NCBI GenBank assembly: GCA_031256375.1 | Contig: JAIRQX010000100.1 | Location: forward strand, 1 to 37,582 | Length of the DNA: 37,582 nucleotides | Direction of reading: 5' to 3' | Source: Deferribacteraceae bacterium | Lineage (GTDB): Bacteria > Chrysiogenota > Deferribacteres > Deferribacterales > JAISNW01 | Shown: positions 1-37,582 of the stretch, one piece after another | Position numbering within the stretch: the first letter of the stretch is position 1 | How the letters are laid out: every line of letters starts with the position of its first letter | Program-made: the position numbers and the translations under genes | Notes under the pieces: model-generated | What the model was told of the DNA's origin: nothing | Database searches by the model: none | Seen by the model: the letters and a program-made list of their open reading frames with translations, nothing else

Positions 1-201
1 AGTCGCATTCATAACATTCACATCTGTTACCCCTGCCTCTCCCCCTTTCTCTATAAACAGCCTCGGATTTTTTGAACTATGGACACGGTGGCATGAAAGG
101 CAGGAAAGCGCCGCCGCTGGGCTGCTATACGGCGCACGAAGATCAAGATTACTGCGGGTAGGTGAAGAGGATGCGCCTCCTCCGCTGCAACTTTTTTTCA
201 T
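1..201 (-). CDS. c-type cytochrome-like protein, 5' part only (cut by window edge)
   Basis: The minus strand is open from an ATG at 201 to the window edge (67 codons), so the gene is partial. The peptide contains one covalent heme-attachment motif, CLSCH, at about residues 34-38, followed by RVHSSKNPRLFIEK. This looks like proteins with repeated CxxCH motifs, which would carry electrons in the periplasm. The first 30 residues (MKKSCSGGGASS onward) have no hydrophobic stretch, so no Sec signal is visible, which is odd for a c-type cytochrome. The frame upstream of the ATG has no other ATG, GTG or TTG start before a TAA near 255. An AAGGGG lies 12 bases upstream, at a rather long spacing. The gene may be N-terminally truncated or frameshifted, or the CxxCH may be coincidental. 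Confidence 0.4.
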   Translation of the reverse strand, partial: MKKSCSGGGASSSPTRSNLDLRAPYSSPAAALSCLSCHRVHSSKNPRLFIEKGGEAGVTDVNVMNAT

Positions 202-341
202 GGGGGTATTTATCCCCTTAAAGTCAGTCCTGATATGTGTTTTACATTAGCCACTCGCGGGCAGCGAAAATTACTAACCTCTTCGTTAGCCTCTTGCGGT
301 GCAAAATGATAAAATTGTGATTGTGTTTGATATATTTTGAT

Positions 342-371
342 TGCGACTCGTGAGTTGATTTTACCTATAAA
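342..371 (+). promoter_or_regulatory. possible promoter for the barrel-protein gene
   Basis: A -10-like TATAAA (366-371) lies 18 bases after TTGCGA (342-347). It is 18 bases upstream of the GTG start at 389. The match is moderate and the surrounding DNA is AT-rich. Confidence 0.25.
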
Positions 372-388
372 ATGATGTAGAATAATGT

Positions 389-1330
389 GTGATAAAAGTT
401 GGAAATTTCTTTTTATATCTTTTGTTTCCCGCAATAGCCGTATTTATGTCATTCCCCCTGTATCCGGTTTACGCCCAGAACAAAGTCAGCGCGGGATATG
501 AATATATTATTTCCCGAGAGAACAATTACAGCGATTCATATTTCAGCTACAATTTCAGCGCGCGTGGGAGTAACGTTATACTTAGCTATAACCGCACAGA
601 CGGGCGGAACGCCGAATATGACCCTCTCCAGAAAGTTATGCTGGCTTATTACTATATGGGCGATAACCATATGTTTGGCGCTATTGCAATGTCCGCAAGC
701 GATAAACCTTTTAATACCTTTGAGACTACCTCAATGATCGGATTTTATGGCTACAGTATATTTTCAAAAGTTATCGGAAAAGAATCCGTACCTCTGCCCA
801 ACGGGGAGATGTATGAATACGACCGTAAAACCGCCCTGTATGTCGGTGTCGGCGCATCTAGGGAGCCTATAGTGTTTGGCGGATATTTTCTTCCGGTATT
901 CTCTTATGTCTATCAGGGGAAGCATTTATATCTTACCCTCGGTCTGCCTATGACCTCCATAGCCTTTATCCCCTCGCAGATGCACAGGTTTATGTATGTA
1001 ATTAATTTTACAGGAACAGGAGACCTTAAATATGAGTTCAGACCAACCCCTACAGATAATTTTGCATTTGAATACGTTGAAGCGCAGAACGCTTACCGCC
1101 TTAGCGATGTTGTAGTTCACAGCGAGAACAAAGACTCGCGCCTGATATATCAGGAATCATGGTTCAGAGTTAAGTACAACCGTATGTTCAGCAACGATTT
1201 CGGTATTACCGCCGGGTTTGCTATGATGACAAACGGCTACCGCTTTTCAGGAAAATATTACCATGAATCCCCCTCCGGCAGATTAGCTCCGGTAATAAAA
1301 TATATTGTTTCAACGGAAATAAAGTTCTGA
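389..1330 (+). CDS. exported beta-barrel-like outer-membrane protein, unknown function
   Basis: This is a 313-residue protein starting at GTG. Residues 1-29 look like a Sec signal peptide: a Lys near the start, a long hydrophobic run, then VYAQ at the predicted cleavage region. The mature part is rich in Tyr, Phe and Gly with alternating polar and hydrophobic strands. It ends in STEIKF, a terminal aromatic residue typical of outer-membrane barrels recognised by the BAM machinery. These features suggest a transmembrane barrel, but I do not recognise the family and no substrate can be assigned. The gene stands alone, with rnpB about 50 bases downstream and the cytochrome-like fragment divergent upstream. 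The Shine-Dalgarno signal is weak. An in-frame ATG further downstream would remove the signal peptide, so GTG 389 is preferred. Confidence 0.7.
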   Translation: MIKVGNFFLYLLFPAIAVFMSFPLYPVYAQNKVSAGYEYIISRENNYSDSYFSYNFSARGSNVILSYNRTDGRNAEYDPLQKVMLAYYYMGDNHMFGAIAMSASDKPFNTFETTSMIGFYGYSIFSKVIGKESVPLPNGEMYEYDRKTALYVGVGASREPIVFGGYFLPVFSYVYQGKHLYLTLGLPMTSIAFIPSQMHRFMYVINFTGTGDLKYEFRPTPTDNFAFEYVEAQNAYRLSDVVVHSENKDSRLIYQESWFRVKYNRMFSNDFGITAGFAMMTNGYRFSGKYYHESPSGRLAPVIKYIVSTEIKF

Positions 1331-1357
1331 TTTGTTAAAATTCATTTGATTTCTTTA

Positions 1358-1363
1358 TACAAT
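1358..1363 (+). promoter_or_regulatory. -10 element likely driving rnpB
   Basis: TACAAT (five of six consensus bases) lies 18 bases before the start of the RNase P RNA. The matching -35 region is poor (TTAAAA at 1335-1340). Confidence 0.3.
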
Positions 1364-1381
1364 AGATGTTACTATCGCACA

Positions 1382-1735
1382 AAAGAAAGCCGGGCAGTCG
1401 CTGGCAGATATGAATAATATTTATCAGAGGAAAGTCCGGACACCAACGGACAGGATGGTCGGTAACGCCGACCTGTTGTGAAACAGGGATAGCGCCACAG
1501 AAAACAAACCGCCTGCGGATGAAACGGCGAAAGTCTGTTTTTATCCGCGGGTAAGGGTGAAACGGCGAGGTAAGAGCTCACCGCGTTTATGGTGACATAA
1601 ATGGCACGGCAGGCCCCATCCGGTGCAAGGCAAACAGCGGTTAGGCGCTGTCCGTCGTAAAACTGCGGGTATGCTGCATAGAGAAATGACTGCCGCCCGT
1701 CTGAGGGTACAGAATCCGGCTTATAGGCTTTCTTT
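1382..1735 (+). ncRNA. rnpB: RNase P RNA (catalytic subunit M1), bacterial type A
   Basis: This RNA cleaves the 5' leaders of tRNA precursors together with the RnpA protein. The hallmark conserved block CAGAGGAAAGTCCGGACACC is present near 1425-1444, followed by GGTAACGCC near 1460. A CGCCACAGAAAACAAACCGCC segment follows near 1493, and AGGGTACAGAATCCGGCTTA lies at the 3' end. The ends close perfectly as helix P1: AAAGAAAGCC (1382-1391) pairs with GGCTTTCTTT (1726-1735). The T run immediately after P1 probably completes transcription termination. The length of about 354 nt is usual for type A RNase P RNAs. No protein is encoded here; apparent open frames across it are chance. Confidence 0.95.
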
Positions 1736-1759
1736 TTTTCTTGATTTAGTAGGGTTTAT

Positions 1760-1975
1760 ATGTTTTATTTTGCGATAAGAAGAGCGCCGGTTGGTGACTA
1801 CAGCGCACGGGAACTGGTACAGGAACTGCACACATATTTTGGACTTCCTATGTCTGTGGCGGACAAGTTGCTTGCCCTTTTTATTGTGGGTATGCTTCTG
1901 TTGCTGGTTATGTTGATAACGTACAGAGCGGTTCGGCTTATATGGAAAGGGGAGGAACGAAAAAAATTGTTATGA
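1760..1975 (+). CDS. small single-pass membrane protein, unknown
   Basis: This is a 71-residue frame starting with ATG. A polar N-terminal half (IRRAPVGDYSARELVQEL) is followed by one strong transmembrane helix at about residues 37-57 (LLALFIVGMLLLLVMLIT). The tail is basic (RLIWKGEERKKLL), so the C-terminus is probably cytoplasmic. It sits between rnpB and ptsH in the same direction, with a 78-base gap to ptsH. The ribosome-binding site is weak (TAGTAGGG). I do not recognise a family. The clear membrane helix with positive-inside charge supports a real gene, but the size leaves room for doubt. Confidence 0.5.
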   Translation: MFYFAIRRAPVGDYSARELVQELHTYFGLPMSVADKLLALFIVGMLLLLVMLITYRAVRLIWKGEERKKLL

Positions 1976-2053
1976 GCCGGACAGAATACAGCGCTCCCCC
2001 TATTTGTTAATGTAGCGCGGAACTGTTATTATGAGTTTGGATGGTATTGGGTT

Positions 2054-2332
2054 ATGAGCAGTACAATAGTTCAGAATGTGAAACTTGTTAATGAGTTAGG
2101 AATGCACGCCAGAGCCGCGGCGCAATTTGTCAAAAAGGCAGGGGAGTTTAAATCTGAAATAAAAATACGCAAAAATAATATTGAAGTCAACGGCAAGAGT
2201 ATATTAGGTCTGCTTATGCTTGCAATGCCCGTGGGAGACACTTTTGAAATACAAGCCACAGGCGGCGATGCAAGTGAGGCTGTAAACGCGCTGACCGATC
2301 TTGTAAGCGCACGTTTCGGAGAAAGCAAGTAG
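2054..2332 (+). CDS. ptsH: HPr, phosphocarrier protein of the phosphotransferase system
   Basis: This 92-residue protein is the usual size for HPr. The active-site motif NELGMHARAAAQF places the phospho-accepting histidine at residue 18 (His15 in the standard numbering). NGKSILGLL places the regulatory serine at residue 49 (Ser46 equivalent), the site used by HPr kinase/phosphorylase. HPr relays phosphate from enzyme I to sugar-specific or nitrogen-type EIIA proteins in the cytoplasm. No enzyme I, EII or HPr kinase gene is in the window, so whether this HPr serves sugar uptake or regulation cannot be told. It precedes fbp by 28 bases, which fits a carbon-flux operon. Confidence 0.95.
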   Translation: MSSTIVQNVKLVNELGMHARAAAQFVKKAGEFKSEIKIRKNNIEVNGKSILGLLMLAMPVGDTFEIQATGGDASEAVNALTDLVSARFGESK

Positions 2333-2360
2333 TAAAAAATAAATTTAAAGGGGTGTCATT

Positions 2361-3377
2361 ATGTTAATGGATATTCGTACAGGTTCCAGCACACTCAGCA
2401 GATTCATTCTTGCTGAACAGCGCCATTTCCCCGAAGCAACGGGAGATTTAACACTTATTTTGGAACAGATTGCTTTCGCCGCAAAACTCATAGGCAGGGA
2501 GGTCAACAAAGCCGGTATTGCAAATATAATCGGTTCTGTAGATTCTTTTAATATTCACGGGGAAGGTCAGCAAAAACTGGATGTATTCGCTAACTCCAGA
2601 ATGATTCAGGCTCTGGACCATCTGGGATTGTTCTGCGGTATGGCAAGCGAAGAGGAGGAGCATATTATCCCTATCCCCGATAAATACCCGAAAGGCAAGT
2701 ATCTGATTGTGTTTGATCCTCTTGACGGTTCAAGTAATATAGATGTGAACGTGAATATAGGCACCATATTCGGTATTTATAAAAAAATAAATCAGCACCC
2801 CGGCGATGCAAATACGGCGGATTTTTTACAGAAAGGACGTCAGCTTACCTGCGCCGGATATATTGTTTACGGTTCCAGTACAATGTTTGTCTATACCACA
2901 GGGCGCGGCGTAAACGGTTTTACACTGGACCCTACCGTAGGTGAATTTATCCTGTCGCACCGTGACATTATGCTCCCTGACACCGGAAAGATTTACAGTG
3001 TAAATGAAGGAAATTTTGAGAAATGGACTCCGGAAATGCAGAAATATATCGTAGATCTGCGCTCAAAAATGGATAAAGCATATACCGCGCGTTATATAGG
3101 TTCGCTTGTGGCGGATTTTCACAGAAATCTTCTGAAAGGCGGCGTATTTCTGTATCCTGAAGATAAAAAGAACCCAAAAGGGAAACTCCGTTTGCTATAT
3201 GAGGCTAACCCGCTGGCTTTTATCACGGAACAGGCGGGAGGCAGAGCTGTGGACGGATTTAATGAAATACTTGATATACAGCCGGAAAATATACATCAGC
3301 GTGTGCCGCTTATCATCGGTTCTAAAAATGAAGTGGATATGTATATGAAGTATGTGGGCGCGGGAAAAAACAAATAA
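2361..3377 (+). CDS. fbp: fructose-1,6-bisphosphatase, class I
   Basis: This 338-residue enzyme hydrolyses fructose-1,6-bisphosphate to fructose-6-phosphate, the committed cytoplasmic step of gluconeogenesis. The metal-binding signature FDPLDGSSNIDVN is at about residues 118-130. The C-terminal segment LLYEANPLAFITEQAGGRA is the class I substrate and metal-binding region. The length matches bacterial class I enzymes. The start ATG at 2361 has AAGGGGTG ahead of it; a second ATG lies two codons later. It follows ptsH closely and is probably co-transcribed, consistent with an organism that builds sugars from pyruvate or acetate, as the nifJ gene also suggests. Confidence 0.95.
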   Translation: MLMDIRTGSSTLSRFILAEQRHFPEATGDLTLILEQIAFAAKLIGREVNKAGIANIIGSVDSFNIHGEGQQKLDVFANSRMIQALDHLGLFCGMASEEEEHIIPIPDKYPKGKYLIVFDPLDGSSNIDVNVNIGTIFGIYKKINQHPGDANTADFLQKGRQLTCAGYIVYGSSTMFVYTTGRGVNGFTLDPTVGEFILSHRDIMLPDTGKIYSVNEGNFEKWTPEMQKYIVDLRSKMDKAYTARYIGSLVADFHRNLLKGGVFLYPEDKKNPKGKLRLLYEANPLAFITEQAGGRAVDGFNEILDIQPENIHQRVPLIIGSKNEVDMYMKYVGAGKNK

Positions 3378-3410
3378 GACGCCGGACAGTAAAGCGCAAA
3401 CGATACGACT

Positions 3411-3532
3411 ATGCCATGTTGCAGTCAGAACAGTATCTCCGCGTTATAGCAGTTCCGCTTGTCATTAGAGCAATTTACAGCGGTCAATGTAACGTGGATT
3501 GCTGTAAAATGCTACAGACTGCAACTTGGTAT
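3411..3532 (+). repeat. nested inverted repeat carrying a decayed copy of the dispersed palindrome
   Basis: An outer imperfect inverted repeat pairs ATGCCATGTTGCAGTC (3411-3426) with GACTGCAACTTGGTAT (3517-3532). Inside it, 3445-3506 keeps the left end (TATAGCAGTTCCGCTTGTCATT) and right end (GGTCAATGTAACGTGGA) of the dispersed repeat. The middle is deleted. It fills the fbp-nfo gap and ends 7 bases before the nfo start codon. Confidence 0.65.
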
Positions 3533-3539
3533 GGTATAA

Positions 3540-4379
3540 ATGAAACTGGGCGCTCATGAATCCGCTTCAGGCGGCGTACACAACGTTATAGGCAGAGCTT
3601 TTGAAGATGGATGCGAATCGCTCCAGCTTTTTGTCAAATCCCCAAACAGGTGGGCGGCTTCCGCTTTAACGCATGATGAGGTAAGGCTGTTTTTAAAACA
3701 GGGTGGCAGTTTTGGGTTTTCCAATATCGTTGCCCACTCCGCTTATCTTATCAATCTGGCGTCTCCAAAGGACGATGTACGGAAAAAATCTGTTATTTTA
3801 ATGAAAGATGAGCTTTCAAGATGCGATCTGCTAAGAATCCCATTTTATGTGGTACACCCGGGTTCGCCTATTGATGACAGTTTTGAAACCGGCATTGGGC
3901 GGATTGTTCAGGGGATAGATGAAGTTTATTCAGATCACGGCATTTCCGCCGCCCTTCTTTTGGAAAGTACCGCGGGGATGGGCAACAGCATAGGCGGAAA
4001 ATTTGAACATCTGCAGATGATATGCGACAGGGTGAAACGCGCGGATAAAATAGGCGTGTGCCTTGATATATGCCATATACACGCGGCGGGATACGATATT
4101 ACCGAAAAATACGCTCAGATAATAGATGAGGTAAACGAAAGATTCGGGGATAAAATAAGAGTAATACACATAAACGACAGCAAAAATCCCGCGGGGACGC
4201 GAAAAGACAGGCATGAATTGATAGGAAAAGGAACTGTAGGCATTGAAACTTTCCGCTCGCTGGTTAATGACAAACGTTTTAAAGATGTGCTGGGGATAGT
4301 TGAAACTCCGGTTGAAGACGGAAGATATAAAGCGGAGCTGGATTTGCTGAAATCACTGAGAAATGGCGTCAAAACGTAA
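3540..4379 (+). CDS. nfo: endonuclease IV (AP endonuclease)
   Basis: This 279-residue TIM-barrel enzyme cuts DNA 5' of abasic sites in base-excision repair. Family signatures are present in order: MKLGAHESASGGV at the N-terminus, LLESTAGMGNSIGG in the middle (metal-ligand Glu), GVCLDICHIHAAGYD (metal-ligand Asp and His), and HINDSKNPAGTRKDRHE (metal-ligand residues). The GKGTVG segment near the C-terminus is also typical. The length is standard. No Shine-Dalgarno sequence is visible: the 12 bases before ATG are TTGGTATGGTAT-like and belong to the flanking inverted repeat. The native leader may therefore have been replaced by the repeat. The next gene starts 53 bases downstream. Confidence 0.95.
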   Translation: MKLGAHESASGGVHNVIGRAFEDGCESLQLFVKSPNRWAASALTHDEVRLFLKQGGSFGFSNIVAHSAYLINLASPKDDVRKKSVILMKDELSRCDLLRIPFYVVHPGSPIDDSFETGIGRIVQGIDEVYSDHGISAALLLESTAGMGNSIGGKFEHLQMICDRVKRADKIGVCLDICHIHAAGYDITEKYAQIIDEVNERFGDKIRVIHINDSKNPAGTRKDRHELIGKGTVGIETFRSLVNDKRFKDVLGIVETPVEDGRYKAELDLLKSLRNGVKT

Positions 4380-4432
4380 TTATAACCGCTTCGCATGATA
4401 TTAATTAGCAATCTGAGCTAAAGGAAAACAAA

Positions 4433-5968
4433 ATGAAAGAGATGGAAATGCTGTCAAAGATTGTCGGCGCGGGAAAGATTGTTCACACACACGCATCCGC
4501 AGTCCTGATAACCGAAAATTATGTTTATAAGATAAAAAAACCTGTTTATTTTGGTTTTCTGGACTACCGACAAGCCAAACAGCGGCGCGCGTATTCCATT
4601 TTGGAAAAAGAGCTGAACGCAAGATACAGCGAAGATATATATATGGAAGTTCTAAAAATAATCCAGAAAAAGGATAAATATGAACTTGCGCCGGCGGAAA
4701 GCAGCCTTCCCGCACTGGAATATGTATTGAAAATGCGCCGTATTCCTGATGATGAGTTTTTAAGCTCCCTTATAGGCGGTATGGGTACGGAACAGATGGA
4801 AAATATCGGTTTTGAGGTAGCCTGCCGCCTTTCAGGCGCGGAAAGGTCTCCCGAAATAGTGGACGATATGGGTCCGTATGATCTCATAGCCTTTAACGCG
4901 CGGGAAAATTTTTCGCAGTTAAAGGAAGCGGCTCCTGAACTGACAGATAAAAGAGTCCTTTTTGCGGAGAGGGTAACGGAAGAATTTTTAAACTCAAACG
5001 AAAAACTTTTCAAAGAACGTTACACGGATGGATATATACGTGACGGACACGGTGATCTGCGTCTGGAGCATATTTATATAAAGGGCGGAAAACTCGGGCT
5101 TATAGATTGTATAGAGTTTAATAACAGATTCCGCACAAACGATGTGGTTTCAGAAGCGGCATTTTTGTCAATGGAGCTTGATTATGCCGGAAAGATTGAC
5201 CTTTCGGACGCTTTTCTGCGCGGGTTTTTCAGAAAGTTTTCAGACGCCGGTTCGCTACGGCTATTGAATTTTTACCGCTGTTACAGAGCGATGGTACGGG
5301 CTAAAGTGGCTGTATTTACTTTCAAAGGGACGGAGAAAAATAATCCGCTCTACAGCGCAAAACAGGCTGAGTATCAACGTATGATGGATATGGCGATGAT
5401 TTATGCTATTTCAATGAAAAATACGCCGGCGCTGACGTTCTGCGGTATGATCGCCACAGGGAAAAGCGTACACTCTATGACGTTTGCCAAACAATTCCCG
5501 GTAAAAAGGGTAAATACTGACGAAATGCGTAAAAAACTGACCGGACTTGATGCTTTTGACAATGCGGTTGTACCGGTGGGCGAAGGGATATATACTCAGG
5601 ATATTTCACTGAAAGTGTATTCAGATTTGGGCGCTGCCGCGGAATTGAATAAAAACGCAGGGCGGATTACCATTGCGGATGGTACCTTCATAAAAAAGAT
5701 TTATCAGGAAGCGTTTGAGAAGGCGGCAGGGATAAAACCGGTTTATATTGTGTTTAACGCGCCGGAAGCCGAAATTATCAAGCGGCTGAAAGTGCGGGAA
5801 TCAAAAGCCTCGGTGACGGACGGCAGACTTATGCACTACGGCAGTCTTAAAGATTTTGAAGCTGAACTGCCCGACGGTTTTACCGTAAACAGCGTGGGCG
5901 AAATATCGGACAATGTAAAAGAGATATTGGCGTACCTGATGGAGTATAGCTGTTCCACTTTACATTGA
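4433..5968 (+). CDS. two-domain protein: aminoglycoside-phosphotransferase-like kinase fused to P-loop kinase
   Basis: This is a 511-residue fusion. The N-terminal half has the fold signature of APH/choline-kinase-type enzymes: HGDLRLEH at about residues 206-213 (catalytic Asp), then LIDCIEFN (metal-binding Asp). The C-terminal third is a P-loop kinase-like domain with CGMIATGKSVHS at residues 337-348. Such fusions are widespread and usually annotated as bifunctional phosphotransferase/ATP-binding proteins; the substrate is unknown and antibiotic resistance should not be assumed. AAAGGA precedes the ATG. The last codons (YSCSTLH and the TGA) fall inside a copy of the dispersed repeat, so the natural C-terminus has probably been replaced. 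Confidence 0.8.
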   Translation: MKEMEMLSKIVGAGKIVHTHASAVLITENYVYKIKKPVYFGFLDYRQAKQRRAYSILEKELNARYSEDIYMEVLKIIQKKDKYELAPAESSLPALEYVLKMRRIPDDEFLSSLIGGMGTEQMENIGFEVACRLSGAERSPEIVDDMGPYDLIAFNARENFSQLKEAAPELTDKRVLFAERVTEEFLNSNEKLFKERYTDGYIRDGHGDLRLEHIYIKGGKLGLIDCIEFNNRFRTNDVVSEAAFLSMELDYAGKIDLSDAFLRGFFRKFSDAGSLRLLNFYRCYRAMVRAKVAVFTFKGTEKNNPLYSAKQAEYQRMMDMAMIYAISMKNTPALTFCGMIATGKSVHSMTFAKQFPVKRVNTDEMRKKLTGLDAFDNAVVPVGEGIYTQDISLKVYSDLGAAAELNKNAGRITIADGTFIKKIYQEAFEKAAGIKPVYIVFNAPEAEIIKRLKVRESKASVTDGRLMHYGSLKDFEAELPDGFTVNSVGEISDNVKEILAYLMEYSCSTLH

Positions 5969-6064
5969 TTGTTATTGCAGCGCCTTTTGCGCGGCAATCC
6001 AGATTGTTTATTCTGGAATGCTTCGTCACGATGTTCCTCGCAAAGACAAGCGGAACCGCTATAA
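5945..6064. repeat. dispersed palindromic repeat, copy 2 (full length)
   Basis: The ends are TATAGCTGTTCCAC (5945-5958) and GCGGAACCGCTATA (6051-6064), imperfect inverted copies of each other. The interior carries GCGGCAATCCAG and GCTTCGTCACGATG segments shared with the other copies. It lies between two convergent genes and overlaps the 3' end of the upstream one. It could fold into a long hairpin and act as a two-way terminator. Confidence 0.8.
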
Positions 6065-6068
6065 ATAT

Positions 6069-7409
6069 TCATGGCTTTTCTTTGGACGTCTCTCCTGATT
6101 CCAAATAGGCAAGCTTTTCTCGCACCAGATTAACGTGTTCACGCAGGGTGTACAACTGATCAGAAAAACTCAACGGGACATTTTTGGAAAAGGCGTCATC
6201 TTCAATTCTGTTAAGACGTCCCAAGTATTCATCTTTGCGTGAGTGATCATACTTTTCGCGCAATTCATGTTCCATGAATTTCAAGTCGCCATAACAACGG
6301 AAAATTTTTGACCGCACACGCCAATTGTAGATGACCGGAGCAAAACGTAAAAGGGGTAAAAGCACAATAACTACCGGCAACACAAGTACCAGCATACGTT
6401 CAATTAAAATAGCGAACCAGAAAGGGAAGTAGCGCTGCAGGAAAGGAGGTCCTGATTGGTAATAGCGTTCCGCCTCATCAGCAAGCAAAAAACCCTGATC
6501 TTTATAGACCGGAAATTCTCCAGACCTTTGAAAGAATCCTCCTTTGCCGTTGACTTTGACCATTGCCTGTAACAACAGGTTGGATAAAGCAGGGTGAAAA
6601 TCGTTGCGGATAACGATATTAGCGGTTGTCGCCAATAATACCGTATCCTGTGGCGGCAAATCATGCACAAGATTAACCACACCGCGCGGCAGTACTATTT
6701 TTGACAAAAAGGGAAAGCGTCGCAAATAGGCATCCGCCTGACTGAACCCCATGACCTTGATCTCCGGAGCGTTCAACAGTTTTTGCACAATTTCCGCATC
6801 GGGCGGGGCAATTACAAAAACAGCGTCTATATCGCCTTGTAACAGGGCATTAACAGCCTCATTATCCTCAAGAGGGAAAAGAGTTTCATTGTCAGTCATA
6901 ACATCGTTTGCTTGCAACAATCTCATAGATAAGCCACGGATACTGCTGCCAGCCTGACCAACAGCAATACGAAAATCGCGCAGTAAAAAGAGTTTATCAA
7001 TATGGGCGTCATTTTTATAAAAAACCCATATCGGTTCATACGCAATGCTGCCAAGAGTTCGAAACAGACTTTCCTTTCCATCTTCGCTTAGCGTGTCGTC
7101 TCTGATACCACCCTGGACAATGGCTATGTGCGCTTCGCCGTTTTTCAGTCGCTGCAGATTTCGCCATGAACTTGTTGAGGTTTGGACTTCCAAAGTTATA
7201 CCATGGTTTTTCAAAAATTCGGCATATTGCTGCGCATAGGCATAATAAACGCCTGATTCGGGACCGCTGCTCATAATAATTGTACGAGGAGGGGCAGGCT
7301 GGACAAACTGGTAGGCGATAAAAAAACCAACGCAGGTAATCAGAATTGTCGGCCAAGCCGTTGCCAGAATGTCCCGAAAAGAGATGATTTTTGTTCGCAA
7401 TATATTCAT
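6069..7409 (-). CDS. TAXI-type solute-binding protein with membrane anchors
   Basis: The protein has about 446 residues. A transmembrane helix near residues 16-36 (PTILITCVGFFIAYQFV) is followed by a periplasmic solute-binding domain of the TRAP-associated TAXI family. Its typical start is IIMSSGPESGVYYAYAQQY, with later segments ALVQGGIRDD-like, IAVGQAGSSIRG and GDIDAVFVIAPPDA. A second hydrophobic segment (FAILIERMLVLVLPVVIVLLPLL) and a charged, helical, probably cytoplasmic tail follow. TAXI proteins bind small organic anions such as glutamate for TRAP transporters. No TRAP permease lies nearby, so this could be a sensor or an orphan binding protein. I prefer the ATG at 7409, with AGG eight bases upstream, over the TTG at 7415. 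The gene is flanked on both sides by dispersed repeats. Confidence 0.75.
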   Translation of the reverse strand: MNILRTKIISFRDILATAWPTILITCVGFFIAYQFVQPAPPRTIIMSSGPESGVYYAYAQQYAEFLKNHGITLEVQTSTSSWRNLQRLKNGEAHIAIVQGGIRDDTLSEDGKESLFRTLGSIAYEPIWVFYKNDAHIDKLFLLRDFRIAVGQAGSSIRGLSMRLLQANDVMTDNETLFPLEDNEAVNALLQGDIDAVFVIAPPDAEIVQKLLNAPEIKVMGFSQADAYLRRFPFLSKIVLPRGVVNLVHDLPPQDTVLLATTANIVIRNDFHPALSNLLLQAMVKVNGKGGFFQRSGEFPVYKDQGFLLADEAERYYQSGPPFLQRYFPFWFAILIERMLVLVLPVVIVLLPLLRFAPVIYNWRVRSKIFRCYGDLKFMEHELREKYDHSRKDEYLGRLNRIEDDAFSKNVPLSFSDQLYTLREHVNLVREKLAYLESGETSKEKP

Positions 7410-7517
7410 AACCAAAACCTATATACCTAATTCCATATTTTTGATTTTAATCCATTTTTTTGATATTTTCAACTGCTCTCTTACCGGAGTAATTTATTAT
7501 GTGTACGGTTATTAAGT

Positions 7518-7660
7518 ATTAGCGCAGTTCCACTTGTCATTGTGAGGAACATTGTGACGAAGCAATCCAGCTGGAGCATTTACCTGCATGGATTGCCGCG
7601 CTTTATAAAAAACATTCCGCTCGCAAAGACGGTCAATGTAATGTGGAACTGATATAGCGC
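7518..7660. repeat. dispersed palindromic repeat, copy 3 (full length)
   Basis: The left end GCAGTTCCACTTGTCATTG and right end CAATGTAATGTGGAACTG are inverted copies. The interior contains GACGAAGCAATCCAG and GGATTGCCGCGCTTTATAAA, which pair imperfectly with each other. The right end supplies the final codons and stop of the cobU gene. Confidence 0.85.
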
Positions 7661-8244
7661 TGCAAATCTCTTTTTAACCACAGCGGAGCTCCGCTCACCA
7701 TCATACAAACCTCCCCCGCAATCTCTGCTAACCGTTTGTTCATCTCAGTCAATAGCTTTAAATATTTTCTGCTGAGCGGGTCAGGGGGAATAAGCGCCAA
7801 TCCTGACTCGTTTGTAATAAGTATTATATCCGCGCAGCGTAGCGGCAGCGCGGTACAGAGATCCACCGTATATTTTACGGCATCCTTTTCATGGTGCAGA
7901 AGGTTACCCAGCCAGACAGTCAGGCAATCCACTACTATTACGCCGGAAGCTGTCAGATTGTTCAGCGTTTCCGGAAGTTGCAGAGAAACTTCCAGAGTGG
8001 TATAACTGTCGCCCCTTTCAGCCTTGTGCAAGGCAATTTTTTGACACATTTCACTGTCTATAGGTTCGGCGGTGGCAATATAGAGCTTATCAGAATACCC
8101 TGCCGCCAGTTTCAGCGCCATAGCGGTTTTACCCGAACCGTGACCGCCGGTTATAAGGGTAACCGATTTGCGCCCGGGTGGAAAAACCGTGTTTTCTCCA
8201 TCTACAGCGCGAATATTTCCTTTTTCTGTCATATAAAAGGGCAT
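7633..8244 (-). CDS. cobU: adenosylcobinamide kinase / adenosylcobinamide-phosphate guanylyltransferase
   Basis: This 203-residue enzyme phosphorylates adenosylcobinamide and then attaches GMP, a late cytoplasmic step in assembling or salvaging vitamin B12. The P-loop GGHGSGKT is at residues 33-40. The conserved H73 within MCQKIALHKAERG matches the guanylylated histidine. VDCLTVWLGNLL and LITNESGLALIPPDPLSR are family signatures. About 26 residues precede the usual CobU start, and no Shine-Dalgarno sequence is visible, so the true start could be internal. No other cobalamin gene is in the window, pointing to salvage or scattered genes. The C-terminal residues YISSTLH and the TGA are encoded by the dispersed repeat. 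It is the last gene of the mutS-containing block. Confidence 0.9.
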   Translation of the reverse strand: MPFYMTEKGNIRAVDGENTVFPPGRKSVTLITGGHGSGKTAMALKLAAGYSDKLYIATAEPIDSEMCQKIALHKAERGDSYTTLEVSLQLPETLNNLTASGVIVVDCLTVWLGNLLHHEKDAVKYTVDLCTALPLRCADIILITNESGLALIPPDPLSRKYLKLLTEMNKRLAEIAGEVCMMVSGAPLWLKRDLQRYISSTLH

Positions 8245-8298
8245 TTTTTTAAAACAGTGTCACTCTTATGCACCGCCCCATCCGCACTTTTTTTACCG

Positions 8299-9087
8299 CT
8301 ATACACAACTGCCGCCCCTAACGGTTTGAAAAACTTCGTAGCTGGTGTAGTTTTTTTGCCGCAGTACACTGATGTTAACTCCGAACTGCTCTTTGCAGAA
8401 TATACCAAGCTCTTCTAAAATTCTATAATCGTTGTTTTCTTCGCTTACATGAGCAAACAGGCAGTGATTCAGTCTGCCGCCGTGCAGTGCGGTAACGACA
8501 GCCGCGGCGGCGTTATTGGAAAGATGTCCTTTATGTGACGCTATACGTTTTTTTAAATCCTGCGGGTATCTGCTCTTTTTCAAAAGATGTTCGTCATGAT
8601 TTGCCTCCAGCACAAGAACATCCACATCTTCCATATACGTGAGCTGCTCCTGCGTGACACATCCGATATCGGTAAGGAAGCCTATATTTCCGCATGAAGT
8701 CATCAGTTTACAGCCAAACGGCTCTTCAGCATCGTGTGAAACATTAAACGGCGTTATTGCGAAAGAATCCATATTGTAATATACATCCGTAGCCAACGGG
8801 AAAAGAAGCTCCCGCGGAACATTCCTCATACGCGCAAGATATTCCGCTGTACCGGCGGATGTATATATTTTCGGGCGGAAAGCGTTTATAAACGGCGTTA
8901 TCCCCTTTATGTGATCAACATGCTCATGGGTGACAAACAGGGATATAGTTTTGCCGGCAGCGGCAGAACCAAGATATTTTTTTACATTTGCCGTACTTAC
9001 GCCTATATCAACAAAAAACATATCAGTGTCCGTTTCCGCGCAGTAAGAATTCCCGCTTGAACCGCTGGAAAGAACGTGGAGTTTCAT
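8299..9087 (-). CDS. metallo-beta-lactamase-fold hydrolase, WalJ/YycJ-like
   Basis: The protein has 262 residues. The metal-binding motif THEHVDH is near residues 53-59, after the family start MKLHVLSSGSSGNSY. Further ligands are suggested by NVSHDAEEPFG, GFLTDIGCVT and SHKGHLSN. This subfamily (YycJ/WalJ) is thought to be a single-strand DNA or phosphodiester hydrolase, sometimes tied to cell-wall signalling or DNA repair; the exact substrate is not fixed by sequence. Its ATG overlaps the stop region of the upstream membrane-protein gene by four bases, so the two are translationally coupled. Its position two genes after mutS fits reports that YycJ-like nucleases accompany mismatch repair, but that link is inference here. 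Confidence 0.85.
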   Translation of the reverse strand: MKLHVLSSGSSGNSYCAETDTDMFFVDIGVSTANVKKYLGSAAAGKTISLFVTHEHVDHIKGITPFINAFRPKIYTSAGTAEYLARMRNVPRELLFPLATDVYYNMDSFAITPFNVSHDAEEPFGCKLMTSCGNIGFLTDIGCVTQEQLTYMEDVDVLVLEANHDEHLLKKSRYPQDLKKRIASHKGHLSNNAAAAVVTALHGGRLNHCLFAHVSEENNDYRILEELGIFCKEQFGVNISVLRQKNYTSYEVFQTVRGGSCV

Positions 9088-9644
9088 AAAACCTGTTCCT
9101 CCGGAAATATTTCATAAACGCTCGTGTATTCAAACACACAGATTAATAATAGAGCGCATAATGCCGCTGTTTCACCGTCCGGCTGAAAGATGGCATAAAT
9201 CCACAGGAGGGTTATAACCAAATTAAACGGGAACTGCCTTTTCAGCAAAACATTTCTTGTCTGGGGGACAGGTTTTTTTATAAATATCCCCAGCGCGTAA
9301 CTTATTATAAAACAGGCGAAAGCTGATAGAATTATTATAAAATCCGTTTGGGTTCCGGCGAAAATAGCGTATTGAAGTCCGAAAAAAGTTATTGCCGCTA
9401 AAACTACCATTAGCGCCGGACGGGCAATGATGCGCCATAATGAGTATATAACGGAAAAAATCTGCCCTTTGTTATACTCATAAGCGTACAAAAACCCTTT
9501 TGCAATTGCCGCGGCAAATAAAAAAGCGGCAAATGCCCCAAAAGTAAACCCCTTTTTGGTAAAAAAAGCTGTAAAAAGCGCCCAGACAGGGATTCTGCCC
9601 ATAAGCAGCGTAAATACATTAAAAACTGTTTTAATACTATTCAT
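9084..9644 (-). CDS. polytopic inner-membrane protein, unknown
   Basis: The protein has 186 residues with about five or six hydrophobic segments, for example VFTLLMGRIPVWALFTAFFT, ALMVVLAAITFFGLQYAIFA and FIIILSAFACFIISYALGIF. I do not recognise a family. It is translationally coupled on both sides. Its ATG lies within the last codons of mutS (overlap of 8 bases), and its end overlaps the start of the metallo-hydrolase gene by 4 bases. No catalytic motif is visible. Confidence 0.75.
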   Translation of the reverse strand: MNSIKTVFNVFTLLMGRIPVWALFTAFFTKKGFTFGAFAAFLFAAAIAKGFLYAYEYNKGQIFSVIYSLWRIIARPALMVVLAAITFFGLQYAIFAGTQTDFIIILSAFACFIISYALGIFIKKPVPQTRNVLLKRQFPFNLVITLLWIYAIFQPDGETAALCALLLICVFEYTSVYEIFPEEQVL

Positions 9645-12228
9645 TTACTGACTCTTTAAGTTCCGATATTATTTTTATGGCGTCTATTGGCGTTACACCG
9701 CTTATGTCCAGATTTTTCAGACGGGTTATAGCCGGATGGTCCTCATCAAATATAAGAATCTGTTTTACCACAATCTCTTTGGTTTTATTATGATGCGGGC
9801 TGTTTTTGTTCGTATTGCCGCCGCTTACAGGCTCTTCCAGATTTTCCAGCACCTCTTTTGCCCTACTTGTAACGGTTTCAGGCAGCCCTGCAAGCTGCGC
9901 TACATATATTCCATAGCTTTTATCCGCTGTACCGGGGATAATTTTCCGCATGAATATAATCTCTTCGTTTTTCTCTTCCACAGAAATGGTATAATTTTTA
10001 GCGCCGCAATCGCGGGAAGCAATCTCTGTGAGTTCATGGTAATGAGTGGCAAAAAGCGTTTTAGCTTTGACTGCGTTTAAAATATGTTCCGAAACAGCCC
10101 ATGCGATAGATACCCCGTCAAACGTTGATGTCCCTCTGCCTATTTCATCAAGGATTATAAGAGATTTTGGCGTAGCGTGCGCCAGTATGTTTGCCGTTTC
10201 CACCATTTCAACCATAAAAGTAGATTCACCGCGGGAGATATTGTCACTTGCGCCTACGCGGGTGAAAATTCTGTCCACAATGCCAATCCGGGCGGCGGCA
10301 GCCGGTACAAACGAACCGGTATGCGCCATTAAAACAACCAGCGCTACGCTGCGTATATATGTGCTTTTTCCTGACATATTCGGACCTGTTATTATGCTCA
10401 AACGGCTGTCAGAGGTATTTAGTTTTATATCGTTCGGGATAAAAATGTCATTGCCCTTTGCTTCCACTACAGGGTGCCGCGCGTCCGCCACCTCTATTTC
10501 GCCGGAATCGTCAATAACCGGACGTACATAACCCCTTATCACAGCAGCGTGCGCAAGACTGATATATACGTCAATCAAGGCGGTGTCTTTTGCTGTATCG
10601 CGTAGCATATCAGCATTTTCGGCAATCATGTCGCGTATATGGCAGTAAAGTTCATATTCCAGAACGTTGATCCGTTCTTCCGCACTTAATATGGCGCTTT
10701 CCATATTTTTAAGTTCTGGGGTCACAAACCGTTCGGCGTTTACAAGGGTCTGCTGACGTTCAAAATAATCGGGGATTTTACCCAGATTACTTTTAGACAC
10801 CTCTATATAATACCCGAACACTTTGTTGTATGAGATTCTAAGCTGGTTTATCCCAGTGGAACTTTTAAGTTTTGCCTCCAGCGCAGCGATCATTTGCCTG
10901 CCGTTGTTTTTTATATGCCTTAATTCGTCCGCCGTTTTGTTATACCCTTCACGGATAATCCCTCCCTCTTTCAGCGCCGCCGAAGGTTCATCGGCAATTG
11001 ACTGCTCGATAAGGTTGGCTATCGGTTCGCAGTTGTGAAGAGAGGCGCAAATATCTGTAATGTCTTTGTTTTCGGCGCTTTCAAGTATATCAGCGATACG
11101 CGGAAGCTCTTTCAGGGAATCCCGCAGGCATATAAGCTCTTTCGGGGAAACCCGTCTTGATGCGGCGCGGCTGGCTATCCTTTCAATATCGTACAGCGGT
11201 GTGAGTAATTTTTTCAGCTCCTGTGTCAAACGCCATTCTGTAACAAAAAATTCTATAATATTCTGACGCGCAGTTATAACATCAATACGTCCGCTGGGGT
11301 GGGTTAGCCACCAGCGCAGAAGCCGCGCGCCCATTGCAGTTGATGTGTAATTCAGCGCTGAAAAAAGGGTATCTCCATTATCTGAGATACTTTCAGTAAT
11401 CTCAAGCGTGCGCGCCGCCGTCTGATCCAGCATAAGAATATCCGGACCCGCTAACAGCGCCGGACGGCGGAATGATATTTGCAGCATTGCGTCTGAAATA
11501 TAGCTGAAAATCATCTCCATCGGCACAAAAAAATGCTCATTCTGAATACCAAGATGGGTAGGGGAAAGCAGCTTATAATTTTCGCAGACAACAGCCGCAG
11601 CTTTTGCGGGTGATTTTGCGGCGCGCTGCACTACATTTCCGTGATTTAACCGCACGGGGGCAGAGCAGATTATCTCTTTGGGCGAAAATGATCCGATAAT
11701 TTCCGGTAAACCTGATGCGTCAGCTCTCGCAAGATAAAGCTCGCCTGTTGATATGTCCGCGGCGGCAGTAAAATATGAATCGTTATGAGAATAAACTGCC
11801 AGAAGAAAGTTATTGGATGTGTCAGACAACTCATCTTCGTCTATCATAGTTCCCGGGGAAACTATCCTTGTGACGCCGCGTTTGACTATGCCGCTTGCAA
11901 GCGCAGGGTCTTCCAACTGATCGCATATAGCTACCTTATACCCTGCTTTTATCAGCTTAAGCAGGTACTGTTTATGTGAGTGGTGAGGCACCCCGCACAT
12001 GGGAATCTTTTTTTCTGATTGTTTATTCCGGCTTGTAAGCGCTATCCCGAGTATTTTTGAAGCAGTACAGGCATCGTCGTTGAACATTTCATAAAAATCG
12101 CCCATACGGAAAAAAAGTATTGTATCAGGGTATCGTTCCTTGATAGCGTTAAACTGCACCATCATAGGCGTATCCTGCGCTGATTTTTCGGATTTCGGCA
12201 AATCTTTTGCGCAATGCGGTTTTGGCAT
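9637..12228 (-). CDS. mutS: DNA mismatch repair ATPase MutS
   Basis: This 863-residue protein recognises mismatches and small loops in DNA and recruits MutL. The mismatch-reading motif GDFYEMF is near residues 42-48, within the N-terminal domain FFRMGDFYEMFNDDA. Connector and lever domains follow. The ATPase carries Walker A GPNMSGKST at 615-623, Walker B LIILDEIGRGTSTFDG, and the signature FATHYHELTE. The length is typical of MutS1. No mutL is in the window. The gene is 3 bases from the upstream TPR gene and overlaps the next gene, so it belongs to a tight operon. Confidence 0.97.
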   Translation of the reverse strand: MPKPHCAKDLPKSEKSAQDTPMMVQFNAIKERYPDTILFFRMGDFYEMFNDDACTASKILGIALTSRNKQSEKKIPMCGVPHHSHKQYLLKLIKAGYKVAICDQLEDPALASGIVKRGVTRIVSPGTMIDEDELSDTSNNFLLAVYSHNDSYFTAAADISTGELYLARADASGLPEIIGSFSPKEIICSAPVRLNHGNVVQRAAKSPAKAAAVVCENYKLLSPTHLGIQNEHFFVPMEMIFSYISDAMLQISFRRPALLAGPDILMLDQTAARTLEITESISDNGDTLFSALNYTSTAMGARLLRWWLTHPSGRIDVITARQNIIEFFVTEWRLTQELKKLLTPLYDIERIASRAASRRVSPKELICLRDSLKELPRIADILESAENKDITDICASLHNCEPIANLIEQSIADEPSAALKEGGIIREGYNKTADELRHIKNNGRQMIAALEAKLKSSTGINQLRISYNKVFGYYIEVSKSNLGKIPDYFERQQTLVNAERFVTPELKNMESAILSAEERINVLEYELYCHIRDMIAENADMLRDTAKDTALIDVYISLAHAAVIRGYVRPVIDDSGEIEVADARHPVVEAKGNDIFIPNDIKLNTSDSRLSIITGPNMSGKSTYIRSVALVVLMAHTGSFVPAAAARIGIVDRIFTRVGASDNISRGESTFMVEMVETANILAHATPKSLIILDEIGRGTSTFDGVSIAWAVSEHILNAVKAKTLFATHYHELTEIASRDCGAKNYTISVEEKNEEIIFMRKIIPGTADKSYGIYVAQLAGLPETVTSRAKEVLENLEEPVSGGNTNKNSPHHNKTKEIVVKQILIFDEDHPAITRLKNLDISGVTPIDAIKIISELKESVNE

Positions 12229-12231
12229 ATA

Positions 12232-13341
12232 TTATTGGTAATTAAGCGAGTCAACATTTCCGCAGCTAGGGCAAACGGCTGTGTAATCGCCCAGTTCTAC
12301 GTTGCATAAACCGCACCGGTAAATGTTGTTTACGCGCAAAAGCCTTGACAGAATAGGATCATTCGCCAGTTTGACATAAGCCTTAACAATTATTGCTTTG
12401 GGCTGGAATTGCAGAATGTACGCTTTTAATACTTCCTGCGCGGACGTCGTATCGTTTTTTTTGCCGTAGTAGGATGATACAAAAAGATATGGTATGGGGT
12501 TTTCACTTTCTAAAGCTATTTTAGAAGACATAATGTGGAAAAGTTCATCTATAGTGCTGTATCTGTAAAAAATATTTTCAAGCTCAAGCATTTCTTCTTT
12601 TGTTTTAATTAGATCATTTGCAATAATTGCTTTGATTTCACTTAACCCCTGTTCGTTTTTACCGTCTTCAAAAAGGGCGGTCGCAAGGGCAAATCTGACG
12701 TTTCCGCATTCGGGATATTTTTTTATTAAGCTGCGAAAAGTTTTTATCCTGTGTGCGTTGTCTTTTGTGTTTTTCAGATGGCGTATATACATTTCGTTTA
12801 CAATACTGCCGTACTCTTTGCCTGACAATGTTTCATATTTGGAATAGCAACGCCCCGCAGTTTCAAAATCCTCTTTTTCTTTGCATATTTCAGCATTTAT
12901 AAGATTTACGGCAGGGAGATTATGAAATTTTTTAGATAATTTCAGCAGACAATTTTGCGCGTTGTAGGCTTTTCCGGCTATTAAATAATTCTTAGCCAGT
13001 TCATTTAAAGCTGTGCTGATAATTTCATCCCCGTTTTCGTGCCAGAGTAGCGCTTCTTCGCAGAAATACACGGCTTTATCAAGATTCCCCTGAAGCCTGT
13101 TCAGTGCGCTCAGCATTATATATGCTTCCGGAACAGCATCCCCTTTGAGGATAACTTGTTTAAACTCCTCCATAGCTTCACTGCGGCGTCCGTCGGTCAG
13201 ATAGTAGCAGGCTTTGGCTGTGGACGGTTTCTCCTCTTTTATTTCGTCTTTTAAAAAACGGTCTCTGCGGAAAAACTTCTTTGCCAAAATTATTAACACA
13301 GCCGCCAGAACCAATAGAACCAAAAAGGTTGGATATGACAT
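12232..13341 (-). CDS. TPR protein with N-terminal membrane anchor and C-terminal zinc ribbon, LapB/YciM-like
   Basis: The protein has 369 residues. Residues 4-22 form a single transmembrane helix (PTFLVLLVLAAVLIILAKK). Helical TPR-like repeats follow through most of the chain. A rubredoxin-like zinc ribbon ends the protein: CGLCNVELGDYTAVCPSCG. This order matches LapB (YciM), which in enterobacteria regulates LpxC turnover and lipopolysaccharide synthesis from the inner membrane. The LapA-like gene directly upstream (gap of 4 bases) reproduces the lapA-lapB pair and supports the call. Whether it controls lipopolysaccharide in this organism is inference. Confidence 0.75.
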   Translation of the reverse strand: MSYPTFLVLLVLAAVLIILAKKFFRRDRFLKDEIKEEKPSTAKACYYLTDGRRSEAMEEFKQVILKGDAVPEAYIMLSALNRLQGNLDKAVYFCEEALLWHENGDEIISTALNELAKNYLIAGKAYNAQNCLLKLSKKFHNLPAVNLINAEICKEKEDFETAGRCYSKYETLSGKEYGSIVNEMYIRHLKNTKDNAHRIKTFRSLIKKYPECGNVRFALATALFEDGKNEQGLSEIKAIIANDLIKTKEEMLELENIFYRYSTIDELFHIMSSKIALESENPIPYLFVSSYYGKKNDTTSAQEVLKAYILQFQPKAIIVKAYVKLANDPILSRLLRVNNIYRCGLCNVELGDYTAVCPSCGNVDSLNYQ

Positions 13342-13345
13342 AAAA

Positions 13346-13660
13346 TCAGTTATCCTTTTTTAAATTATTGTCATTAACCACTACTGACGCGCGCAGTCTG
13401 TTATTTTCCTCTTCCGTGCGTTTAAGATCCTTAACGGCGGTTTTCAGATCGTTTTTCAGACGCATACGCTCCACTGAACCGCCGATAGCCGTAACAAGCC
13501 CGCCTACAAACAGTGAAACCATAATAGGCAGAAAAAGGGGCATTGTATATTTTACGTATCTTGGTATCAGCGTTATTTCAACTTCCTGGAAGTTACTAAT
13601 CACAAATAACGCTATATATATAAGTATAATTACTTTTACCGTTTTATAGACGTAATTCAT
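13346..13660 (-). CDS. LapA-domain inner-membrane protein
   Basis: This is a 104-residue protein with two membrane helices (VKVIILIYIALFVISNF and FLPIMVSLFVGGLVTAIGG) and a C-terminal coiled coil (KNDLKTAVKDLKRTEEENNRL). This is the layout of LapA/YciS proteins. A GGAGGG lies 5 bases before the ATG at 13660, which settles this start over an upstream TTG at 13678. The ATG overlaps the stop of the HIT gene in an ATGA junction. With the following TPR gene it forms a lapA-lapB-like pair. Confidence 0.75.
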   Translation of the reverse strand: MNYVYKTVKVIILIYIALFVISNFQEVEITLIPRYVKYTMPLFLPIMVSLFVGGLVTAIGGSVERMRLKNDLKTAVKDLKRTEEENNRLRASVVVNDNNLKKDN

Positions 13661-14154
13661 AAACCCTCCATTATACAAAAAAATTTTGCCAGCTTGTTAT
13701 AAGTGTCGGTTATGTGTTCAGATATAACTTTTGTTTCCGATATCACCGGCATAAAGTTTGTGTCGCCGTTCCAGCGCGGTACGATATGCAAGTGAATGTG
13801 GGCATCTATCCCTGCGCCCGCTGCTGAACCAAGATTATATCCCACATTAAACCCTTCCGCGCTCATTGTTTCCTTTATAGCTTTTATTGAACGGCGCATC
13901 AGAACAGTAGTTTCTTCAAACTCATTTTTGTCAAGCGTTAGTATATCCGCTGTGTGGCGTATGGGAACAATCATTAGATGTCCGTTGTTATAGGGATACA
14001 GGTTCATAATAATAAAAGTGTGATTACCGCGGTAAAGCAGATAATTGTTTTTATCATCAGGGCTTTTGAATATATCACAGAAAACACAGGCGGATACCGG
14101 TTTTTCTCCGGTTATATATGTTCCGCGCCATGGCGCCCAAACAATGTGCCTCAT
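13657..14154 (-). CDS. HIT-family nucleotide hydrolase/phosphorylase (Ap4A type)
   Basis: The protein has 165 residues. The histidine triad HIHLHIVPRW is at residues 119-128. A Cys23-x2-Cys26 pair (CVFCD) near the N-terminus and the MRHIVWAPWRGTYI opening match the bacterial branch that acts on diadenosine polyphosphates. These enzymes transfer or hydrolyse the alpha-phosphate of adenine dinucleotides in the cytoplasm. It is the first gene of the seven-gene minus-strand block and is divergent from the symporter gene, so the block promoter should lie in 14155-14299. Confidence 0.85.
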   Translation of the reverse strand: MRHIVWAPWRGTYITGEKPVSACVFCDIFKSPDDKNNYLLYRGNHTFIIMNLYPYNNGHLMIVPIRHTADILTLDKNEFEETTVLMRRSIKAIKETMSAEGFNVGYNLGSAAGAGIDAHIHLHIVPRWNGDTNFMPVISETKVISEHITDTYNKLAKFFCIMEGL

Positions 14155-14299
14155 AGAAGTAATAGTAGCAGATTAAAACAGGATCGGCAAGGCTATTTAT
14201 ACTACAACTGCGGAAATAATTATTATTAGCTTGCTGAGTAGTCCGGAATAATATATCTTCGTATGATTTTTTATAATGATTTAGGACGGTATATTTATA

Positions 14300-15838
14300 A
14301 TGTTTATAAAACTGTTTTTGCTTCTGGCTTTTTTTACGGTTACAATTTTCATAGGCTTTTATTTCCGCAAACGGGCAACTGATATTAACGGGTTTGTATT
14401 GGCGGGGCGTTCTGTAGGACCGTGGCTGACCGCTTTCGCTTACGGGACGTCTTATTTTTCCGCTGTGGTTTTTGTAGGGTATGCGGGGCAGTTCGGTTGG
14501 AAATTTGGTACGGCAGCCACTTGGATTGGTCTGGGAAACGCTTTTATTGGTTCACTTTTGCCGTGGGTAATACTCGGAAGGCGTACACGGCTTATGTCCC
14601 ATCATTTAAACAGCGCCACAATGCCTGAATTTTTTGGCTCACGGTTTGCTTCTAACACTATTAAAATCGGCGCGTCAATTATTATCTTCATCTTTCTTAT
14701 TCCGTACACAGCTTCGTTGTATAACGGACTTTCCCGCCTTTTCGCCATGGCTTTCGGCATAGATTTTACAGTCTGTATTGTGGTTATGGCAATTCTGACC
14801 GGATTATATGTAATTGCCGGAGGATATTTTGCGACTGCAGTCAACGACTTTATACAGGGTATTATTATGTTGGTTGGTATAACCGCGGTTATTGCTACGG
14901 TTTTAAAAAACAACGGCGGTTTTACGGAAGCTATTAACGCGCTTGCCCGCGTTGAGGACACTGCCGTGTCATCAACGCCCGGAATATTTACATCCTTTTT
15001 TGGTCCGGATCCGATAGCCCTTTTGGGTGTAATAATCCTGACATCGCTTGGTACATGGGGGCTACCGCAAATGGTTCAGAAATTTTACTCTATAAAATCA
15101 GAAAAGGCTATTTTCAAAGGTACGGTAATCTCCACAATATTCGCTACTGTTATTGCCGGCGGCTGCTATTTTCTCGGCAGTTTCGGTCGCCTTTATTCAG
15201 ATGTAATCAATGTGAAAGCAAATGGTTTTGATTCAGTTATGCCTACAATACTTTCAGGATTACCTTCGGCGCTGATCGGAATAGTCGTAATTTTAGTGCT
15301 GTCTGCGTCAATGTCCACACTCTCCGCTTTGGTTATGACTTCAGCTTCAACCTTTACACTGGATTTTTTGAAAGGCAATATTATAAAGAAAATGAATGAG
15401 AAAACTCAGCTTCTGACTGTCCGTCTATTGATTGTTGTGTTTATTTTTATCTCTTCTGTAATAGCCACTATACAATATAAGGGTGGCATTACCTTTATCG
15501 CGCAGCTTATGGGCATTTCATGGGGAGCGTTGGCGGGTTCCTTCCTCGCGCCGTTTCTATACAGTCTTTACTGGAAACGTGTGAGCAACGCTTCTGTCTG
15601 GTGCTGTTTTATTTTCAGCGCTGTTTTTATGACCCTTAATATTTTTTTCAGAGGCTTTTTTCCGCAACTTCTGCAATCACCTATTAACGCGGGGGCATTC
15701 GCTATGCTTGCAGGATTAATTATAACGCCGACCGTAAGCGCGTTTACAAAAGCGCCTGAAAAAGCTCATGTAGAATCTTGCTTCCTTTGTTATCAGGAAA
15801 TAGTTAGCGTTAAAGTCAGCGAGGATCTCGGCGGATAA
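14300..15838 (+). CDS. sodium:solute symporter family protein
   Basis: This 512-residue inner-membrane protein has about 13 hydrophobic helices, the layout of the SSS family (PutP/PanF/SglT relatives) that couples Na+ entry to solute uptake. Typical segments include LAGRSVGPWLTAFAYGTSYF, the AGGYFATAVNDFIQGI loop, and a helix around VLSASMSTLSALVMTSAS that carries the sodium-site residues in this family. The substrate cannot be inferred from sequence. A TATAAT at 14272-14277 and AGGACGG ahead of the ATG suggest its own promoter and ribosome site. It lies upstream of the ATP synthase operon in the same direction but is separated from it by a promoter. Confidence 0.85.
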   Translation: MFIKLFLLLAFFTVTIFIGFYFRKRATDINGFVLAGRSVGPWLTAFAYGTSYFSAVVFVGYAGQFGWKFGTAATWIGLGNAFIGSLLPWVILGRRTRLMSHHLNSATMPEFFGSRFASNTIKIGASIIIFIFLIPYTASLYNGLSRLFAMAFGIDFTVCIVVMAILTGLYVIAGGYFATAVNDFIQGIIMLVGITAVIATVLKNNGGFTEAINALARVEDTAVSSTPGIFTSFFGPDPIALLGVIILTSLGTWGLPQMVQKFYSIKSEKAIFKGTVISTIFATVIAGGCYFLGSFGRLYSDVINVKANGFDSVMPTILSGLPSALIGIVVILVLSASMSTLSALVMTSASTFTLDFLKGNIIKKMNEKTQLLTVRLLIVVFIFISSVIATIQYKGGITFIAQLMGISWGALAGSFLAPFLYSLYWKRVSNASVWCCFIFSAVFMTLNIFFRGFFPQLLQSPINAGAFAMLAGLIITPTVSAFTKAPEKAHVESCFLCYQEIVSVKVSEDLGG

Positions 15839-15890
15839 TACGGCAGTTAAATTTTTCAAGATTTATATGGCAAATTTATGAAACTTATTA

Positions 15891-15919
15891 TTGACAAACT
15901 TTTTTTATATTTGTACAGT
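15891..15919 (+). promoter_or_regulatory. sigma-70-type promoter of the ATP synthase operon
   Basis: A perfect -35 TTGACA (15891-15896) is followed by a 17-base spacer and TACAGT (15914-15919). It is about 90 bases before the first gene of the operon and after the end of the symporter gene. Confidence 0.55.
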
Positions 15920-16005
15920 AATAACGTCTAAACGCAAGCTGCATTTTATCCGCAGTTTAAGGGTTATGGCGTACAAAATGCGGCAACCTTTTTCAGGAGG
16001 CAGGT

Positions 16006-16428
16006 GTGGTCCATGTAGGTATAGATTATACAATTTTGTTTCAGATCGTTCAATTCCTGGTGATCGTACTAATAGTTAATTTTCTTATTGTGAAACCTAT
16101 CCGCACAACCATGGTGATACGCGAGCGGAAAACTGATTTGCTGAAAGACAGGACAAAAGCCAGCCATGCAGCTATTGAGCAGAAATCGCAGGAGTATGAC
16201 GAGAAGTTCAAAGCCACTCTTAAAGAGATCAGCGCATATCAAAACCAGCTTCGTTCTGATGCGCAGGCGCGTACTCAGGCTATGTTTGATAAGGTTAAAT
16301 CGGAAAACAGCGCGGAGCTTGCCAATTCCAAGAAGCAAATTGCTGAAGAAGCCAACGTTGCCAGAAATAACTTAAAAGCTGAAATTAGTGGAATTATGGG
16401 TCAGATTGTTCAGATGGTTACAAAATAA
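16006..16428 (+). CDS. atpF': ATP synthase F0 subunit b' (second peripheral-stalk subunit)
   Basis: This 140-residue protein has an N-terminal membrane helix (YTILFQIVQFLVIVLIVNFLI) and a long charged helix. This is the b-type layout that anchors F1 to F0. It precedes the standard b gene, so the enzyme probably has a b/b' heterodimer stalk, as in cyanobacteria, Aquificae and several deltaproteobacterial groups. GTG at 16006 is chosen because AGGAGG (15995-16000) lies just upstream. It is the first gene of the operon. The assignment as b' rather than b is by position and by the lack of an N-terminal signal-like segment. Confidence 0.85.
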   Translation: MVHVGIDYTILFQIVQFLVIVLIVNFLIVKPIRTTMVIRERKTDLLKDRTKASHAAIEQKSQEYDEKFKATLKEISAYQNQLRSDAQARTQAMFDKVKSENSAELANSKKQIAEEANVARNNLKAEISGIMGQIVQMVTK

Positions 16429-16443
16429 AGGCGGGGTGGGGTT

Positions 16444-16998
16444 GTGAGTTTTCGTTATTTTTTTTATGCGTTACCGTTACTATTAGCGCCCGCAATGGTT
16501 TTTGCCTCTGAAGAAGGACATGGCGCAAGCCTTAGCGGACTTCTTTGGCGGGTATTGGTGTTTGCGGTATTTGTCACACTGATGTGGAAAATTTTGAAAG
16601 ACCGTATTAGAGACGGACTTTCATCAAACGGTTTAAGAGTACAAAAAGAGATAGATGATGCGGAAGTCGCCTGTAAAGCGGCTGTTCAGGAGCTTGCTGA
16701 CTATACGGGGAAAATTGCGGACATGGGGAAAGAGCTTGACAATATGAAAGCCGCCGCGCGCAACGCCGCAGAAAAAGAGGCTGAGACTATGATCGCGGAC
16801 GCTGAAAAGGCGGTTGTCAAGTATAAAGAGATGGCGCGCAGAACCATCGCTGCCGAGGCTGAAAAGGCAAAAACCGACATCCGTAAAGAGGTTATGCTCA
16901 GCGCTATTGCCGAGGCGGAGAAACAGATTTTTGCAAACACCGATAATGAAACAAGACAAAAATTTATGTCAGATAATATCAGTAAGATCGGAGAGTAG
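16444..16998 (+). CDS. atpF: ATP synthase F0 subunit b
   Basis: The protein has 184 residues, starts at GTG, and has GGGGTGGGG-type ribosome-site bases just upstream. The N-terminus begins with a signal-peptide-like stretch (FYALPLLLAPAMVFAS), then a second membrane helix (LLWRVLVFAVFVTLMWKIL). A long Ala/Glu/Lys-rich helix forms the stator stalk and touches delta and alpha. The extra N-terminal signal-like segment is seen in some bacterial AtpF proteins. It lies 15 bases after b' and 3 bases before delta. Confidence 0.88.
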   Translation: MSFRYFFYALPLLLAPAMVFASEEGHGASLSGLLWRVLVFAVFVTLMWKILKDRIRDGLSSNGLRVQKEIDDAEVACKAAVQELADYTGKIADMGKELDNMKAAARNAAEKEAETMIADAEKAVVKYKEMARRTIAAEAEKAKTDIRKEVMLSAIAEAEKQIFANTDNETRQKFMSDNISKIGE

Positions 16999-17001
16999 CC
17001 T

Positions 17002-17541
17002 GTGAAAAACATGATAATTGCTTCCAGATATGCCAACGCGCTATATGAAGAGGCAAAAACGGCAGGTCTTGTTAATGAGGTTGTTCAGGATCTGCGTCAA
17101 TTAAAAGACCTTACCGAACAGAACAAAGATTTTGAGGCGTTCTTAAACAGCATTGTTATTTCAACCGCTGATAAGTTAAATGTGATTAATGCCATAGGCA
17201 AATCAGGCAAAATAAACCGTCTTACTTATGCGTTTCTTGTGGCGCTGACCAAAAATAAACGTCTGGATATTCTTTCAGAAACAGCGCTGGCAATTAACAA
17301 ACGTATAAGTGAGGAAAGGGGCGAGATGGAGGTTTATGTCAGTTATGCCTCATCAGCGGAGGATTACATCAGAACTGCTCTGATAGAACGTCTTTCCGCG
17401 TTGACCAAGAAAAAGGTGATTCTTAAAGAGTCGGTGGACAGTGCGCTTTTGGGCGGAATGCGTATATTGATAGGGAACACGCTTTATGATATGAGTGTTA
17501 AAGGGCGGCTGGAAGCTCTTAAAAATCAGATTGCAAAATAG
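17002..17541 (+). CDS. atpH: ATP synthase F1 subunit delta
   Basis: The protein has 179 residues. The N-terminal ASRYANALYEEAK motif and the C-terminal segment DSALLGGMRILIGNTLYDMSV are typical of delta/OSCP proteins, which link the top of F1 to the b stalk. The GTG at 17002 lies after GGAGAG near the end of atpF. The length is standard and there is no oddity. Confidence 0.93.
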   Translation: MKNMIIASRYANALYEEAKTAGLVNEVVQDLRQLKDLTEQNKDFEAFLNSIVISTADKLNVINAIGKSGKINRLTYAFLVALTKNKRLDILSETALAINKRISEERGEMEVYVSYASSAEDYIRTALIERLSALTKKKVILKESVDSALLGGMRILIGNTLYDMSVKGRLEALKNQIAK

Positions 17542-17567
17542 CACATATATAAGGAGAGTTACGCTTT

Positions 17568-19076
17568 ATGCAGATTAAAGCCGATGAAATCAGCCAGATT
17601 ATACGGGATCAGATCAAGAATTTTGATCAGAAAGTAGAAATGGCGGAAATAGGCACCGTGATTAGCGCGGGCGACGGTATAGCCAAAATTTACGGACTTG
17701 ATAACATTATGGCAGGGGAACTTGTGGAGTTTCCTCATGATACTTTCGGCATGGTTCTTAACCTTGAGGAAGAGAGTGTTGGCGTAGTTATTCTTGGTAA
17801 TTACGACCACATCAAAGAGGGGGAAACGGTTAAACGCACAGGGCGCATAGCGTCTGTTCCCGTAGGCGAAGCTCTTATAGGGCGTGTGGTTTCGCCTCTC
17901 GGTGAACCGATTGACGGTAAAGGACCTATAAAAGCCGCAAAGATGGATGTTATTGAAAAGATCGCTCCCGGTATCCTTTCCCGCCGCTCTGTTTATGAGC
18001 CGGTTCAGACAGGTATCAAGGCTATTGACTCTATGATTCCGATTGGGCGCGGACAGAGGGAGCTTATAATAGGAGACCGCCAGACCGGAAAAACTGCCGT
18101 TGCGGTGGACACAATTATTAATCAGAAAGGTCAGAACATGATCTGTGTTTACGTTGCGGTCGGACAGAAAAGATCCACTGTTGCCAACGTAGTGGAAACA
18201 CTTGAAAAATACGGGGCTATGGAATATACGATAGTTGTGGCGGCTACAGCCAGCGAATCTGCGCCATTACAGTTTATCGCGCCGCTGGCGGGTTGTACGA
18301 TGGGGGAATATTTCCGTGACAACGGGAAGCACGCCCTGCTCATATACGATGATCTTTCAAAACATGCTACTGCATACAGGCAGATGTCCCTTCTGCTCCG
18401 CCGCCCGCCCGGCAGGGAGGCTTATCCGGGTGATGTATTTTATCTTCATTCACGCCTTCTTGAGCGCGCCGCTAAATTAAGTGACGAGTTGGGCGGGGGT
18501 TCGCTTACTGCCCTTCCTATAATTGAAACTCAGGCGGGTGACGTATCTGCGTACATACCTACAAACGTTATCTCCATTACTGACGGACAGATATTCCTTG
18601 AAACAGACCTCTTTTTCAGCGGTTTCCGCCCGGCGGTAAATGCTGGGATATCTGTTTCGCGGGTGGGTGGTAGCGCGCAAATTAAAGCTATGAAGCAGGT
18701 TTCAGGGCGGTTGCGTCTTGATCTTGCCCAATACCGCGCTATGGCGGCTTTTGCTCAGTTCGGGAGTGATCTGGATTCTGCCACACAGGCGCAGCTTACA
18801 AGGGGTAGCCGTCTTATGGAACTTCTTAAGCAGCCTCAATATAAACCCGTGTCTGTCCATAATCAGATTGCCATACTTTTTGCCGGTATCAACGGATTCT
18901 TAGATGATGTACCGCTTAAATATATTGCCAAATTTGAGCAGGAATATATCGGCTATCTGACAGCAAACAAACCGGATATATTGTCAGAGATTACAAATAA
19001 GAAGGCTATTTCAGACGAGCTTGCCGCAAAGATGAAATCAGCGTTGACTGAATTTAAAAAACAGTTTGCAGAGTAA
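17568..19076 (+). CDS. atpA: ATP synthase F1 subunit alpha
   Basis: This 502-residue protein is the non-catalytic nucleotide-binding subunit of the alpha3beta3 head. The Walker A motif GDRQTGKT is near residues 169-176. [20 protein letters not shown] and the [18 protein letters not shown] segment are diagnostic of alpha. The length is exactly typical. AAGGAG precedes the ATG at a good distance. The enzyme makes or uses ATP with the proton or sodium gradient across the inner membrane. Confidence 0.98.
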
Positions 19077-19110
19077 TTTGTATTTACCATGATAAAAAAT
19101 TGAGGCGGAT

Positions 19111-19965
19111 ATGGCCGGAACAAAAAATATTAAGCGCCAGATAGTTTCAGTAAAGAATACGCAGAAGGTCACTAAGGCAATGAAGATGGTTTCCGCTGCG
19201 AAAATGAGGCGCGCAAACGAGGCGATGCAAGCGACAAACCCTTATGCGGCGAAGATTAAAGAAGTTGCTGTACACCTTTCGGGACTCAGCGGTGATAATG
19301 AACCCCATCCTTATATGATTGCGAGGAAAGAGGTAAAAAATATAGCTCTCCTTCTTATCAACTCAGACAGAGGACTTTGCGGGGCTTTTAACTCTAACGT
19401 TGTTCGTATGGCTACCAGATTTAGAGAGGAACATCCCGGAAAAACGCTGAAGTTATTTATAGTCGGAAAGAACGCTTACGATTATTTTAAAAAACAACCG
19501 CATGAAATTATTGAGAAATGGACGTCTCTGGGCGGCAAAATATCGTATGATACGGCTAAACGTATAAGTGACAGCGTAACGGACTCTTTTATGAAAGAGA
19601 AGTATGATGAGCTTTATCTGATATATAACGAATTCCGCTCTGTGTCGGTTCAGTATCCTAAGACAGAAAAGATTATGCCGTTATCATTTGAGGGGAGTGA
19701 AACTCAGAGGGATTACCTTTTTGAACCGAAGCCTGCGGAACTTCTGGCGCAAATATTACCGCGGTATGTAACATTTTCCATATATCATAAGTTGCTGGAA
19801 TCAGCGGCGGGAGAACACGGAGCGCGGATGGTGGCAATGGATAACGCAACCCGCAGCGCTGACGATATGGTAAAAAAACTTACACTTAACTATAACAAGG
19901 CGCGTCAGGCTGCGATTACAAAAGATTTGCTGGATATAGTAAACGGCGCGGAAGCGTTGAAGTAG
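19111..19965 (+). CDS. atpG: ATP synthase F1 subunit gamma
   Basis: This 284-residue protein is the central rotor shaft. The N-terminal coiled-coil helix contains IKRQIVSVKNTQKVTKAMKM. The Rossmann-like middle contains LLINSDRGLCGAFNSN. The C-terminal helix has GARMVAMDNATRSADDMV, a strongly conserved gamma signature. The length is normal. After its stop there is an unusual 511-base interval before atpD, occupied by an unrelated gene. Confidence 0.97.
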   Translation: MAGTKNIKRQIVSVKNTQKVTKAMKMVSAAKMRRANEAMQATNPYAAKIKEVAVHLSGLSGDNEPHPYMIARKEVKNIALLLINSDRGLCGAFNSNVVRMATRFREEHPGKTLKLFIVGKNAYDYFKKQPHEIIEKWTSLGGKISYDTAKRISDSVTDSFMKEKYDELYLIYNEFRSVSVQYPKTEKIMPLSFEGSETQRDYLFEPKPAELLAQILPRYVTFSIYHKLLESAAGEHGARMVAMDNATRSADDMVKKLTLNYNKARQAAITKDLLDIVNGAEALK

Positions 19966-20008
19966 CAAAACGGTAACGAAGTTAAAAAAGAGACCGAAAT
20001 AATATTTT

Positions 20009-20440
20009 ATGGGTTACTTTTATACGTTAAGGAAAGTTTTAATTGTGAAGATGATTCTGACATACTTATTTTTGATTGGGTGTGGCGATGATTCATCGGC
20101 TGAAACTTCTGTAGGAAGTGATTCCGGAGCTGTTACCATTGATTGTATTCAGGAGGATATTCAAGATGAGGATTCTCAGTCTCGCTCTAGCTCATGTGTT
20201 GCTTATTTCATCAATGATAGTCCTAACTTGATAAATATAAGTTATCCTAGAACGGCAGACTATGATTCGACATCTGAATTACAGACCATTGTCTGTGGCT
20301 ATTACGCTTGCGGGGGAGCTTTATACAGTGGAACAACTACTAAAATGACCTTTCACTATGGTCGTAGTAAAACTATTAATTTTACTGCTACAGGTATGGT
20401 AAGTTACAGAATAAAGTTAGGGGAAGTTACTTTTTACTGA
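20009..20440 (+). CDS. predicted lipoprotein inserted between atpG and atpD, unknown function
   Basis: This is a 143-residue frame with no recognised family. The N-terminus is a lipoprotein signal: basic residues (R8, K9, K14), hydrophobic core ILTYLFL and lipobox LIGC with Cys25. The mature part is Ser/Asp/Glu-rich and holds four cysteines (46, 63, 96, 101), enough for two disulfides. The end is Tyr/Thr-rich and strand-like. It lies 43 bases after atpG and 36 before atpD, where most bacteria have no gene. A second start, GTG at 20045, follows AAGGAAAG and would leave a shorter signal. Codon use looks more AT-rich than the neighbouring atp genes. It is co-transcribed by position; a role in ATP synthase is not implied. 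Confidence 0.6.
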   Translation: MGYFYTLRKVLIVKMILTYLFLIGCGDDSSAETSVGSDSGAVTIDCIQEDIQDEDSQSRSSSCVAYFINDSPNLINISYPRTADYDSTSELQTIVCGYYACGGALYSGTTTKMTFHYGRSKTINFTATGMVSYRIKLGEVTFY

Positions 20441-20476
20441 GATTATAGATAAAATTTTTTATTAGGAGATACATAG

Positions 20477-21883
<1,407 letters not shown>

Positions 21884-21884
21884 T

Positions 21885-22301
21885 ATGTCTGGAAAGCTTT
21901 TTTTGGAGCTTGTTTCACCCGAACGTCTGCTTGTGAGATCTGAAGTTGATGAGGTGTACGCTCCGGGTTCTGAAGGGGATCTCGGTATATTACCGGAGCA
22001 CACGGCGTTTATCTGTTCTTTGCGTTCGGGGGAATTTAGGTTTTATATAGGCGATAATGTGGAGTATGTTGCGCTGGACGGCGGTTTTATGGAAGTGGTT
22101 GATAATAAAGTGACGGTACTAGCGGATGGCGCTGAACTCGGCAGGGAAATCAATGTAAGCGAAGTTTTACGCCGCAAACTTGTAGCCGAAAAAGATGTTG
22201 AAGATGCCCGCCAGAAAGACAACATTGATTTTACAACTGCTGAAGCAAAACTGATGAAGGAAATTATCAGAATTAACGTTGCCGGCAAATATAAAACGTA
22301 A
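21885..22301 (+). CDS. atpC: ATP synthase F1 subunit epsilon
   Basis: The protein has 138 residues. An N-terminal beta-sandwich (LELVSPERLLVRSEVDEVYA, GDLGILPEHTAF) and a C-terminal pair of helices match epsilon, which couples the shaft to the c ring and can inhibit ATP hydrolysis. It is the last gene of the operon and a hairpin follows 30 bases later. The genes for subunits a and c are not in the window. Confidence 0.95.
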   Translation: MSGKLFLELVSPERLLVRSEVDEVYAPGSEGDLGILPEHTAFICSLRSGEFRFYIGDNVEYVALDGGFMEVVDNKVTVLADGAELGREINVSEVLRRKLVAEKDVEDARQKDNIDFTTAEAKLMKEIIRINVAGKYKT

Positions 22302-22331
22302 ACTTACAGTATTCAACGGTTCTTTTATATC

Positions 22332-22350
22332 GGGCGACCAGCGGTCGCCC
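22332..22350 (+). terminator. hairpin after atpC
   Basis: GGGCGACC pairs perfectly with GGTCGCCC around a three-base loop (AGC). It lies between the end of the ATP synthase operon and a convergent gene. No T run follows, so it may be a repeat-type hairpin or a transcript-stabilising stem rather than a classical intrinsic terminator. Confidence 0.5.
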
Positions 22351-22488
22351 CTGCGATTCTCAGATTTTAAAAGCAGTTAAACTGCCGCTCGTTTCAACCT
22401 CTATAGCCGCTTGAAACTTCTTAATCTATAGTGGAATTATTATATTCATAACTCCGTTCCAGTAGAACGCGAGAAAATGGCAGAAATG

Positions 22489-23070
22489 CTATAACTCCAT
22501 AAAATCTTCGATAGTCATCTGCCGCGGGGTTTTTATTGTTACTTTGTGACTATCCGTTAATGAGTGTTTTTCTTTCAGTTCCGCCATTATTTTTCGCAGA
22601 TTCAGGCGGTAGTATTCATTGGCATACATATCATTTTTATAGAGCGTCAGAAGTTTGCCGTTAAGATGCGGATATTCCCGTCTTATAAAGGCAAAAAAAA
22701 CTTTTCTTGTACTGCTTCTAAGATTTAATGTAGCGTTAAGGAGATAATGTATTCCGGCCTCCTTCCCCCTGCGCAACAGTTCATCGAGCTCTTCCGCATT
22801 ATCTGTAATATATGGTATAATAGGCATACAGTGCAGACCTATTGATGCGTTTGTTTTACCAAACTCTTTAAGCAATCTGAATCTTTCCTCTGATGAAGAT
22901 GCTGAAGGTTCAATTAACCTTCTTTTTTTTTCATCAATAGTGGGTGTAGACGGCAAAACAGTATTTGCATCCATGCCCGCAGCCTCGGTAAAGGTTAAGA
23001 TCCCATTTGTACGGAAGCCAGCTTGAATTAAGTCTGTTAAGCGCATTTTTGCATATAATTTCCTGTACAC
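22489..23070 (-). pseudogene. C-terminal fragment of a radical-SAM (SPL-like) protein
   Basis: This is a 193-residue frame that matches the second half of the spore-photoproduct-lyase-like radical-SAM family. TIDEKKRRLIEPSASSSEER and ASIGLHCMPIIPYITDNAEE resemble the middle of that family, and YLLNATLNLRSSTRK and REYPHL the end. The N-terminal half with the CxxxCxxC iron-sulfur cluster is missing; the frame starts instead at GTG 23070 with a short unrelated sequence. The dprA gene lies 14 bases upstream, leaving no room for the missing part. The fragment cannot perform radical chemistry and is most likely a remnant, though it could still be translated. Family assignment is by pattern recognition only. 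Confidence 0.6.
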
Positions 23071-23084
23071 AAAATTGAAATATT

Positions 23085-24179
23085 TTATGAGGGGGTATAT
23101 CTGCCATTGCCCGTTTTTTTTATCTTCCCTTCTAGTTCCATACTGAAGAGAATCGTTGTAAGTTTCGTATAATCAATGCCTGTGCTTATTACAAGTTCAT
23201 CAGCAGTCAAAGGCTCAATGCTTATCTCATCCCACACATTTTCCTGTTCAGGTGTGTCAAACTCCGGTTTTTGTTTGCAGTTACATACATCTGCCGGTTT
23301 TATGATATGAGAATACTCCTGTATTATGTCATGGTGCGTCTGAACCAGTATAGCGCCGCCCTTTATCAGGCTGTTGGCGGCGTTGTTGGCGGCAAGCGGA
23401 GATATAGGGACGGCAAAAAGATCGCGCCCCTGTTCCAGCGCAAGACGACCGGTAATCAGGGATCCGCTGCGTCCGGATGCCTCAACAATAACCACGCCGC
23501 GGCTTATGCCGCTGATAATACGGTTTCGTTTCGGGAAATTATAACTTTTAGGTTCCACATATAGGCTATATTCGGTGATCAGACAGCCTTTGCGGCAAAT
23601 ATCGCTTATATATTTTGAATGATTTCCCGGATAAATATTTTTTAGTCCGCTCCCCAAAACGGCAATGGTTGAACCATCTGCGCTTAGAGCGCCTAAATGC
23701 GCGCTTATATCTGCTCCGTAAGCCAAACCGCTTGCCACTGCTACTCCGCACTCTGCTAAACCGTTTGCGAGTTTAAACGCCATATCTTCCCCGCTGCGGC
23801 TTACCTTGCGCGCGCCCACAACGGCTATACATAAATCATTAAGGCATCCGGCATATCCAAGTACATATAAAAACAGTGGAGGATCGTATATCTCTTTGAG
23901 AATTGCCGGATAATCCGAGTTTTCAGGAAGCAGCAGTCTGCCGCCCATAGACTCCAGTTCGTTCAACTCTTTTTCGGCAAAAGATGTATCGGCGTTAATT
24001 ATCGCTTCCGCCGCGGCAAGATCAAACCCGAGACTTATAAGCTCTTCAAAAGGCATATCTAAAATTCCGTTCAGGGTACCGCGGACACGTACAATTTCAC
24101 GTAACTTTTGTTCCTGAACTCTTTTTAAGCCGCGCAGTGTAATTGCTGCAATTTGAAGATCTCTTGAGTTACTGTTCAA
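23085..24179 (-). CDS. dprA: DNA-processing protein DprA
   Basis: This 364-residue protein binds incoming single-stranded DNA and loads RecA during natural transformation. An N-terminal helix-hairpin-helix region (residues 10-80) is followed by the Rossmann-like DprA domain with VVGARKVSRSGED, GLAYGADISAHLGAL, STIAVLGSGLKNIYPG, FPKRNRIISGIS and EASGRSGSLITGRLALEQGR. A winged-helix-like C-terminus follows (EPLTADELVISTGIDYTKL). The start is TTG at 24179, overlapping the last 11 bases of lolA, with AAGGAA ahead of it. It follows psd and lolA in one direction. No other competence genes are in the window. Confidence 0.93.
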   Translation of the reverse strand: MNSNSRDLQIAAITLRGLKRVQEQKLREIVRVRGTLNGILDMPFEELISLGFDLAAAEAIINADTSFAEKELNELESMGGRLLLPENSDYPAILKEIYDPPLFLYVLGYAGCLNDLCIAVVGARKVSRSGEDMAFKLANGLAECGVAVASGLAYGADISAHLGALSADGSTIAVLGSGLKNIYPGNHSKYISDICRKGCLITEYSLYVEPKSYNFPKRNRIISGISRGVVIVEASGRSGSLITGRLALEQGRDLFAVPISPLAANNAANSLIKGGAILVQTHHDIIQEYSHIIKPADVCNCKQKPEFDTPEQENVWDEISIEPLTADELVISTGIDYTKLTTILFSMELEGKIKKTGNGRYTPS

Positions 24180-24777
24180 ATATTTCTGTTCCTTCGGGTA
24201 AATTTTTCTGAAACAGTGAGGAATTTATAGACTGGTTCTGTTTAACATTTGAAAATTTTACGGTTATTGTGCTGCCGGCGCTGTCTTTTGAAAATACCTC
24301 TTCAACAATGTTTTTATTCATAGTGATTACAATATTTTCAAGACCCAGACCGGAATGTGGGACTAGAGTAATTGTATTCCCCTTTTCTGATATGCTGAAT
24401 TGCTCCTTAATCTTAGAGCTGTCCAAAAATATTCCCAGAAGGATTCCTGTGGGATCGGAGGCGCTGCGGTTGTCGGTTTTTATCTTTATAAGCTGTTTTA
24501 AAGACTGGCTGTAATGTGTAATCTTACCGGGCTCCAAAAGGTAGTATTCAACAGGGTTTTCATAGTCCCACAGCGCCTTTTCTGAACGTATGATATAAAC
24601 TTTACCTTTATAGGTGAAGTTATCCATCCCTGGATAGTAATTTTCCTGAACAAATTCAGCATAAAATGTTTTCAGTTTCAGAAAAGTGTCAAGCTGCGGC
24701 GTTGTGTTTTTATCCGCTGCAAGCGCAGAGGCGGTAAATTGTGTAATTAAAAATATTGTAATAAATAGTTTCCGCAT
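24169..24777 (-). CDS. lolA: outer-membrane lipoprotein carrier protein LolA
   Basis: The protein has 202 residues. A signal peptide at residues 1-20 (LFITIFLITQFTASALAA) is followed by the LolA fold, recognisable from TFYAEFVQENYYPG, YKGKVYIIRSEKALWDYENP, YYLLEPGKITHYSQ and the later beta segments. LolA ferries lipoproteins across the periplasm from the LolCDE transporter to LolB, so this gene marks the cell as Gram-negative. AGGATATAAAT precedes the ATG. It lies 9 bases after psd and overlaps dprA. Confidence 0.88.
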   Translation of the reverse strand: MRKLFITIFLITQFTASALAADKNTTPQLDTFLKLKTFYAEFVQENYYPGMDNFTYKGKVYIIRSEKALWDYENPVEYYLLEPGKITHYSQSLKQLIKIKTDNRSASDPTGILLGIFLDSSKIKEQFSISEKGNTITLVPHSGLGLENIVITMNKNIVEEVFSKDSAGSTITVKFSNVKQNQSINSSLFQKNLPEGTEIFEQ

Positions 24778-24786
24778 ATTTATATC

Positions 24787-25401
24787 CTATGGCATTGTAG
24801 CGATAACAGATACGCCGGCGGTAACTTTATCGCCCATTTCTACTTCAACGGTCGCATTCTCAGGCAGATAATGATCCACGCGGGAAGAGAACTTAATCAT
24901 CCCTATTCTGTCCCCTTTTGCAACGCTGTCACCTTTTTCAACATAAGAAACCGTGCGTCTTGCGACAAGTCCCGCTATCTGCACAGCGACAATCTCTCCG
25001 TGCGGGGTGTTGATATAAATTTCATTGCGTTCATTGCGTGTGGACGCTTCTGATTTGGCAGCGTTAACAAATCCGCCGTTGATATGTCGCACATCGGTTA
25101 TCGTACCTCCGTAGGGCGCGCGGTTAACATGGACACTGAAAAGGTTCATGAATACGCTTATTTTTTTATATTTGCGACCGTTCAGGAAACTTTCGGAAAT
25201 TTCCACTATTTTACCATCTGCCGCTGAAACAACAACATCTTCATCACCTGGGGTAAGCCTCGCCGGGTCTCTAAAAAACCACAGCATTAACGCCAGAATC
25301 AGAAAAAAAATAAAAACCAGAAACTTTTTTGGCAGAATGGCTATAATGATTAAAATCACCGCTGCCGCTATTATAAATGAGTACCCTTCTTTTGCAAACA
25401 T
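24787..25401 (-). CDS. psd: phosphatidylserine decarboxylase proenzyme, short form
   Basis: This 204-residue enzyme decarboxylates phosphatidylserine to phosphatidylethanolamine at the inner membrane. Two N-terminal hydrophobic segments (residues 8-42) are followed by FFRDPAR, SAADGKIVEI, FMNLFSVHVNRAPYGG and AGLVARRTVSYVEKGD, all family signatures. The autocleavage site, normally FGSRVD in this short subfamily, reads FSSRVD: residue 172 is Ser where Gly is expected, and Ser173 is the residue that would become the pyruvoyl group. Whether maturation still occurs is open. GGAGAG lies ahead of the ATG. No phosphatidylserine synthase gene is adjacent; a dispersed repeat starts 17 bases upstream. 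Confidence 0.9.
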   Translation of the reverse strand: MFAKEGYSFIIAAAVILIIIAILPKKFLVFIFFLILALMLWFFRDPARLTPGDEDVVVSAADGKIVEISESFLNGRKYKKISVFMNLFSVHVNRAPYGGTITDVRHINGGFVNAAKSEASTRNERNEIYINTPHGEIVAVQIAGLVARRTVSYVEKGDSVAKGDRIGMIKFSSRVDHYLPENATVEVEMGDKVTAGVSVIATMP

Positions 25402-25417
25402 AACCTACTCTCCTAAT

Positions 25418-25554
25418 TATAGCAGTTCCGCATAACATTTACCATCTTTGCGGTCGAAATGTTTATTATGAAGCGCGGCAATCCATGTATGTAAATGCTC
25501 CAAATGGATCGCTGCGTCACAGCGTTGCTTGCAATGATAAGCGGAACTGCCATA
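25418..25554. repeat. dispersed palindromic repeat, copy 4 (full length)
   Basis: The ends are TATAGCAGTTCCGC and GCGGAACTGCCATA. The interior has ATGAAGCGCGGCAATCCATG and ATGGATCGCTGCGTCACAGC, which pair. It sits immediately upstream of psd, in its probable promoter region. Confidence 0.85.
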
Positions 25555-25727
25555 GTATTTTAAAAATGAAATATTAAAAACATACGCCTCCGTTACGATA
25601 ATCAGATTGTTTAATGATTGCAAGCAAAAGAATGACGAAAAGATAAAATTAATATCTATTGATAGAATCGCAATTCAGCATACATTTATTGTTAAGAGTT
25701 GCAGTATATATTATTTTGGAGTGTACA

Positions 25728-25895
25728 ATGAAAATAAACCGCAGGAATTTTAGGAAAGGATTATACGCTACACACGTTATAAACACTTTACCATTGGCGC
25801 AATTGTCATGCGCAGCCTATTTTCCTGAAACCCGTAACAGGAAAAAATGGGAAAGCGTTAATATTAAAGAATTTTACATAATTCCAATTTCCTAA
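25728..25895 (+). pseudogene. short frame resembling the start of a Tat-exported protein
   Basis: This is a 55-codon frame from ATG 25728 with TTGGAG eight bases ahead. It begins MKINRRNFRKGLYATHVIN, which resembles a twin-arginine signal (usual pattern S/T-RRxFLK). No hydrophobic core or mature domain of useful length follows. It may be the leftover 5' end of a Tat-exported redox protein stranded between two repeat copies, or a chance frame. The 348 bases between the two repeats hold nothing else I can identify. Confidence 0.25.
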
Positions 25896-25902
25896 AGCAT
25901 TT

Positions 25903-26039
25903 TATAACAGTTCCGCATTACACAGACCGTATTTACGAGCGGAATGTTTTTTATGAAGCGCGGCAATCCATGCAGGTAAAAGCCCAAACTGGATTGCTTC
26001 GTCACTGCGTTCCTCGCAATGACGAGTGGAACTGCTATA
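25903..26039. repeat. dispersed palindromic repeat, copy 5 (full length)
   Basis: The ends are TATAACAGTTCCGC and GAGTGGAACTGCTATA. The interior has TGAAGCGCGGCAATCCATGC and GGATTGCTTCGTCACTGCG, which pair. It lies downstream of the DnaQ-like gene. Confidence 0.88.
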
Positions 26040-26122
26040 CTGAACCACCCTCCTGTGCGTCAGAAAATGATATAAAAGGTTAAATATTTTGTCCAATCTC
26101 ATGAAATGCGCTCCCGATTAAA

Positions 26123-26635
26123 TCAGCTTTTTAAACGCCTGCCGCTGCGTATTGCTGCGAGGAATATTTCTGCGCACGCTCTGGCGTCATACAGCGCGTT
26201 ATGGTGTTTTTTAAGCTCAATGCCCAGATGTTTACAACAGGTGTCAAGTTTGGCGTTTTCAAAAGCGCCTCTCCATGTTTTTACTGTGCAATAAGTTTTG
26301 AACTCCATATCCAGACCGCAAAACTCTTTCAGGCAAGTACGCAGACATCTCATATCAAACGCTGCAAAATGCGCTACAAGCGTTTGCCCTTCAACAAAAT
26401 GCTTCCATTTCAGGTAACTTTCAGCAAATGAAGGCGCATTTACTGTATCTTTCGGGTAAATGCCGTGTATGGTTTCGCTAAACCACCGCCATATATAGTT
26501 ATTCGGCGGTCTGATAAGCCCGTTGTACTCATTTACAATAAGACCGTTTTCCACCCTGACCAGTCCAACCTGACAGACAGAATTATGGGCTTTAGTTGCA
26601 GTTTCAAAATCAATAGCGGTAAAATCAAGGGACAT
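26123..26635 (-). CDS. DnaQ-like 3'-5' exonuclease (DEDDh family)
   Basis: The protein has about 170 residues. The motif FTAIDFETA near the N-terminus carries the first Asp and Glu. LVAHFAAFDMRCL carries the second Asp, and HHNALYDARACAEIF carries the His and last Asp of the DEDDh active site. These enzymes remove nucleotides from DNA or RNA ends. This protein resembles the stand-alone exonuclease group, also annotated as DNA polymerase III epsilon-like, rather than a full epsilon subunit. The ATG at 26635 is preferred because GGGG lies 6 bases ahead; an upstream ATG at 26656 adds seven residues. Repeat copies flank the gene on both sides, and its promoter region overlaps one. Confidence 0.85.
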   Translation of the reverse strand: MSLDFTAIDFETATKAHNSVCQVGLVRVENGLIVNEYNGLIRPPNNYIWRWFSETIHGIYPKDTVNAPSFAESYLKWKHFVEGQTLVAHFAAFDMRCLRTCLKEFCGLDMEFKTYCTVKTWRGAFENAKLDTCCKHLGIELKKHHNALYDARACAEIFLAAIRSGRRLKS

Positions 26636-26678
26636 AATAACCCCGTTAATTTGCATCCTGTTCGTAACATATCAAAAC

Positions 26679-26693
26679 GACAAAATATGTCGC
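26679..26693. repeat. 15-base dyad, left member of an inverted pair
   Basis: GACAAAATATGTCGC at 26679-26693 is repeated in perfect inverted orientation at 26868-26882. Each member is itself a near palindrome (CGACA/TGTCG arms). The pair brackets repeat copy 6 and lies upstream of the DnaQ-like gene. Confidence 0.55.
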
Positions 26694-26695
26694 AA

Positions 26696-26832
26696 TATAG
26701 CAGTTCCACTCGTCTTTGCGAGGAACGCAGTGACGAAGCAATCCAGTGTAAGCCTTTATTTGCATGGATTGCCACGCTTCATAAAAAACATTCCGCTCGC
26801 AAAGACGGTTAATGTATTATGGAACTGCTATA
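26696..26832. repeat. dispersed palindromic repeat, copy 6 (full length, best preserved)
   Basis: The ends TATAGCAGTTCCA and TGGAACTGCTATA are perfect inverted copies of 13 bases. The arms GTCTTTGCGAGGAACGCAGT and ACATTCCGCTCGCAAAGACG continue the pairing. CGAAGCAATCCA pairs with TGGATTGCCACGCTTC near the loop. The element could form a hairpin along almost its whole length. Confidence 0.9.
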
Positions 26833-26867
26833 TTGAAAAAATTTTTTATTTAATTTTATTCTTTATA

Positions 26868-26882
26868 GCGACATATTTTGTC
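26868..26882. repeat. 15-base dyad, right member of an inverted pair
   Basis: GCGACATATTTTGTC is the exact reverse complement of 26679-26693. The two flank repeat copy 6. Confidence 0.55.
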
Positions 26883-26919
26883 ACATCTTTGCTGTATAAC
26901 ATTGCACTGAATTGCAACG

Positions 26920-26964
26920 CTTGGCTCGCAAAGACGGTCAATGTAATAGGAAACCGCTATAATT
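26920..26964. repeat. partial copy of the dispersed repeat (right end only)
   Basis: GGCTCGCAAAGACGGTCAATG and GGAAACCGCTATA match the right half of the full copies. The left half is missing. It touches the end of the lipoprotein gene. Confidence 0.65.
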
Positions 26965-27867
26965 CTATAAACCACTATATATGAAAGTGGTTACCGTTGT
27001 TTGCGCAGTTTCTTCAGGATCAAACCGTACTTCAGTTGTAGTTCTCTTGATGGGAAATCCGTCGCTGTCGTATTCGTACACATTTTTTCTTATTGCATTA
27101 ACTCCATACTTAAAAATTGCGGTAGTTGTTTCGGTAACGTTATTATTAAGCCCGAAATACTCCCTGGCGGAATCAAAAAAGTACCAATGCAATAACCATT
27201 TCGGGGAAGCGCAGTTTAAAAGCGGCGATTTCTTGTCATCATATTTTAATTCTGTGACACTTTCAGCTACATTATCGTCATATTTTTCTAATATCATATT
27301 TCCATCCTGATATTGAAACGTATAAACCCGGTTGTCCGGTTCATCATAGCTTTGCATTTCATATTTAGCAAGATAACCGTCTTTGTTCAGGGTAATTGTA
27401 AGAGCGTTATCGGCATAAGTGTGATTGACGTTTATTGTTGAATTCCCGCTTATTCCAAAAGATGCCATTACTTCCATAGGGGTACTGAATTCAATCATAT
27501 TACCGTCGCCATCAGGATAAGAAAACATATGCACATACATCGTTTCTCCCCCCTGGTAATTGGATATTTTTACGAGACGGTTTTTATAGTCGTATTCAAA
27601 CCTAGTAGTAGCGCCATCGCCAAATATTATGCTTTCCAAGAGTTTTACGCCGTTACTGTCTTTGTTTTTGATGGCAGCCTCTATAGCGGCTTGTAACGCA
27701 GCTTCTTCGGCTGCCAGTCGCGCAGTTTCCGCTTCTACGGCAGCTTGTGCAGCTTTTTGGGCTTCCGCAGCAGCGGCGCTATTACTCCTGCTCTTGCAAG
27801 AGGTTAATGCCACCGCCGTCAGCGCTATGGCGGCAATAATCAAACAGTTCCGAAATACATTTTTCAT
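26965..27867 (-). CDS. predicted lipoprotein with Ala-rich coiled coil and YD-like strands
   Basis: The protein has 300 residues. The signal ends in the lipobox LTSC (Cys24) after a hydrophobic core (LIIAAIALTAVAL). Residues about 30-68 are an Ala/Glu-rich helix (AAAAEAQKAAQAAVEAETAR), likely a coiled coil. The rest is strand-rich with YD-type patterns such as TTRFEYDYKNRLVKISNY, YEMQSYDEPDNRVYTFQY and NVYEYDSDGFPIKRTTTE. These resemble the repeated strands of secreted surface proteins of unknown function. GGAG lies 7 bases before the ATG and can pair with CTCC next to it. It lies 59 bases after the hybrid kinase gene, so the two may be co-transcribed. Confidence 0.7.
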   Translation of the reverse strand: MKNVFRNCLIIAAIALTAVALTSCKSRSNSAAAAEAQKAAQAAVEAETARLAAEEAALQAAIEAAIKNKDSNGVKLLESIIFGDGATTRFEYDYKNRLVKISNYQGGETMYVHMFSYPDGDGNMIEFSTPMEVMASFGISGNSTINVNHTYADNALTITLNKDGYLAKYEMQSYDEPDNRVYTFQYQDGNMILEKYDDNVAESVTELKYDDKKSPLLNCASPKWLLHWYFFDSAREYFGLNNNVTETTTAIFKYGVNAIRKNVYEYDSDGFPIKRTTTEVRFDPEETAQTTVTTFIYSGL

Positions 27868-27926
27868 GGAGGTTCTCCCATATATTTATTTTACAGTCGT
27901 TTTGCTATGGATTCTTTATCATGTGT

Positions 27927-30900
27927 TTATCTTAAAATATCCTGCTTAAAATATCTTGACACAGTTTTTATAAGCCTGTCATATTCAATAGGTTTTGCTA
28001 TATGTGACGTCATGCCGTGGGCAATGGCTTCGTTTGCATCCTCTTGGAATGCGTTTGCGGTAAGCGCTACTATAGGCACATACTTTGCATCCGCCCTATC
28101 CATAATGCGTATTCTTTCCGTGGCTTCGTACCCGTTCATGTTAGGCATCTGAATATCCATAAATATCATCCCGTATTCGCCTTCGGCTGATGCGGCAAAT
28201 TTGTTCACCGCATCACTTCCGTCTTCCGCCTCATCCACCGTAAGACCTGTGCTTTTTAGCTGTTCTTTTAATACAAGCCTGTTAATCATATTATCGTCAA
28301 CAAGAAGTATTCTTTTTGCGTTTGACAGTGTGGCGTGTATTTCAGGTATTTCTTCGTGCAAATTAAGCTTTTCCGCGGTTTTAAGGCGGAGCGTGAAGGT
28401 AAATGTGCTGCCTTCGCCGGGGGAGCTTTTGAGGTCAATACTATTGCCGCTCAAAAGATTGACTATACTGTTGCTTATAGAAAGACCTAAACCGGTGCCG
28501 CCATATTTTTGAGATATATGGGATCCTCCCTGTACAAAAGGTTTGAAAAGAATACTTTTCTGCTCGTCAGTTATCCCAATCCCCGTATCCTTTACGGAAA
28601 ACTCTAAAAAATCACTTTCAGCGTCATGCCCTGTGTATTTTATTAAGAACCAGATATTGCCCCTGTTCGGTGTAAATTTTACCGCGTTACCCAGTAGATT
28701 TATAAGCACCTGCCTTATTCTTATAGGATCGCTTATGTATATGTTGTGAGGCAGCCCGGCTATATCCATATAAAAGTTAATTAATTTTTCATCGCACCTA
28801 GGATGTATGATAGTAGCCACGTCTTCCGCCAGCGCCGCTAGATCAAACGTATCTTCGGAAAGTTCAATCTTACCTGCTTCTATCTTTGATATATCTAAAA
28901 TATCGTTCAAAAGACCCAAAAGATGCCTTGAAGAAGTTTCGATCTGGCTGACATGGTTTTTTATTTCATTAAAGTTTTCAGCGCCGTTTTGCAGTTTCAT
29001 TTTTGAAATGTGTACCATACCTATAATGGCGTTCATGGGGGTCCTTATCTCATGGCTCATTCGCGCCAAAAACTCACTTTTTGCCATATTAGCGTGCATT
29101 GCCGCCTCAACCGCCTCACGAAGTTCTATCTGTATTGCGCGAAGTTTTTTTTCAACAGCCGCGCGGCGTGATATATCTCTTGATACGCCAAGAATTCCCA
29201 TAAGTTTGCCGTCCAAGCTAAATACAGGCGTACGGGCGGTTTCCACTGTTTCCGTATGCCCGTCGGCAAAGGTAAACTCGTCTTCCGTGTAAATAGTTTG
29301 CTGCTCCAGCAGCACAGAGTTGTCCAGTTTTTGGTAATTTTCTTCATTTATACCGTTGGGGTGGCTTAAAAATTGCTCCGCGCGCGCGCTGCCTATTATC
29401 TCTTCAGTATTTTTGCCTACAAACGCCGCAAACCGCGGATTCACCGCAAGGTATCTGAAAGACAAGTCTTTATACCAGATAATATCCAGAGTAGCGGAGA
29501 ATACTGTGTTCAGAAGCGCTTTCTGATCCTCAATCATCTTTTGTTTAAGCGCAAAATCAGTCACATCGTTTGATGTCAGAATGTAACCGATCTTATTGCC
29601 GTTTTCATCGTAAAACTCTTTTGCCGCGCTTTTATAGTAACGCTCATTTTGCGGATAATATAACATCTCCGCTTCCTTTTCAGCCATAAGGCTCGCTATA
29701 CCGCTATATCTGGAATTAGGGGGGTATATCGTGATTTCGTTGTATGGTTTACCCACAATATCTTTCAGAGAAGACAATCTGAGCATTGAAAGAATATAGT
29801 TATTAGCGTAGATTACCTTCCCCTCCATATCAACGGTAACAAGCCCCCCATTAAAACTTTCCACTATACTGTCAGCCATATAATCAAAAGAGTTTGCGAG
29901 CATTCCCATCTCATCTTTGAGATTGCTGTGAAATCTGAACTGGCGTTCACCGGATTTAAAGCGGGAAATGCCCTCTATAAGTATATTTATGTATTTGGTA
30001 AGTATGGACGCAAGCCATATAGCGATAATCATTACAATAACCAGCATAATAGCTGTAAAAGTAATCAGATAAGATGCGGTCGTTAAAAGATTTTTGCTGA
30101 TTGAAAGCTGCGCGTAGGCAGATTCATTTTTAAGCTGCGTGTCAGTGGAAACAATAAGCTTTTCAATGGATTTTCCGATCTCTGTAGCGGGTTTTTGAAA
30201 ATCCTCTAAACCGAAGCCTATTGTAACAAAACCAAACCCCCTTTTTGAGGCGGCATATTGACCTGTATAATATGGAATTGCAGCAGCAGTATTGCGTTTC
30301 AACAATCCGCCCCATAAAATTACAAACGATCCGGAACCGCCGAACTGTGTCAGATCAAACCAACCCGTGCACTGGGGCGCAAAGTTCAGATAGCGGCAGT
30401 CCAAACCCACAAGCCCTTGTTTGGTGAGTTCCGGAGCGGGGTTTTTGCTGTTTGACTGTGCCTGAAATACGGGTACATCTTTTATGAACTCTGAATATCT
30501 TTTCCCGCTTGCCTGCCATTCGTTATATATTCTGTCTTCCAGCCACGGCGCTTGCGGATCGCCTGTCGCAGGGTCATATCCGGTAATGGAAGAGTGGCGC
30601 GGGTGTACTATGCAGCGCCCTTTATGATCCCATATAAAGGCGTAGTTGCCGGCGGAAGCGTCAGGGATTTCGATATACCTCTCATTTGTAGGGGTAATCT
30701 TGGAGGTAAACTCCATTAAATGATCATGGTTAAGCGCAAGGGTGACGTAGCCTGAGATTTTGCCATTTTCAACAACGGGCGCAGCCCATCGGATAAGCCC
30801 TTTGAATCTTTTCCCTAAGGGATTTTCTTTGCCGGCGTAAGCGGATTTATCCGGTTCGAACGGTATTCCCTCCGTTTCCGCATTTGATGGGTTATACACA

Positions 30901-31697
30901 CCGGTTATCTTTGATCCGACATAAGCGCCTATTACGTCAGATATGTATATCTCTCCCGGTTTCAGATTTACAAGTTCTTTATAATAATCCTCGGCTTTGA
31001 CAAACGTATTTTCCTTTTTAGAAATATCTTTTAATTCAGGTGAAAGCAGTGGCGATGTGGTAACCTTTATTCTCTCACGCCCTTTTAAATCAACAAAGGT
31101 AATCTCGTAAAACAACGGGACGTTTTCGTATTGAAAATTATCCGGTTCGAGATAGTGAAAATTTTCATTGTTTTCCGGGTTCGATGAAAGAACACTGAAC
31201 ACTTCCGGCTCGGGCGCATTCTCTTCCACCCATGTAAGGCTATCCGGCGAAAGGGTCCAATTTCCCTGCTTTATTATCAAGCCTTTTTTCATTTCGGCGA
31301 AACGCCTGTATTCTTCCCTGTCAGGAGCAACAGACGCAAGATAGTTTATATCGCTGTCTATTGAATATAGGAATTTCGCCACACTTTTAGCGGTATCTGT
31401 GGTGATGCGTTCTATATATTCGCGACCGCTTTCATCCAGCGCGTTTACCGCGTTATCTACGGCGATATTACCGATCTTTTTCAGTGAATTTTTTGCCATC
31501 TGGGCAAGCTGGTTTGTCGTAGTACGGAGTTCTTCCCCCAGATTCCATGTCTGACGCCAAGCCATAAACGCCACAATTATGAGAGGGATAATCTTTATTA
31601 CAACAAAGAGCATTATCAGCTTAGCGCGCATTCTGAAGCCGAAATAGTTGAATATTCTGTCAATAAGAGATTTTAAGAAATCTGTTATATTTTTCAT
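27927..31697 (-). CDS. hybrid sensor histidine kinase with extracytoplasmic sensor, HAMP, two PAS domains and receiver
   Basis: This is a 1256-residue membrane kinase. TM1 is near residues 24-46. A large periplasmic region of about 490 residues looks Cache-like (NYAFIWDHKGRCIVHPRHSS). TM2 is at about 540-565, then HAMP, and PAS domains at about 605-720 and 725-850. HisKA has the phospho-accepting His882 in FLARMSHEIRTPMNAIIG. The ATPase has the N box RQVLINLLGNAVKF and glycine boxes VKDTGIGI and GGTGLGLSI. The C-terminal receiver has RILLVDDN, Asp1181 in FMDIQMPNMNGYEA, and LTANAF and KP residues. No separate response regulator is adjacent, so phosphate would pass to the internal receiver and then to a distant partner. 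The ligand is unknown. Confidence 0.92.
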   Translation of the reverse strand: MKNITDFLKSLIDRIFNYFGFRMRAKLIMLFVVIKIIPLIIVAFMAWRQTWNLGEELRTTTNQLAQMAKNSLKKIGNIAVDNAVNALDESGREYIERITTDTAKSVAKFLYSIDSDINYLASVAPDREEYRRFAEMKKGLIIKQGNWTLSPDSLTWVEENAPEPEVFSVLSSNPENNENFHYLEPDNFQYENVPLFYEITFVDLKGRERIKVTTSPLLSPELKDISKKENTFVKAEDYYKELVNLKPGEIYISDVIGAYVGSKITGVYNPSNAETEGIPFEPDKSAYAGKENPLGKRFKGLIRWAAPVVENGKISGYVTLALNHDHLMEFTSKITPTNERYIEIPDASAGNYAFIWDHKGRCIVHPRHSSITGYDPATGDPQAPWLEDRIYNEWQASGKRYSEFIKDVPVFQAQSNSKNPAPELTKQGLVGLDCRYLNFAPQCTGWFDLTQFGGSGSFVILWGGLLKRNTAAAIPYYTGQYAASKRGFGFVTIGFGLEDFQKPATEIGKSIEKLIVSTDTQLKNESAYAQLSISKNLLTTASYLITFTAIMLVIVMIIAIWLASILTKYINILIEGISRFKSGERQFRFHSNLKDEMGMLANSFDYMADSIVESFNGGLVTVDMEGKVIYANNYILSMLRLSSLKDIVGKPYNEITIYPPNSRYSGIASLMAEKEAEMLYYPQNERYYKSAAKEFYDENGNKIGYILTSNDVTDFALKQKMIEDQKALLNTVFSATLDIIWYKDLSFRYLAVNPRFAAFVGKNTEEIIGSARAEQFLSHPNGINEENYQKLDNSVLLEQQTIYTEDEFTFADGHTETVETARTPVFSLDGKLMGILGVSRDISRRAAVEKKLRAIQIELREAVEAAMHANMAKSEFLARMSHEIRTPMNAIIGMVHISKMKLQNGAENFNEIKNHVSQIETSSRHLLGLLNDILDISKIEAGKIELSEDTFDLAALAEDVATIIHPRCDEKLINFYMDIAGLPHNIYISDPIRIRQVLINLLGNAVKFTPNRGNIWFLIKYTGHDAESDFLEFSVKDTGIGITDEQKSILFKPFVQGGSHISQKYGGTGLGLSISNSIVNLLSGNSIDLKSSPGEGSTFTFTLRLKTAEKLNLHEEIPEIHATLSNAKRILLVDDNMINRLVLKEQLKSTGLTVDEAEDGSDAVNKFAASAEGEYGMIFMDIQMPNMNGYEATERIRIMDRADAKYVPIVALTANAFQEDANEAIAHGMTSHIAKPIEYDRLIKTVSRYFKQDILR

Positions 31698-31723
31698 TAA
31701 ACCTTATTCAATGATAAAGTATA

Positions 31724-32059
31724 TTATGTTGTTTTACTATATCCGCTTACATTAAAGATTTTTGCAGTGGAATATGCGTTTTGGGCGCGTATCTTCAACC
31801 GTTCCGCATTTATTGAATCCTGTAACCGCTCCTGCTCCGCGGCAAAAGCGGCTTCCAGAGATTTTGCCGCAATAAGCATATCAGACAGCTTTTCTTCAGA
31901 AACAGTATCAGGTTCATTTTCTGCAATCAGCATAAGTTGTTCAAAAGATGAGCTATAACTGGCGTAAAGTTCTTCTGACATCAGGTTTTCTCTTGAGCTG
32001 ATCATCTTTTCCGCAAGTTTTTTTGTATGTATCCATATCAGATCAAAATTTGTCAGCAT
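31724..32059 (-). CDS. small helical protein of unknown function
   Basis: The protein has 111 residues, mostly helical and charged (KKLAEKMISSRENLMSEELY, KLSDMLIAAKSLEAAFAAEQ), with no signal peptide or membrane helix. I do not recognise a family. It lies 26 bases upstream of the hybrid kinase gene and 42 bases downstream of the XRE regulator, all in one direction, so the three probably form one operon. A chaperone-like or adaptor role would fit the shape but is speculation. Confidence 0.6.
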   Translation of the reverse strand: MLTNFDLIWIHTKKLAEKMISSRENLMSEELYASYSSSFEQLMLIAENEPDTVSEEKLSDMLIAAKSLEAAFAAEQERLQDSINAERLKIRAQNAYSTAKIFNVSGYSKTT

Positions 32060-32101
32060 AAGGTAATTTTAGCAGACATTTTTTTCAGCCGCAAGATTAT
32101 G

Positions 32102-32449
32102 TTAAAAATTTTTCTTTGTTTTCCCTGACAGCAGATTTGCAATTTCTGATACAATCACTAAAATTGATTCACACTCGTCTTTCCGTAGGTTTTTTATAAT
32201 ATCCGCAAACTGGAAGGCATAGTTATAGTTATTAACAGGCGGGAAAAAATTTGTCAGAGGACACTGGAAAAGTGTAGCAAATTGGTAAAGCCTTTTTAAT
32301 GTGGGGGCAGTGACTCCGTTTTCTATCCGTGACACACTTTCCATTTCAAGCCCGACAGCTTCGCTGACCTGTTCCTGAGTCATCTTTCTTTTACGCCGCA
32401 TCTGGGCTATTCTGCCCCCAACCGCTTTTATCAATTCATTCTCGTTCAT
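32102..32449 (-). CDS. XRE-family transcriptional regulator
   Basis: The protein has 115 residues. Residues 8-65 form a Cro/C1-type helix-turn-helix: GGRIAQMRRKRKMTQEQVSE is the first half and VGLEMESVSRIENGVTAPTL holds the recognition helix. The C-terminal part is short and helical, possibly for dimerisation. It is the first gene of the run leading to the small helical protein, the hybrid kinase and the lipoprotein, and so could regulate that operon, itself included. No operator is obvious. Confidence 0.85.
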   Translation of the reverse strand: MNENELIKAVGGRIAQMRRKRKMTQEQVSEAVGLEMESVSRIENGVTAPTLKRLYQFATLFQCPLTNFFPPVNNYNYAFQFADIIKNLRKDECESILVIVSEIANLLSGKTKKNF

Positions 32450-32616
32450 TAACTCACTGCAACATAGTGTAAAAACTAAACCATAACATACCCCCTTACT
32501 AAATATTATGTCATTTTATCTCAAGTACAGATATAAAATATTGACATAATGTATCAATGCGTATAAAATATATATTATTGTATCCGTCTCATATTTTTCA
32601 ACCTCCTCACTTTTTA

Positions 32617-32647
32617 GGAAGGAGGGGCTGCACAGCCCCTCCCTTCC
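32617..32647. other. strong hairpin between nifJ and the XRE gene
   Basis: GGAAGGAGGGGCTG pairs with CAGCCCCTCCCTTCC with one bulged C and a two-base loop. No T run follows on either strand. It could end nifJ transcription, attenuate the XRE operon or be a remnant. Confidence 0.45.
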
Positions 32648-32663
32648 GTCTGAGAAAGCAGTT

Positions 32664-32731
32664 TACAGCAGTTCCTTAATTGCATTGACCGTCTTTGCGA
32701 GCGAGATGTTTTTTATGAAGCGCGGGAACTG
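32664..32731. repeat. dispersed palindromic repeat, internally deleted copy
   Basis: TACAGCAGTTCC, ATTGACCGTCTTTGCGAGCG and TTTTTTATGAAGCGCGG match the full copies. The second half is lost and GGGAACTG remains at the end. It lies 4 bases downstream of the nifJ stop codon. Confidence 0.7.
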
Positions 32732-32735
32732 GGCG

Positions 32736-35700
32736 TTAACTGAAATCAATCTTTTCAGCTATCTGTTTAAGCACATTGATCCTGCGTTTCAAATTTTTAT
32801 CCGCCTCCTCTGACAGCTTTTCATAAAGCTCCGGCGTGGCTTTCTTTGTGATACGGAAACGGTTTTCCCCATCCATAAAATCCGCAAGCGATCCGGAGAT
32901 TGTCTTGCTGTCCATCTGAAGCGGGGTTTTGCCTTCAATCATAAGTCGCGGATCAAAGCGGTAAAGCGGCCAATACCCTGTCCGGATCGCTTTTTTATGC
33001 TCCTCAATACCTTTTGTCATATTTATGCCATGCGCTATACAGTGGCTGTAGGCTATTATAAGAGACGGTCCGGGGAATGATTCCGCCTCAGAGAATGCTT
33101 TTATACATTGCGCCGCGTTGGATAATGATATATGCGCGACATATACCCTCCCATAAGTCATCGCTATCATACCCAAATCCTTCTTTTCCAGCATTTTCCC
33201 CTTGGATGCGAATTTGGCGTTAGCCGCCATAGGAGTGGATTTGGATGACTGACCGCCGGTGTTGGAGTAAACCTCGGTATCAAGCACAAGTAAATTTACA
33301 TCCGCGCCGCCGGCGATAACATGATCCAGCCCTCCGTAGCCAATGTCGTAAGCCCAGCCATCGCCTCCGACGATCCAGACAGATTTCTTAACAAGCTGAT
33401 CCGCCACCGCAAGAAAATCGGCCGCTTCCTGAGTATTCAGCCAGACAGACGCCGCTTTCAGCGTTTCAATATTCTTTCTGTGTTCTTCTATTTCAGATTG
33501 TGTCTTAGGATTGGCGGACATTACCATATCCGTAATAGGGTTGTTAAGCAGCGGAGCGATCTTCGCAAGAAGATGTTTTGCATAATCCGCCTGTTGTTCC
33601 GCCGCCACAGATATTCCCAGTCCAAACTCGGCGTTATCTTCAAAAAGTGAGTTTGCCCATGCGGGTCCGCGCCCGTCCGCGCGGGTGCAGTATGGTGTTG
33701 TCGGCAGATTACCGCCAAATATGGATGAACAGCCTGTAGCGTTAGCTATGATTAACCTGTCACCGAAAAGCTGTGTTAATAGTTTTATATACGGCGTTTC
33801 TCCGCATCCGGCGCACGCGCCGGAGAATTCAAAGTGGTGAGGGGCAAGCTGCACCCCTTTTAAGGTAGTTTTACTGTATTTATCTACGGGCAGTTCCGGA
33901 ATAGAGCGGAAAAATGCAAAATTTTCCGCTTCCTGCCCTCTCAGAGGCATCTGCTGACGCATATTAATCGCTTTTTCAGAAGCATTATCACTACCGGATA
34001 CAGGGCAGTTGAATACGCATACGCCGCACCCTGTGCAGTCTTCAGGGGCGACCTGCATTGTTGCTTTCATTCCGGCGAACTCTTTCCCTTTTGCGTCTGC
34101 GCTCTTAAATGTGGCAGGAGCGTTTTTCAGCAGCGCTTCATCGTAAATTTTGAGCCTGATAGCCGCGTGTGGGCATAAAAACGAGCACATTGCGCACTGG
34201 GTGCAAATTGTCTCATTCCACACGGGTATATTTATTGCTATATTGCGTTTCTCATACCGCGCTGTGGAAACCGGCCATGTACCGTCCACAGGCATTTGGG
34301 AAACTTTGACCTTATCCCCTTCGTTTGCTGTAAGCATACTTATAGTATTTCGGACAAAATCAGGCGCTTCTTTTGTTTCAGTACAGCGGTTTTTGATTAC
34401 AAAAGGGATCTGCCCCGCATCCCCGTGCATACCGGATTTTTCCGTAAACCCCGGATATTTAATCAATTCAATATCATTAAATCCGTGTTCCATAGCTTTT
34501 ATGTTCATCTCTACGGTTTTTTCACCGTATCTGCCGTAGGTTTTTATTACTGTTCCGGCTATAGCTTTTTTGGCTGTATCTTCACCAATAATACCGCTGA
34601 TTTTAAAGAATGCCGCTTGAAGCGCCATATTTACACGGGAACCCAGCCCCAGTTTTTCGGCTATGCTAACCGCGTCTATTGTATAGAACCGCGCTTGCGC
34701 GGCGGTGATTTGTCGCCTGACAAATTCGGGAAGTTTACCCCATACATCTTCCGTATTGCATTGGCTGTTCAGGAGGAATGTTCCCCCTTTTTTGAGAGGT
34801 CCCAGTATGTTAAAATGTTCAAGAAAACTAAAATGATGGCAGGCTATAAAATCAGCTTTTTGTATAAGATATGAGCTTTTTATCTTTCTGTCGCCGATAC
34901 GCAGATGAGATGTAGTCATGGAGCCGGATTTTTTAGAATCGTACACAAAATAAGCCTGTACATTCTTTGTTGTTTCATTATATATAATTTTAGCTGTATT
35001 TTTGTTTGCACCAACAGTTCCGTCAGAACCGAGTCCGTAAAACATTGCGTTGAACATATTTTCCTGATCGGTTATCCAGTTTGCGTCCCATGAAAGACTT
35101 TTACCGGTTATGTCGTCTGTTATGCCTACAGTGAAACTCTTTACCGGCATTTCTGATCTGAGGTTATCATATACGGCTTTAACCATTGCAGGTGTAAAAT
35201 CTTTTGAGCCTAATCCAAACCTTCCGCCCGTCACAGACGGATAAGCTCCTTTGATCAAATTATTTTCAGCAGCTTCACCAAGGGCTGTGCGGACAAGCTG
35301 ATAAAGCGGCTCTCCGGCGTTCCCCGGTTCCTTTGTACGGTCCAGTACAGCAATTCTTTTAACGCCGGCGGGGAGGGTTTTAACAAATGTCTCTGACGGA
35401 AATGGTATAAACAGACGGATTTTTATCAGACCATATTTCCCCCCATGTTTATTCAGAGTGTCTATGGTTTCTTCCGTTACGTCCGCGGCTGAACCCATTA
35501 CCACGATTATATCCTCTGCGTCCGTGGCGCCGTAATACTCAATATTATGGTATTGTCTGCCGGTAAGTCCAGCAAATTTATCCATCTCTTCCTGAGCAAT
35601 CCGCGTTGCTTCAGCGTATAGTTGATTTGCAGATTCCCTGCCCTGAAAATATACATCCGGGTTCTGTGATGTTCCCTTTATAGAAGGGTGATCGGGCGAC

Positions 35701-36329
35701 AGCGCGCGGGAACGGTGCGCGCGGATAAGTTCATTGTCAATCATACAGCGCATATCATCATAAGTCAGTTCTTCCGCCATTGCCATTTCATGGGATGTCC
35801 GGAATCCGTCAAAGAAGTGCAACACAGGAAGTCTTGCGCGGAGAGTTACAGCTTGGGATATAAGAGCCATATCCATAACTTCCTGAGGGTTAGCGGATAC
35901 CATCATAATCCAGCCGGCAGCGCGGCAAGCCATTACGTCCGAGTGATCACCGAATATTGAAAGCGCCTGTGCCGCAAGCGCTCTTGCGCTTACATGGAAA
36001 ACCGTAGGGGTACACTCCCCCGCAATTTTATACATATTCGGGATCATAAGCAGTAGTCCCTGTGAAGCGGTAAACGTGGTGGTAAGGGATCCGGCGGACA
36101 GTGAGCCGTGTACCGCCCCGGCTGCCCCGCTTTCAGACTGTAGCGCTGTAACGGCGGGAACTACCCCCCAGATATTCGTTTCTCCGCGAGCGGATTTTTC
36201 ATCGCAGATTTCACCCATTACGGAGGAAGGGGTTATCGGATAGATAGCTATAACTTCGTTTGTGGCATGTGCAACATAGGCAGCGGCAGCGTTGCCGTCA
36301 ATATTTATACGGCGTCTTTTATTTTCCAT
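32736..36329 (-). CDS. nifJ: pyruvate:ferredoxin (flavodoxin) oxidoreductase, single-chain
   Basis: This 1197-residue cytoplasmic enzyme converts pyruvate and CoA to acetyl-CoA and CO2, passing electrons to ferredoxin or flavodoxin. The usual order is seen. The N-terminal domain has EVIAIYPITPSSVMGEICDE. Domains II and III follow, with FGLGSKDFTPAMVKAVYDNL. Two 4Fe-4S clusters start at C709 (CTQCAMCSFLCP) and C765 (CTGCGVCVFNCP). The C-terminal thiamine-diphosphate domain has CAGCGETPYIKLL, ANATGCSSIFGGN, GGDGWAYDIGYGGLDHV and LDTEVYSNTGGQSSKSTPM. Full length matches the NifJ family. AGGAG precedes the ATG. The oxygen-sensitive enzyme signals anaerobic carbon metabolism. Confidence 0.97.
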   Translation of the reverse strand: MENKRRRINIDGNAAAAYVAHATNEVIAIYPITPSSVMGEICDEKSARGETNIWGVVPAVTALQSESGAAGAVHGSLSAGSLTTTFTASQGLLLMIPNMYKIAGECTPTVFHVSARALAAQALSIFGDHSDVMACRAAGWIMMVSANPQEVMDMALISQAVTLRARLPVLHFFDGFRTSHEMAMAEELTYDDMRCMIDNELIRAHRSRALSPDHPSIKGTSQNPDVYFQGRESANQLYAEATRIAQEEMDKFAGLTGRQYHNIEYYGATDAEDIIVVMGSAADVTEETIDTLNKHGGKYGLIKIRLFIPFPSETFVKTLPAGVKRIAVLDRTKEPGNAGEPLYQLVRTALGEAAENNLIKGAYPSVTGGRFGLGSKDFTPAMVKAVYDNLRSEMPVKSFTVGITDDITGKSLSWDANWITDQENMFNAMFYGLGSDGTVGANKNTAKIIYNETTKNVQAYFVYDSKKSGSMTTSHLRIGDRKIKSSYLIQKADFIACHHFSFLEHFNILGPLKKGGTFLLNSQCNTEDVWGKLPEFVRRQITAAQARFYTIDAVSIAEKLGLGSRVNMALQAAFFKISGIIGEDTAKKAIAGTVIKTYGRYGEKTVEMNIKAMEHGFNDIELIKYPGFTEKSGMHGDAGQIPFVIKNRCTETKEAPDFVRNTISMLTANEGDKVKVSQMPVDGTWPVSTARYEKRNIAINIPVWNETICTQCAMCSFLCPHAAIRLKIYDEALLKNAPATFKSADAKGKEFAGMKATMQVAPEDCTGCGVCVFNCPVSGSDNASEKAINMRQQMPLRGQEAENFAFFRSIPELPVDKYSKTTLKGVQLAPHHFEFSGACAGCGETPYIKLLTQLFGDRLIIANATGCSSIFGGNLPTTPYCTRADGRGPAWANSLFEDNAEFGLGISVAAEQQADYAKHLLAKIAPLLNNPITDMVMSANPKTQSEIEEHRKNIETLKAASVWLNTQEAADFLAVADQLVKKSVWIVGGDGWAYDIGYGGLDHVIAGGADVNLLVLDTEVYSNTGGQSSKSTPMAANAKFASKGKMLEKKDLGMIAMTYGRVYVAHISLSNAAQCIKAFSEAESFPGPSLIIAYSHCIAHGINMTKGIEEHKKAIRTGYWPLYRFDPRLMIEGKTPLQMDSKTISGSLADFMDGENRFRITKKATPELYEKLSEEADKNLKRRINVLKQIAEKIDFS

Positions 36330-36427
36330 TAAACAATCTCCTCAAAATAAGAGAAATTACCCGAGTTTATACTTAGGGCTTATTTTAACGCCCTGAGTAC
36401 GGTGACAAATATAGATCAAGCCTACCT

Positions 36428-36457
36428 AATATTGCATTATATAAAGTTAATTGTCAA
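36428..36457 (-). promoter_or_regulatory. possible nifJ promoter
   Basis: On the minus strand a perfect TTGACA (36457-36452) is followed by an 18-base spacer and AATATT (36433-36428), about 100 bases ahead of the nifJ start. The -10 is weak. A TATAAT also occurs but at a wrong spacing from this -35. The remaining 36330-36599 DNA is AT-rich with no gene visible. Confidence 0.35.
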
Positions 36458-36599
36458 CGGATCGTAACCCGTTTCTGAAAATTTTTAAGAACTGCGTAAA
36501 ATACGCATTTACTCAAGATTATTATAACAACTAAAAATGGCGTATTTATGCTACTTACAGAGGTTTATAGAACAAGCGTTACGCGAAATAATTTTGTTA

Positions 36600-36628
36600 T
36601 TGACATAGATGTAGGCTTAGATTATATT
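36600..36628 (+). promoter_or_regulatory. strong promoter of the tRNA-Val gene
   Basis: TTGACA (36600-36605), a 17-base spacer and TATATT (36623-36628) form a near-consensus sigma-70-type promoter. The tRNA begins 24 bases after the -10. Confidence 0.7.
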
Positions 36629-36651
36629 GCTTTTCCGTTCAGTTTTTCAAA

Positions 36652-36724
36652 GGACGCTTAGCTCAGCTGGGAGAGCAACGGCCTTACAAGCCGTGGGTCG
36701 CAGGTTCAATCCCTGCAGCGTCCA
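36652..36724 (+). tRNA. tRNA-Val (anticodon TAC)
   Basis: This 73-base cloverleaf has acceptor GGACGCT/AGCGTCC with discriminator A. The D arm is GCTCAGCTGGGAGAGC. The anticodon stem ACGGC/GCCGT has loop CTTACAA (anticodon TAC). The T arm is GCAGG-TTCAATC-CCTGC. CCA is not encoded. An integrase gene follows, making this tRNA the probable attachment site of an integrated element. Confidence 0.95.
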
Positions 36725-36742
36725 TATAGTGAGAGTTTGCCA

Positions 36743-36786
36743 AAATCCCGTAAAGCCTAAAAAGCCTTGCGGGATTTGCTTTTTAG
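36743..36786 (+). terminator. intrinsic terminator after tRNA-Val
   Basis: AAATCCCG (36743-36750) pairs with CGGGATTT (36770-36777), with further pairing of AAGCC/GCCTT-type bases inside. A T run (36781-36784, within GCTTTTTAG) follows. Confidence 0.6.
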
Positions 36787-36831
36787 GAATTCTTTACTCT
36801 TAAATAATCTTATAAAATCTATTGACAACCA

Positions 36832-36860
36832 ACAATTTTGTTGGTTTACTCGTTGGTGCT
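36832..36860 (+). promoter_or_regulatory. integrase promoter with operator-like dyad in the spacer
   Basis: TTGACA (36832-36837), a 17-base spacer and TTTACT (36855-36860) form the promoter. The dyad AACCAACA-ATTT-TGTTGGTT (36837-36856) fills the space between the two boxes, where a bound repressor would block polymerase. Confidence 0.5.
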
Positions 36861-36927
36861 TAGTGTTTTTGAAAATACAGCGCCAACGCGCTATGTCTAA
36901 AGTCTTGTTAAATGGAGGTTTTAAGCA

Positions 36928-37582
36928 TTGTTGACGGTTACTCAATTAAATAACCTGAAACCAACAGAGAAAGTACAAAAAATAAAGGATAGCGGAGGGT
37001 TATATATTCACGTTTCCACAACTGGCGGGAAGCTATGGCGTATGGCATATCGTTTTAATGGCAAGCAAAAAACCTAATCTTTTGGGGCATATCCTTATGT
37101 GAGTATAAAGGACGCACGGCAACGGCGTGAAGAAGCTAAGGAAATGCTTGCCAAAGGTATAGACCCCGGCGCTGTTAAGCAAGCGGTAAAAGCCGCCGTT
37201 AAAGCTAAGGAAACCAACAGTTTTGAAGTAATAGCGCGTGAATGGTTTAATAAGCAAGTCAACACTTGGAAACCAACACATAGCGAAAAAGTTATTGCCG
37301 CCCTTGAAAAGGACGTATTCCCTATTATTGGCGGTATGTCTATCAAAGAGATAACGCCGCCAATACTTTTAGAGGCATTGCGCCGGATTGAGGCGCGCGG
37401 GGCAATAGACACCGCTCACCGTGTAAAGCAAAATTGCGGGTGTGTTTTCCGTTATGCGATAGCAACCGGACGCGCTGAAAGGGATGTTGCCGCTGACTTG
37501 AAAGGGGCGTTGCCGCCAACGAAAAGCAAACATTTTGCCGCTATAACAGAACCAAAAGCTATAGGGCAGTTGCTCCGTGATA
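36928..37582 (+). pseudogene. tyrosine recombinase (integrase) of an island or prophage, interrupted by a stop codon; continues past the window
   Basis: The frame starts at TTG 36928 with GGAGG (36914-36918) ahead. It reads like the N-terminal DUF4102 arm-binding domain of P4/phage-type integrases: LNNLKPTEKVQKIKDSGGLY, GKLWRMAYRFNGKQKT. Codon 50 is TAA (37075-37077) where the family usually has Leu, then the frame continues cleanly as SFGAYPYVSIKDARQRREEA. It goes on through the core-binding domain (FEVIAREWFNKQ, TAHRVKQNC, FRYAIATGRAERD) to the window edge. A TTA-to-TAA change explains the stop. The catalytic Arg/His/Tyr region lies beyond the edge. The gene sits beside tRNA-Val, the classic site for such elements. 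It is either a nonfunctional remnant, a sequencing error, or made by readthrough. Confidence 0.85.

What the first reader, a model, noticed from the sequence alone, without database searches (positions are those of the whole stretch)
20009..20440. Unrelated lipoprotein gene inside the ATP synthase operon
The order gamma-beta is nearly universal with no gene between. Here a 143-codon lipoprotein with a clear lipobox and four further cysteines sits between them, with short gaps on both sides and lower-GC composition. It is either a recent insertion tolerated by the operon or a lineage-specific exported partner made in step with ATP synthase.
Basis: partly seen in the sequence, partly recalled or inferred. 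Interest (0 to 1): 0.65.

Follow-up and report, generated by a model that had tools for sequence, protein, structure and literature searches.

The report
Orphan lipoprotein gene in ATP-synthase operon
In one insect-gut-type Deferribacterota genome, a small predicted surface-anchored protein with no detectable relative sits between two ATP-synthase genes; it looks like a recent, tolerated insertion of an orphan gene rather than a new part of the ATP synthase.

Summary
An intact 143-codon frame (20009-20440; likelier start GTG 20045) with a lipobox (LIG|C) and four further Cys lies between atpG and atpD, with no promoter- or terminator-like site. The open frame exceeds all 20,000 Markov-simulated sequences, and codon statistics are gene-like only in that frame. 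Composition is unusual (GC 37%, GC3 31%, about the 5th-8th percentile of sampled genes). The gene is single-copy, and no relative was found in any library or in ~430 genomes searched. All four available family relatives (Deferribacterota insect-gut clade) have 11-51 nt at this spot against 511 nt here, so the insertion arose on this lineage. Its right border keeps about 36 nt of the ancestral atpD leader with its ribosome-binding site, so atpD translation should survive. The interval is not inviolate: two relatives carry ~390 nt of repeat there, a Marinimicrobia genome carries a GIY-YIG plus 23S-IVP pair, and 25 of 77 scored AtpG loci do not have the atpG-atpD order. Best reading: a lineage-specific orphan lipoprotein gene inserted in a tolerant gap and read out with the operon, with an envelope role unrelated to ATP synthase. 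A dedicated partner is not excluded, but nothing supports it, and topology forbids contact with F1.

The parts
19111..19965 (+). atpG, F1 gamma subunit (284 aa)
   Evidence: PF00231, 330 bits, only match in the genome
20009..20440 (+). orphan predicted lipoprotein ORF, 143 aa from ATG; 131 aa from GTG 20045
   Evidence: ORF list and sequence; stop-free test; codon statistics
20030..20036 (+). AGGAAAG, probable ribosome-binding site for the GTG start at 20045
   Evidence: read from sequence; inferred
20045..20083 (+). signal peptide and lipobox (h-region ILTYLF, LIG|C), if translation starts at GTG 20045; lipidated Cys codon 20081-20083
   Evidence: read from sequence; AlphaFold2 shows one N-terminal helix, residues 3-23 of the ATG form, pLDDT about 73
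20441..20476 (+). atpD leader with AGGAG site, alignable to the relative G002/L059
   Evidence: local alignment
20477..21883 (+). atpD, F1 beta subunit (468 aa)
   Evidence: 76-92% identity to relatives
16006..19076 (+). upstream atp genes: b', b, delta, alpha
   Evidence: PF00430 on 16006-16425; the others by order and sequence
21885..22301 (+). atpC, F1 epsilon subunit
   Evidence: PF02823, PF00401

Best explanation
A lineage-specific orphan gene for a small secreted lipoprotein was inserted, as about 460 nt, into the atpG-atpD gap of this Deferribacterota lineage and is carried as a passenger of the ATP-synthase operon. It is transcribed by read-through from the operon promoter, translated from its own start (probably GTG 20045), exported by Sec, lipidated on Cys25 (ATG numbering) by the standard Lgt/LspA pathway, and displayed as a small beta-rich, Cys-containing domain on the periplasmic or outer side of the envelope. 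Its job there is not tied to ATP synthase. SHOWN: the open frame, the codon signal, absence from relatives, single copy, and the preserved atpD leader. INFERRED: read-through, lipidation, beta-rich fold, independence from ATP synthase.
For: Gap 511 nt here against 51, 24, 11 and 14 nt in the four family relatives, and 10-101 nt in nearly all other Deferribacterales measured. No match in own-genome DNA outside the locus above chance, nor in the five genomes of the family, nor in 385 relatives at E<=0.001; none in Pfam, PHROGs, PDB, phages, plasmids, or the GTDB and IMG/VR pattern scans. The frame is coding-like with low GC/GC3. No promoter- or terminator-like site in the interval. About 36 nt of ancestral atpD leader kept. 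Other genomes carry unrelated material at the same point.
Against: No RNA or protein data. No second genome of the same genus is held, so persistence and purifying selection (dN/dS) cannot be tested. No donor, target-site duplication or mobile-element ends were found, so how it got there is unknown; de novo origin is not excluded. Its codon score is weak (3rd percentile of genes).
Confidence: 0.7

Rival explanations
1. A dedicated envelope partner of ATP synthase (assembly or anchoring of Fo, or local regulation) whose synthesis is matched to the F1 subunits by its place in the operon.
For: Position in the operon, same strand, short gaps, intact frame.
Against: Absent from every other Deferribacterota genome searched, including four of the same family, which have ordinary atp operons. 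A lipoprotein faces away from F1. The genome's F1 set is otherwise standard.
Confidence: 0.1
2. Not a working gene: a decaying or fortuitous open frame in inserted filler DNA, with atpD merely re-using its old leader.
For: Weak codon score, low GC, no homologs; relatives G021 and G029 carry non-coding repeat filler of ~390 nt at the same spot.
Against: A 145-codon stop-free stretch not reached in 20,000 simulations; codon signal confined to that frame; signal peptide, lipobox and a well-placed SD together.
Confidence: 0.12
3. Assembly chimera of the metagenome bin.
For: The genome is in 128 contigs and the relatives are MAGs or SAGs; composition differs locally.
Against: Insert lies inside a 37.6 kb contig, begins and ends cleanly between two complete genes, and keeps the atpD leader.
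Confidence: 0.05
4. A divergent relative of the YgiT/MqsA-type zinc-finger antitoxins fused to a signal peptide.
For: NCBIfam TIGR03831 at E=0.0048, residues 99-122; ten shuffled or reversed controls gave nothing below 0.2.
Against: 17.1 bits is below the curated 20.2; only model positions 2-25 of 46 match; the second CxxC is missing and the first Cys pair is C-x4-C; no toxin partner gene beside it; exported proteins are not DNA-binding antitoxins.
Confidence: 0.03

Closest known systems
Small orphan (taxonomically restricted) lipoproteins of Gram-negative bacteria
   Same: Sec/SpII-type signal, lipobox, short low-complexity linker (DDSSAETSVGSDSG), small Cys-containing domain, no homologs
   Different: Located inside a core housekeeping operon rather than alone or near mobile genes
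Marinimicrobia atpG-[GIY-YIG, 23S rRNA IVP protein]-atpD (L126)
   Same: Foreign material of several hundred nt between atpG and atpD on the same strand
   Different: Cargo is of the mobile or intervening-sequence type with Pfam matches; unrelated to the lipoprotein
Deferribacterales G021/G029 atpG-[~390 nt repeat]-atpD
   Same: Enlarged gap at the same point in the same order of bacteria
   Different: No gene seen; made of palindromic repeat plus a duplicated atpG 3' end
Extra gene between gamma and beta in some purple-bacteria atp operons (recalled from early Rhodopseudomonas blastica work; not found in the searched library)
   Same: An accessory gene in the same interval
   Different: Not tested here; a lead from memory only (searches did not retrieve it)

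Membership tests
Bacterial lipoprotein (SpII substrate) | Basic n-region, hydrophobic h-region, lipobox [LVI][ASTVI][GAS]C in the first ~30 residues | tested here: met
   MGYFYTLRKVLIVKMILTYLFLIG|C; lipobox L-I-G-C at residues 22-25. Sequence pattern only; no dedicated predictor available.
Bacterial lipoprotein (SpII substrate) | Lipidated and membrane-anchored in the cell | not testable with these tools
   needs labelling or proteomics
ATP synthase accessory or assembly factor | Recognisable member of a known accessory family | tested here: not met
   no match in Pfam, and none over threshold in NCBIfam
ATP synthase accessory or assembly factor | Conserved association with atp genes across genomes | tested here: not met
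   absent from all relatives; gap 10-101 nt in nearly all
YgiT/MqsA-type zinc finger | Score above the curated cut-off and two CxxC motifs | tested here: not met
   17.1 against 20.2 bits; second CxxC absent
Mobile element cargo | Terminal repeats, target duplication, or copies elsewhere in the genome | tested here: not met
   no convincing flanking repeats; single copy

The most novel reading that the evidence does not exclude
A genus-specific periplasmic lipoprotein has been recruited as a dosage-matched partner of Fo in an insect-gut-clade bacterium, a kind of ATP-synthase accessory not known before.
Probability: 0.05. Interest if true: 0.65.

Novelty: new member of a known kind. Interest (0 to 1): 0.2.

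Why it matters
It is a clean example of an orphan gene gaining expression by landing inside a highly expressed, otherwise conserved operon without breaking it, and it shows that the atpG-atpD gap tolerates cargo. Beyond that it is of local interest. If it proved to be a true ATP-synthase partner it would be surprising, but the evidence does not point there.

Tried and rejected
Homology by Pfam, PHROGs, NCBIfam, PDB sequences, phage and plasmid tblastn, GTDB and IMG/VR pattern scans: nothing usable. Weak N-terminal matches in other Deferribacterales and other phyla (E 0.004-0.9) are mostly confined to the signal peptide and linker region and were rejected as homology. The phylum of one weak hit (G058) gave nothing. 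AlphaFold2 on the whole protein and on residues 41-143 gave pLDDT 41 and 40, too poor for a fold search; only 'mostly strands' is taken from it, loosely. Rfam found no RNA in the interval, and the ORF-end/atpD-leader region (20395-20500) folds no better than shuffles. YgiT finger considered and rejected.

Full report
OBSERVATION. AtpG is the only match to its family in the genome. The interval between the two atp genes is 511 nt. A 145-codon stop-free stretch in such DNA was not reached in 20,000 first-order Markov simulations, and codon statistics trained on the longer of about 235 frames from 272 kb of the same genome are positive only in this frame. The score is at the low end for genes of this genome, and GC (0.371) and GC3 (0.308) are at about the 8th and 5th percentile, so the 'lower GC' remark is right. 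The lipobox and four more cysteines are there. I would move the start: AGGAAAG (20030-20036) lies upstream of an in-frame GTG at 20045, giving a 131-aa precursor; this is an inference from the sequence.

WHOSE GENOME. The genome (G000, 1.95 Mb, 128 contigs, 96% complete) has four relatives in its family. [quoted passage not shown] MS499-41 is 'Candidatus Termitispirillum reticulitermitis', and PMC12887300 places it, with MAGs from higher-termite guts, in the insect-gut clade Termitispirillaceae. The window is therefore most likely from an insect-gut Deferribacterota; this assignment is inferred from kinship, since the host record itself was not seen.

COMPARISON OF THE INTERVAL. The four family relatives have 51, 24, 11 and 14 nt between atpG and atpD. 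Other Deferribacterales have 10-101 nt, except two genomes of one genus with 391-393 nt of palindromic repeat and a duplicated atpG 3' end. Among 52 co-linear loci in a wider set, gaps were 6-156 nt, with one of 881 nt (a Marinimicrobia genome) holding a GIY-YIG protein and a 23S rRNA intervening-sequence protein. In 25 of 77 scored loci atpD is not downstream of atpG, in line with the split units described in PMC5709465. So gamma-beta adjacency is conserved here but not near-universal, and the gap tolerates cargo. In the window about 36 nt before atpD align with the leader of the nearest relative, AGGAG site included, so the insertion left the atpD start signal intact. No direct repeats or inverted ends mark the insert convincingly, and the DNA has no second copy in the genome.

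WHAT THE PROTEIN IS. No relative was found: Pfam, PHROGs, PDB, phages, plasmids; pattern scans of 84,980 species genomes and of viral contigs, which find close relatives only; 385 genomes ordered by kinship; and the phylum of one weak hit. One sub-threshold NCBIfam match (YgiT finger, 17.1 bits against a cut-off of 20.2) stands out from shuffled controls but lacks half of the domain and its second CxxC, so I do not accept it. AlphaFold2 without relatives gives an N-terminal helix (signal peptide) and mostly strands at very low confidence.

MECHANISM. No promoter-like or terminator-like site of the simple type scanned lies in the interval, so the gene is most simply read through from the atp promoter. 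It would be translated, exported, lipidated at Cys25 and held on the periplasmic or outer face. F1 (gamma, beta) is cytoplasmic, so a direct partnership with the neighbours' products is ruled out by topology; only periplasmic loops of Fo could be touched (established knowledge of F-type ATP synthase). With no conservation of the link, the position is best read as a way of obtaining expression, not as a sign of shared function.

VERDICT. A real, probably expressed, genus-level orphan lipoprotein gene tolerated in the atpG-atpD gap. New member of a known kind (orphan gene inserted in a conserved operon); modest interest.

Noticed in passing
7486-7677, 25417-25588, 25902-26042, 26693-26853, 32679-32728 and others: Dispersed repeat of about 140-170 nt in several copies and both orientations (77-90% alike), containing 'GCTCGCAAAGACGGTCAATG' and giving the spurious reading 'CHCEERSDEAIQ'; looks like a small interspersed, MITE-like element.
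   Followed up: no
L126:4138-4619 (Marinimicrobia): GIY-YIG domain protein and a 23S rRNA intervening-sequence protein inserted between atpG and atpD.
   Followed up: partly
L033 and L040 (G029, G021), atpG-atpD gap: The gap holds palindromic repeats and a second copy of the last ~40 nt of atpG with its stop, a partial tandem duplication.
   Followed up: partly
14300-15838: Sodium:solute symporter family gene (PF00474) directly upstream of the b'-b-delta-alpha-gamma-beta-epsilon cluster; Fo a and c genes are not seen in the stretch listed.
   Followed up: no
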